The notes under the pieces: generated by a model | The model's database searches: none | What the model was told of the DNA's origin: nothing | The model's input: the letters and a program-made list of their open reading frames with translations, nothing else | Assembly (NCBI RefSeq): GCF_009834025.1 | Contig: NZ_CP047156.1 | Coordinates: 992,001 to 1,056,000 of the forward strand | Reading direction: 5' to 3' | DNA from: Epidermidibacterium keratini | GTDB taxonomy: Bacteria > Actinomycetota > Actinomycetes > Mycobacteriales > Antricoccaceae | DNA length: 64,000 nt | In this document: positions 1 through 64,000 of the stretch, piece by piece | Layout of the letters: every line of letters starts with the position of its first letter | How positions within the stretch are numbered: position 1 is the first letter of the stretch | Position numbers and translations under genes: made by a program

Positions 1-3633
<3,633 letters not shown>

Positions 3634-3696
3634 GTATGAAGTCCCTTTTTCGAAAGTGGTTGAGGCTTGCGCCCCAGGGGAAGGTTGTCGGCGTAC

Positions 3697-3724
3697 GGCG
3701 GGGAAGCACTATGGCTCCCCCGCC
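3697..3724 (-). other. Intercistronic hairpin between rpoB and rpoC
   Basis: On the minus strand an 11-bp GC-rich stem (arms 3714-3724 and 3697-3707, one G.U pair) closes a 6-nt loop. It lies 8 nt after the rpoB stop and about 63 nt before the rpoC start. There is no T tract, so it may be an RNA processing or stability element rather than a full terminator. Function is inferred from position only. Confidence 0.5.
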
Positions 3725-3732
3725 GGGACGCC

Positions 3733-7188
<3,456 letters not shown>

Positions 7189-7566
7189 GGTGGGTCCTTC
7201 CGAGGACGGGCGTCTGCAGTTTTATGGCCGCGCCGCCACGGCGCCCCTGACGCGTCCCCACGGATTTCGCGCATGCAGCGGAACGAGAAATCTCACGCGG
7301 GTTTAACGAGATGTCAGAAGGGAGGCAGCGCAAAGAACAATAGTAGCGAACTTTGACGCAACTGTCTAGGGGCCAACTCAGCCGATCGCTGAGGCCCTAT
7401 CCGTCTCGCCCGCTCTGCGGCGTACGCCGCGGCGGAATCGCGCTGCAAGAGGCGTCATGCGGGATAAAACTTTGCCCCCAATCCCCTAAAACGTCAAGTT
7501 GGTCGGCCGGCGCGTCGCCGTCCGAATCCGGGGGGCCAGGCAAACCCACCGCAGCCCCACGCCTAT
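7189..7566 (-). other. rpoB upstream region and 5' untranslated leader
   Basis: This gene-free stretch precedes rpoB. It holds the candidate promoter at 7340-7368, giving a leader of about 145 nt, and then about 200 nt of further upstream DNA in which I see no gene. The short open frames on either strand have no ribosome binding site and no recognisable product. Confidence 0.6.
7340..7368 (-). promoter_or_regulatory. Candidate rpoBC promoter
   Basis: Reading the minus strand there is a -35-like TAGACA (7368-7363), a 17-nt spacer and a -10 TACTAT (7345-7340). Predicted initiation is near 7333. Both hexamers and the spacing fit the housekeeping sigma factor of actinobacteria. Assignment is from sequence only. 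Confidence 0.6.
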
Positions 7567-7620
7567 CTGACCCGGTTAGTAAAGCCGACCCCGGATACAA
7601 CAGGGGCAACCATTACTAAG
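7567..7620. repeat. Dispersed palindromic repeat, family A, copy 1 (degenerate)
   Basis: A 54-bp element with outer arms TTAGTAA/TTACTAA (7576-7582 and 7613-7619) and inner CCCC/GGGG pairs. It aligns without gaps to the reverse complement of 31687-31740, about 44 of 54 bases identical, including the flank CTGACCCGG that lies outside the hairpin. This copy has lost pairing in the middle of the stem. It abuts the 3' end of the HEPN-like gene, whose stop codon begins 3 nt further on. Confidence 0.7.
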
Positions 7621-7623
7621 GGG

Positions 7624-8211
7624 TTAGAGCGGCTCGCCGCCGACTGGACGCGCAGTTGGCACCGGAGGCTCTGCAGGTACAAATTCCGCGCCGTTCCAAC
7701 TGACGAAATCAGTGACGCCCGCCTCGAAGAGCAAACGCAAAGCATTCGACTCTATCCATTCACAGTCAACCGTCAGCCGATCGAACGTGGCGGGCAGGAG
7801 CGGGTCGGGAACATGTATCCGCTTGCGCTCGGGCTGACTATTAACCACGACGACTTCACGACCCTGAGGACCGTAGACTGGGCCAAGAACGCCGTACGAG
7901 TGACCGATCAAGTCACGAGTCTGCTTCGCCCGGTCATAGACCGTCTTGAAGGCAGCGACCTCGAACTCAAAGCCGGTTTCGCGGGCCAACGCCAGGAAAC
8001 ACGAAAGGCGCTGATCGTCTCGGATGCGGGTGAGGAACATGTCTGACAGCGTCTGTCCGAGTTGTGGCAGCTTACTCGCGAGAATCTGCTGGAGCGCGCC
8101 ATCCATCATTAGCTGCGCCTTTGCGAACGAGCCCATGAACCGCAGCACTCGCTCGTGAAGGTCGCCGTAGAACTCGTCGTCCATGTCGTCCGAAACGTAG
8201 ATCGTCGTCAC
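7624..8211 (-). CDS. Hypothetical protein with HEPN-like RxxxxH motif
   Basis: A 195-residue soluble protein that I cannot assign to a named family. The most telling segment is AKQTRDLIGHSYG at about residues 94-106. It contains RDLIGH, an R-x4-H arrangement after a helical region, as in HEPN-domain proteins (many of which are RNases in toxin-antitoxin or defence modules). That is a resemblance, not proof. The C-terminal 30 residues are Pro/Val-rich and probably disordered. The start is GTG at 8211 with no clear Shine-Dalgarno; an AT-rich AATTAT lies about 9 nt upstream, so the mRNA may be leaderless. Base composition looks less GC-rich than the neighbours, and a dispersed palindromic repeat abuts its 3' end, both compatible with transfer. 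No nucleotidyltransferase or antitoxin partner lies next to it. Confidence 0.65.
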   Translation of the reverse strand: MTTIYVSDDMDDEFYGDLHERVLRFMGSFAKAQLMMDGALQQILASKLPQLGQTLSDMFLTRIRDDQRLSCFLALARETGFEFEVAAFKTVYDRAKQTRDLIGHSYGVLGPVYGPQGREVVVVNSQPERKRIHVPDPLLPATFDRLTVDCEWIESNALRLLFEAGVTDFVSWNGAEFVPAEPPVPTARPVGGEPL

Positions 8212-8242
8212 AGCCGAACGATAATTGCACAGACTGACACGC

Positions 8243-9442
8243 CTAGACCGAGGTCGAGCGAGACATGTGCCGCCCCGCTGGGCGTGCCGGGTGCACGTCG
8301 CGCAGTCGGGTCATGATCGCGAGCGCGGCGACCGGGAAGATCGCCAGCACCGCAAACGAGGTCGTCAGGTCCGCGCGGTCGGCGAGTATGCCGAACACCG
8401 GCGCGAAGATCCCGCCGACGCTGACCGCCAGACCGAGGGTGACCCCGCTCGCCAGACCCACGCGCCCGGGCAGGTACTCCTGACCCATCGAGACCATCAC
8501 GCTGAACGGCAGGTACAGCCCGACCGCGAGCAGCACGACTCCGGCGTACGCCACTGCCGGTGACGGGGCCAGCAGCAAAACGACGAAGCCGGGAATCGCT
8601 GCGGCAAAGCCAATCCGCGACGTGACAACGCGTCCGATCCGGTCTGCGATGAACCCGCCGACGAGCGTCCCGACCGCGCCGATCACCAGGAAGAGCGTCA
8701 ACGCCGTCGCACCGCTGAGCTGGCTGCCGCCGAGCGGGCCGGTGAAGTAGAGCGCGATGAGCGAGGAGACGGTGAAGAAGGCGATCGAGCGGCAGATGAC
8801 CACAGCGGTCAGCCACCGAAAGCTGCGCCAGTCGTCCGGGCGATCGGCCTCGATCTTCTTGGGAGCCCGCGCCGTACGCCGGTCTCCGCGCAAGACGACC
8901 ACGAAAAGCAGCCCGACGACCAAGGCCGGAATCGCGAGGTACGGCGTGGCCGCGAGGCCACCGGTATCGATGATCGGGGTAACGAAGATCGGCGCGAGCG
9001 CGAAGCCGATGCTGCCGCCGAGGGCGAAGATGCTCATCGTCCGGGCCGCGCCGGCGCCGGCATTGCGCGCGGCGCGGCTGGCCTCGGGGTGGAAGGCGGC
9101 GACCCCGAGCCCGGACAGCGCGATCGCTATCCAGGTGAAGACATAGCTGTCACCAAGACCGGCAAGCCCGACCCCGATGCCGGCGAGGATCAGCCCGACC
9201 GGGGCGAGCATCGACATGTTGCGCCGGTCGCTCATCATCCCGAACGCCGGCTGGGCCAGCGAGGAGATGAAGGTGGCGGCGAGGGTGATGCCGGTGACGG
9301 CGGCGTAGCTGTATCCACGCTCCAGCACAAAAAACGGCAGCAGCGCGGGGATCGCGCCCTGATAGAGGTCGTTCGCGCTGTGCGTGGCGGCGAGTCCATA
9401 TACCCGGCGCCAACGAACGCCGACGTGCTCGACAACGGTCAT
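8243..9442 (-). CDS. MFS transporter, Fsr (fosmidomycin-resistance) type
   Basis: A 399-residue major facilitator superfamily permease, probably a proton-driven drug or metabolite exporter in the cytoplasmic membrane. Roughly twelve hydrophobic segments are visible. The N-terminus has HSANDLYQGAIPALLPFF and the first half contains GVAAFHPEASRAA, the FHPE-type block characteristic of Fsr-like exporters; GMMSDRRNMS is the MFS loop 2-3 motif. I chose the ATG at 9442 (MTVVEHVGVRWRRVYGLAA) because the upstream frame is low-complexity shadow sequence of the divergent gene. It is transcribed away from an AraC-family regulator with only 54 bp between the starts, so the two probably form a regulator-exporter pair similar in layout to E. 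coli nimR-nimT. The substrate cannot be predicted. Confidence 0.85.
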   Translation of the reverse strand: MTVVEHVGVRWRRVYGLAATHSANDLYQGAIPALLPFFVLERGYSYAAVTGITLAATFISSLAQPAFGMMSDRRNMSMLAPVGLILAGIGVGLAGLGDSYVFTWIAIALSGLGVAAFHPEASRAARNAGAGAARTMSIFALGGSIGFALAPIFVTPIIDTGGLAATPYLAIPALVVGLLFVVVLRGDRRTARAPKKIEADRPDDWRSFRWLTAVVICRSIAFFTVSSLIALYFTGPLGGSQLSGATALTLFLVIGAVGTLVGGFIADRIGRVVTSRIGFAAAIPGFVVLLLAPSPAVAYAGVVLLAVGLYLPFSVMVSMGQEYLPGRVGLASGVTLGLAVSVGGIFAPVFGILADRADLTTSFAVLAIFPVAALAIMTRLRDVHPARPAGRHMSRSTSV

Positions 9443-9482
9443 GACACTGATTCTGAACCGAGCGGCGACGGCTGACTTCCGA

Positions 9483-9488
9483 TAAACT
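9483..9488 (+). promoter_or_regulatory. Candidate -10 box of the araC-family gene (leaderless)
   Basis: TAAACT lies 8 nt before the ATG at 9497, so initiation would fall at or next to the start codon. No Shine-Dalgarno is visible in the gap. The 54-bp divergent region must also hold the MFS promoter. Inference from spacing. Confidence 0.4.
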
Positions 9489-9496
9489 GCCAAGTT

Positions 9497-10261
9497 ATGT
9501 CGCAAACTAGCCACGCGCGACGGCTGCCCGCTCAGACGCGGCACACTCCGAAGGCCGCAACCCAGTCGCGGACCATCGACACCGGCGGCGGCATCGACGC
9601 GCACTGGCACGACGAGCATCAGATCGTCTACCCGAGCCAAGGCGTGCTGTCGGTGACCACCGACGCCGGCGTCTGGATCGCCCCGCAGACCCGCGCGCTG
9701 TGGATCCCCGCCGGGACGATCCACGAGCACCGCGCCTACGGACCGGTCCGCCTGCACACGGTCGGGCTCGCCGTGAGCCACAACCCGCTCGATCTGCACG
9801 AGCCTGCGGTGCTCAGTGTCGACCCGCTGCTGCGCGAGCTGATCATCGCCGCCTCCGGCGAGCACGGCGACTCCGAGACCCCGCCGATGCACCGGCTGCT
9901 CTCGGTGATGCTCGACCGCCTACGCCTTAGCCGGTCCGGTCCATTGCATCTGCCTCGGCCACGCGACGAACGGCTGGTCGAGATCGCCGCGCTGATCGAG
10001 GCCGATCCCGGCCGCGACCTCGCGGCGTACTCGCGGGAGGTCGGCGCCAGCACGCGCACGGTCGCCCGGCTCTGCCGCGACGAGCTGGGGATGACGTTTC
10101 CGCAGTGGCGCACCCAGCTGCGGCTCGGGATGGCACTGCGGCTGTTGGCCGACGGGCTGAGCGTGACGAGTACGGCGGCGCGGTGCGGCTGGCAGACGAC
10201 GAGCGCGTTCATCGACGTCTTCGGTCGCCACCTCGGCTACACCCCCGGCCGCGGCGAGTAA
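9497..10261 (+). CDS. AraC family transcriptional regulator
   Basis: A 254-residue one-component regulator. Residues about 25-100 form a cupin-like AraC ligand-binding domain (IDAHWHDEHQIVYPSQG, then TRALWIPAGTIHEHRAYG, with the typical His cluster). Residues about 155-254 form the double helix-turn-helix AraC/XylS DNA-binding domain (DLAAYSREVGASTRTVARLC and, near the end, TSTAARCGWQTTSAFIDVFG). Its divergent partner is the Fsr-like MFS gene 54 bp away, so it most likely controls that exporter and perhaps itself. The stop codon is followed within 3 nt by a large inverted repeat shared with the convergent CoA-transferase gene. The ligand is unknown. Confidence 0.87.
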   Translation: MSQTSHARRLPAQTRHTPKAATQSRTIDTGGGIDAHWHDEHQIVYPSQGVLSVTTDAGVWIAPQTRALWIPAGTIHEHRAYGPVRLHTVGLAVSHNPLDLHEPAVLSVDPLLRELIIAASGEHGDSETPPMHRLLSVMLDRLRLSRSGPLHLPRPRDERLVEIAALIEADPGRDLAAYSREVGASTRTVARLCRDELGMTFPQWRTQLRLGMALRLLADGLSVTSTAARCGWQTTSAFIDVFGRHLGYTPGRGE

Positions 10262-10263
10262 CG

Positions 10264-10340
10264 CGTGCAAAATCGCACCGCCGGCCGGGTACCTCGTCGA
10301 GATGAGCCGAGCTACCCCTTATTCGGTGCGATTTTGCACG
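10264..10340. terminator. Bidirectional terminator-like inverted repeat between convergent genes
   Basis: Perfect 17-bp arms at 10264-10280 and 10324-10340 enclose 43 nt that can fold further, with GGGTA-x-CTCG pairing to CGAG-x-TACCC inside. The right arm overlaps the last codons and stop of the CoA-transferase gene; the left arm begins 3 nt after the araC-family stop. There is no long T tract. Placement between convergent genes argues for a two-way terminator. Confidence 0.65.
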
Positions 10341-11506
10341 GCAGATTCCGGTGCCGCGAGGCCGAGTTCGGCGAGGATCGCCTCGGTGTGCTGCCCCACC
10401 GCGGGAATGTCAGCCATCGGGGCTTCGGGACCGTCCAGCGATGCCGGCGGACGCAGCGCGATCAGCGGGCCGCCGGGCGAGCCGACCTCGCGCCACCGGT
10501 CACGCGCCTGCAGCTGCGGGTGCGAGACGACCTCGTCCATCGTGCGCAGCCGGGCGTTGGCGATCCCCGCAGCCTCCAGGCGCGCGATGATCTCGTCGGC
10601 ATCCAGCCGGGCAAAGACGCTCTCGATCTCGACGTTCAGCTGCGCCTTGTTGCTGACCCGCGCAGGGTTCGTGGCAAAGAGCGGATCGGCGCCGAGCTCA
10701 GGCCGCTGCAGTACGTCGGCGGCGAAGCGCACCCACTCGCGGTCGTTCTGGATGCCGAGGAAGACGCGAGCGCCGTCGCCGGCGCGGAACGGGCCGTACG
10801 GCGCGATCGCCGGGTGTTCGGCGCCGGTGCGCGCGGGCGCGGCGCCGGCGTAGTGCGCGAAGTACATCGGAAAGCCCATCCACTCCACGAGGGCCTCGAG
10901 CATGGAGATCTCGATGGTGGCACCGACGCCCTGCCGGTCGCGGCGGATGATCGCGGCCAGCACGTTGGAGTATGCGTACATACCCGCCGCGACGTCGGCG
11001 GCGCTGAAACCGGCCTTGACCATCTCCTGCGGCGTACCCGTCACCGACAGCAGACCGGCCTCGCACTGCACCAGTAGGTCATAAGCACGCTTGGCCGAAT
11101 ACGGACCGCCCGGGCCGTAGCCGGAGATCGAGACATGGATCAGCTCAGGTCGCTCGGCTCGCAGCGTCGCGGCGTCGACCCCGAGCCGCTCGGCGGCACC
11201 GGGCGCGAGATTCTGCACGAAGACATCGGCGGTCTCGATCAGCCGCCCCAACGCCTCGCGACCGGCCGCCGACTTCAGATCGAGGGCGATCGACTCCTTC
11301 GACCGGTTCAGCCACACGAAGTGAGATGACTGGCCTTCGGCGACGTGGTCGTAGTCGCGGGCAAAGTCGCCGGGCCCTGGCCGCTCGACCTTGATGACCC
11401 GCGCGCCCATATCGGCAAGCTGGCGCGTGCAGAAGGGAGCGGCCACCGCCTGCTCGATCGCGACCACCGTCACGCCCTCAAGCGGCAGCTGCAACATCTG
11501 GGTCAT
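10319..11506 (-). CDS. CaiB/BaiF family (class III) CoA-transferase
   Basis: A 395-residue cytoplasmic CoA-transferase that moves CoA between carboxylic acids. The family signature is complete: LEGVTVVAIEQAVAAPFC at the N-terminus, ADMGARVIKVERPGPGDFAR, WLNRSKESIALDLKS, and AYDLLVQCEAGLLSVTG containing the catalytic Asp that forms the aspartyl-CoA anhydride. I prefer the ATG at 11506, which overlaps the upstream stop as ATGA and has GGAG at good spacing; a GTG at 11512 is also open. It is translationally coupled to the DUF2332 gene upstream. Substrates cannot be deduced, since no acyl-CoA ligase or dehydrogenase lies beside it. Its final codons form one arm of an inverted repeat. Confidence 0.92.
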   Translation of the reverse strand: MTQMLQLPLEGVTVVAIEQAVAAPFCTRQLADMGARVIKVERPGPGDFARDYDHVAEGQSSHFVWLNRSKESIALDLKSAAGREALGRLIETADVFVQNLAPGAAERLGVDAATLRAERPELIHVSISGYGPGGPYSAKRAYDLLVQCEAGLLSVTGTPQEMVKAGFSAADVAAGMYAYSNVLAAIIRRDRQGVGATIEISMLEALVEWMGFPMYFAHYAGAAPARTGAEHPAIAPYGPFRAGDGARVFLGIQNDREWVRFAADVLQRPELGADPLFATNPARVSNKAQLNVEIESVFARLDADEIIARLEAAGIANARLRTMDEVVSHPQLQARDRWREVGSPGGPLIALRPPASLDGPEAPMADIPAVGQHTEAILAELGLAAPESAVQNRTE

Positions 11507-12546
11507 TCCCACTCCACAGGCGGTCCGTGTGGCGCGGTGTGCGCCACGATCGTCGACTGACTTCCCCCGCGGCAGTGATCGGCAGCCAGCAAAAACTCGT
11601 GCTCTCCCCCGGGCTTGCGCCGCCTCGGCTCCAAGCGCAAATGCAGCAGCGGCGCCTGGTCGCTCGCGCCCATGCTGAGCGAGGCGATCTGCTCAAGGAT
11701 GCCGTCGCGCTCGGGCGGGTCGACGTACTGCCACATCACCGAATGCCACAACACGGTCAGCGTGCCGTCCTGAAGCGTGAGGTCACTGACGAAGTCGAGG
11801 GCCCGCTGCTGACGCACGGTCGGCGGGTTGGTTCGGGCGATGTGTACGGCGGCGCGGGCGCGGTCGAACCGTTCGCTCATATCCGGCCACACGTAGCTCA
11901 ACAGTCGGTTCTCGTCGGCGTCAGATTCCAGTGATATTGGCGAAATATCGCAGCCGAGCCGCTCGGTGATCGTGACCGTGCGCGCCGATAGCTCGCGTGC
12001 CGGCCAGGCATTGGTGATTACGACGTCAGAGTCCGCAGCGCCGTACTCCCGGCCCTCGTCATCAACGAAGCGGTAGCGGTCGACCAGCAGGTTCAGCCCG
12101 GCCCCGGCACCGATCTCGAAAAGCCGCACCGGGAGATCGCCGTACTGGCTGAGCGCCAGCAGACCAGCCATCAGCGCCGCCGAACGGCCGACCTCGTTGG
12201 TCTGCGGCGGGCTCGTCATCGTCTCGGCAATCGCATCGGCGTGGTCACGCAGCGCTGCTTCGACGTGGGGCCACGCCGCGTCGCCGTCGTACTCCCCGCC
12301 CACGCTTGGGTAGTACGCCGCGAGCTCGGGTACGGCGCCGTCGAGCACGAGACGGTGTAGCCCACCGGTCAGCCGAAGCGCGATCGCGGCCGGTCCAGAG
12401 GCATCGGCGTACGGCGCGACGAGGACGTCAGTCGGCCCGCCGGCCTGCAGATCGTCGGCGAGACGAGCGATCAGGTCGGCGTACATCGCAGAACCCAGCC
12501 GCCCACACCCCTCCGCCTGGGTGCGGAAATGATCGACGGCGCTCAT
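11503..12546 (-). CDS. DUF2332 family protein
   Basis: A 347-residue protein of the uncharacterised DUF2332 family. The middle has RLFEIGAGAGLNLLVDRYRF, a nucleotide/SAM-binding-like glycine motif resembling methyltransferases, and the family block VLWHSVMWQYVDPPER follows in the C-terminal half. This suggests a methyltransferase-like fold, but no reaction is known. The start is ATG at 12546 with AAGGTGGGGAGC just upstream; the longer open frame before it looks like shadow sequence. It is the first gene of a two-gene operon with the CoA-transferase (4-nt ATGA overlap) and is divergent from the uvrA paralogue, with 92 bp between the starts. Confidence 0.85.
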   Translation of the reverse strand: MSAVDHFRTQAEGCGRLGSAMYADLIARLADDLQAGGPTDVLVAPYADASGPAAIALRLTGGLHRLVLDGAVPELAAYYPSVGGEYDGDAAWPHVEAALRDHADAIAETMTSPPQTNEVGRSAALMAGLLALSQYGDLPVRLFEIGAGAGLNLLVDRYRFVDDEGREYGAADSDVVITNAWPARELSARTVTITERLGCDISPISLESDADENRLLSYVWPDMSERFDRARAAVHIARTNPPTVRQQRALDFVSDLTLQDGTLTVLWHSVMWQYVDPPERDGILEQIASLSMGASDQAPLLHLRLEPRRRKPGGEHEFLLAADHCRGGSQSTIVAHTAPHGPPVEWE

Positions 12547-12638
12547 GCTCCCCACCTTATGACCCGGCACCCGCGGCGCCGAGGGGGCGCTACCGTGTGC
12601 CAGGGACCGCCAACCGCACGAAGGAGACGCAGCAGCAC

Positions 12639-15010
<2,372 letters not shown>

Positions 15011-15014
<4 letters not shown>

Positions 15015-16132
15015 GCCTCGAAGTCGACCATGCCGCGCAGGTTCTTGCCGTCCTTGAGGTCGCGGTAGCCCTGCGCGACCTGCTCGATGGAGTACGTCGC
15101 GGTCACCATCTCGTCGAGCTTGAGCTGCCCGCGCTGGTAGAGATCAAGCAGCCGGGGCACGGAGACAAACGGGCTCCAGTTGCCGAAGACGACGCCGCGG
15201 ATGGTCTTCTGCATCATCGAGAGCATCCCGAGGTTGAGCTCGGTCGCCACCGGCTGGAACGTCCCGACGGCAGTGAGCGCAGCGATCCCGCCCTTACGAA
15301 TCGACTCGACCGCGTTGGTCAGGTCTTCGGGTTGCAGGCGGCCGACGGTCACGATCGTGGAGTCGGCGCCCTGCCCGTTGGTAAACGAGCGCGCGAGGTC
15401 GGTCGCCGCCTCGATCGAGGCGACCGCATGCGTCGCGCCGAAATCCCCCGCGAGCTCGCGCTTGAGCTCGAGCGGGTCGACGACGATCACATTGGCCGCA
15501 CCCGCGTGCGCGGCGCCTTGCACTGCGGCGCAGCCGATCCCGCCCATGCCCATCACGATGACGGTGTGGCCGGGGCGCACCTCGGCCGCGTTGATCGCCG
15601 AGCCGTAGCCGGTGCCCACGCCGCATCCCAGCAGGCACAAGTACTTCAGCGGCACATCCTTGGGCACCTTGTACGCCGAACGCGTGCTCACCAGCGTCCG
15701 CTCGCTGAAGGTCGAGATGCCGGTCATCTGCCCGCACGGCTCACCGTCGATCGACAGCCGGTAGCTGTTCGGGTCGTCCGGGCGCCCGCCAGACTCGGCC
15801 TGCGCACCGGTGTCGCACAGCTCCTGTTTGCCCTGCGAGCACCAGAAGCATCGCCCGCACGCCGGCATGAAGGTCATGATGACGTGGTCGCCCACCTCGA
15901 AACCGCTGGTGTGCGGACCTACCTGCTCGACAACGCCGGCCCCCTCGTGCCCGCCGCAGAACGGGATCTTCTTCGGCGTCAGATCGCCCGTCGCGTAATG
16001 ATCATCGGAGTGACACAACCCGCTCGCGACCAGCCGGATCACCAGCTCGTCCTGCCGCGGCTCGTCGAGGGTCACGGTCGCGGTCTGGTACTCCCCCGGC
16101 GAGCTGAACAGTACGGCGGCGGTCGATTCCAT
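15011..16132 (-). CDS. Zinc-dependent alcohol dehydrogenase, NDMA-dependent-type MDR family
   Basis: A 373-residue medium-chain dehydrogenase/reductase oxidising an alcohol with a nicotinamide cofactor. Catalytic zinc ligands are in ASGLCHSDDHYATGD and GGHEGAGVVE; structural zinc cysteines are in CGRCFWCSQGKQELC; the Rossmann motif is GMGGIGCAAVQGA. The insertion-rich region after the structural zinc, with SYRLSIDGEPCGQMTGIST, and the C-terminus GMVDFEA resemble actinobacterial class III-like and NDMA-dependent alcohol dehydrogenases, whose NADH can be tightly bound. The start at 16132 is backed by AGGAGG 6 nt upstream; an in-frame start 30 nt earlier is not. A family-B palindrome lies in the 5' region. 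Substrate not determinable. Confidence 0.9.
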
Positions 16133-16188
16133 GAGTGCCTCCTGGGATGTGACGGGACGCATACCTACATATCACGCCCCGCAGCGCG

Positions 16189-16240
16189 CTCAGAATGGAG
16201 CGTTGGTTGCAATAGACGGCAACTAACGCTCCATTCTGAG
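16189..16240. repeat. Dispersed palindromic repeat, family B, copy 1
   Basis: Arms of 22 nt (16189-16210 and 16219-16240) pair with one G.U and enclose 8 nt. The core ATGGAGCGTTGG...AACGCTCCAT is shared with 19951-19996, including the loop-proximal TAGAC. It lies downstream of the rplL terminator and upstream of the alcohol dehydrogenase start, so it could also block read-through. Confidence 0.75.
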
Positions 16241-16274
16241 ATAGCGACCAGGCGATCACGACGCTGGAGACACG

Positions 16275-16310
16275 AACGGGCCCGTCCGAGATGACTCAGA
16301 CGGGCCCGTT
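16275..16310 (-). terminator. Terminator of the rplJ-rplL operon
   Basis: A perfect 12-bp GC-rich stem, AACGGGCCCGTC pairing with GACGGGCCCGTT (16275-16286 and 16299-16310), with a 12-nt loop, starts 27 nt after the rplL stop on the minus strand. There is no strong U run, as is usual in actinobacteria. Confidence 0.8.
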
Positions 16311-16336
16311 GCGGTGCGGCGTACGCCGCGAAGGTG

Positions 16337-16732
16337 TTACTTGACCGAGACGCTGGCGCCGGCGCCCTCGAGGGCTTCCTTCGCCTTGTCAGCGGCTTCC
16401 TTGTTGACCTTCTCAAGGACGGGCTTCGGGGCGCCGTCGACGAGGTCCTTGGCTTCCTTCAGGCCGAGGGAGGTCAGCGTGCGGACCTCCTTGATGACCT
16501 GGATCTTCTTGTCGCCAGCGGCCTCGAGGATGACGTCGAACTCGTCCTTCTCCTCAGCAGCGGCACCGGCGTCGCCGCCAGCGCCACCGGCAACAGCGGC
16601 ACCGGCAACGGCGACCGGGGCGGCCGCGGTGACGTCGAACTTCTCCTCGAACGCCTTCACGAAGTCCGAGAGCTCGAGCAGGGTCATTCCTTCGAACTGC
16701 TCAAGCAGCTCGTCAGACGAAAGCTTCGCCAT
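16337..16732 (-). CDS. rplL: 50S ribosomal protein L7/L12
   Basis: The multimeric stalk protein that recruits translation GTPases. At 131 residues it has the three expected parts: the N-terminal dimerisation domain ([20 protein letters not shown]), an Ala/Gly-rich hinge at about residues 38-60, and the C-terminal factor-binding domain with [20 protein letters not shown] and [10 protein letters not shown]. It follows rplJ by 87 nt and is cotranscribed with it; a terminator follows directly. Unusually compared with E. coli, but as in some other actinobacteria, rpoB is not the next gene. Confidence 0.98.
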
Positions 16733-16819
16733 GGTGGCATTTCCTTTCTAGATCCGCCGTACGGCGGGAGTTTGTGGTTGGTCCCGGAGTGCGGCAGCAG
16801 GTCCGGGCGCGTGCCGTCT

Positions 16820-17452
16820 CTAGCTCTCGCTGGAGTCGGCGGCGGCTTCGGCGGGCGCCTCTGCTGCAGCGTCGGCCGGGGCCTCCGCGGGTGCTTCGGC
16901 CGTAGCCTCGGCAGGTGCCTCGGCGGCCGGAGCAGCGTCGGCGGGCTTCTTTTCCTTGAGGGCCTCGGCAAGGCGAGCGAACTTCGACAGCGGTGCTGCG
17001 ATCGTTCCCACGGCCTTGGTCAGGTTGCCCTTCATCGCGCCAGCCAGCTTGGCCAGCAGAACCTCGCGAGGCTCCAGGTCGGCGATCTTCTTGACATCCT
17101 CGACGGTGATCGGGTTGCCCTCGAGCACACCGCCCTTGATGACCAGAAGCGGGTTGTCCTTGGCGAAATCCTTCAGGCCCTTAGCGGCCGGGGCGACATC
17201 GCCGCGGATGAACGCGATCGCGGTCGGGCCGGTCAGCAGCTCGTCGAATCCTTCGAGGCCAACTTCGCCGAGAGCGCGCTTGGTGAGGGTATTCTTGACG
17301 ACGGCGTACGTCGTGTCCTCGCCCAGTGCGCGGCGCAGCTGCGTCATCTGCGAGACGCTCAGGCCGCGGTACTCGGTGAGCACAGCCGCGTTGGAGCCGT
17401 TGAACGCATCGACGATCTCCTGCACGGCAGCGGTCTTCTCTGGGTTTGCCAT
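16820..17452 (-). CDS. rplJ: 50S ribosomal protein L10
   Basis: L10 anchors L7/L12 dimers to the 23S rRNA stalk base. The product is 210 residues from the ATG at 17452, backed by GAGGAGGGAC. The N-terminal RNA-binding domain has [16 protein letters not shown] and [14 protein letters not shown]. The C-terminal 45 residues after the stalk-binding helix are an Ala/Pro/Glu-rich tail ([19 protein letters not shown]), longer than the E. coli end but common in actinobacteria. It is preceded by a long leader with L10-leader features and a good promoter, and is cotranscribed with rplL. Confidence 0.97.
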
Positions 17453-17654
17453 GTCCCTCCTCTCTTGTGCATCGGGCTGATCCCCCAGCGCGTGAAACGT
17501 GGGGCCGGCCCGGAAACAAGAGAACCCCGGCGCAGGGCGCACGGGGCAAAGCAGCGTCAGGCTGCGTAGCTTCCGTCCTCCTGCGCGGGCCGCCCTTTCG
17601 GGACCTTCAACCGATCGCAAGCGCTCTCGGTGACCAGCGGTCTTCGGTAGAACC
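17453..17654 (-). promoter_or_regulatory. L10 leader of the rplJL mRNA
   Basis: From the predicted transcription start near 17654 to the rplJ ATG there are about 200 nt of untranslated RNA. Its first part contains ACCGAAGACCGCTGGT, the conserved internal-loop block of ribosomal protein L10 leaders, bound by the L10(L12)4 complex to repress its own translation. Further complementary GC-rich segments follow up to the Shine-Dalgarno. Identity rests on the motif and position; an Rfam L10_leader covariance search would decide. Confidence 0.7.
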
Positions 17655-17660
17655 TGATCC

Positions 17661-17690
17661 ATACTACGCGCCGATTCCGCGCGCCAACAA
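17661..17690 (-). promoter_or_regulatory. Candidate rplJL promoter
   Basis: On the minus strand TTGTTG (17690-17685) is followed after 18 nt by TAGTAT (17666-17661). The 12-mer GGCGCGTAGTAT, spanning the -10 box, recurs in front of rplK. Confidence 0.65.
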
Positions 17691-17789
17691 GGCAGGGGCC
17701 CGTGACCTACCTCGCGCCGTCACCGTTGCCGTCGCAAGCAACGCGCTGGGGCCGGTTCACACCTTTTGAACATAAATGACGTGACTGTC

Positions 17790-17818
17790 TTCACACTCGC
17801 GCTTAACCTCGCTAGGGT
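17790..17818 (+). promoter_or_regulatory. Candidate promoter of the secreted M28 peptidase gene
   Basis: TTCACA (17790-17795), a 17-nt spacer and TAGGGT (17813-17818) make a good housekeeping promoter, with predicted initiation near 17825 and a leader of about 40 nt. It is back to back with the rplJL promoter. Confidence 0.6.
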
Positions 17819-17862
17819 CGGACGCGGTGCTGGAAAACCCAGCGCCCGACAAGGAGAGATAC

Positions 17863-19374
17863 ATGACGAAGCGAAGTGGCACGATCGCGTTGTCGATCGT
17901 CACCGCGTTCGGCGTAGCAGCATCCCTCGCAACGCCAGCAGCCGCAGAGAACCCGAACAACTCCCAGAAGATGCGCAAGGCCGTCACGCTCGAAGCGGTG
18001 ACGGAGCATCTTGAGCAGTTCCAGGCCATTGCCGATGCCAACGACGGCAACCGCGGCGCTGGCACCTCGGGATACGAGGCGTCTGCGCAGTACGTCGAGC
18101 AGACCCTTCAGGCCGCCGGCTATGAGACCGAGCGGCAGTACTTCACCTTTACCTACCAGGAGACACTCGCTGACTCCCTCACCGAGGTCAGCCCGGAGGC
18201 GCGCGATATCGAGCACGTGCCGATGTCGTACTCGCCGGACACTCCTGAGGGCGGGATCACCGCCGACCTCGCCACGCCGACCGTCGCGACCGGCTGTGAC
18301 GCCAGCGAGTACGCCGGCGCCGACGTCGCCGGCAAGATCGTGCTCGTCTCGCGCGGGGTGTGCTCGTTCGGGCAGAAGTCGCTTGCCGCCGCCGAGGCCG
18401 GTGCCGCCGCCGCGGTCATTTACAACAACACCGACGGTGTCCTCAACGGCACCCTCGGCGAGCCCAGCGACGGCTATGTGCCGACCGCTGGCATCACCCA
18501 GGCCGAGGGTCAGACGCTGCTCAGCAAGCTAGCCGCTGGTCCGGTCGTCCTCAACTTCACCCTTCAGCAGCTCATCGAGGAGCGCGAGACCTTCAACATC
18601 CTCGCTGAGACCGCCACCGGTCGCGATGACAATGTCGTCATGCTCGGCGCACACCTCGACGGTGCATACGAGGGCCCCGGCATCAGCGACAACGCCACCG
18701 GTTCGGCCGCGCTCCTTGAGACCGCAGTGCAGTTGGCTAAGGTCAACAAGCTGAACAACAAGGTCCGCTTCGCGTTCTGGGGCGCTGAGGAGCTGGGTCT
18801 GCTCGGAGCGACGCACTACGTCAACGACCTGGTCGAAAACAACCCGACCGAGCTCGACAACATTGCGACCTATCTCAACTTCGACATGGTCGGCTCGCCG
18901 AACTACATCATCGGCGTGTACGACGCTGACCAGTCGACGTACGAGGCGCCGGTTGAGGTGCCCGAGGGCTCGATCGCGACCGAGGCGATCTTCACCGACT
19001 ACTTCGACTCCATCGGTCAGCCGTGGGTCGATACCGAGTTCTCCGGACGCTCGGACTACCAGCCGTTCATCGAGAACGGTGTCGCCTCGTCGGGTCTGTT
19101 CACTGGCGCCGATGACATCAAGACCGAGGAAGAGGTCGCGATGTTCGGTGGTACTGCGGGCATTCAGCACGACCCGAACTACCACACGGCTGCAGATGAC
19201 ATCAACAACTACAGCCCGGAGGCGATGGACATCAACTCCGACGCGATCGCGCACGCCGCGATCACGCTGGCGCAGGACACCTCCTCGATCAACGGGGTGG
19301 AGAGCAACGGCAAGTCCGGCAAGCCCAAGAAGCAGGTCGCCCCGCAGGCGCCTGAGGGTCAGGCCGCGGCCTAA
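17863..19374 (+). CDS. Secreted M28 family zinc aminopeptidase with PA domain
   Basis: A 503-residue exported peptidase. Residues 1-28 are a Sec signal peptide (Lys/Arg start, hydrophobic core SIVTAFGVAASLA, cleavage site after TPAAA). Residues about 140-230 form a protease-associated (PA) domain (GKIVLVSRGVCSFGQKS, AAAAVIYNNTDG). The di-zinc M28 catalytic domain follows: GAHLDGAYEGPGISDNATG (first His/Asp ligands near residue 263), FAFWGAEELGLLGATHYV (catalytic Glu pair), LNFDMVGSPN (Asp) and NYHTAADDINN (final His). The last 25 residues are Lys/Pro/Ala-rich and look disordered. The start ATG has AAGGAG 6 nt upstream. It and the SRPBCC gene interrupt the usual rplA-rplJ neighbourhood. Likely role: releasing amino acids from extracellular peptides. 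Confidence 0.93.
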   Translation: MTKRSGTIALSIVTAFGVAASLATPAAAENPNNSQKMRKAVTLEAVTEHLEQFQAIADANDGNRGAGTSGYEASAQYVEQTLQAAGYETERQYFTFTYQETLADSLTEVSPEARDIEHVPMSYSPDTPEGGITADLATPTVATGCDASEYAGADVAGKIVLVSRGVCSFGQKSLAAAEAGAAAAVIYNNTDGVLNGTLGEPSDGYVPTAGITQAEGQTLLSKLAAGPVVLNFTLQQLIEERETFNILAETATGRDDNVVMLGAHLDGAYEGPGISDNATGSAALLETAVQLAKVNKLNNKVRFAFWGAEELGLLGATHYVNDLVENNPTELDNIATYLNFDMVGSPNYIIGVYDADQSTYEAPVEVPEGSIATEAIFTDYFDSIGQPWVDTEFSGRSDYQPFIENGVASSGLFTGADDIKTEEEVAMFGGTAGIQHDPNYHTAADDINNYSPEAMDINSDAIAHAAITLAQDTSSINGVESNGKSGKPKKQVAPQAPEGQAAA

Positions 19375-19388
19375 CCGCTAGTACGACG

Positions 19389-19422
19389 AAGCGGCCGGTG
19401 TCTCTGGAGACACCGGCCGCTT
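19389..19422 (+). terminator. Terminator of the M28 peptidase gene
   Basis: A perfect 16-bp stem (19389-19404 with 19407-19422), effectively with a 4-nt loop, beginning AAGCGGCCGG and followed by TTGTATTGT. It starts 14 nt after the stop codon. Strong rho-independent type. Confidence 0.88.
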
Positions 19423-19432
19423 TGTATTGTCA

Positions 19433-19460
19433 GCCATGGTTACTGACGAGTAACCATGGC
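19433..19460 (+). promoter_or_regulatory. Palindromic operator candidate upstream of the SRPBCC gene
   Basis: Perfect 12-bp arms GCCATGGTTACT and AGTAACCATGGC around GACG. The core TTACT-n4-AGTAA has the form of many TetR-family operators. It ends 11 nt before the ATG at 19472, with an imperfect -10 (CAGACT, 19461-19466 region) between, so a bound protein would cover the promoter. No TetR gene is present nearby. Function inferred. Confidence 0.5.
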
Positions 19461-19471
19461 AGACTCGGTGC

Positions 19472-19936
19472 ATGACCAACCTCTATGACCCGATCGAGGC
19501 GACCATCGAGATCGCCGCCCCCCAGGATCAAGTCTGGCGAGTCGTCTCCAACCTGCGCGCGATGCCCCAGTGGAGTCCGCAGGTCGCTAAGACCTTCATC
19601 CGCGGGCCGATCCGCCCCGGCGCGAAGATGATCAATATCAACCGCGAGGGCCCGAAGATCTGGCCGACGACTGCCAAGGTGACCCGTTTTGAGCCGCGGC
19701 GCGATGTCGCCTTCCGCGTCAAGGAGAACTGGGCCGAGTGGAGCTTCACCCTCGAACCGACCGCCGACGGGTCAGGCACGAAGGTGACGCATCGCCGCGA
19801 GACCCCGAAGGGCACGACGAAGCTGTCCCAGCGCCTGGTCGATCGGTTCTTCGGCGGCGCGGAGAAGTTCCGCGGCCACCTCGAGAGCGGGATGAACCAG
19901 ACGCTGCAGAAGATGAAGACCTCGATCGAGCGGTAA
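19472..19936 (+). CDS. SRPBCC (polyketide cyclase/START-like) family protein
   Basis: A 154-residue protein with the START-like fold, typically binding a hydrophobic ligand in a deep cavity. The beginning, MTNLYDPIEATIEIAAPQDQ followed by VWRVVSNLRAMPQWSPQV, is the standard opening of the polyketide_cyc2 group, and WSFTLEPTADGSGTKVTHRR is the central strand pair. The C-terminal helix ends KMKTSIER. No active-site residues point to a specific enzyme. No Shine-Dalgarno precedes the ATG. A palindromic operator candidate sits just upstream and a 22-bp family-B palindrome just downstream. It stands alone on the plus strand between the peptidase gene and the rplKA operon. Confidence 0.85.
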   Translation: MTNLYDPIEATIEIAAPQDQVWRVVSNLRAMPQWSPQVAKTFIRGPIRPGAKMININREGPKIWPTTAKVTRFEPRRDVAFRVKENWAEWSFTLEPTADGSGTKVTHRRETPKGTTKLSQRLVDRFFGGAEKFRGHLESGMNQTLQKMKTSIER

Positions 19937-19950
19937 CTGGCCCGAAAACC

Positions 19951-19996
19951 GAAATGGAGCGTTGGTCGCAGTAGACTGCGACCAACGCTCCATTTC
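19951..19996. repeat. Dispersed palindromic repeat, family B, copy 2 (perfect); likely two-way terminator
   Basis: Perfect 22-bp arms (19951-19972 and 19975-19996) beginning GAAATGGAGCGTTGGTCGCA, with only 2 nt between. It lies between the convergent SRPBCC gene (stop 19936) and rplA (stop 20023). It shares its core with 16189-16240, 3.7 kb away. Confidence 0.8.
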
Positions 19997-20022
19997 GAAG
20001 CGGCGTACGAGGGTACGGCCTA

Positions 20023-20736
20023 CTAGGCGACCGGATCCTCGGTGAGGTTGCGGGTGCGCCCACCGTCCACGCGGATGCCCGGGCCCATCGTGGTCGACAT
20101 CGCGATCTTCTTGATGTAGCGACCCTTGGCAGCCGACGGCTTCAGACGCAGGACCTCATCGAGTACGGCGCCGTAGTTCTCGACCAGCTGCTTCTGATCG
20201 AAGCTCGCCTTGCCGATGACCAGGTGCAGGTTGGCCGCCTTGTCGATGCGGAAGTTGACCTTGCCGCCCTTGATGTCGGCGACGGCCTTCGCGACGTCGG
20301 TGGTGACGGTGCCGGTCTTCGGGTTCGGCATCAGACCACGCGGGCCAAGGACACGCGCGACCCGGCCGACCTTGGCCATCTGGTCGGGCGTGGCGATGGC
20401 GGCGTCGAAGTCCAGGAACCCGCCGTTGATCTGCTCGATGAGCTCGTCCGAGCCGACGACGTCGGCGCCGGCGGCCTCAGCCTCAGCGGCCTTCTCGCCG
20501 ACGGCGAACACGATGACGCGGGCGGTCTTGCCGGTGCCGTGCGGCAGGTTGACCGTTCCGCGGACCATCTGGTCGGCCTTCCGAGGGTCGACGCCGAGGA
20601 CCATGGCGACTTCGACCGTCGGGTCGTACTTCGTCGATGCGGTCTCCTTGGCCAGACCCGCCGCCTCCAGCGGGCTGTAGAGCTTGTCGCGATCGATCTT
20701 CTCCGCTGCTTCGCGGTATGCCTTGCTGCGCTTCAT
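20023..20736 (-). CDS. rplA: 50S ribosomal protein L1
   Basis: A 237-residue L1, which forms the E-site stalk and in many bacteria represses translation of its own operon. Typical blocks are [20 protein letters not shown] at the start, [20 protein letters not shown], the L1 signature region [20 protein letters not shown], and [20 protein letters not shown]. The ATG at 20736 has GGGGAG upstream; the longer open frame is not used because it would run through rplK. It follows rplK by 110 nt holding three palindromes. A family-B palindrome 27 nt downstream is the probable terminator. Confidence 0.97.
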
Positions 20737-20769
20737 GTGCTTCTCCCCTGTGGTGAGTGTGTGGTTGGC

Positions 20770-20839
20770 GAGCCAGCGCTGGCTCTCCCACGGTGGCGGC
20801 GTACGCCGCCGATGTGTCAGCTGGCGATGTGCCAGCTGA
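20770..20839 (-). promoter_or_regulatory. Three consecutive palindromes in the rplK-rplA intercistronic region
   Basis: Within 70 bp there are GAGCCAGCGCTGGCTC (20770-20785), GGCGGCGTACGCCGCC (20795-20810), both perfect 16-bp palindromes, and a 9-bp hairpin TCAGCTGGC/GCCAGCTGA (20817-20825 and 20831-20839). They start 8 nt after the rplK stop and end 34 nt before rplA. Possible roles are an L1-binding site, an attenuator or a processing site; sequence alone cannot choose. Confidence 0.55.
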
Positions 20840-20846
20840 TCCGGTG

Positions 20847-21278
20847 TCAGCCGGTGACGTCGATGCCCATCGAGCGCGCGGTGCCGGCGATGATCTTCTC
20901 GGCCTGGTCGAGATCGTTGGCGTTCAGGTCCTCGAGCTTCTGCTGCGCGATCTCGCGCACCTGCTCGCGGGTGACCTTGGCGACCTTGTTGGTGTGCGGC
21001 TCGCCGCTGCCCTTCTGGACGCCGGCGGCCTTCAGCAGCAGCTTCGCGGCAGGCGGGGTCTTGGTGATGAAGGTAAACGAGCGGTCTTCGTAGACCGTGA
21101 TCTCCACCGGTACGACGTTGCCGCGCTGCGACTCGGTCGCGGCGTTGTACGCCTTGGTGAACTCCATGATGTTGACGCCGTGCTGGCCGAGCGCCGGGCC
21201 GACGGGCGGCGCCGGGGTGGCCTGGCCGGCCTGGATCTGAAGCTTGATCAGACCCGCGACTTTCTTCTTCGGAGGCAT
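20847..21278 (-). CDS. rplK: 50S ribosomal protein L11
   Basis: A 143-residue L11 of normal length, part of the GTPase-associated centre and the binding site of thiopeptides. The N-terminal proline-rich block [20 protein letters not shown] is intact, as is the C-terminal RNA-binding domain with [20 protein letters not shown] and [10 protein letters not shown]. It is the first gene of rplK-rplA; a -10 box matching that of rplJ lies about 110 nt upstream, and nusG ends 165 nt upstream. Confidence 0.98.
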
Positions 21279-21389
21279 TGTCCTCTGGTCCTTTAGTTGG
21301 TGGTGTGTGCTGGCATCGCCACAACCGCTGGTACGGCACCGCGGTACGGCGATGGGCGGCGGCGCCGACGTGGCGCACGCAACCGTTCA

Positions 21390-21395
21390 ATACTA
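21390..21395 (-). promoter_or_regulatory. Candidate -10 box of the rplKA promoter
   Basis: TAGTAT on the minus strand inside GGCGCGTAGTAT, the same 12-mer as in the rplJ promoter. No good -35 hexamer is visible at 17-18 nt, so this is weaker than the rplJ case. Confidence 0.45.
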
Positions 21396-21443
21396 CGCGC
21401 CACCGCTCGCCGACGCGAGCGGGCTAGCGCCAGATCACAGGCC

Positions 21444-22370
21444 CTAGATCTTCGAGACCTGCGTGAAGCCGAGCTCGACGGGAGTCTCGCGGCCGAAGAT
21501 CGAGACCAGCACCTTGAGCTTCTGCTGCTCGGGCATGACCTCGCTGATCGTGGCCGGCAGCGTGGTGAACGGCCCGTCCATGACGGTGACCGACTCGCCG
21601 ATCTCGAAGTCGACCTCGATGGGCGACGGGGCGATCTTGGCCTCGCCGGCGTCTCCGGTGCTGGCCGCGGCCTGCTCGGGGACGGCGACCTGGCGCACGA
21701 CCATCCGTACGACGTCATCGATCGGCACCGGCGACGGACGGGCCATGCCGCCGACGAACCCGGTGACGTTCGGGGTGTTACGCACGATGTTCCACGACTC
21801 GTCGGTCAGGTCCATCCGCACGAGCACGTAGCCGGGGTACGGCTTGCGCTTGACCTTGACCTTCTTGCCGTTCTTGATCTCGGTGACTTCTTCTTCGGGC
21901 ACGAGCACCTCGAAGATGTAGTCCTCCATGTCCATCGTCTCGCGACGGGACTCGATGTTGGTCTTGACCCGATTTTCATAGCCGGCGTAGGAATGCACGA
22001 CGTACCAGTCGCCGATGAGCGAGCGGTCGCGTAGCTCCTGCTCCTCATCGATCGGGGCGTCGATGTCATCCTGAGCCGGCGCGGGCTGAGCGGGCGCCTC
22101 GTCGGCGGTGGGTGCCTCGTCCGCGGCGAGCGCGTCGTCCACCTGCGCCTCGTCGGCGGCAGCGGTGATCTCGTCCTCGGCGTCGGCTTCGGCGCCCTCG
22201 ACGAGCTCGACCTCGGAGTCGACGGCGGAGCCGGCTTCGGCCTGCTCCACGTCCTGCTCGGCGGTCGCGTCCTCGACGGCCTCGGCAGCCGCGTCGTCGC
22301 CCACCTCGGCGTCGGTCACTTCAGCGTCATCGGCGATCGCGTTCTCACGCTCGATGTTTTCTTCAGTCAC
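21444..22370 (-). CDS. nusG: Transcription termination/antitermination protein NusG with long acidic N-terminus
   Basis: NusG binds RNA polymerase and couples it to Rho or to the ribosome. The conserved part starts near residue 119: the NGN domain ([47 protein letters not shown]) and the C-terminal KOW domain ([30 protein letters not shown]). Residues 1-115 are an Ala/Glu/Asp-rich low-complexity extension with almost no basic residues. Total length is 308, against about 180 in E. coli and about 240 in mycobacteria. The start is the GTG at 22370 with AGGAAG somewhat far upstream (about 12 nt); the acidic region has no better internal start and directly follows secE. It is cotranscribed with secE. 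Confidence 0.96.
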
Positions 22371-22478
22371 GCCGCTCTACTCACTTCCTGCATCGAGTAC
22401 GCCGCACTGGTGCGGGTACGTCGGTTGTCTCGGTATGTCGTTGCGACCCGGTCCCTCGGGCGCATCGGGCTGCGTCGG

Positions 22479-23120
22479 CTAGGCGAAAATCCACGCCATG
22501 AGCCTCTGCAGGCCCAGGTCGAATCCCCACACCATCGTCACGAGTACGACGACGAACACCAGGACGACCGAGGTGTAGGTGATCATCTGCTTCTTCGTCG
22601 GCCAGACGACCTTGCGCAGCTCATCGGCCGACTCGCGCACGAAGTTGACCGGGCCGCCGGAGGCAGGAGTCGACTTCGACGTGGTCTTCTTGGTGCTGGC
22701 CTTCTTGGTCGCCGTGCCCTTGCCGGTCTTCGACTTCGTCGAGGCCTTCGCCGCAGACTCCTTCGACGACTTGGCGGACTTGCCAGACTTCGCTCCGGCA
22801 GCACCCGCGGCTGCTGCGTCCGCATCATCGTCGAGGTCGTCGTCCTCGTCAGCGTCCGCATCGTCGAGGTCGTCGTCTTCGGCTACGACCTCATCCTCTT
22901 CCAGGTCGACGTCGTCGTCGAGATCATCGTCGTCGAGGTCATCATCTGCGTCCTCGTCGACACCCACGTCATCGGCCTCGTCGGCGAGCGCCTCATCGTC
23001 CGCACGCGCCTCGTCCGGCTGGTCGTCGGCAGTGTTCTCGGGGTCGGCGGCCGAGCCCTCAACGGGCTCGTTCTCATCATCGCGATCGCGCGACGACCGG
23101 CGACGTGACGACTTAGCCAC
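22479..23120 (-). CDS. secE: Preprotein translocase subunit SecE with acidic and lysine-rich N-terminal extension
   Basis: SecE clamps SecY in the Sec translocon. The conserved core is only residues 157-213: NFVRESADELRKVVWPTKKQ, the amphipathic helix, and one membrane helix (about 183-205, TYTSVVLVFVVVLVTMVWGF). Residues 13-105 are an extreme Asp/Glu/Ala tract (for example DADDDLDDDDLDDD), followed at about 106-152 by a Lys/Ser/Thr/Ala-rich stretch (KSGKSAKSSKESAAKAS). At 213 residues it is far longer than the usual 60-130. The GTG start at 23120 is well supported (AAGGGAAGG, 7 nt). tRNA-Trp lies 36 bp upstream, as in mycobacteria, and nusG follows. Confidence 0.95.
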   Translation of the reverse strand: MAKSSRRRSSRDRDDENEPVEGSAADPENTADDQPDEARADDEALADEADDVGVDEDADDDLDDDDLDDDVDLEEDEVVAEDDDLDDADADEDDDLDDDADAAAAGAAGAKSGKSAKSSKESAAKASTKSKTGKGTATKKASTKKTTSKSTPASGGPVNFVRESADELRKVVWPTKKQMITYTSVVLVFVVVLVTMVWGFDLGLQRLMAWIFA

Positions 23121-23156
23121 TCGATGCCTTCCCTTTGCCTACATCGGATCTCGTTG

Positions 23157-23229
23157 CAGGGGTGACAGGACTCGAACCTGCAACCTGCGGTTTTGGAGAC
23201 CGCTGCTCTACCAATTGAGCCACACCCCT
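23157..23229 (-). tRNA. trpT: tRNA-Trp (CCA anticodon)
   Basis: A 73-nt cloverleaf on the minus strand. The acceptor stem is AGGGGTG pairing with CACCCCT, the D arm is GCTC-loop-GAGC, the anticodon loop is CTCCAAA with CCA, and the T arm contains GGTTCGAGTCC. The discriminator is G and CCA is not encoded. It lies directly upstream of secE, an order conserved in actinobacteria. Confidence 0.97.
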
Positions 23230-23349
23230 AGGTGCCCTTGCCGAGCCGTGTGAGGGCAGGCAAGTTCAGGGTCGCTATGACCCCGGCAGACGAGTCTACG
23301 CGACGCGTGGCCCAGCCGCGAAACCCGGCCTGGTTCACGCCGCTGCTGC

Positions 23350-23775
23350 CTAGTCGAGCTGCACGACGGCCCGCGCCATCGAGAGCACCTTCTCCTCGCC
23401 GCAGCGTGCCTCAAGGTCCACGCGTACCCGCCGGTCGTCGAGCTTGCTCGCGACCTTCGCCCGAAACACGACCTCGGCACCGGCGTCGTCATCGGGCACT
23501 GGGACCGGCCCCGCGAAGCGGACGCCGTACTCCACGACCCGCCCGGGATCGCCCACCCAGTCGGTCAGCACGCGTCCGCCGCGCGCCATCGTGAGCATGC
23601 CGTGCGCGATCACCGTCGGCAGCCCGACATCCTTAGCGACCCGCTCGTTCCAGTGGATGATGTTGAAGTCGCCCGAGGCTCCGGCATAGCGCACCAGGTC
23701 GGCGCGGGTGATGGGCTCGATGCGCTCGGGCAGCTCGAGACCGACCTCGATGTCGTCATACTTCGGGACCGTCAC
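23350..23775 (-). CDS. hadB: MaoC family (R)-3-hydroxyacyl dehydratase, HadB-like
   Basis: A 141-residue hotdog-fold hydratase. The catalytic hydratase-2 motif is intact: YAGASGDFNIIHWNE, with the Asp and His that activate water, followed by VIAHGMLTMARGG. In mycobacteria HadB is the catalytic half of a FAS-II dehydratase working with HadA or HadC. Its start overlaps the upstream hadA-like gene by 4 nt, so the two are translationally coupled and probably form a heterodimer. The order rpmG-hadA-hadB-trpT-secE matches mycobacteria except that no hadC is present. Whether this organism makes mycolic acids cannot be judged from this pair. Confidence 0.9.
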   Translation of the reverse strand: MTVPKYDDIEVGLELPERIEPITRADLVRYAGASGDFNIIHWNERVAKDVGLPTVIAHGMLTMARGGRVLTDWVGDPGRVVEYGVRFAGPVPVPDDDAGAEVVFRAKVASKLDDRRVRVDLEARCGEEKVLSMARAVVQLD

Positions 23776-24236
23776 GACGCCTGCTCCTCGGAGGTTCCGC
23801 GCGCGACCAGCATGCCGGTAGCGGTCAGCACGTGATCACCACCGTCGCCGGCGCTGATCTCGGCGCGCACGTTCAGGATGTCGTTGCCGGCCGCGCGGCG
23901 GATCCGGTCGATGTGCAGTACGCCGGACAGCTCATCGCCGGGGTGGATCGGCCGGCTGTAGGCGAAGCGCTGCTCGCCGTGCACGACCTTCGTGTAGTCA
24001 AGGCCGAGCTCGGGGTCGAAGGCCGCCTGGTTGATGACCGGCATCGCGATGACGATCGCGAACGTCGGCGGGGCGATCACATCCCGGTATCCGGCTGCCT
24101 GCGCGGCCTCCCGGTCGGTATATAGGGCGTTGTCGTCACCGATCGCGGCAGCGAACTCGCGAATCTTCTCCCGGCCCACTTCGTACGGCGTGGTCGGCGG
24201 GTACTCCCGTCCGACGAAACTCTCATCCAGCGGCAT
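23772..24236 (-). CDS. hadA: FAS1-type MaoC dehydratase N-terminal-domain protein, HadA-like
   Basis: A 154-residue hotdog protein lacking the catalytic Asp/His motif, as expected for the substrate-binding partner in a Had heterodimer. Family landmarks are DESFVGREYPPTTPYEVGRE, IREFAAAIGDDNALYTDREA, VIAPPTFAIVIAMP and FAYSRPIHPGDELSGVLHID. It is the first gene of the pair with the HadB-like gene (4-nt overlap). A hairpin terminator separates it from rpmG upstream, so it probably has its own promoter. Confidence 0.88.
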   Translation of the reverse strand: MPLDESFVGREYPPTTPYEVGREKIREFAAAIGDDNALYTDREAAQAAGYRDVIAPPTFAIVIAMPVINQAAFDPELGLDYTKVVHGEQRFAYSRPIHPGDELSGVLHIDRIRRAAGNDILNVRAEISAGDGGDHVLTATGMLVARGTSEEQAS

Positions 24237-24280
24237 CGGCTCACTCTATCGGGCCAGTGCGCATCGGCTACGCGAATGCC

Positions 24281-24315
24281 GATGGGGCCGACCGCGCTAT
24301 GCGGCCGGCCCCATC
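24281..24315 (-). terminator. Terminator downstream of rpmG
   Basis: A 15-bp stem with one mismatch (GATGGGGCCG-A-CCGC with GCGG-C-CGGCCCCATC; 24281-24295 and 24301-24315) and a 5-nt loop, 22 nt after the rpmG stop and upstream of hadA. Confidence 0.75.
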
Positions 24316-24337
24316 GAGGCGTCGAGGAACGCGGGAC

Positions 24338-24502
24338 TTATCGGGTCTCGCGGTGCTCGGTGTGCTTGCGACACGTCGGGCAGAACTTCTTCAGCTCAAG
24401 GCGCTCCGGGTCGTTGCGACGGTTCTTATTGGTGATGTAGTTGCGGTTCTTGCACACCTGGCAGGCCAGGGTGATCTTCGGTCGTACGTCAGTGGATGCC
24501 AC
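24338..24502 (-). CDS. rpmG: 50S ribosomal protein L33
   Basis: A 54-residue L33 beginning [20 protein letters not shown] from a GTG at 24502, with GAAAGG about 9 nt upstream. Both CxxC pairs (CQVC and CPTC) are present, so this is the zinc-binding form; the C-terminus is HTEHRETR. Position next to hadA and secE is the conserved actinobacterial location. tRNA-Met and tRNA-Thr lie directly upstream on the same strand and may share a transcript. Confidence 0.95.
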
Positions 24503-24561
24503 TGTGGTGCCTTTCGTGAGTGACGAATTCGCACAGCAACGGCGCTATGCATCAGATGTGG

Positions 24562-24634
24562 TAGCCGTGACCGGACTTGAACCGGTGACCACACGATTAT
24601 GAGTCGTGCGCTCTACCAACTGAGCTACACGGCC
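24562..24634 (-). tRNA. tRNA-Met (CAT anticodon)
   Basis: A minus-strand cloverleaf of 73 nt. The acceptor is GGCCGTG with CACGGCT (G-U at position 1-72), the D arm is GCTC-AGTTGGTAGA-GC, the anticodon loop contains CAT in ACTCATAATC, and the T arm is GGTTCAAGTCC. The 3' CCA is encoded (24559-24561). The acceptor closes at position 1-72, so this is the elongator type rather than initiator. Confidence 0.96.
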
Positions 24635-24669
24635 GCGACATCACCACCCAGCCGGGCGAGCGGTGCCAG

Positions 24670-24742
24670 AGCCCCTTTACGGAATCGAACCGTAGACCTT
24701 CTCCTTACCATGGAGACGCTCTGCCGACTGAGCTAAAGGGGC
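24670..24742 (-). tRNA. tRNA-Thr (GGT anticodon)
   Basis: A minus-strand 73-nt cloverleaf. The acceptor is GCCCCTT with AAGGGGC, the anticodon stem TCTCC/GGAGA with loop ATGGTAA gives GGT, and the T arm is GGTTCGATTCC. The discriminator is T and CCA is not encoded. It lies 35 nt upstream of tRNA-Met on the same strand, probably one transcript leading into rpmG. Confidence 0.96.
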
Positions 24743-25070
24743 GTGCCACATGCGCGCGTTCCTGCGCGCGGCGACCATACGAGGTTACACGTAACCACAA
24801 ATCGCGCTCAACCTGGGTCGGTGTGATCGTCGTCCCGCACAGCGCCGGTGCAGGTCAGCCGGCGCGTTGAGCGTGGACCCTCCCCCGGTGGTCCGATACC
24901 TTGACCAGACCGGCGCTTGGCCCGCGCGTTCTGGATCCTGCCGTACGCCGCACGCGTCGAACCTCGAGCCGCACCGCCAGTGCGGTCCTTAACCGGGCCT
25001 TAGGCCGACTACTTCACACTGATAATCGACATCGGGCTCTAAATGCCCACCTTGCGAAGGACGCATTCTG
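24743..25070. other. Gene-free spacer between tRNA-Thr and the acidic repeat protein
   Basis: 328 bp without a supportable gene. It must hold the minus-strand promoter of the tRNA-Thr/tRNA-Met/rpmG unit and the plus-strand promoter of the 25071 gene. Near the tRNA side lies a small inverted repeat GGTTAC/GTAACC (24783-24796). I could not assign clear promoter hexamers. Confidence 0.5.
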
Positions 25071-25715
25071 ATGGATGAGTACAGCGGCGGAAACGACACC
25101 GACTACGGCAGCGCCAACACCGAAGACAACACCGGCTCGTACGACGACACGACGACGTACGGCTCGAGCTCCGGGTCGACGTCCTCTGACAGCTTCGACG
25201 TCGGCATCATCGACGGGCAGGAGGTCGACGTCAACGGCGACGGGATCGCCGACGGCGTTGCCCAGGTCAGCTACGACGACCTGGACGGCGACGGGATCGA
25301 CGACCACGCCACCGTCACGGTCAGCGCCGACACCGATGGCGACGGGGTCGTCGACACGGTCGTCATCATGGACCAGTACGACGTCGACCAGGACGGCTAC
25401 GGCGATGCCGTCGACGTGACGTACGGCGTCGACAGCGACGGCGACGGGGAGGTCGACGAGTCGACGTACGCCTCGGGCACGGTCACCAACACCCCGACCG
25501 ACACCGACGGCGACGGTGTCGACGACACGATGATGCAGTCGGTCAAGTGGGACGGCGCGGACTCGGAATCGGATGACTCGGGCTCGGGCGGCTCGGGCGC
25601 TGCCGAAGGTAGCGGCTCACCGGCTACCGACGACTACGACGATTCGGCCGCGGCCAACGCGGCGTACGTCGACCCGCAGACCGGCGAGTGGGTCGAGCCG
25701 CAAGGCACTAAGTAA
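25071..25715 (+). CDS. Acidic protein with DxDxDG calcium-binding-like repeats
   Basis: A 214-residue, extremely acidic protein with no signal peptide and no membrane segment. Residues about 1-45 are Gly/Ser/Thr/Asp/Tyr-rich and disordered. Residues about 50-165 hold at least six loops of the form D-x-D-x-D-G-x-x-D ([55 protein letters not shown]), alternating with beta-like segments such as HATVTVSAD and [12 protein letters not shown]. The loops resemble those of EF-hand, dockerin or thrombospondin type 3 repeats. The tail is Ser/Gly/Asp-rich. The ATG at 25071 has GAAGGA at good spacing and a strong terminator follows, so it is a real monocistronic gene. I cannot name a function; calcium binding is inference. 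Confidence 0.8.
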
Positions 25716-25726
25716 CCCACACACGA

Positions 25727-25761
25727 CAGCGGCCGGCGATCAGTGCGATCGCCGGCCGCTG
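25727..25761. terminator. Terminator between the acidic repeat gene and tRNA-Tyr
   Basis: A perfect 15-bp stem CAGCGGCCGGCGATC/GATCGCCGGCCGCTG (25727-25741 and 25747-25761) with a 5-nt loop, 12 nt after the stop codon and 14 nt from the 3' end of the convergent tRNA-Tyr, so it can serve both. Confidence 0.85.
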
Positions 25762-25774
25762 CCGTATCAGATGG

Positions 25775-25855
25775 TGGCAGGTAGAGGATTTGAACCTCTG
25801 AAGCTTGCGCGGCTGATTTACAGTCAGCTCCCTTTGGCCACTCGGGCAACCTGCC
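25775..25855 (-). tRNA. tRNA-Tyr (GTA anticodon)
   Basis: A minus-strand class II tRNA of about 81 nt. The acceptor is GGCAGGT with ACCTGCC, the D arm includes GCCCGAGTGGCC, the anticodon loop is CTGTAAA with GTA, there is an extended variable arm (CGCGCAAGCTTC region), and the T arm is GGTTCAAATCC. The discriminator is A. It is divergent from yajQ. Confidence 0.96.
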
Positions 25856-25923
25856 ATGGGCTCGCGGGCGGGTTAGACTCGCTCGCAGTCCGGACGAAAA
25901 CGATACCAGGAGGCCTAAGTCGC

Positions 25924-26415
25924 ATGGCAGACCCATCGTTCGATGTGGTGAGCAAGGTCGATCGGCAGGAGGCCGACAACGCTCTGAACCAAGCCGCTAA
26001 GGAGCTGTCGCAGCGCTTTGACTTCCGCGGCACCGACACGTCGATCGAGTGGTCCGGCGAGCATGCGATCTCGCTGACCTCGAGCACCGACGAGCGAATC
26101 AAAGCGGCGCTGGATGTTTTCAAGGAGAAGCTCGTCAAGCGTGGCATCAGCCTGAAGGCGCTGGATGCCGGCGAGCCGCAGCAGTCCGGCAAGGGCTACA
26201 AGCTGTCCGCGACGATCAAGGAGGGCATCGAGTCCGAGCAGGCCAAGAAGATCAGCAAGGCCATCCGCGACGCGGGGATCAAGGGCGTGCAAGCGCAGAT
26301 CCAGGGCGACCAGTTGCGCGTCTCGGGCAAGAAGAAGGATGCGCTGCAAGACGTCATCACGCTGTTGAAGGGCGAGGACTTCGGCGTCGCGCTGCAGTTC
26401 ACCAACTACCGCTAG
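25924..26415 (+). CDS. yajQ: YajQ family nucleotide-binding protein
   Basis: A 163-residue cytoplasmic protein of two similar ferredoxin-like halves. Members bind nucleotides or c-di-GMP, and in some bacteria act as c-di-GMP effectors. The beginning [20 protein letters not shown], then [12 protein letters not shown] and the end [13 protein letters not shown] are the family signature. The ATG at 25924 has AGGAGG 10 nt upstream; the longer open frame upstream runs through tRNA-Tyr and is rejected. It stands alone between tRNA-Tyr and rmlA. The specific role in actinobacteria is not established. Confidence 0.93.
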
Positions 26416-26522
26416 CTGCGCGGTGACCACGACCAAGGGGCCCAGCGGTGCGCCGGTCCGGCGTACCCGTGTGGGATTCTGGATCGACATGTCAGCGCAC
26501 GAGCACGGTGGAAGGTAACCGC

Positions 26523-27407
26523 ATGAAGGGCATCATCCTGGCCGGTGGCAGCGGAACCCGGCTGCATCCGATCACGAAGGCGACCAGCAAGCAGTTGCTG
26601 CCGGTGTACGACAAGCCGATGGTCTACTACCCGCTGTCGACGCTGATGTTGGCCGGGATCACCGACATACTCGTTATCTCCACCCCACACGACCTGCCGA
26701 ACTTCCGGCGCTTGCTCGGCGACGGCGCCGAACTCGGGATCAACCTGTCGTACGCCGAGCAGGCGCACCCGAACGGGCTCGCCGAGGCCTTCATCCTCGG
26801 CCGCGAGCACGTTGGCGACGACGACGTCGCGCTGGTGCTCGGCGACAACATCTTCTACGGCCAGGGCTTCTCGGGCATGATGCAGCGCGAGGCGGAGCAG
26901 CTCGCCGGCTGCACCCTGTTTGGCTACCAGGTCAGCGACCCCGAGCGGTACGGCGTCGGCGAGGCTGACGCGGACGGCCGGCTGCTGTCGATCGAGGAGA
27001 AGCCGGCCAACCCGAAGTCCAACCGCGCGATCACCGGGCTGTACTTCTACGACAACCGAGTCCTGGACATCGCGGCCAACCTCACGCCCTCCGATCGCGG
27101 CGAGCTGGAGATCACCGACGTCAACAAGCAGTACCTCGAGGCCGGCGATGCGCGGCTGGTCGACCTCGGCCGCGGGTTTGCCTGGCTCGATACCGGCACG
27201 CACGACAGCCTGCTGGAGGCGGGCCTGTTCGTGCAGGTGCTCGAGCACCGCCAGGGCGTGCGCATCGCATGTCTGGAAGAGATCGCGCTGCGGATGGGCT
27301 ACATCGATGCCCAGCAGGCCTACACCCTCGGTGAGGCGCTGGCCAAGAGTGACTACGGCAAGTACGTCATGCGCATCGCCACCGAGTTCGGCGCCGTACC
27401 GAGCTAG
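26523..27407 (+). CDS. rfbA: Glucose-1-phosphate thymidylyltransferase
   Basis: RmlA/RfbA makes dTDP-glucose from dTTP and glucose-1-phosphate, the first step to dTDP-rhamnose, needed in actinobacteria for cell-wall linker and glycoconjugates. The 294-residue protein is full length: the nucleotide-binding [20 protein letters not shown] at residue 8, then [27 protein letters not shown] and [20 protein letters not shown]. The ATG at 26523 has GGAAGG 7 nt upstream. No rmlB, rmlC or rmlD lies next to it, so it is an isolated pathway gene here. Confidence 0.95.
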
Positions 27408-27473
27408 CCCGCCCGCGGCAAGCGCACGAGAGCCCGGCGGAACCCGAAGGCCCGCGCTGGCGTCGCGGGACAT

Positions 27474-27944
27474 ATGGACCCGACGCCAGCTACGGCGCGC
27501 TCGGCCGCCCAGATTCTGAGCGCCGGCTGCGCTGTCCTCGCACTCATCACGCTCGGCCTGCCGTTCGCGGAGAAGTACTTCTGGCTCGATACGCACAAGT
27601 GGATGGAGACGTTCACCGGCTTCACGATCGGCTCGGCGAGCCGGATGGACGGCCACCGGCCGGTCCCAGTCGCGGTGGCCGTCATCGTGATCGCCGGCAC
27701 GGTGCTGCTCGCCGCACTGGCCTGGGCCGCTGTTGAGACCGACCGGTCTGGGATTAGTGCCACGGCGGCGGTGCTCGCCGTAGCGCTCGTGTTTTTCAGC
27801 ATGCCTGCGCTCAGCGGAATCGACGGCGAGTTCGGCGCGGGACACGACCAGTTCAGCGCGTTTGGGATCGGCCTCTGGCGGCTCATGCTCGTGGCATGCG
27901 GCGTACTCGCGCTCCGCGCCTGTCCCCGTCCCCGGGACTGGTAA
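27474..27944 (+). CDS. Hypothetical four-helix membrane protein
   Basis: A 156-residue protein that I do not recognise. Four hydrophobic segments are visible: about residues 12-31 (ILSAGCAVLALITLGLPF), 66-88 (VAVAVIVIAGTVLLAALAWA), 95-113 and 130-147. The loop between helices 1 and 2 is hydrophilic (WLDTHKWMETFTGFTIGS) and conserved-looking. There is no clear Shine-Dalgarno. It lies between rmlA and sdhC on the same strand but is separated from sdhC by about 110 nt with a palindrome, so probably not part of the sdh operon. Confidence 0.6.
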   Translation: MDPTPATARSAAQILSAGCAVLALITLGLPFAEKYFWLDTHKWMETFTGFTIGSASRMDGHRPVPVAVAVIVIAGTVLLAALAWAAVETDRSGISATAAVLAVALVFFSMPALSGIDGEFGAGHDQFSAFGIGLWRLMLVACGVLALRACPRPRDW

Positions 27945-27978
27945 TCGGACTGGACCCGTTGGGTTAGGACACGGCGCG

Positions 27979-27993
27979 GTAACAGACTGTTAC
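27979..27993 (+). promoter_or_regulatory. Perfect palindrome upstream of sdhC (operator candidate)
   Basis: GTAACAGACTGTTAC is a perfect 15-bp palindrome centred about 68 nt before the sdhC GTG. It does not fit the CRP/GlxR consensus TGTGA-n6-TCACA. A weak promoter, TTCGCG-n17-TACACG, lies just downstream. The regulator is unknown. Confidence 0.45.
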
Positions 27994-28053
27994 TTCACAC
28001 GCAATTCGCGAGCCGCCCTCGATTCACTACACGGTGAGGAATATTGTCATCGA

Positions 28054-28770
28054 GTGGCCACTACAACTGATTCTGCGCGCGCCAATAAGGCCAGCCGCAC
28101 CACCGTCTTCCTGAAACTGTTGATGGCGACCAGCGGCGCCCTATTCGTGCTCTACGTGATCGTGCACATGTACGGCAACCTGAAGGCGCTGTCTGGTCAG
28201 CAAGCCTTCGACGAGTACGCCGAGAGCCTTCGGACGCTGCTCATGCCGATCCTGCCCTACGGCGGCTTCCTCTGGCTGTTCCGCGCGCTGCTGATCGTCG
28301 CGCTGGTTGCCCACCTCTACTCGGCGTTCAAGCTGTGGTCGCGCGCCAACAACGCGCGCCCGGTGAAGTACGCCGCGAAGAAGGCGGCGAGCGCTGCGGT
28401 GCGAGCGAAGTGGATGCGCTGGGGCGGCGTCGCGCTGCTCGCATTCGTGATCTTCCACCTGCTGCAGTTCACGATCGTGAAGTTCAACGTCAACAGCAAC
28501 GTCTCCGACGCCTCGATTGACGACAGCCCCTACCGGCTGCTGCACGCCAGCTTCCAGGTCTGGTGGGTCGTGCTGATCTATGTCATCGCCCTGATCGCGC
28601 TCGGTCTGCACCTTTTCCATGGCATCTGGAGCGCGTCGCAGACGATGGGCTGGACCGACACCCCGATGGCGCGCCGCAACGCCAAGACCGTGGCCGCGGT
28701 CATCGCCCTCGTTGTGTCGGTCGGCTTCGTGATCCCGCCGGTGGCGATCCTGTTCGGACTCGGAAGTTAA
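28054..28770 (+). CDS. sdhC: Succinate dehydrogenase cytochrome b subunit
   Basis: A 238-residue membrane anchor of the type B (one polypeptide, five helices, two haems b) succinate:menaquinone oxidoreductase. Five hydrophobic spans carry His residues suited to haem ligation, in [46 protein letters not shown] and [17 protein letters not shown]. The last is the family signature. The start is the GTG at 28054 giving [20 protein letters not shown]; the Shine-Dalgarno is distant (GAGGA about 15 nt). It is the first gene of sdhCAB; there is no sdhD, as expected for this type. Confidence 0.93.
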
Positions 28771-28790
28771 GGACGAGGCAACAACTCATC

Positions 28791-30931
<2,141 letters not shown>

Positions 30932-30935
<4 letters not shown>

Positions 30936-31663
30936 ACTTCACTCTTAAGATCTGGCGCCAGAACGGCCCGCAGGACAAGGGTCAGTTGGTCACCTACCCG
31001 GTCACCGACATCTCCTCCGACATGTCGTTCCTGGAGATGCTCGACGTACTCAACGAGCAGCTCAACGAACGCGGCGAAGAGCCGATCGCGTTCGACTCCG
31101 ACTGCCGCGAAGGCATCTGCGGCATGTGCGGTCTGATGATCAGCGGCGACGCGCACGGCCCGGAGCGTACGACGACCTGTCAGCTGCACATGCGCTCCTT
31201 CACCGACGGCGAGACGATCACCATCGAGCCGTGGCGCGCCGCGGCGTTCCCGGTGATCCGCGACCTGGTGGTCGACCGGTCCTCCTTCGACCGCATCATC
31301 CAGGCCGGCGGCTTCATCTCGGTCAACACCGGTGCCGCCCCCGAGGCCCACTCGGTGCCGGTGCCGAAGCCCAACGCCGACCGCGCGTTCGAAGCGGCCG
31401 AGTGCATCGGCTGCGGCGCGTGCGTGGCGGCGTGCCCCAACGCCTCGGGAATGCTGTTCATGGGCGCCAAGATCACTCACCTCGGCGAGCTGCCGCAGGG
31501 CCAGCCTGAGCGCGAGGCGCGCGTGGTCAGCATGGTCGGCCAGCACGACCTGGAAGGCTTCGGCGGCTGCACCAATATCGGCGAGTGCCACGACGCGTGC
31601 CCGAAGGGCATCCCGCTCGATGTGATCTCCCAGCTGAACGGCGACCTGCGGCACGCGATCTAG
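30932..31663 (+). CDS. sdhB: Succinate dehydrogenase iron-sulfur subunit
   Basis: A 243-residue subunit carrying three Fe-S clusters from the flavin to the quinone. The [2Fe-2S] ligands are in [18 protein letters not shown] with a later Cys in [10 protein letters not shown]. The [4Fe-4S] and [3Fe-4S] sites use [18 protein letters not shown] and [18 protein letters not shown]. It starts with GTG overlapping the sdhA stop as GTGA. It ends the operon; a strong 19-bp hairpin follows 25 nt later. Confidence 0.97.
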
Positions 31664-31686
31664 GCTCGCCGCGCCACGCTGACCCA

Positions 31687-31740
31687 CTTAGTAAAGGCCA
31701 CCCCGGTTGTCACCGGGGTGGCCTTTACTATCCGGGTCAG
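31687..31740. repeat. Dispersed palindromic repeat, family A, copy 2; acts as two-way terminator
   Basis: A perfect 19-bp stem, TAGTAAAGGCCACCCCGGT with its complement (31689-31707 and 31712-31730), loop TGTC, lies between convergent sdhB (stop 31663) and glnD (stop 31779). Arms and the outside flank match the degenerate copy at 7567-7620 in inverted orientation. It should terminate both operons. Confidence 0.85.
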
Positions 31741-31778
31741 TTCGTTCTCCTCGTCGGCTGATCCGAGCCTGAGACGGC

Positions 31779-35771
<3,993 letters not shown>

Positions 35772-35824
35772 GGGTACCTGCCTTGCCTCGATGGGAACAA
35801 TGCAGGCAACTGTTCCGTGGGCGC

Positions 35825-35862
35825 GTTTCGCCGCCTTTCGAGCGATGTTTCGAGATTGTGAA
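35825..35862 (-). promoter_or_regulatory. GlnR-like operator upstream of amtB
   Basis: Reading the minus strand: TTCAC-n6-GAAAC-n6-CGAAA-n6-GAAAC. This is the a-n6-b-n6-a-n6-b architecture of actinobacterial GlnR boxes (GTnAC-n6-GAAAC repeated), with both b half-sites perfect, the first a half-site one base off and the second poor. Position in front of amtB-glnB-glnD matches the known GlnR regulon. The glnR gene itself is not in the window. Confidence 0.7.
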
Positions 35863-36012
35863 CATCGCGGCGACTAGATGTGCAGCGTGTTAAAGACCGC
35901 GGCGGTTTCATCACCTGCACCGGCGCACACAGTGAAACAATGGGGGAAGCGCCCAGTCGGCCGGCCCAGCCGCCTGGCGCCCGTGAACATGAGGAATGAG
36001 GTCCGCTCGCCA

Positions 36013-37875
36013 ATGGCGAAAGACATACAACAACTGCAACGCGTGGTGATCCGGATCGCCGGCGACTCCGGCGATGGCATGCAGTTGACCGGTGACCGCT
36101 TCACCACTGAGACCGCGGCCTTCGGCAACGACCTGTCGACCCTGCCGAACTTCCCGGCCGAGATCCGCGCCCCCGCCGGCACGCTCGCCGGCGTCTCGTC
36201 GTTCCAGCTGCACTTCGCCGACTACGACATCGTCACCCCCGGCGACAAGCCCGACGTACTCGTCGCGATGAACCCGGCGGCGCTGAAGGCCAACGTCAGC
36301 GACGTACCCGACGGCAAAGACCTGATCGTCAACACCGACGAGTTCACCAAGCGCAACCTGTCCAAGGTCGGGTACGCCGAGAACCCGCTGGAAAACGACT
36401 CGCTCTCGCGGCTGAAGGTGCATCCGGTCCCGCTGACGTCGCTGACCGTCGAGGCGCTGAAGGACTTCGACATCGGCAAGAAGGACGCGCAGCGCTCCAA
36501 GAACATGTTTGCCCTCGGCCTGCTGTGCTGGATGTATAACCGCCCGACCGATGGCACGGCGGAGTTCCTGCGCAAGAAGTTCGCCAAGGACCCGGTCATC
36601 GCCGAGGCCAACCTCGCTGCGTTTAACGCCGGGTGGGCCTACGGCGAGACGACCGAGTCGTTTTCGGTGTCCTACGAGGTGGCACCGGCTGCCCTGCCGG
36701 TCGGCACCTACCGCACGATCACCGGCAACAAGGCGCTCGCCTACGGGCTGGTCACTGCCGGCAACCGCAGCGGGCTGCCGGTCTTCCTCGGCTCCTACCC
36801 CATCACCCCGGCCTCGGACATCCTGCACGAGCTGTCGCAGCTCAAGGACTTCAACGTGATGACCTTCCAGGCCGAGGACGAGATCGCCGGCGTCGCCTCG
36901 GCTCTCGGTGCGTCCTTCGGTGGCTCGTTGGGCATCACCACCACCTCGGGCCCGGGTATCGCCTTGAAGTCCGAGACGATCGGGCTCGGGGTGTCGCTGG
37001 AGCTGCCGCTGCTGGTGATCGACGTCCAGCGCGGCGGGCCGTCGACCGGTCTACCGACCAAGACCGAGCAGGCCGACCTGCTGCAGGTGCTCTATGGCCG
37101 CAACGGCGAGTCGCCGGTGCCGGTGATCGCCGCGTCGTCGCCGTCGGACTGCTTCTACTCGGCGTTGGAGGCCGCGCAGATCGCTCTGCGCTACCGCACG
37201 CCGGTGATCCTGCTGTCCGATGGCTATCTCGGCAACGGCTCCGAGCCGTGGCAGGTGCCTGCGGTCGAGGATCTGCCGCAAATCGACGTGGGCTTCGCGA
37301 CCGAGCCCAACGGCGACGACGATGTCTTCTTGCCCTACAAGCGCGACCCGCAGACGCTCGCTCGTGCGTGGGCGATCCCGGGCACCAAGGGCCTGGAGCA
37401 CCGGATCGGCGGGCTGGAGAAGGCCGACCAGACCGGCAACATCTCCTACGACCCGGACAACCACGACGCGATGGTGCGGCTGCGCCAGGCCAAGGTCGAT
37501 GCGGTCGCGGCCGAAATCGAGCCGACGAAGGTCGACGATCCCAGCGGCGAGGCCAAGGTGCTCGTCGTCGGGTGGGGTTCGACGTACGGTCCGATCACTG
37601 CCGGCGTACGCCGGGTGCGGGCTGCGGGCGGACAGATCGCCCAGGCGCACGTGCGCCATCTCAATCCCCTGCCGCCGGACCTCGGCGAGGTGTTGCAGCG
37701 CTACGAGCGGGTGGTGGTCCCGGAGATGAACCTGGGCCAGTTCGCCATGCTGCTGCGCGCGAAGTACCTCGTCGATGTCCAGGGTTACAACCAGGTGCGC
37801 GGACTGCCGTTCGGCGCATCCGAGCTCGCCGACGTCTTCGGCGAGCACGTCAAGGAAGTAGGAGCTACGCGATGA
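36013..37875 (+). CDS. korA: 2-oxoglutarate:ferredoxin oxidoreductase, subunit alpha (gamma-alpha fusion)
   Basis: KorA with KorB converts 2-oxoglutarate to succinyl-CoA, reducing ferredoxin. The 620-residue chain is the fused form: a gamma domain (VVIRIAGDSGDGMQLTGDRF, then FPAEIRAPAGTLAGVSSFQL, about residues 1-190) and an alpha pyrimidine-binding domain (VFLGSYPITPASDILHELSQ, FQAEDEIAGVASALGASFGG, SGPGIALKSETIGLGVSLEL, DVQRGGPSTGLPTKTEQADL). The start is uncertain: the ATG at 36013 (MAKDIQQLQRVVIRIAG) fits family length, but its Shine-Dalgarno is about 12 nt away and ATGs at 35989 and 35878 are in frame. Its stop overlaps korB as ATGA. Confidence 0.93.
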   Translation: MAKDIQQLQRVVIRIAGDSGDGMQLTGDRFTTETAAFGNDLSTLPNFPAEIRAPAGTLAGVSSFQLHFADYDIVTPGDKPDVLVAMNPAALKANVSDVPDGKDLIVNTDEFTKRNLSKVGYAENPLENDSLSRLKVHPVPLTSLTVEALKDFDIGKKDAQRSKNMFALGLLCWMYNRPTDGTAEFLRKKFAKDPVIAEANLAAFNAGWAYGETTESFSVSYEVAPAALPVGTYRTITGNKALAYGLVTAGNRSGLPVFLGSYPITPASDILHELSQLKDFNVMTFQAEDEIAGVASALGASFGGSLGITTTSGPGIALKSETIGLGVSLELPLLVIDVQRGGPSTGLPTKTEQADLLQVLYGRNGESPVPVIAASSPSDCFYSALEAAQIALRYRTPVILLSDGYLGNGSEPWQVPAVEDLPQIDVGFATEPNGDDDVFLPYKRDPQTLARAWAIPGTKGLEHRIGGLEKADQTGNISYDPDNHDAMVRLRQAKVDAVAAEIEPTKVDDPSGEAKVLVVGWGSTYGPITAGVRRVRAAGGQIAQAHVRHLNPLPPDLGEVLQRYERVVVPEMNLGQFAMLLRAKYLVDVQGYNQVRGLPFGASELADVFGEHVKEVGATR

Positions 37876-38942
37876 GCACCCCGGTCATGCTGGGCATTCC
37901 GAAGGTCGGCGGCCTGGACGGCGTACCGACCACCGACGAGCCGCAGAACCGCAAGGACTTCACCTCCGACTCCGAGGTGCGCTGGTGCCCCGGTTGCGGC
38001 GACTACGCGATCCTCGCCGCCTTCCAGGGCTTTTTGCCCGAGCTCGGTCTCAAGCGCGAGAACGTCGTGATGGTCTCCGGGATCGGCTGCTCCTCCCGCT
38101 TCCCCTACTACGTCGACACCTACGGGATGCACTCCATTCACGGGCGCGCGCCCGCGATTGCGACCGGGCTGGCCGCGACGCGTCCGGACCTGTCGGTGTG
38201 GGTCATCACCGGCGACGGCGATGCGCTGTCGATCGGCGGCAACCACCTGATCCACGCGCTGCGCCGCAACGTCAACGTCAAGATCCTGCTCTTCAACAAC
38301 CGGATCTACGGGCTGACGAAGGGCCAGTACTCGCCCACCTCGGAGGTCGGCAAGGTCACCAAGTCGACGCCGGTCGGCAGCGTGGACGCGCCGTTCAACC
38401 CGGTCTCGCTCGCGATCGGCGCCGAGGCCTCGTTCGTGGCGCGCACGCTGGACTCTGACCGCGCACACCTGACCTCGGTGCTCACCGCCGCGGCACAGCA
38501 CAACGGCACGGCGCTGGTGGAGATCTACCAAAACTGCAACATCTTCAACGACGGCGCCTTCGACATATTGAAGAACCCCGATACCCGCGACGAGGCGATC
38601 ATCCGCCTCGAAGACGGCCAGCCGCTCGTCTTCGGCACCGAGCATCAGCGGGCCGTCGTACGCGACCCCTCTGGGTTCGGATTGACAGTCGTCGATGCCG
38701 ACTCGGTCAGCGCTGATGAGATCGTTCGCCACGATGCGTCAATCGAGGATCCGGCGTACGCGTTTGCGCTGTCGCGCCTGTCCGGTTCGGACCTGTCGCA
38801 CACCCCGATGGGGATCTTCCGGCAGGTGAGTCGGCCGACATACGACAACGTCGCTCGTGACCAGGTGCGCATCCAGGCCGACAACAGCAACCGAAACCTC
38901 GATCAGCTGCTCCGCGGCAACGACACCTGGACCGTTAAGTAA
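37872..38942 (+). CDS. korB: 2-oxoglutarate:ferredoxin oxidoreductase, subunit beta
   Basis: A 356-residue thiamine-diphosphate subunit. EVRWCPGCGDYAILAAFQGF and VSGIGCSSRFPYYVDTYGMH hold cysteines for the [4Fe-4S] cluster, and VITGDGDALSIGGNHLIHAL...NNRIYGLTKGQYSPTS is the TPP/Mg2+ motif. It starts at ATG 37872, coupled to korA. In mycobacteria KorAB is an oxygen-tolerant route through the TCA cycle that works without, or alongside, the dehydrogenase complex; the same is inferred here. No ferredoxin gene lies next to it. Confidence 0.96.
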   Translation: MSTPVMLGIPKVGGLDGVPTTDEPQNRKDFTSDSEVRWCPGCGDYAILAAFQGFLPELGLKRENVVMVSGIGCSSRFPYYVDTYGMHSIHGRAPAIATGLAATRPDLSVWVITGDGDALSIGGNHLIHALRRNVNVKILLFNNRIYGLTKGQYSPTSEVGKVTKSTPVGSVDAPFNPVSLAIGAEASFVARTLDSDRAHLTSVLTAAAQHNGTALVEIYQNCNIFNDGAFDILKNPDTRDEAIIRLEDGQPLVFGTEHQRAVVRDPSGFGLTVVDADSVSADEIVRHDASIEDPAYAFALSRLSGSDLSHTPMGIFRQVSRPTYDNVARDQVRIQADNSNRNLDQLLRGNDTWTVK

Positions 38943-39223
38943 CCCGTCGCCGCGACCGCTCTCGACCGGCGGACGTGATCTCGACGGACGCTCAGTCGGT
39001 TGTCGAGACCCCGAGACCACTTCCACGCGCCGACATCGTATATTTCGACGACTATCGATTCGAGATTTGTCGATATAGACCCGGAATCCCCATAAATGGG
39101 GCTAGATCCTTCGATATTCGGCCAGAATCCGACTCGAATCCCTAAATGCGCGCGCATTCCGGCGCATAATGGTGGGTACTTCCCATCTGGTTCTTGTGGG
39201 GGAACCGTCAGGAGGATCGGGTC
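38943..39223. other. AT-richer intergenic region with repeated TCGA-type motifs
   Basis: About 280 bp without a gene, noticeably less GC-rich than its surroundings. It contains several TCGATAT/TCGAC units, an imperfect inverted repeat TATATTTCGAC...GTCGATATA (39039-39077), the small hairpin CCCCATAAATGGGG, and three related GAATCC words. It should include the promoter of the following membrane-protein gene (CATAAT near 39165 is a possible -10). Confidence 0.5.
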
Positions 39224-39643
39224 ATGGTCTCGCCGTTCTACCGCATCGTGGCGGCTCCACTTCGCTCACTCGCCTTCGCCATTTTTGGCGGCCTCGCACT
39301 CGCCCATGCCTCCGTCTCGGTCGCATGGCTGACCAACCAAGCCACCGCCGGGATCTTTCCCTTCGCGGTCCTGGTCGCGCTCGGGACAACGGCATCATGG
39401 CTGTCCTGGCGAGAGCGCTACACCCATGGCGATGACGAGGCACTCGTGCGGTACGCCGTACGCAGCGCCCTCGTGCTCATCGCCGTGGTGTGCTTGCTGA
39501 GCGCGTTCAGCCCCAACGGCGGCCTGATCACCGCGCTCGTCTTCGGCGCGCTCACCGTCTCGCTCGTGCGTGTGCGGCCGGACTACAGCCAGCTGGAGAA
39601 GCTCACCGCGCCGGGGGCGCGGCGCTCGAGCCACGCGAAATGA
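39224..39643 (+). CDS. Hypothetical small membrane protein
   Basis: A 139-residue protein that I do not recognise. Four hydrophobic segments are visible (about residues 14-36, 43-60, 79-95, 100-115), and the C-terminus is basic and hydrophilic (APGARRSSHAK). The ATG at 39224 has a perfect AGGAGG 8 nt upstream, so it is a real gene rather than a shadow. Its end overlaps the convergent lacI-type gene by 41 nt. Function unknown. Confidence 0.68.
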   Translation: MVSPFYRIVAAPLRSLAFAIFGGLALAHASVSVAWLTNQATAGIFPFAVLVALGTTASWLSWRERYTHGDDEALVRYAVRSALVLIAVVCLLSAFSPNGGLITALVFGALTVSLVRVRPDYSQLEKLTAPGARRSSHAK

Positions 39644-40598
39644 ACTCCGGGGCAAACACCGTGCTCTTCGGAGCCTGCCCGCTGATACAGGCCAGCAACG
39701 CCTCGATCGCCGACGCGACGATGGCATCCTCATCCCAGCCGAAGGTCGACAGCGGCGGGTCGACCAGTCCAGCGAGCTCGTTGTCGTCGTAGCCCAGCAC
39801 CGACAGATCATTGGGGATCGTGAGCGCCACTTCTCGCGCGGCACGGTAGACCCCAAACGCGCTCGAGTCGCTCAGGCACATCACGGCGGTCGGCCGGTCG
39901 CGACGCTCAAGCAACGTAGCGACCACCTTCGAGGCGCCGCGCGACGACGGCGGGACCGGCTGCAAGGTGATCGTCGTACCCGTGCGCTGACCGGCCTGCA
40001 GCACGTCGTCCTCGATCGCGCGTCCCGGCGTACTCAGCAGGTTGGGAGTGAGCACGGTGATCGCGCGATGACCGAGCGCCGCCAGGTGCTCCACCGCAGT
40101 ACGCACTCCCGAGGCGTTGTTGAACTGGACGCTCGCGGCACTGGGACGCGCGATCAGCGTGTCACCGATGCACACCACGCTCACCTCATCGGGCAGCTCG
40201 GACCAGTGTGACCCGGTCGGGTCGGCAGGAAGGCACAGCAGACCATCGGCCTCACGAGCCACTGTGGCCAGGAAGTCAGCCTCGCGGTGTGGGTCGGCAT
40301 CGACATCGGCGATGCGCACGGAGTACTCATGCTCACGCAGCGCCTCGGCGAGCATCACCACGAGTCCTTGCTGCCACATGTCGCGCATCGAGGCGCTGAT
40401 CGCGACGACGCCCGTGCGCCCACCCGCCAGCACCTGCGCGGCGCGGTTGGCGTGATAGCCCATCTCACGGGCAATCTGCTGCACCCGGCGCTGGGTATGC
40501 GGCGCGCTCTTGATGCCGCGCATCGCGTACGACGTCGCGGCCTTGGACAGCTCGGCGGCGTCGGCTACGTCCTGCAGCGTCACCCGGTGCTGTGGCAT
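39603..40598 (-). CDS. LacI family transcriptional regulator
   Basis: A 331-residue repressor. The N-terminal helix-turn-helix and hinge are VTLQDVADAAELSKAATSYA, then QQIAREMGYHANRAAQVLAG; the periplasmic-binding-protein-like core has LGHRAITVLTPNLLSTPGRA and LSVLGYDDNELAGLVDPPLS. The start is the ATG at 40598; a promoter GGTTCA-n17-TAGACT ends 7 nt before it, implying a leaderless message. A perfect 14-bp operator-like palindrome overlaps that promoter and lies between this gene and the divergent ABC transporter, so it probably represses both. The effector is unknown. A LacI regulator is unusual for an OpuC-type system. Confidence 0.92.
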   Translation of the reverse strand: MPQHRVTLQDVADAAELSKAATSYAMRGIKSAPHTQRRVQQIAREMGYHANRAAQVLAGGRTGVVAISASMRDMWQQGLVVMLAEALREHEYSVRIADVDADPHREADFLATVAREADGLLCLPADPTGSHWSELPDEVSVVCIGDTLIARPSAASVQFNNASGVRTAVEHLAALGHRAITVLTPNLLSTPGRAIEDDVLQAGQRTGTTITLQPVPPSSRGASKVVATLLERRDRPTAVMCLSDSSAFGVYRAAREVALTIPNDLSVLGYDDNELAGLVDPPLSTFGWDEDAIVASAIEALLACISGQAPKSTVFAPEFISRGSSAAPPAR

Positions 40599-40605
40599 AT
40601 CGCCC

Positions 40606-40634
40606 AGTCTAGGCCTGAGCACCGTCGGTGAACC
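40606..40634 (-). promoter_or_regulatory. Candidate promoter of the lacI-type gene
   Basis: GGTTCA (40634-40629), 17-nt spacer, TAGACT (40611-40606), then 7 nt to the ATG. The -35 hexamer lies inside the operator palindrome, which would give autoregulation. Confidence 0.5.
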
Positions 40635-40641
40635 GGTTCAC
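40628..40641. promoter_or_regulatory. LacI-family operator palindrome
   Basis: GTGAACCGGTTCAC is a perfect 14-bp palindrome with a central CG, the typical form of LacI/GalR-family operators. It sits between the divergent regulator and opuCA genes. Its first three bases could be read as a GTG start for opuCA, but a later GTG (40694) is the better start, leaving this as non-coding operator DNA. Confidence 0.72.
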
Positions 40642-40693
40642 GACGCTATCGTCGAACAACGGCCTAACGACCACTACACCCACGGGGGCGCCG

Positions 40694-41743
40694 GTGATCC
40701 GATTCGAGAACGTGACCAAGGCGTTTGCGGACGGCACAGTTGCCGTGGACGACCTCACCCTGGAGATGCCCAGCGGCCAGATCACCGTTCTCGTCGGTCC
40801 GTCCGGCTGCGGCAAGACCACGACGCTGCGCATGATCAACCGGATGATCGACGCGACGTCCGGGCGAATCCTGATCGACGATACGGACGTCGCGACGGTC
40901 GACCCGCCGGATCTGCGCCGCGGGATCGGCTATGTCATCCAGAACGCCGGACTGTTTCCGCACCGCACCGTTGAGGACAACATCGCCACCGTCCCGCGGC
41001 TGCTCGGCGCCAGCAAGCCCGAGGCGCGCGCGACCGCCCGCGAACAGATGGAGCGGGTCGGCCTTCCGGAGAGCTTTGCCACGCGCTACCCCGCTCAGCT
41101 CTCTGGCGGCCAGCAGCAGCGCGTCGGCGTCGCACGCGCACTCGCCGCGGACCCGCCCATCTTGCTGATGGACGAGCCGTTCAGCGCGTTAGACCCGATC
41201 GTGCGCGAGGGCCTGCAAAACGAGCTGATCCGGTTGCAGGGCGAACTGGGCAAGACGATCGCGTTCGTCACGCACGACATCGACGAGGCGATCAAGCTGG
41301 GCGACCAGGTCGCACTGCTGCGCCAAGGCGGCGTCATCGCCCAGTTCGGCCCGCCGCAGGAGCTGCTCGAATCGCCCGCCGACGAGTTCGTCGCCGACTT
41401 CGTGGGGCGCGACCGGGGCTTTCGCAGCCTGTCATTCGAGCCCGCCACGGCGCTTCCGGGGCGCCCCGTCGACGAGCTGCCCGACCACGTCGAGCTGGTG
41501 CGCGACTCAGACGGCGTCGCCACCGGCTGGCGCAGCGCCGCAGCCCCCGGGGAGGTCTTCCCTCTCGGCGGCACCTTCACCGACGGTGACTCAGTGCGCG
41601 TGGCGACCGACCTGTCGATCAGCTCGCCGGTCGGCATTGCCCTTCGCGTCGACGGCGCCGGTCGCCCTACCGGGATCATCTCCCACTCCGACATCGCCCG
41701 GCATCTGCAGTCGCGCCGGGCCGCAGGTAGCGCGGCGGGCTAG
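40694..41743 (+). CDS. Osmoprotectant (glycine betaine/choline-type) ABC transporter, ATP-binding protein
   Basis: A 349-residue ATPase of the OpuCA/ProV group. Walker A is VGPSGCGKTTTLRMINRMID, the signature is QLSGGQQQRVGVARALAADP, Walker B is ILLMDEPFSALDPIVREGLQ and the switch His is in AFVTHDIDEAIKLGD. The C-terminal 100 residues contain a partial CBS-like unit (VDGAGRPTGIISHSDIARHL) as in OpuA-type ATPases. I chose the GTG at 40694 (MIRFENVTKAF, GGGGG 6 nt upstream) over the GTG at 40628, which would place coding sequence over the operator. It is first in a four-gene operon. Confidence 0.92.
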   Translation: MIRFENVTKAFADGTVAVDDLTLEMPSGQITVLVGPSGCGKTTTLRMINRMIDATSGRILIDDTDVATVDPPDLRRGIGYVIQNAGLFPHRTVEDNIATVPRLLGASKPEARATAREQMERVGLPESFATRYPAQLSGGQQQRVGVARALAADPPILLMDEPFSALDPIVREGLQNELIRLQGELGKTIAFVTHDIDEAIKLGDQVALLRQGGVIAQFGPPQELLESPADEFVADFVGRDRGFRSLSFEPATALPGRPVDELPDHVELVRDSDGVATGWRSAAAPGEVFPLGGTFTDGDSVRVATDLSISSPVGIALRVDGAGRPTGIISHSDIARHLQSRRAAGSAAG

Positions 41744-41748
41744 CGCCG

Positions 41749-42396
41749 ATGTGGGACTACATCACCAACAACAGCGAGCTGATCCTCAGCGCGCTCGGTC
41801 AGCACGTGGTGCTGGCGTTGCTTCCGGTGCTGCTCGGCGCCGTACTCGCCCTGCCGATTGCGTACGCCGCGACGAGGTACCGGTGGCTTTACACGCCGCT
41901 GGTGACCGTGAGCGGCCTGCTCTACTCGATTCCCTCGCTGGCGCTCTTTCTCCTTCTGCCGGGACTACTCGGCACGAAGGTGCTCTCGCCGATCAACATT
42001 GTCGTCGCGCTGGCCATCTACACGCTGGCGCTGCTGGTGCGCACCATCGCCGACGCGATCATGTCTGTCGAGCCCAACGTCCTGCAGGCAGCAACCGCGG
42101 TCGGCTACACCCGTGGGGGCCGGCTGCGCGACGTTGAGCTGCCGATCGCGCTGCCCGTGATGCTCACCGGCCTGCGGGTCGCGAGCGTCTCGAACATCAG
42201 CCTCGTCAGCGTCGGCGCGATCATGGGCGTCGGTGGACTCGGCGCGCTGTTTACCCGCGGCCTGCAGCTGGGCTACATGCCGCCCATCATCGTCGGGATC
42301 GTCCTCTCGGTCGCGCTCGCCGCCCTCGTCGACCTGTTGATTGTGGCGATCCAGCGTCGACTCACCCCATGGACGAGAGTGAGCGCCGGCCGATGA
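41749..42396 (+). CDS. Osmoprotectant ABC transporter, permease 1
   Basis: A 215-residue inner-membrane permease of the OpuCB/ProW class with about five to six helices. VSGLLYSIPSLALFLLLPGL and the EAA-like loop VLQAATAVGYTRGGRLRDVE, where the ATPase docks, are visible. It starts 5 nt after the ATPase gene and overlaps the second permease by 4 nt (ATGA). Two different permeases imply a heterodimeric channel as in OpuC systems. Confidence 0.93.
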   Translation: MWDYITNNSELILSALGQHVVLALLPVLLGAVLALPIAYAATRYRWLYTPLVTVSGLLYSIPSLALFLLLPGLLGTKVLSPINIVVALAIYTLALLVRTIADAIMSVEPNVLQAATAVGYTRGGRLRDVELPIALPVMLTGLRVASVSNISLVSVGAIMGVGGLGALFTRGLQLGYMPPIIVGIVLSVALAALVDLLIVAIQRRLTPWTRVSAGR

Positions 42397-43139
42397 ACTA
42401 CTTCGACTATCTGCTGAACCCGATCAACTGGGCATGGTCTACCCCTGGGTCGCTCCCCCAGCGCATCCTCGAGCATCTGCAGTACACCGCCACGGCGCTG
42501 GTGATCGCGGCCCTGATCGCGCTGCCACTCGGCGCCTACATCGGGCACACCGGCCGCGGCGCCTTCCTGGCCATCAACGCCGTCAACGCCACCCGAGCCC
42601 TACCTACGTTCGGCCTGCTGAGCCTGCTCGTGACGCTGATGGGCTTAGGCCAGCTGCCGGTACAGATCGCCCTCGTCGTACTCGCCGTACCCCCGATCCT
42701 GGCCAACACGTATGCCGGGATCCAGGCGGTCGACCCCAGCACGGTCGACGCCGCTCGCGGGGTTGGGATGAGGCCTATGGGGGTATTGCTCGGCGTGGAG
42801 ACCCCGATCGCGTTGCCGCTGATCATCAGCGGTCTACGCAGCGCCGCGCTGCAGGTGGTCGCGACGGCGACCATCGCGGCGTACGTCGGGCTTGGCGGGC
42901 TTGGCCGCCTGCTGGTCGATGGGCTTGCGCTCTATCAGTACGACCGCGTCATCGCCGGCGCCGTCCTCGTGGCGCTGCTCGCTCTCGCGATCGACCTGCT
43001 CGGCGGGCTGATCGAGCGCTTGGTGGTCTCGCCCGGCGTGACGCAACGGTTCTCCTCCCGCACCACCGCACCATCCGTGCAGGCGGCTGTCGCGGAACAG
43101 TCCGTGACATCGCAACCGACGAAAGGACCCTCCGAATGA
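42393..43139 (+). CDS. Osmoprotectant ABC transporter, permease 2
   Basis: A 248-residue permease with the same fold as permease 1: RALPTFGLLSLLVTLMGLGQ, the docking loop VDAARGVGMRPMGVLLGVET, and AAYVGLGGLGRLLVDGLALY. About six helices are followed by a 40-residue hydrophilic Ser/Thr/Gln-rich tail. The start is the ATG at 42393 (MNYFDYLLNPINWAW), overlapping permease 1. Its end overlaps the binding-protein gene as ATGA. Confidence 0.93.
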   Translation: MNYFDYLLNPINWAWSTPGSLPQRILEHLQYTATALVIAALIALPLGAYIGHTGRGAFLAINAVNATRALPTFGLLSLLVTLMGLGQLPVQIALVVLAVPPILANTYAGIQAVDPSTVDAARGVGMRPMGVLLGVETPIALPLIISGLRSAALQVVATATIAAYVGLGGLGRLLVDGLALYQYDRVIAGAVLVALLALAIDLLGGLIERLVVSPGVTQRFSSRTTAPSVQAAVAEQSVTSQPTKGPSE

Positions 43140-44056
43140 GAACGCGCATTCTTGCAGCGGCTGCCGCCGCCTTCGCGCTCGTGCTGACCGGTTGCGGCAG
43201 CGGCGATCCGACGCAGTCGGACTCGGGCGGTGGCGAGCAGGCGCCAGCCGACACCATCGTGATCGGCTCGGCCAACTTCCCCGAAAACGAGCTGCTCGCC
43301 GAGATCTACGCCGGCGCCCTCGAGGCCAAGGACGTCAAGGTCGACAAGAAGCTCAACATCGGCGCACGCGAGCTCTACCTCAAGGCGCTCGATGACGGCT
43401 CGATCGACCTCATCCCGGAGTACAACGGCTCGTTGCTGGCCGCGTTCAACAAGGACGTGCCCCAGGACGTCACGACCCCCGAGCAGGTGTACGACGCCCT
43501 CGTGAAGTCGACACCCGACGGGCTGGCGGTGCTTGAGCAGTCCGAGGCCGAGGACAAGGACACCTTGACCGTCACGTCGCAGACCGCGCAGCAGTACAAC
43601 CTGCAGAAGATCAGCGATCTCGACGGCGTCGCCGGAGAGCTCGCGCTCGGCGGTCCGCCGGAGTTCGCTGAGCGCTATCAGGGTGTGCTGGGTCTGAAGG
43701 ACCTCTACGGGATCGAGTTCAAGTCGTTCACGCCGTACGACACCGGCGGCCCGCTGACGCTCGAGGCGCTGCTGAGCGGTCAGGCTCAGGTCGTCAACCT
43801 CTTCTCGACCGACTCGGCGATCGTCACCAACGACCTGGTCAGCCTCGAGGACGACAAGAACCTGTTCAGCTCGCAGAACGTGGTGCCGCTGATCCGCGAG
43901 AGCAAGGCCAACGACACGGTGAAGGAAGCGCTTAACGCTGTCTCGGCCTCAATGACCACCGAGGACCTGACGAAGTACCTCGCCATGGTGCAGGTCGACA
44001 AGAAGTCGGCCAGCGAGGTCGCCAAGCAGTACCTCACCGACAAGGGCCTCAACTAG
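43136..44056 (+). CDS. Osmoprotectant ABC transporter, substrate-binding lipoprotein
   Basis: A 306-residue exported solute-binding protein of the OpuC/ProX group. The signal peptide ends with the lipobox LTGCGS at about residues 17-22, so it is a membrane-anchored lipoprotein. IVIGSANFPENELLAEIYAG is the typical first strand; KLNIGARELYLKALDDGSID and LIPEYNGSLLAAFN follow the family pattern in which aromatic residues cage a quaternary amine. Substrate is inferred (glycine betaine, choline, carnitine or related). It is last in the operon, followed by a 22-bp perfect inverted repeat. Confidence 0.92.
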   Translation: MRTRILAAAAAAFALVLTGCGSGDPTQSDSGGGEQAPADTIVIGSANFPENELLAEIYAGALEAKDVKVDKKLNIGARELYLKALDDGSIDLIPEYNGSLLAAFNKDVPQDVTTPEQVYDALVKSTPDGLAVLEQSEAEDKDTLTVTSQTAQQYNLQKISDLDGVAGELALGGPPEFAERYQGVLGLKDLYGIEFKSFTPYDTGGPLTLEALLSGQAQVVNLFSTDSAIVTNDLVSLEDDKNLFSSQNVVPLIRESKANDTVKEALNAVSASMTTEDLTKYLAMVQVDKKSASEVAKQYLTDKGLN

Positions 44057-44075
44057 CGGATCTCGCTCCACCATC

Positions 44076-44134
44076 ACGCGCGGTGGGTTCTGCACCGGTA
44101 ATCGCCAGATAGCGGTGCAGAACCCACCGCGCGT
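44076..44134. terminator. Two-way terminator-like inverted repeat between convergent operons
   Basis: Perfect 22-bp arms (44076-44097 and 44113-44134) beginning ACGCGCGGTGGGTTCTGCAC, with a 15-nt loop. It starts 20 nt after the transporter operon and ends 26 nt before the prenyl synthase stop. No T tract. The length of the perfect stem is unusual for a plain terminator. Confidence 0.75.
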
Positions 44135-44159
44135 CGTGTGCGTTGCGGTGGTCGAGCGG

Positions 44160-45164
44160 CTAGCGGGAGCGGACCTGCATGAAGTCGACGAGCGCGTCGA
44201 GCGAATCCTTCGCCGAGCCCTCGGGCAGTACGTCGACCGCACGCCGGGCGCGTTCGACGTACTCATCGAGTACGCCGCGCGTCGCGATCATGCCCGGCGA
44301 CGCCCGCAGCAGCTCCAGCGCTCGCGCGTGCTGGTCGGCATCGACGAGCGGGCCGGAGCGCAGCAGCGAGACGAGCTCGGGATCGGCCTGCGGGTCGGCC
44401 AGCGTGAAGAGCATCGGCAGCGTGTGCACGCCCTCGCGCAGGTCGGTGCCGGTCGCCTTGCCGAGGTCTTCGGCGTCGCTGGTGATGTCGATGAGGTCAT
44501 CGGAGAGCTGGAAGGCCATGCCGATCGCCTCCCCGAACTCGGTCATCGCCTCGACCACCTCGGCGCGCGCGCCGGAGAACATCGCCCCGAAGCGGCCCGA
44601 GGTCGCGATCAGCGAGCCGGTCTTCTCGGCGAGTACGTCGAGGTAGCGCGCGATCGGGTCGGTGCCGGCCGGTGCGTCGACGGTCTCGCGGATCTGCCCG
44701 TTGACCAGCCGCTGGAACGTCTCGGCTTGGATGCGTACGGCGTCCGGGCCGAGCTCGGAGACCAGGATCGATGCCGCCGCGAACAGGTAGTCGCCGGTCA
44801 GGATGGCGATGCTGTTGTCCCAGCGAGCGTTGGCACTGGGCGCGCCGCGGCGCAGGTCGGCCTCGTCCATCACGTCGTCGTGGTAGAGCGTGGCCAGGTG
44901 GGTCAGCTCGACGACCACCGCGGCCTTGTCGACGTCCGGGCCGCCCGGCGTACCGAACTGCGAGGCGAGCAGCACCAGCAGCGGCCGGAACCGCTTGCCG
45001 CCGGCCGAGGCCAGATGCGCCGCTGCCTCGTCCAGGAGCAGGTCATCGCTGCGGCTCGCGGTCTGCAGCATCGACTCAACCCGGTCCAGGCCCTCACGCA
45101 GCGACGCTGCGATGGTCTCGTCCGGGAAGTCGATGCCGGCCACCCGGCGGGTCGAGGTCTCCAC
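44160..45164 (-). CDS. Long-chain polyprenyl diphosphate synthase (menaquinone side chain)
   Basis: A 334-residue trans-prenyltransferase that lengthens allylic diphosphates with isopentenyl diphosphate. Both Asp-rich motifs are present: ATLYHDDVMDEADLRRGAPS and FQLSDDLIDITSD, with GGKRFRPLLVLLASQFG before the first. Similarity to mycobacterial GrcC1 and its place at the end of the menG-menJ-nuo cluster point to the menaquinone side chain. Chain length cannot be read from sequence with certainty. The start is taken as GTG 45164 (METSTRRVAGIDFPDETI), 10 nt after the nuoN stop; Shine-Dalgarno is weak. Probably cotranscribed with nuo. Confidence 0.92.
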   Translation of the reverse strand: METSTRRVAGIDFPDETIAASLREGLDRVESMLQTASRSDDLLLDEAAAHLASAGGKRFRPLLVLLASQFGTPGGPDVDKAAVVVELTHLATLYHDDVMDEADLRRGAPSANARWDNSIAILTGDYLFAAASILVSELGPDAVRIQAETFQRLVNGQIRETVDAPAGTDPIARYLDVLAEKTGSLIATSGRFGAMFSGARAEVVEAMTEFGEAIGMAFQLSDDLIDITSDAEDLGKATGTDLREGVHTLPMLFTLADPQADPELVSLLRSGPLVDADQHARALELLRASPGMIATRGVLDEYVERARRAVDVLPEGSAKDSLDALVDFMQVRSR

Positions 45165-45174
45165 GCCCGAGAGA

Positions 45175-46710
45175 CTACGCGACGAACGTCGCGGCCTTCG
45201 CCGCGATGTCCAGCAGGATCCCCGGGGCGACACCGAGCAGCACCGTCAGGAAGGTGCAAACCCCGATGACGACAGTGGTCGGCGTACCCGGCGTGCTGAT
45301 GGGCGGCGCGTCGGCCGGCACATCGTGGAAGTACATGTACACGATGACCCGCAGGTAGAACGCCGCGGTGACCGCGCTCAGCAACAGCGCGACGACGACC
45401 AGCCAGCCATAGCCGGCATCGAGCGCCGCGCGGAAGGCCTCGAACTTTCCGATGAATCCAGCGGTCAGCGGGATACCGGTCATCGACAGCATCAGGATGG
45501 TGACGACCGCCGCGAGCAGCGGGTTGCGCCGGCCCATCCCCTTCCATGCCTCGAGCGAGGACACCTCGCCGTCGCCGGTGCGGATCAGGCTGATGCACGC
45601 GAACGCAGCGATCGAGGCCACGCCGTAGGTTGCGACGTAGAACAGCGTCCCGGCGACTCCGTCCTTCGAGTTGCCGATCACCGCGAGCAGGATGAAGCCG
45701 GCATGCGCGATCGAGGAGTAGGCCAGCATGCGCTTGAAGTCGTTCTGGGTCAGACCCATCAGCGCACCGACCACCATCGAGATGATCGCGATGACCGCAA
45801 TGAGCGGCTGCCACAGGCTGGGCACCGCACCGAACGCGACGTACAGCACGCGCAGCATGATCACGAACGCGGCGAGCTTGGTCGCGGCGGACATGAAGCC
45901 GGCGACCGGCGTCGGCGAGCCCTGGTAGACGTCGGGCGTCCAGGCGTGGAACGGCGCGATACCGGCCTTGAACAGCAGTCCGACCAGCACCAGGCCGAGG
46001 CCCATCAGCAGGAAGCCGTCGTTGTCGGTGGTGGTGCGGGTGGCATCGAAGATCCCACGCAGGTCGATCGATCCGGCGAAGCCGTAGACCAGCGCGATGC
46101 CGTAGATCAAGAACCCGGACGCGAACGCGCCGAGCAGGAAGTACTTAACCGCGGCCTCCTGCGAGAGCAGGCGGCGGCGCCGGTTGAGACCGGCCATCAG
46201 GTACAGCGGCAGCGAGAAGACCTCAAGGGCGACAAAGAGCACCAGCAGGTTGTTGGACGCGACGAAGATCATCATGCCGCCGATGGCAAACAGCGACAGC
46301 GGGAAGACCTCGGTCTGCACCCGCTCACTGGTCAGCAGCGCCCGATCGGCACGCGAGCCGGCCGGCAGCGCGCCCTCGGCGACGAAGTGTGAGCCGGCCG
46401 AGTCCAGGCTGCGGTCGCCGTAGAGCATCGTGGCCAGCAGCCCGAAGACCAGGATCGCGCCCGTGGCAAACAGGGTCGGACCATCGATGGCGACCGCATC
46501 GGCCGCGGTCAACACCGCCGTATTCCGCTGGGCGAAGACGGCGATGCACGCCGACAGGATGGCGACGACGCTCAGCCCGACCTGCGACGGGAACCGGGCC
46601 ACGCGCGGCACGAACGCCTCGACGAGTACGCCGATCAGCGCCGCGCCGAAGATGATCAGGATCGGCGAAAGCGCGGCGTAGGCGATCGACGGAGCCTCTA
46701 GCGGGTTCAC
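45175..46710 (-). CDS. nuoN: NADH-quinone oxidoreductase subunit N
   Basis: One of three antiporter-like proton-pumping subunits of complex I. 511 residues with about fourteen membrane helices; RRRLLSQEAAVKYFLLGAFA, VGLLFKAGIAPFHAWTPDVY (pump-channel Lys and His) and VGALMGLTQNDFKRMLAYSS are the conserved blocks. GTG start overlapping the nuoM stop by 4 nt. Last nuo gene. Confidence 0.97.
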   Translation of the reverse strand: MNPLEAPSIAYAALSPILIIFGAALIGVLVEAFVPRVARFPSQVGLSVVAILSACIAVFAQRNTAVLTAADAVAIDGPTLFATGAILVFGLLATMLYGDRSLDSAGSHFVAEGALPAGSRADRALLTSERVQTEVFPLSLFAIGGMMIFVASNNLLVLFVALEVFSLPLYLMAGLNRRRRLLSQEAAVKYFLLGAFASGFLIYGIALVYGFAGSIDLRGIFDATRTTTDNDGFLLMGLGLVLVGLLFKAGIAPFHAWTPDVYQGSPTPVAGFMSAATKLAAFVIMLRVLYVAFGAVPSLWQPLIAVIAIISMVVGALMGLTQNDFKRMLAYSSIAHAGFILLAVIGNSKDGVAGTLFYVATYGVASIAAFACISLIRTGDGEVSSLEAWKGMGRRNPLLAAVVTILMLSMTGIPLTAGFIGKFEAFRAALDAGYGWLVVVALLLSAVTAAFYLRVIVYMYFHDVPADAPPISTPGTPTTVVIGVCTFLTVLLGVAPGILLDIAAKAATFVA

Positions 46711-48311
46711 TGTCCGCCTCCGTTCTGATCGGCGTACGGCGGGGCGCCGGGATCGGGGATTCCGACGTCGTTCTGCAATGTCGCCTCCACGGCGGGGTTG
46801 ATGACGTTCAGTACCGGCTGCGGGTAGACACCGAGGAAGAAGATCAGCGCGACCAGCGGGGTGAGGATGCCCAGCTCACGCTTGGACAGGTCGCCGAAGA
46901 ACTTCTTGCGCTCCTCCACCAGCAGGCTCGGCGGCCCGTGCAGCGTGCGCTGCACCAGCCACAGCACGTAGATCGCGGCAAACACGAAGCCGACGGTCGC
47001 GATGATCGTGAACACCGGCTCGGTGCCAAACGATCCCAGCAGCACCAGGAACTCCGAGACGAACGAGTTCGTGCCCGGCAACGCCAGCGAGGCGAGGCCG
47101 GCGATGAAGAAGAATCCGGCGAGCCACGGGGCGACCACGAAGATGCCGCCGTAGTCGTTGACCCGGCGCGAGCCGCCGCGGGCGACGACCATGCCGACCA
47201 CGAGGAACAGCATGCCGGTCGCGATGCCGTGGTTGAACATGTAGAGCACGGCACCGGCACCGGCCTGCGTGGTGAACGCGAAGATGCCGAGCGCGATGAA
47301 GCCGAAGTGCGCGATCGAGGTGTAGGTGACGAGCCGCTTCATGTCCTGCTCGCCGACGGCCTGGAACGCGCCGTAGATGATCCCGACGACCGCGAGCACG
47401 AGCACCAGCGGCGCCCAGCGCTGCGATGCCTCGGGAAAGAGCGAGAGGCAGTAGCGCAGGAAGCCGAAAGTGCCGACCTTGTCGAGTACGCCGACCAGCA
47501 GTACGCCGACGCCGACGGGCGCCTCGCCACCGGACTTCGGCAGCCAGGTGTGCAGTGGCACCAGCGGGGCCTTGATCGCGAACGCGATGAAGAACCCGAA
47601 GAACAGCCACGTCTGGGTCGAGGCCGGGATGTCCAGGCCCTGCAGCGCGGTCCAGTCGAAGTTCGGCTCACCGAGCTGGTCCTTGCTGACGACGTACAGC
47701 CCGATGACCGAGCCGAGCATGATCAGCCCGCCGACGAGGCTGTAGATGATGAACTTCGTGGCGGCGGGACGACGCTGGCTGGAGCCGTAGCCGCCGATCA
47801 GGAAGTACGTCGGGATCAGCATCGCCTCGAACGCGACGTAGAAGAGGAAGACATCGGTCGCCGCGAACACGACGACGAGGAAGACCTCCAGCAGCAAGAT
47901 CCACGCGAACATCTGCGCGCGGGTGCCGGCGGGCGCCCGCTCGGGATCGAGCGAGCCCGGCTCGTTGACCTCGTCGCCGAGCGACTCGCGGTTCCACGAG
48001 GCGATCATCACGATCGGGACGAGCAGCGCGATAAGCACGATCATCAGCAGCGCGATGCCGTCGGCACCCAGGGCGAACTTCACGCCCAGCGGGCTGATCC
48101 AGTTCATCGAGGTGACGAACTGCAGCCGGTCACCGTCGGGGTTGAACGAGAAGAACATCCAGATCGCCAGGGCGAGCTCGATCAGGCCGAAGCCGACGGC
48201 GATCTTCTTGGCCGAGTCTTCGTTGGAGCGCTCGCGCCCCATCACGGCGACCACGATCGCGCCGACGAGCGGCACGAGCGTCAGCAGTAGCAGGAAGGGA
48301 AAGTTGCTCAC
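46707..48311 (-). CDS. nuoM: NADH-quinone oxidoreductase subunit M
   Basis: Antiporter-like proton-pumping subunit, 534 residues, about fourteen helices. Landmarks are YVAFEAMLIPTYFLIGGYGS (the Glu of helix 5), FAIKAPLVPLHTWLPKSGGE (pump Lys/His) and VGEQDMKRLVTYTSIAHFGF. The C-terminal 30 residues are Gly/Gln/Pro-rich. GTG start overlapping nuoL as GTGA, and its stop overlaps nuoN. Confidence 0.97.
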   Translation of the reverse strand: MSNFPFLLLLTLVPLVGAIVVAVMGRERSNEDSAKKIAVGFGLIELALAIWMFFSFNPDGDRLQFVTSMNWISPLGVKFALGADGIALLMIVLIALLVPIVMIASWNRESLGDEVNEPGSLDPERAPAGTRAQMFAWILLLEVFLVVVFAATDVFLFYVAFEAMLIPTYFLIGGYGSSQRRPAATKFIIYSLVGGLIMLGSVIGLYVVSKDQLGEPNFDWTALQGLDIPASTQTWLFFGFFIAFAIKAPLVPLHTWLPKSGGEAPVGVGVLLVGVLDKVGTFGFLRYCLSLFPEASQRWAPLVLVLAVVGIIYGAFQAVGEQDMKRLVTYTSIAHFGFIALGIFAFTTQAGAGAVLYMFNHGIATGMLFLVVGMVVARGGSRRVNDYGGIFVVAPWLAGFFFIAGLASLALPGTNSFVSEFLVLLGSFGTEPVFTIIATVGFVFAAIYVLWLVQRTLHGPPSLLVEERKKFFGDLSKRELGILTPLVALIFFLGVYPQPVLNVINPAVEATLQNDVGIPDPGAPPYADQNGGGQ

Positions 48312-50254
48312 GCGAACCTCACCGCCAGCAGCGCGATGATCACCAGGACCACGCCGCCGAGCATCGACAGGGCATAGCTACGGACGGCGCCGTTCTGAGT
48401 ACGGCGCAGTCGCCCGGATCCGGCGATCAGGCCGCCGGAGAGCCCCTGCACGGCACCGTCGACGCCGCGGTCCTCCAGCCACAAGGAGGCGCGGGTCAGC
48501 GCCAGTCCCGGCTTCTCGAACACCGTCTCGTTGAATCGGTCGCCGTAGAGGTTGGCGCGGGCCGCCGCGACCACGGGGCTGACCTTCGCCGGCGCCGTAC
48601 GCGGCACGTCCTTGCGACCGACGAACAGCCAGGCCAGCACAATGCCGAGCGCGATGAGTCCCATCGTCAGCGCGATGACGATGCCGGTCGGGATCGGCGA
48701 TGCCTCCATCGCAGCCTCCAGCTCGACCGGCTCGCCCACACTCGGGGTGAGCCAGGCGGCGACGTCGAAGACGTTGACCAGCAGGTAGCCACCGGCCAGC
48801 GAGCCGAAGGCCAGGATGATCATCGGGATCGTCATGGTCGGCGGTGACTCGTGCGGGTGCACGCCCTCGTCCCACCGCTTCTTGCCGAAGAACGTCATCA
48901 GCATCAAGCGCGTCATGTAGAAGGCGGTGAGGCCGGCGCCGATCGCGGTCGTGAGACCGAAGATCCAGCCCTTCACCCCGCCCTGGGCAAACGCCATCTC
49001 GATGATGGGGTCCTTGCTGTAGAAGCCGGACAGGAACGGGAAGCCGATCAGTGCCAGGTAACCGAGTCCGAAGGTCACGAAGGTGATCCTCATGTACTTC
49101 CAGAGCCCGCCGAACTTGCGCATGTCGACTTCGTCGTTCATCGCGTGCATCACCGAGCCGGCGCCGAGGAACAGGCCGGCCTTGAAGAAGCCGTGCGCCA
49201 GCAGGTGGATGATGGCGATCGCGTAGACCCCGGGGCCGAGGCCGACAGCCAGGAACATGTAGCCGATCTGGCTGACGGTCGAGTAGGCGAGCACCTTCTT
49301 GATGTCGTCGTAGGCGCATCCGGCGATGCAGCCGTAGAGCAGCGTGACCGCGCCGACGACCGTCACTACAAGCTGGGCCGACTCGCTGGCATCGAAGATC
49401 GGGTTGGCGCGGGCGATCAGGTAGACGCCCGCGGTGACCATGGTGGCGGCGTGGATCAGCGCCGAGACCGGAGTCGGGCCTTCCATCGCGTCCGGCAGCC
49501 AGGCCTGCAGCGGCACCTGGCCGGACTTGCCGCACGCGCCGAGCAGCAGCAGCAGCGCGATGGTGGTGACGACAGCGCCGTTGAGGGTCTCGATGCCGCC
49601 GAAGACCTCGGCGTACGACGTGGTCCCCAGGTGCGACCACATCAGGAAGATCGCCAGCGCCAGGCCGACGTCGCCGACGCGGTTCATGATGAACGCCTTC
49701 TTGGCTGCGGTGGCGGCGGCCTTCTTGTACTGCCAGAAGGCGATCAGCAGGTACGACGCGACGCCGACGCCCTCCCAGCCGAAGTAGAGCGCGACAAACG
49801 AGTTGCCGAGCACCAGCAGCAGCATCGAAGCGACGAAGATGTTGAGGTAGGCAAAGAACCGGCGGCGCCCCTCATCGTGGGACATGTAGCCGATCGAGTA
49901 GATGTGGATCAGCGACCCGACACCGGTGATCAGCAGCACGAAGACGCTGGAGAGCGGGTCGAAGAGTAGGCCCGCCTCGATCTTCAGATCGCCCGACAGC
50001 ACCCAGGTGAACATGTCCAGACTCTGGGCCTTGTCTGCGGTGTTCGTCAGCGAGATGAACATCCAGAGCCCGAGCGCGAACGCGGCGATCACCGAGGCGC
50101 ACCCGAGCAGGTGTCCCCACTTGTCGGCACGCTTGCCAAGCAACAGCAGCGCGATCCCGCTGGCCAGCGGCAGCACGATCAGCAGCCACGACAGGCTAAA
50201 CGGCCCGCTCGCGGCTACCGCTTGCTCGGCGGCAAGCGTCATTGAGGTCGTCAC
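48308..50254 (-). CDS. nuoL: NADH-quinone oxidoreductase subunit L
   Basis: The largest and most distal antiporter-like subunit, 648 residues, with the long lateral helix expected at the C-terminal side. Conserved blocks: NSFVALYFGWEGVGVASYLL, KSGQVPLQAWLPDAMEGPTP, HAATMVTAGVYLIARANPIF and YDDIKKVLAYSTVSQIGYMF. GTG start at 50254 with AAGGGA 6 nt upstream, overlapping the end of nuoK; an ATG at 50242 is possible. Confidence 0.97.
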   Translation of the reverse strand: MTTSMTLAAEQAVAASGPFSLSWLLIVLPLASGIALLLLGKRADKWGHLLGCASVIAAFALGLWMFISLTNTADKAQSLDMFTWVLSGDLKIEAGLLFDPLSSVFVLLITGVGSLIHIYSIGYMSHDEGRRRFFAYLNIFVASMLLLVLGNSFVALYFGWEGVGVASYLLIAFWQYKKAAATAAKKAFIMNRVGDVGLALAIFLMWSHLGTTSYAEVFGGIETLNGAVVTTIALLLLLGACGKSGQVPLQAWLPDAMEGPTPVSALIHAATMVTAGVYLIARANPIFDASESAQLVVTVVGAVTLLYGCIAGCAYDDIKKVLAYSTVSQIGYMFLAVGLGPGVYAIAIIHLLAHGFFKAGLFLGAGSVMHAMNDEVDMRKFGGLWKYMRITFVTFGLGYLALIGFPFLSGFYSKDPIIEMAFAQGGVKGWIFGLTTAIGAGLTAFYMTRLMLMTFFGKKRWDEGVHPHESPPTMTIPMIILAFGSLAGGYLLVNVFDVAAWLTPSVGEPVELEAAMEASPIPTGIVIALTMGLIALGIVLAWLFVGRKDVPRTAPAKVSPVVAAARANLYGDRFNETVFEKPGLALTRASLWLEDRGVDGAVQGLSGGLIAGSGRLRRTQNGAVRSYALSMLGGVVLVIIALLAVRFA

Positions 50255-50263
50255 ATCTATCCC

Positions 50264-50563
50264 TTAGTACTTCAGCAGGTTCGCGTCATCGACCGAGGCC
50301 GAGCGACGGGTCCGGAAGATCGCCATGATGATCGCGAGTCCGACCACGACTTCGGCAGCGGCGACCACCATCACGAAGAACGCGATGAGCTGGCCGTCGA
50401 GCTGGCCGTGCATCCGCGAGAACGTCACCAGGGTCAGGTTGGCGGCGTTGAGCATCAGCTCGACCGACATGAACACCACGATGGCGTTGCGGCGCACGAG
50501 TACGCCGACGACACCGATGGTGAACAGGATCGCCGACAGCACCAGGTAGGCGGCGGGGCTCAT
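50264..50563 (-). CDS. nuoK: NADH-quinone oxidoreductase subunit K
   Basis: A 99-residue three-helix membrane subunit. [20 protein letters not shown], the second helix with [20 protein letters not shown] (conserved Glu of the E-channel) and [20 protein letters not shown] (second Glu) are intact. Its ATG at 50563 overlaps the nuoJ stop by 4 nt. A longer open frame in the same phase runs antisense-free into nuoJ but is not coding. Confidence 0.97.
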
Positions 50564-51384
50564 GCGCGATCTCCCTGGTTGTCCTCGGTCGGTAGCAGAC
50601 GTCGCGGTGGTACGGCGCCATCGCTGTCGCTGGTGATGAGCTGCCCACCGGGAGGGGCCTGCATCTCCACGCCACGCGCCTGGCTCTCGGGGGCCACTCG
50701 CCCATCGGGCAGCAGTGCGGGGGTGGCGACGGAGTGCGAGTTGGCGAAGACACCGGGTCCGACCAGCGGATACGGGCTCTTGGAGGCGAACCGCTGCAGC
50801 GCGCGCTCCTTCTGGGTGTGCCGACGGTCGCGCTCGATGTGCGCGAGCACCATCGCGCCGATGGTGGCGATGACCAGCAGCGCTCCGGCGACCTCGAAGG
50901 CGAAGAGGTAGTCGGTGAAGATCAGCGCAGCCAGTCCGCGGACGTTGCCGGCGGCCATCTGGTTGATGGTGTCGACGCTGGCGAACTGCTGGCCTTCGGT
51001 CGCGCGGTAGACCGTCACGGCGACGATGACCGCGAAGCCGATGCCGAACCAGGCGGCGTACGCCCGCTGTCCGCGCAGCGTCTCGATCAGCGAGTCGTTG
51101 GAGTCGCGTCCGACCAGCATCAGCACGAAGACGAACAGGATCATGATCGCGCCGGTGTAGACGATGATCTGGACGACGCCGAGGAAGGGCCCGGCCTGAG
51201 CCATGTAGAAGACGCCGAGGCTCAGCATCGTGCCGACGAGCCACAGCGCGGAGTGGATCGCGTTGCGCGAGAAGAGCATGCCCAGAGCACCGAGTACGGC
51301 GACCGGGGCCAGCAGCGCGAAGATCCAGACCTCGCCCTCGCTCATCTGGCCGGCTTCGGCCGCGAGTACCGCTACCGAGCTCAT
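50560..51384 (-). CDS. nuoJ: NADH-quinone oxidoreductase subunit J
   Basis: A 274-residue subunit with five membrane helices at about residues 20-190 ([40 protein letters not shown] containing the flexible helix 3). The last 80 residues are hydrophilic and Pro/Gln-rich, longer than in E. coli (184) but usual in actinobacteria. ATGA overlap with nuoI upstream and nuoK downstream. Confidence 0.96.
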
Positions 51385-51971
51385 CGCACCGTCTCCTCGG
51401 ACTCGTCACGCTGCGATCCGTCGGTGTTGTAGCGCAACGTTCCGGCCTCGAACTGGCGCTGCAGCTCTGGGCCGTTCACGTAGTAGTCCTTCTCGTCATC
51501 GCCCAGTCGCATGGGATGCGGCGGTGCCTCCATGCCCTCCAGCAGCGGCGACAGCAGCTCGGACTTGGTGAAGATCAGGTCCTGGCGGTTGTCGTCGGCG
51601 AGCTCGTAGTCGTTGCTCATCGTCAGCGAGCGGGTCGGGCACGCCTCGATGCACAGTCCGCAGAAGATGCAGCGCAGGTAGTTGATCTGGTAGACCTTCG
51701 CGTAGCGCTCGCCGGGGCTGAACCGCGCCTCGTCGGTGTTGTTGCCGCCCTCGACGTAGATCGCGTCGGCCGGGCAGGCCCAGGCGCACAGCTCGCACCC
51801 CACGCACTTCTCCAGCCCGTCAGGGTGCCGGTTGAGCACGTGCCGCCCGTGGTAGCGCGGCTTGACGATGTGCTTGACCTCGGGGTACTTGAGGTTGGCG
51901 CCGGGCTTGAAGACCTGCGCCAGGGTGAGCCCGAAGCCTTGCAAGGGCCCGGGCAGGAAGCTCTTAGCCAT
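51381..51971 (-). CDS. nuoI: NADH-quinone oxidoreductase subunit I
   Basis: A 196-residue peripheral subunit holding two [4Fe-4S] clusters (N6a, N6b). Ligands are [20 protein letters not shown] and [20 protein letters not shown]. The ATG at 51971 is chosen because AAGGAG sits 8 nt upstream; it overlaps nuoH by 8 nt. Confidence 0.97.
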
Positions 51972-53292
51972 CGGTGGACTCCTTCGATGCGAGCGCGGGC
52001 CGGCCACGACGGGCGCTGACGCGGCCGCGCTGCGAGGTGCCGCCGGCGCGTCCGGACGGCGGTACGACGAGGTTCATCGGCGGGATCGGGAAGGCCGGGT
52101 TGGCGTTGATGTTGTCAATCTCCGGCTTCGCGCGCATGACGTACGACGCGACGCTCGCGAGCACGAGCACGGTGAAGATGCCGATCGCGATCCAGCCCCA
52201 CATCGGCATCTTGTCGCCGTTGTCGTACATCGCGGTGCGGATGAACATCATGAACGTCGTCCAGACCAGCGCGACCGGGATCATGAACTTCCAGCCGAAG
52301 GCCATGAACTGGTCGTAGCGGAAGCGCGGCAGTGCGGCGCGCAGCCAGATGAAGCCCGACAGCAGCAGGCAGGTCTTGCCCAGCCACCACAGCATCGGCC
52401 ACCAGCCCTCGTTGGCCCAGTCGAACAGGTTGAACGGGAACGGTGCCCGCCAGCCGCCGAAGAACATCGTGGTCGCCAGCGCCGACACGGTCACCATGTT
52501 GACGTACTCGGCGAGGAAGAACATCGCGAACTTCATCGAGGAGTACTCGGTGTGGAAGCCACCGACGAGCTCGGACTCGGCCTCGGCGAGGTCGAACGGT
52601 GCGCGGTTGGTCTCGCCCACCATCGCGATCAGGTAGAGGATGGCGCTGACCGGCAGCAGCAGGAAGAACCACGGGCGCTCGGTCTGGGCGTAGACGATCT
52701 CCGAGGTCGACATGGTGCCGGCCCACAGGAAGACGCACACGATGGACAGGCCCATCGCGATCTCGTAGGAGATGATCTGGGCGGTCGAGCGCAGGCCGCC
52801 GATCAGCGGGTACGACGACCCGGACGACCAGCCGGCAAGCAGGATGCCGTAGGCGCCGACGGAGGCGCACGCCAGGATGACGAGTACGCCGACCGGGGTG
52901 TCGGTCAGCTGCAGCGGCGTACGCGTGCCGAAGATGCTGACCATCGGCCCGATCGGGATGACCGCGAACGCCATGAACGCCGGGAAGGCGATGATGACCG
53001 GCGCGATCCAGTAGACCGGCTTGTCGGCCATCTTGGGGATGACCTCTTCTTTGAAGGCCAGCTTGATGCCGTCCATCAGCGACTGCAGCAGACCCGCCGG
53101 GCCGGTGCGGTTGGGGCCCGGGCGCGCCTGCATGAAGCCGATCAGGCGCCGCTCCCACCAGATCATCAGCAGCACGATGACGACCAGCAGGGCGAAGACT
53201 CCGACGGTCTTCAGCGCGATCAGCCAGAACGGGTCGTAGCCGAAGTCGCGCAGGGTCGGGGTGTTAGCCCCCGCGGCAAGCAGGGTGGTCAC
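51964..53292 (-). CDS. nuoH: NADH-quinone oxidoreductase subunit H
   Basis: A 442-residue membrane subunit forming the quinone chamber with NuoB and Nuo[41 protein letters not shown] and [20 protein letters not shown] are the conserved blocks. The C-terminal 60 residues, ending in a basic Arg/Gly/Ser-rich stretch, are cytoplasmic. GTG start overlapping nuoG as GTGA. Confidence 0.97.
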
Positions 53293-55733
53293 TTCGCGCC
53301 TCCCGCGGAGATCTGCACAACGGAGCCGACCGGGACCTGCAGGTCACGGCGCAGCCACGAGCCCGGCGACTTCATCGGCACCCAGGCGACCCGGTCGGTC
53401 ATCTCGGTGACGATCAGCGGCAGGCTGATGGCGCCGTGCGGCGAGCTGACCGTGACGAGCTCACCGTCGACCACGCCGACCTCCTGCGCGGTCGCCGGCG
53501 AGAGCCGCACGACCGGGGCGCGCTGCGTGCCGGCGAGGTACTGCTCGCCTTCCTGCAGCGTGCCGTCGTCGAGCAGCTGGTGCCACGACGCCAGGATCGC
53601 GCTGCCGGCCTGCGGGGCCGGCGGCGGTGACGCGTGGGTCGCCGGCTCGGCGGTGGGACGCTGGTCAGTGGTGCCCAGGCGCTCGATCTCGGCGACGACA
53701 GCGTCCGGCACCGGCAGCCCGAGGTTGACGTCCATCTCATCGGCCAGCGAGTGCAGCACGCGCGAGTCCGGCAGCGCGCCGGTGCTGTGGATGGTCAGGT
53801 CGAACTTGCGACGCCGGCCCTCCCAGCTGATGAAGCTTCCGGACTTCTCCACGACCGGGGCGATCGGGAGTACGACGTCGGCCCACTCGGTCACGCTGGA
53901 CGGGCGCTGCTCGATGCTGACGACGAACTTCGAGTTGCGCATCGCCTCGAGCGCCAGCTGCGGGTCGGGAAGGTCGGTGGCATCGACGCCGCCGAACAGC
54001 AGCCCCGCGATCTCACCGTCCCGGGTCGCCTGCAGGATCCCGGTCAGGTCGCGACCGACCTCACCGGGGATCGAGGTGCCCCACACAGTCTCCAACTCGG
54101 CGCGTGCGCCGACGTCGGCGACGAGGCGCCCACCAGGCAGCAGCGAGGGGAGGGTGCCGGCATCGATGCCGCTGCGCTCCCCCGCGCGACGCGGGACCCA
54201 CGCGATGCGCGCGCCAGCGGCGCCGAGCGCCGCCACTCCACGCAGCGCGCCGGGCATCTCGGCCAGGCGCTCGCCGGCGAGCACGATGCAGCCGGCGCCT
54301 AGCCCGTCGGCGATCTCCTTGCCGAAGCCGCCCGCGGTGCGGTCGGCGATGGCCCCGAGCACCGAAGCCTCGGCACCGGGCTGGGTCGCGATCAGCTTGC
54401 CGCCGAGCTTCTGCAGGCCCCAGGTCGCGTACGGCGCGACCGAGTAGACGGCCAGCTCACCCTGGCGGACGGCCCGGCGCAGCCGGGTGAAGATGATCGG
54501 CGACTCCTCTTCCGGATCGAACCCGACGAGTACGACGCTCGTGGCCCGGTCCAGATCGGCGTACGTCACGGCACCGTCGGCTGGGCCGACGGCGGCAACG
54601 TGCGTCGCGAGGAACTCCAGCTCCTCATCGGAGTGCGCCCGGGCCCGCGAGTCGATGTCGTTGGTGCCGAGGGCCACCCGGGCAAACTTCGAGTAGGCGT
54701 AGGCGTCTTCGAGGGTCAGGCGCCCACCGGGCAGTACGCCGACACCGCCGGCGTCGCGCGCGGCACGCAGCCCCTTGGCCGCGACCTCAAGCGCCTCGGG
54801 CCAGCTGGTGGTGACGAGGTTTCCGTCTTCGTCACGGATCATCGGCTCGAGGATGCGCGAGTTGTCCTGGGCGTAGGCGAAGGCGAAGCGGCCCTTGTCG
54901 CAGGTCCACTCCTGGTTGACCTCGGGGTCGTTGCCAGCGAGGCGACGCATGGTCTTGCCACGTCGCCAGTCGGTGCGGATCGCGCAGCCAGAGGCGCAGT
55001 GCTCACACGTCGACGGGGTCGACTGCAGGTCAAACGGACGCGAGCGGAAGCGGTAGTCGGCGCTGGTCAGCGCACCCACCGGGCAGATCTGCACCGTGTT
55101 GCCGGAGAAGTAGGACTGGAACGGCTCGTCTTCATAGATCGCGACCTGCTCCAGCGCGCCGCGGTCAAACAGCTCGATGAACGGATCGCCGGCGATCTGC
55201 TGCGAGAAGCGGGTGCAGCGTGCACACAGCACGCAGCGCTCGCGATCGAGCAGGATCTGGGTGGAGATGTTGATCGGCTTGGGGTAGGTGCGCTTGACGT
55301 CGATGAAGCGCGACTCCGGGCGGCCGCTGGACATCGCCTGGTTCTGCAGGGGGCACTCGCCGCCCTTGTCACAGACCGGGCAGTCCAGCGGGTGGTTGAT
55401 CAGCAGCAGCTCCATGATGCCCTCTTGGGCACGCTCGGCGACCTCGCTGGTCAGCTGGGTGCGCACGACCATGCCCTCGGCGACCTCGATGGTGCAGGCT
55501 GCCTGCGGCTTGGGCATGGGGCGCCCACCCATCTCGATCTCGACCAGGCACTGCCGGCAGGCCCCGATCGGGTCGAGCAGCGGGTGGTCGCAGAACCGCG
55601 GGATCTGGATGCCGACGGTCTCGGCAGCACGGATCACCAGCGTGCCCTGCGGCACCGACACCTTCAGGCCGTCGATGGTCAGGTTGACCATCGTGACGTC
55701 TGTGGTGGCGGGCTGGTTGGCGGTAGTCGTCAT
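53289..55733 (-). CDS. nuoG: NADH-quinone oxidoreductase subunit G
   Basis: An 814-residue peripheral-arm Fe-S protein. An N-terminal [2Fe-2S] domain ([20 protein letters not shown]), then [40 protein letters not shown] with a later [20 protein letters not shown], and a molybdopterin-like domain starting with [20 protein letters not shown]. The C-terminal about 120 residues form a molybdopterin dinucleotide-binding fold remnant. The start is the ATG at 55733 ([15 protein letters not shown]), overlapping nuoF as ATGA; the longer frame is not used. Confidence 0.97.
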
Positions 55734-57052
55734 GCGCTCTCCTCCGAGGCGCCTACGAGCTCCGGCTGTTCGCCGGTCTCGTGGAAGGGGCACCCGCCGT
55801 ACTCCAGGTGCAGCAGGTATTCGTCGCGGAAGTTCTTGATCGAGGACTGCGCGCAGGCGACCGCGCCGTCGGCGAGGGCGCAGAACGACCGGCCGCCGAT
55901 GCTGTCGCAGATGTCCAGGATCTGGTCGACCTCCGCGGCCGTGGCCTCGCCGTTTTCGAGCCGCTCGTAGATCTGAACGAGCCAGAAGTTGCCCTCGCGG
56001 CACGGCGTGCACTTGCCGCACGACTCGTGGGCGTAGAACTCGATCCACTTCATCGTGGCGCGCACGTTGCAGTCGCTGTCGTCGAAGATCATCACGGCGC
56101 TGGTGCCGTTGAGCGATCCGGCGGCGGCGACGGAGTCGAAGTCAAGAGGTACGTCGATCTCGGCCGCGGTGAACGACGGCGTCGAGGACCCGCCCGGGGT
56201 CCAGAACTTCAGCTCGTGACCCTCGCGGATGCCGCCGGCCATCTCCAGCAGCTCGCGTAGCGTCGTACCCATCGGCGCTTCGTACTGGCCGGGACGCTTC
56301 ACCCGACCAGACAGCGAGTAGATGCTGGTGCCGGGGCTCTTTTCCGGTCCGAGCTCCTTGTACCAGTCGGCGCCACCGAGCACGATCGAGGGCACGCTGG
56401 CGATGGTGCCCACGTTGTTGACGACGGTGGGCGAGGCGTAGAGGCCGGCGACCGCCGGGAACGGCGGCTTGAGGCGCGGCTGGCCGCGGCGGCCCTCCAG
56501 CGACTCCAGCAGCGCGGTCTCCTCACCGCAGATGTAGGCGCCGGCGCCCGCGTGCACCACGATGTCCAGGTCGAAGCCCGAGCCGAGGATGTCCTTGCCC
56601 AGGAACCCGGCCTCGTAGGCCTCGGCGACCGCGTTGCGCACGCGACGGATCGCATGGATCGCCTCACCGCGGATGTAGATCGCGCAGAAGTGCGAGCGGA
56701 TCGCGTACGAGGCGATGATGCAGCCCTCGATCAGCGCGTGCGGGTCGTTCATCATCAGCGGCAGGTCGCGGCAGGTGCCCGGCTCGCCCTCGTCGGCGTT
56801 GATCACCAGGTACTTCGGCTTCGCGCCCGGTCCGGAGTCGCCCTGCGGCACAAACGACCACTTCATGCCGGTCGGGAAGCCAGCACCGCCGCGACCGCGC
56901 AGTGAGCTGTTCTTGACGAGCTCGATGAGCTCATCCGGGGTCGCTTTGAAAGCCTTGGGCAGCGCCTTGTAGCCGTCCAGGTCGCGGTAGGTCTCGATCG
57001 ACCACGGCCGCTCGGCACCCCAGCGGGCCGACAGCACAGGAGTGAGGGGCAT
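55730..57052 (-). CDS. nuoF: NADH-quinone oxidoreductase subunit F
   Basis: A 440-residue NADH- and FMN-binding subunit. [20 protein letters not shown] is the NADH site, [20 protein letters not shown] and [20 protein letters not shown] the FMN site, and [20 protein letters not shown] the N3 [4Fe-4S] cluster. Coupled to nuoE by a 1-nt overlap (TAATG). Confidence 0.98.
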
Positions 57053-57756
57053 TAGCTCTTCGCCTCTTCCTTCGGTGGAACAGGGGGAATCGCGGTGTCG
57101 AAGTCGGCCTGCGGAGCGACCTCGTTGCGCTCCTGCGCCAACGCGACCCCGCGCAGCGTCGACTCGAGTACGTCGTGGGACTCGAGCTTCTCGCGCAGTA
57201 CGTCGCGGTCGCCGAACCCGGCAAGCTCAAGCTCGGCATCGCGGAACGATGTCAGCCGTCCACCGCGGGTCGGTGCCGGCTTGGCGCCTTCCTGCAGCGC
57301 CGCGACCAGCTCGGTCGCCGACTGAACCGTCTGCTGGTCGAAGAATTCGTAGTTGACGGTCACCACCGGTGCGTAGTCGCACGCCGCCAGGCACTCGGCG
57401 TGCTCCAGGGTGATCGTGCCGTCGGCGGTCGTCTGGTCGTGCCCGACACCGAGGTAGTCCGACAGCGCCTGGTAGATCGCGTCGCCGCCGAGGAACCCGC
57501 ACAGCGTGTTGGTGCAGACGCTGACCAGGTGCTCGCCGGTCGGGCGGCGCTTGTACATCGTGTAGAACGTCGCGACCGCGCCGACCTCGGCCTTGGTGAT
57601 GCCGAGAACGTCCGAACACATCTCGACGCCCTCGGCCGTCACGTAGCCTTCCTCGGCCTGCACCAGGTGCAGCATCGGCAACAGGGCCGAGCGTGACTGC
57701 GGGTATCGCGAGACGATCTCCAGGGCCATCTCGCGGGTCTTCTCACTGAGCGCCAT
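57052..57756 (-). CDS. nuoE: NADH-quinone oxidoreductase subunit E
   Basis: A 234-residue thioredoxin-like subunit holding the N1a [2Fe-2S] cluster. VSVCTNTLCGFLGGDAIYQA and LEHAECLAACDYAPVVTVNY supply the four cysteines. The last about 70 residues are a charged tail ending in Pro/Lys/Glu, longer than in E. coli (166). TAATG overlaps with nuoD and nuoF. Confidence 0.97.
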   Translation of the reverse strand: MALSEKTREMALEIVSRYPQSRSALLPMLHLVQAEEGYVTAEGVEMCSDVLGITKAEVGAVATFYTMYKRRPTGEHLVSVCTNTLCGFLGGDAIYQALSDYLGVGHDQTTADGTITLEHAECLAACDYAPVVTVNYEFFDQQTVQSATELVAALQEGAKPAPTRGGRLTSFRDAELELAGFGDRDVLREKLESHDVLESTLRGVALAQERNEVAPQADFDTAIPPVPPKEEAKS

Positions 57757-59083
57757 TAGCGATCACAACCCCCCATCACGGGATCCAGACTGGCCACGCT
57801 CGCGATGACGTCGGCAAGCAGCCCGCCCTCCGACAGTGCCGGCAGCGCCTGCAGGTTGATGAAGCTGGGCTCGCGCATGTGCACGCGCCACGGCCGGGTC
57901 GAGCCATCGGAGACGACGTGGATGCCGAGCTCGCCGCGCGGTGCCTCGATGGCGACGTACGACTGGCCCGGCGGTACCCGGAAGCCCTCGGTCACCAGCT
58001 TGAAGTGGTGGATAAGGCCCTCCATGGACTGGCCCATGATGTGCTTGATGTGCTCGAGGGAGTTGCCAAGGCCATCGGCGCCGATCGAGAGCTGGGCCGG
58101 CCAGCCGATCTTCTTGTCCTCGACCATGACCGGTCCCGGCTCGAGCGACTCGACCGCCTGGCGGCAGATCCGAAGCGACTCGCGCATCTCCGCGCAGCGC
58201 ACCAAGAAGCGCGACCAGTTATCGCCCGCGTCGTGCACCGGTACGTCGAAGTCGTACTCGTCGTAGGTCAGGTAGGGGTCGGTCTTGCGCAGATCCCACG
58301 GCAGCCCGGCCGAGCGCAGCAGCGGGCCGGTCAGCCCGATCTGCAGCGCACCGGGAACGTTGATGAAGCCGACGTCCTTGAGCCGGTTCTGCCAGATCGG
58401 CTGTCCGCGAAGGAGGCGGTCGACGCCGTCGAACTCCTCCTCCATCTTGTCCGCCCACGCGGTGAACTGAGACTTGAAGTCGCTGGGCAGATCCTGCGCG
58501 ACGCCGCCCGGGCGGATATAGGCGTGGTTCATCCGCAGCCCGGTGATGGCCTCGAGCAGGTCGAGGCAGTAGTTGCGGGCGCGGAAGCCGTTGGTCGCCG
58601 CGGTGGTCGAGCCGAGCTCCATGCCACCGGTGGCCAGCCAGATCCAGTGCGAGCTGATCCGGCAGATCTCCATCGTCAGCACCCGGATGATCTGGGCGCG
58701 GCGCGGTGCCTCGGTGCCCAGCAGATTCTCCACGGCCATGCAGTACGCCGCCTCGTTGAACAGCGGCGACAGGTAGTCGGCGCGGGTCAGGAAGGTGACG
58801 GCCTGGGTGAAGTTGCGGAACTCGACGTTCTTCTCGATGCCGGTGTGCAGGTAGCCGATGACCGCGCGGGCCTTCTCGACCGTCTCGCCGTCGAGGTCGA
58901 CGACGATACGCAGCACGCCGTGCGTCGACGGGTGCTGGGGGCCGAGGTTGACGACGAGGTGCTCTTCCTCGATCGGGTCACCGTCGGCGTCGAACAGGTC
59001 GCTCCAGTCACCGCCGGTGACGGTGTAGACCTTGCCGTCCGTTGTCTGGCGCTGTCCAGCCTGCCTGGTGTTAGTGCTGGCCA

Positions 59084-59084
<1 letters not shown>
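57756..59084 (-). CDS. nuoD: NADH-quinone oxidoreductase subunit D
   Basis: A 442-residue subunit related to hydrogenase large chains, lining the quinone site. VNLGPQHPSTHGVLRIVVDL, GYLHTGIEKNVEFRNFTQAV, NHAYIRPGGVAQDLP and EAPRGELGIHVVSDGSTRPW are intact, including the quinone-binding His of the HPSTHG loop. It overlaps nuoC and nuoE by 1 nt each (TAATG). Confidence 0.98.
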
Positions 59085-60261
<1,177 letters not shown>

Positions 60262-60265
<4 letters not shown>

Positions 60266-60981
60266 GAGCGGCGCGCCACCTCCGTCGACTCACTTGCCTC
60301 GAACGCAGCAAGCTCCTTCTGCAGACTCGGCTGCTCAAGCATCAGCTGCTTGTCGCGGCCCTGCGCCTTGGCATCGAGCCAGTCCTGGCGCAGCTGCTTG
60401 CCCGCGGCGCGCTTGCCCGGGTTGAGGGTGCGCTTGCCGGCGTACCGGATCGAGGAGGGCATCTCGACGTTGAGATCCTCGCCCTTCTCAGCGAGCACCT
60501 TGGCCCGCTTGGCGTTGATCGGCTCGTGCATGACCTTGTGATGCAGCTTCAGGATCGAGTCCAGCAGCATCTCCGGACGCGGCGGGCAGCCCGGCAGGTA
60601 CATGTCAACCGGAACAACGTGATCGACGCCCTGCACGATCGCGTAGTTGTTGAACATGCCGCCGGAGGATGCGCAGACACCCATCGAGATGACCCAGCGC
60701 GGCTCGGGCATCTGGTCGTAGATCTGGCGCAGGACCGGAGCCATCTTCTGGCTCAGTCGACCGGCCACGATCATCAGGTCGGCCTGGCGCGGCGTCGCGG
60801 AGAACCGCTCCATGCCAAACCGCGCGAAGTCGTGCTGCGGACCGCCGGTCGTCATCATCTCGATGGCGCAGCAGGCCAGGCCAAACGTCGCCGGCCACAT
60901 CGAGGACTTGCGGGCGTAGTTGGCGAGCTTCTCCACGCTCGTCAGCAGGATGCCGCTGGGGAGCTTCTCTTCGATTCCCAT
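60262..60981 (-). CDS. nuoB: NADH-quinone oxidoreductase subunit B
   Basis: The 239-residue subunit with terminal cluster N2. [20 protein letters not shown] supplies the unusual adjacent Cys pair, [20 protein letters not shown] and [18 protein letters not shown] the other ligands. The C-terminal 70 residues extend the usual core with a basic tail, as in other actinobacteria. AAGGAGG precedes the ATG; nuoA ends 12 nt upstream. Confidence 0.98.
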
Positions 60982-60993
60982 GCGCGCCCCTCC

Positions 60994-61356
60994 TTAGTTC
61001 CAGTTAAGTCCGCCGCGGCGCCATTCATAGGCGTAGGCGACGAACACGACGACGATGAAGATGAGCATTGCGATGAACCCGAACCACATCACGTCACCAC
61101 TGGCAACGGCGTACGGGTAGATGAAGATCATCTCGACATCGAAGATGATGAACAGCATCGCGGTCAGGTAGTACTTAATCGGGAAACGGCCGTTGGTCAG
61201 CGGCTGGTGCACCGGCTCGATGCCGCACTCGTAGGCGTCGTACTTCGCCTTGTTGTAGCGCTTCGGGCCGACGATCGTCGCCAGACAGACCGAGAACACC
61301 GCAAACCCGAAGGCCAGTACGCCGAGGGCGACCAGCGGAACGTAAAGCGGAAGCAT
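60994..61356 (-). CDS. nuoA: NADH-quinone oxidoreductase subunit A
   Basis: The 120-residue, three-helix membrane subunit. NKAKYDAYECGIEPVHQPLT (the quinone-loop Cys) and FPIKYYLTAMLFIIFDVEMI are the conserved parts. AGGA is 10 nt upstream of the ATG. It is the first of 14 contiguous nuo genes and starts 47 nt after the MenJ-like gene, so it may be read from an upstream promoter as well as its own. Confidence 0.97.
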   Translation of the reverse strand: MLPLYVPLVALGVLAFGFAVFSVCLATIVGPKRYNKAKYDAYECGIEPVHQPLTNGRFPIKYYLTAMLFIIFDVEMIFIYPYAVASGDVMWFGFIAMLIFIVVVFVAYAYEWRRGGLNWN

Positions 61357-61403
61357 CAGCTAGACATCCTTCTTCTGCGCACCAACGCGATCGGTTGAGC
61401 TCA

Positions 61404-62714
61404 TCACCGCACCGCCGGGGTGATCTTCTGCAGGCCGTTGAGGATGCGGTCCATCGCGTCCCCGTCGCGGGGGTCGGTCAGGTTGGCCATCATCTTCAGC
61501 ACGAACTTCATCAGCAGCGGCCGCGGCAGGCCGTGCTTGGTGGCGATCCGCATGATGTGCGGGTTGCCGATCAGCTTCACGAATACCCCGCCGAGACGGT
61601 AGTAACTCCCGAGGTGGTCGGCCAGCGCGCCGTTGTAGCCCTCCAGCGCGCGCTCGCGCGACTGCGCCGTACGCCGGCCAAACGACTGGGCGACCGCCTC
61701 AGCAGCCAGCTCGCCGGTCTCCATCGCGTAGGCGATCCCCTCGCCGTTGAACGGGTTGATCGCACCGCCGGCATCGCCGACGAGCAGCAGCCCGTCGCGG
61801 TAGTGCGGATGTTTGTTGAAGCCCATCGGCAGTCCCCCGCCGCGGGTCGGGCCTTCGGCGTTGTCCTCGACGAAGCCCCACTCCTCGGGCAGTCCGCCGA
61901 GCCAGCGCACCAGCAGGTCGCGGTAGTTGATGTCCTGGAAGGACGCCGAGCTGTTGAGGATGCCGAGGCCGACGTTCGACGTACCGTCGCCGACCCCGAA
62001 AATCCAGCCATAGCCCGGAAGCAGCCGCCGCCCGCCGTCTGGGGTGTCTTCCCACAGCTCCAGCCACGACTCGAGGTAGTTGTCATCGTGACGCGGCGAG
62101 CGGTAGTAGCGGCGTACCGCCACACCCATCGGCCGCTTGTCGTCACGGACGATGCCTTCGCCGAGGCCGAGGCGTCCGCCCATGCCGTCGGCGGCGATCA
62201 CGACGGGAGCGCGAAACTCTTGCGGCTCCTTGCCGGGCCCGACCTTGGCCACGACGCCGGTGACTCGGCCCGAGTCGTCGTGGACGGCGCCGGTGACGTT
62301 GCACTGCTCGATGAGCTTGGCGCCGACCTGCTGTGCGCGGCGGGCCAGCAGCTCGTCGAAGTCGGCGCGCGGGCGCACCAGACCGTAGTCGGGGAAGCTC
62401 GCGAGCTCGGGCCAGTCGAGCTCCAGACGAAGGCCGCCGCCGATGACCCGCAGGCCCTTGTTGCGGATCCAGCCGCCGCCGATGCCGTCGCCGCCGGGGT
62501 TGCCCTCGGAGGTGTCGATGCCCATCGCGACGATGTTCTTGACCGCGCGTGGGGTCAGCCCGTCGCCGCAGACCTTCTCGCGCGGGAAGACGCCCTTCTC
62601 AAGCAGCAGGACATCCAGCCCGTGCAGGGCCGCGTGGTAGGCCGCCGCCGAGCCTCCGGGGCCCGCTCCGACGACGATGACATCGGCGTCCGTGTGCGCA
62701 CGGACAGCGCTCAT
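61404..62714 (-). CDS. Geranylgeranyl reductase family flavoprotein, MenJ-like menaquinone reductase
   Basis: A 436-residue FAD-dependent reductase. The Rossmann motif DVIVVGAGPGGSAAAYHAAL opens the protein; KGVFPREKVCGDGLTPRAVK and LLVGDAGGAINPFNGEGIAY are the family blocks. The mycobacterial homologue Rv0561c (MenJ) saturates one isoprene unit of menaquinone. Here the gene sits between menG and nuoA and the prenyl synthase follows nuoN, so the same role is likely. The start is the ATG at 62714 (MSAVRAHTDADVIVVG) with GAGG about 9 nt upstream. An archaeal-lipid-type reductase is the alternative family member but does not fit the context. Confidence 0.9.
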   Translation of the reverse strand: MSAVRAHTDADVIVVGAGPGGSAAAYHAALHGLDVLLLEKGVFPREKVCGDGLTPRAVKNIVAMGIDTSEGNPGGDGIGGGWIRNKGLRVIGGGLRLELDWPELASFPDYGLVRPRADFDELLARRAQQVGAKLIEQCNVTGAVHDDSGRVTGVVAKVGPGKEPQEFRAPVVIAADGMGGRLGLGEGIVRDDKRPMGVAVRRYYRSPRHDDNYLESWLELWEDTPDGGRRLLPGYGWIFGVGDGTSNVGLGILNSSASFQDINYRDLLVRWLGGLPEEWGFVEDNAEGPTRGGGLPMGFNKHPHYRDGLLLVGDAGGAINPFNGEGIAYAMETGELAAEAVAQSFGRRTAQSRERALEGYNGALADHLGSYYRLGGVFVKLIGNPHIMRIATKHGLPRPLLMKFVLKMMANLTDPRDGDAMDRILNGLQKITPAVR

Positions 62715-62847
62715 GACCACAACCTCAAGACATGCTGGTGGGCACCGCAAGACGGCGCGCTTGTGAAAACTTGCACGAACTAACTTGCCAAGTCTAGAAC
62801 TGGCATGCGAGCCGGTGAAAGTAAGGACAACCTAACCCGGCCTAGCC

Positions 62848-63570
62848 TCATACCAGCGGACGCGTGGCCCGGTGGATCGCCACGATTCCGCCGGTGAGGT
62901 TTCGCCACTGTGGGGAGATCCAGCCGGCATCGTCGATCAGCTCGGCCAGCCCCTGCTGGTCCGGCCATGCTCGGATCGACTCGGCCAGGTAGTCGTAGGC
63001 CTCGGCGTTGGAGGCAGAGCTGGCGGCCAGATGCGGCAGGGCCTTGAGTACGACGTCGAAGTAGGCGCGGCGCATCAGCGTCGTGGTGGGGGTCGAGAAC
63101 TCGCAGATCGCCAGCCGACCGCCGGGCTTGGTGACGCGCAGCATCTCGCGCAGCGCCTGCGGCACGTCGGCGACGTTACGCAGGCCGAACGAGATCAGGA
63201 CCGCATCGAAGCTCTGGTCGGCAAACGGCAGGTGCAGCGCGTCGGCGGCGACGAGGGGTACGGCGGCCCGGCGTACTCGCTCGGTTTGCATACCGGCGCG
63301 CAGCATCCCGAGAGAGAAATCGGCCCCCACGCAGTAGGCGCCGGACTTCGCCAGCTCGGCGGTCGAGACGCCGGTGCCGCAGGCCAGGTCGAGCACGCGT
63401 TGGCCGGCCTTGAGCTGCAGCGCCTTGCGGGTCGCGGTGCGCCAGACCCGGTCCAGGCCGCCGGTCATGACGGTGTTGGTGATGTCGTAGCGGCGCGCGA
63501 CGCCGTCAAACATCTGCTGCACCTCGTGCGGCTTCTTATCCAGACGGGCGCGGTTCGGCTGCGTACTCAC
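62848..63570 (-). CDS. menG: Demethylmenaquinone methyltransferase
   Basis: MenG/UbiE performs the last step of menaquinone synthesis, SAM-dependent methylation of demethylmenaquinone. The 240-residue protein has [20 protein letters not shown], the SAM motif [37 protein letters not shown] and [20 protein letters not shown]. The start is the GTG at 63570 ([17 protein letters not shown]); a -10-like TAGAGT (63584-63579) lies 8 nt upstream with no clear Shine-Dalgarno, suggesting a leaderless transcript. The longer open frame upstream is shadow sequence. It is upstream of the MenJ-like gene (133 nt) and divergent from a lipoprotein gene. Confidence 0.95.
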
Positions 63571-63611
63571 GAGCGACCACTCTAGCGGCGCCCGCCGTAC
63601 TCGGTGGTCGA

Positions 63612-63702
63612 GCCTTTCGGTGGCGGCGTTGGGACGACCCGGTCGGGAACGCGCCCTAGTTCCGCACCGTCGCACCCCACGGCGCCCCCGCCACCGAAAG
63701 GC
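63612..63702 (+). promoter_or_regulatory. Nested inverted repeats and ECF-like promoter before the lipoprotein gene
   Basis: Outer arms GCCTTTCGGTGGCGG/CCGCCACCGAAAGGC (63612-63626 and 63688-63702) are perfect over 15 bp; the right arm includes the Shine-Dalgarno AAAGG. Between them lies GGAAC-n17-CGTC (63646-63671), the form of ECF sigma promoters, and a small GGAAC/GTTCC repeat. Function is inferred. Confidence 0.45.
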
Positions 63703-63708
63703 GAGCAC

Positions 63709-64000
63709 ATGAAGACGACCCTGCGACTGACGGCATCCGCGACGATCCTGATCGCCGTCGCGGCGTTCGCCTCCGCGTGCGGTAGCGAGCCGAAGACCGC
63801 CGGTCCAGCCGAGGTCCGGGTCGCCGGTAACTACCAAGACGAACCGCCGGTCTCCGAGCTCATCGACGACTGGCAGGAGCCGAAGGGATCTGGCGAGCTC
63901 GCCGTGCCCCACCTCGCTATCAAAGAGACTGGATTCAGCACGTCGACCACGCTGTCGTACGACGTTGCCGACGCCTTTGCCATGACCGACGACTACGACC
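63709..64000 (+). CDS. Predicted lipoprotein (C-terminus beyond window)
   Basis: An open frame from the ATG at 63709 runs to the window end (97 complete codons). [20 protein letters not shown] then ASAC gives a lipoprotein signal peptide with the lipobox Cys at residue 24. The mature part begins [20 protein letters not shown] and is acidic and soluble. AAAGG lies 8 nt upstream. Too little is visible to name a family. It is divergent from menG and preceded by nested inverted repeats and an ECF-like promoter, so envelope-stress control is a possibility only. Confidence 0.75.

Follow-up and report, generated by a model that had tools for sequence, protein, structure and literature searches.

Two long palindromes of nearly the same sequence lie within 64 kb of the chromosome of Epidermidibacterium keratini (the window, by which the whole 64,000-nucleotide stretch that was analysed is meant), and the question they raise is whether such repeats are ordinary transcription stop signals, sites that are read by a protein or a single sequence that has been copied around the genome. 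An earlier note, made from the sequence alone, had described both copies and had placed each of them between transcription units. Both are present, the second being one base longer at each end than described, with c04 lying between convergent genes and c03 having the 3' end of rplL on one side and an alcohol dehydrogenase start on the other. The features concerned are these:

15011 to 16162, minus strand: alcohol dehydrogenase gene (ADH_N, ADH_zinc_N), start 28 bp from the core of c03
16189 to 16240, no strand: first palindrome copy (c03), CTCAGA-ATGGAGCGTTGGTTGC / GCAACTAACGCTCCAT-TCTGAG, arms of 22 nt
16275 to 16310, minus strand: separate hairpin AACGGGCCCGTCCGAG/CTCAGACGGGCCCGTT, between rplL and c03
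16337 to 16732, minus strand: rplL (ribosomal protein L7/L12), stop 98 bp from the core of c03
19472 to 19936, plus strand: gene for a Polyketide_cyc2 (SRPBCC-type) protein, stop 13 bp before c04
19950 to 19997, no strand: second palindrome copy (c04), perfect 23-nt arms, outer stem CGAA/TTCG, inner stem TCGC/GCGA
20023 to 20745, minus strand: rplA (L1), convergent, stop 25 bp past c04; its start is approximate and its identity was read by eye off the translation

The arms of c03 are 95% complementary over 22 nt with a spacer of 8 nt, those of c04 are 100% complementary over 23 nt with a spacer of 2 nt, and the two copies do share ATGGAGCGTTGG...TAGAC...AACGCTCCAT as had been proposed. The compensating changes in the arms that the earlier note had pointed to are also real, with TTGC/GCAA in the inner stem of c03 against TCGC/GCGA in c04 and CAGA/TCTG in the outer stem against CGAA/TTCG. 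In c03 the pairing also departs without compensation, at one stem pair (G-T when read on the plus strand) and at two positions by the loop, which are mispaired. Folded as RNA the copies reach z scores of -7.7 (c03) and -10.4 (c04), with none of 200 dinucleotide shuffles folding equally well. Searched for on its own, and with up to 3 mismatches allowed, a 13-nt arm gives 13 matches in the window where 13.7 would be expected, which is no enrichment, and those four that match with 0-1 mismatch belong to c03 and c04 as their arms. The separate hairpin at 16275-16310 is likely to be the primary terminator of rplL. Long inverted repeats of other sequence are also found in the window at 10264-10340 and 31679-31740, with arms of 33 and 29 nt.

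Across the chromosome of 4,018,808 bases the family numbers 12 copies when a 36-nt pattern is searched with up to 3 mismatches and is found at 10 places with the strict pattern, the reversed control giving 0 in both cases. A local duplication, which the earlier note had set against its own reading should only two copies be found, is thus ruled out by 12 scattered copies with unrelated flanks. All 19 exact genome matches of the 12-nt arm word ATGGAGCGTTGG fall inside the 12 palindromes, and a shorter 10-nt arm word gave one solitary match in a 464-kb sample. In Neisseria and Haemophilus paired DNA uptake sequences serve as terminators, and such uptake words are numerous with many of them single. 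What the present family would have in common with them is a word repeated in inverted pairs and serving as a terminator too, but as no exact match of the 12-nt arm is solitary the idea of an uptake sequence was rejected. A covariance model built from the 12 copies recovers the same 12 and three weaker, diverged hairpins (at 1874274, 3901997 and 3967555; best E values 4e-9, 3e-5 and 5e-5) that are excluded from every count of 12 given here, two of the three ending in T-runs and thus possibly being ordinary terminators.

Beyond this genome the sequence is scarce. The exact gapped pattern has no match in a collection of genome contigs, from which the genome itself was possibly excluded, the family pattern has none in a collection of viral contigs, and with up to 3 mismatches it has none in the four other genomes of the bacterial family, one of which (G001) has a single weak covariance-model hairpin (E 5e-5) of other sequence. 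The covariance model matched 8 of 298 genomes drawn from the order, the source genome among the 8; the sampled order is presumably that called Mycobacteriales by GTDB, and NCBI taxonomy places Antricoccaceae in Geodermatophilales. A search of Rfam 15 with positions 15800-20400 of the window gave, at E values of up to 1, three matches that were all far from the gathering score, and in the literature searched, mostly without subscription journals, no description was found of these palindrome families or sequences at actinobacterial gene ends. When compared with phages, c04 had no match and c06 only partial matches to Pseudomonas phages (E ~0.4), which were taken as chance, as were the partial matches to Borrelia plasmids (E ~0.3); the partial phage and plasmid matches listed lie within coding genes or a hypothetical gene. 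The upper stem CGTTGGTTGC occurs in 45 stretches from other phyla in the genome-contig collection, these being matches selected by that very word.

Nearly all of the copies are placed at gene ends, with the following contexts:

c01: behind qcrB (cytochrome b)
c02: between a DUF883-type gene and an ACT-domain gene
c03: between rplL and the alcohol dehydrogenase gene
c04: between the Polyketide_cyc2 gene and rplA
c05: between an rRNA adenine dimethylase-like gene and a methyltransferase gene
c06: between an enoyl-CoA hydratase gene and an MT0933-type antitoxin gene
c07: behind a MerR gene (HspR by eye)
c08: behind secA
c09: behind a 306-aa gene without Pfam match
c10: behind an MFS gene
c11: behind a lipoate ligase gene
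c12: between an 81-aa ORF and a convergent Excalibur-like gene (by eye)

In these contexts, which were established by hand with Pfam, a facing stop codon is found no more than 30 nt away from 11 of the 12 copies, the sole exception being c03, which comes 98 bp after the stop of rplL and beyond the hairpin at 16275-16310. For the background, which rests on script gene calls, 1.2% of 463,013 placements qualify in the 464 kb sampled (P 6e-21), or 11.7% when only intergenic placements are taken (P 6e-10); these calls, made from GC by codon position, contain errors outside the hand-checked neighbours. Five of the copies are between convergent genes (P 0.055) and none between divergent genes (P 0.016). 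An ORF of 324 aa on the plus strand at c11, which has no Pfam match and likewise ends 9 nt before the palindrome, was treated as a non-gene. Two copies 1 kb apart (3240120-3241173; L008, L009) flank the 306-aa gene, which sits between secA and a Bmp-type gene; other genes stand behind secA in relatives and the 306-aa gene could be an inserted cassette.

The usual unit is 48 nt, CAGAATGGAGCGTTGGTTGCAG-TCTW-CTGCAACCAACGCTCCATTCTG or its reverse complement, and in three copies the symmetry extends for 1-2 further pairs; the repeat as a whole is 48-52 bp long. The 48-nt cores of the 12 copies are 73-100% identical (mean 88%) and the 60-nt flanks have a mean identity of 28% and a maximum of 52%, with a few bases beyond the core common to c01 and c02 and to c08 and c09. 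Two copies, c06 (2140083) and c08 (3240120), are identical and in opposite orientation.

Within the stem 95.1% of 264 cells (22 pairs in 12 copies) are standard pairs, a percentage that 13 of 500 shuffles reach, and sliding the register abolishes the pairing. Half of the pairs (11/22) are invariant and 3/22 have changes on both sides. The number of cells with changes on both sides (n=6) and the covariation score are each reached by 3/500 shuffles, but the number of pairs with changes on both sides (132/500) and of pair types (452/500) are not unusual; the compensating changes across copies are real but few. The earlier note took such changes to mean that base pairing is under selection. That the pairing has been kept across copies stands, yet palindromes can also stay symmetrical through hairpin-directed correction of DNA, so that selection is not the sole reading. 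If pairing mattered at the level of RNA, then mispairs should be G-U and not A-C on the transcribed strand. In the six copies transcribed in one direction there are 8 of the former and 2 of the latter (p=0.055), a difference to which c07 contributes through a shift by one base. For a sister family, described below, 14 copies with one transcribed direction give 5 against 6, without bias. The first of these results is only suggestive and the second negative, and no claim is therefore made for selection acting on RNA.

The loop is more informative, being the part that lies outside the pairing in the RNA model. Its 4 nt begin with TCT in 10 of the 12 copies, in either orientation, and in 5000 random sets of loops none reached 10 such loops, the best having 6. 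Because the loop is shared and similarity is lost outside the 48-52 bp, common descent by copying in both orientations is indicated, and the family looks like one sequence that has been copied around the genome and not a set of independently evolved stop signals. A factor that reads the loop would also fit. It is virtually impossible that unrelated GC-rich terminators came to resemble one another by chance, an idea that the many unrelated long hairpins at gene ends in this genome might suggest and which is already refuted by 12 copies of fixed length with a control of 0 and by the sharing of an unpaired loop.

The earlier note took the conserved primary sequence to suggest a recognised element. 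The primary sequence is conserved, but copying explains this at least as well as recognition, because the unpaired loop is shared too. The form of recognition that was considered is a putative site for a dimeric DNA-binding or nucleoid protein on GGAGCGTTGG...CCAACGCTCC, which would block polymerase or organise the chromosome in the manner of phage stoperators. In favour of such a site the GGAGCGTTGG arms are nearly invariant across the 12 copies, and a precedent may be seen in phage phiC31 (L250), where dispersed palindromes that share TACTCACGTGAGTA (for example at 27527-27574, 29538-29573, 32532-32571 and 34772-34807) form a family centred on CCTACTCACGTGAGTAGG; these we take to be phage repressor sites, or stoperator-like. 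They resemble the present family in being a palindromic sequence family spread through the replicon of an actinobacterial phage, but differ in having an unrelated sequence, a shorter conserved core and, presumably, a phage repressor as their reader. Such a protein site is quite unlikely here, as the outer and inner stem pairs co-vary in some copies, which a reader of half-sites would not need, the 12-nt arm matches are all in palindromes (even if the 10-nt word has its one solitary match), and the copies are found at stops with none divergent.

How well the palindromes would serve as terminators is a further matter. As G+C-rich hairpins shortly past a stop (11/12) they have the form by which intrinsic terminators are known, and when both strands of each of the 12 copies are folded the predicted energies range from -29.3 to -42.0 kcal/mol. 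A U-tract after the stem is absent, there being 1-4 T in the next 10 nt on either strand, and a terminator scan flagged neither of the two copies in the window. Canonical terminators have more than this, but the 3-4 U given for Streptomyces come close, in a comparison of species where the hairpins of Streptomyces terminators are the longest and most stable and have the fewest U (PMC12207403). For this group of bacteria that comparison weakens the argument, made in the earlier note, that the stems are longer than termination needs. In mycobacteria the action of U-less hairpins as terminators is disputed (PMC5335608). The palindromes are like the long-stem, U-poor 'I-shaped' terminators of actinobacteria (PMC12207403, PMC5335608) in being stable hairpins with few U just past a stop. 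Those need no common sequence, whereas here a dozen unrelated genes have nearly the same one, in a putative terminator role.

On balance the family is probably a copied, REPIN-like repeat which acts as a long-stem, U-poor, two-way 3'-end hairpin, where both termination (or protection) and spread by copying are what we infer. A dispersed and nearly symmetrical repeat of 48-52 bp would, when transcribed from either side, give a hairpin of about 22 bp. This hairpin would most likely end transcription, or else fix or protect the 3' end of the transcript, for a gene or a convergent pair, much as has been reported of long-stemmed hairpins with few U in high-GC Actinobacteria. The sequence would have been copied from place to place within the lineage, in both orientations, and its copies would take over 3' ends that in relatives can be served by unrelated hairpins.

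The spacers at the corresponding genes of four relatives bear on this last step. Behind qcrB three of them (G001, G002 and G003) each have a different, unrelated hairpin 9-18 nt past the stop, G004 has no hairpin, and a DsbA-like gene (by eye) is still downstream in the relatives. That at this one clean spacer the hairpin was kept and its sequence was not fits a take-over by a spreading element. The evidence from the secA spacer is mixed, as two of the four relatives (G003 and G004) have other, shorter hairpins, whereas G001 lacks one and G002 has an overlapping next gene. The hspR spacer is negative, a comparable hairpin being present in none of the four relatives, which have short ones only, farther off or inside called genes, and there the downstream genes differ among relatives.

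The same spacers could be read in another way, in that ordinary terminators at different genes may have been homogenised by gene conversion between similar hairpins, with no mobile element involved. The placement of copies at gene ends, the presence in relatives of differing hairpins at that position and the failure to find a Y1 transposase (below) are all in keeping with this. It would nevertheless require similar seeds at unrelated genes and a short conversion tract, since similarity stops at 48-52 bp (save for the few bases shared by c01 and c02 and by c08 and c09) with unrelated flanks, and the pattern is in none of the four other genomes of the family, so that gene conversion is rather unlikely.

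The copied, REPIN-like repeat that we favour is itself to be compared with REPINs, which have inverted conserved arms, fixed spacing and compensatory changes (Bertels and Rainey 2011, PMC3116915) and are reported there as randomly distributed in extragenic space. The likeness is in dispersed extragenic palindromes, conserved inverted arms, fixed spacing, compensating changes and several families per genome, and as a dispersed extragenic palindromic repeat with hairpin-forming inverted arms the family is a REP in form. The differences are that the present unit is 48-52 bp and palindromic throughout, has 12 copies, is found at stops and has no solitary 12-nt arm, the 19 exact genome-wide matches including none of the decayed single arms known as REP singlets. 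Furthermore, the RAYT-type transposase Y1_Tnp (PF01797) was absent from the genome at E<=0.001 in a search restricted to the Y1 class, which matched in 5 of 14 control genomes. Mobilisation of the RAYT/IS200 type was therefore rejected and, because this transposase, which is among the defining parts of REPINs, was not found, the family is not filed as REPIN.

The genome does hold a larger sister family, family A, with the pattern GCGGTGGAA-33-TTCCACCGC and 39 copies of a constant 51 nt (control 0), an example being L134:1501-1551. Its upper stem falls into subfamilies such as CGGACACCCTA and CTSTARCGCTA. Script gene calls put a facing stop no more than 60 nt away from 29 of the 39, with 18 convergent, 5 divergent and 2 called inside genes. 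A palindrome of the type ACGCGCGGTGGGTT...AACCCACCGCGCGT, whose foot resembles that of family A, occurs at 44076-44134 of the window and at L123:12235-12293, and a pair of related palindromes, TGCGGCAGGTTTGTGCTG..., lies ~1 kb apart at L115:4928-4980 and 6059-6117.

A family of this size at a constant length, taken with the layout of inverted conserved arms, fixed spacing and compensatory changes seen in REPINs (PMC3116915), might suggest a purely selfish REPIN- or MITE-like hairpin, without function and tolerated at 3' ends as the least harmful place. This is highly unlikely for the 12 copies, as the Y1 transposase was not found and placement at stops differs from the random extragenic placement reported for REPINs.

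Palindrome families are not confined to this genome, as in a survey of hairpins in three further genomes of the order (400 kb each) two were found to carry families of their own. G046 (L169-L188) has 9 related hairpins in its 400 kb, a family around GCCCCCAAGGGCACTTTGGTTGCACTCAATGCAACCAAAGTGCCCTTGGGGGC with several between convergent genes, and G001 has two pairs besides 3 related hairpins, which belong to a loose cluster of 4. No clear family was found in the 400 kb of G005, which has one pair and two look-alikes that the script did not join. It may be, as a tentative and rather doubtful extension, that genomes of the order carry lineage-specific families of near-perfect palindromes which replicate by overwriting terminators, move without RAYT and persist by taking over the job of the terminator they replace, and so would be 'terminator-mimicking' mobile hairpins. 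If terminators do spread as a copied family, then gene ends would evolve by take-over of sequence and not by local mutation alone, and a copying route other than a palindrome-linked Y1 transposase must exist. With families of 12 and 39 copies in one genome, both the role in termination and the spread are directly testable. A recurrent palindrome of a further kind, TATCGTTGGTTGCGGGGGC..GCAACCAACGATA, is seen in several alphaproteobacteria (L084, L091, L107, L110 and others).
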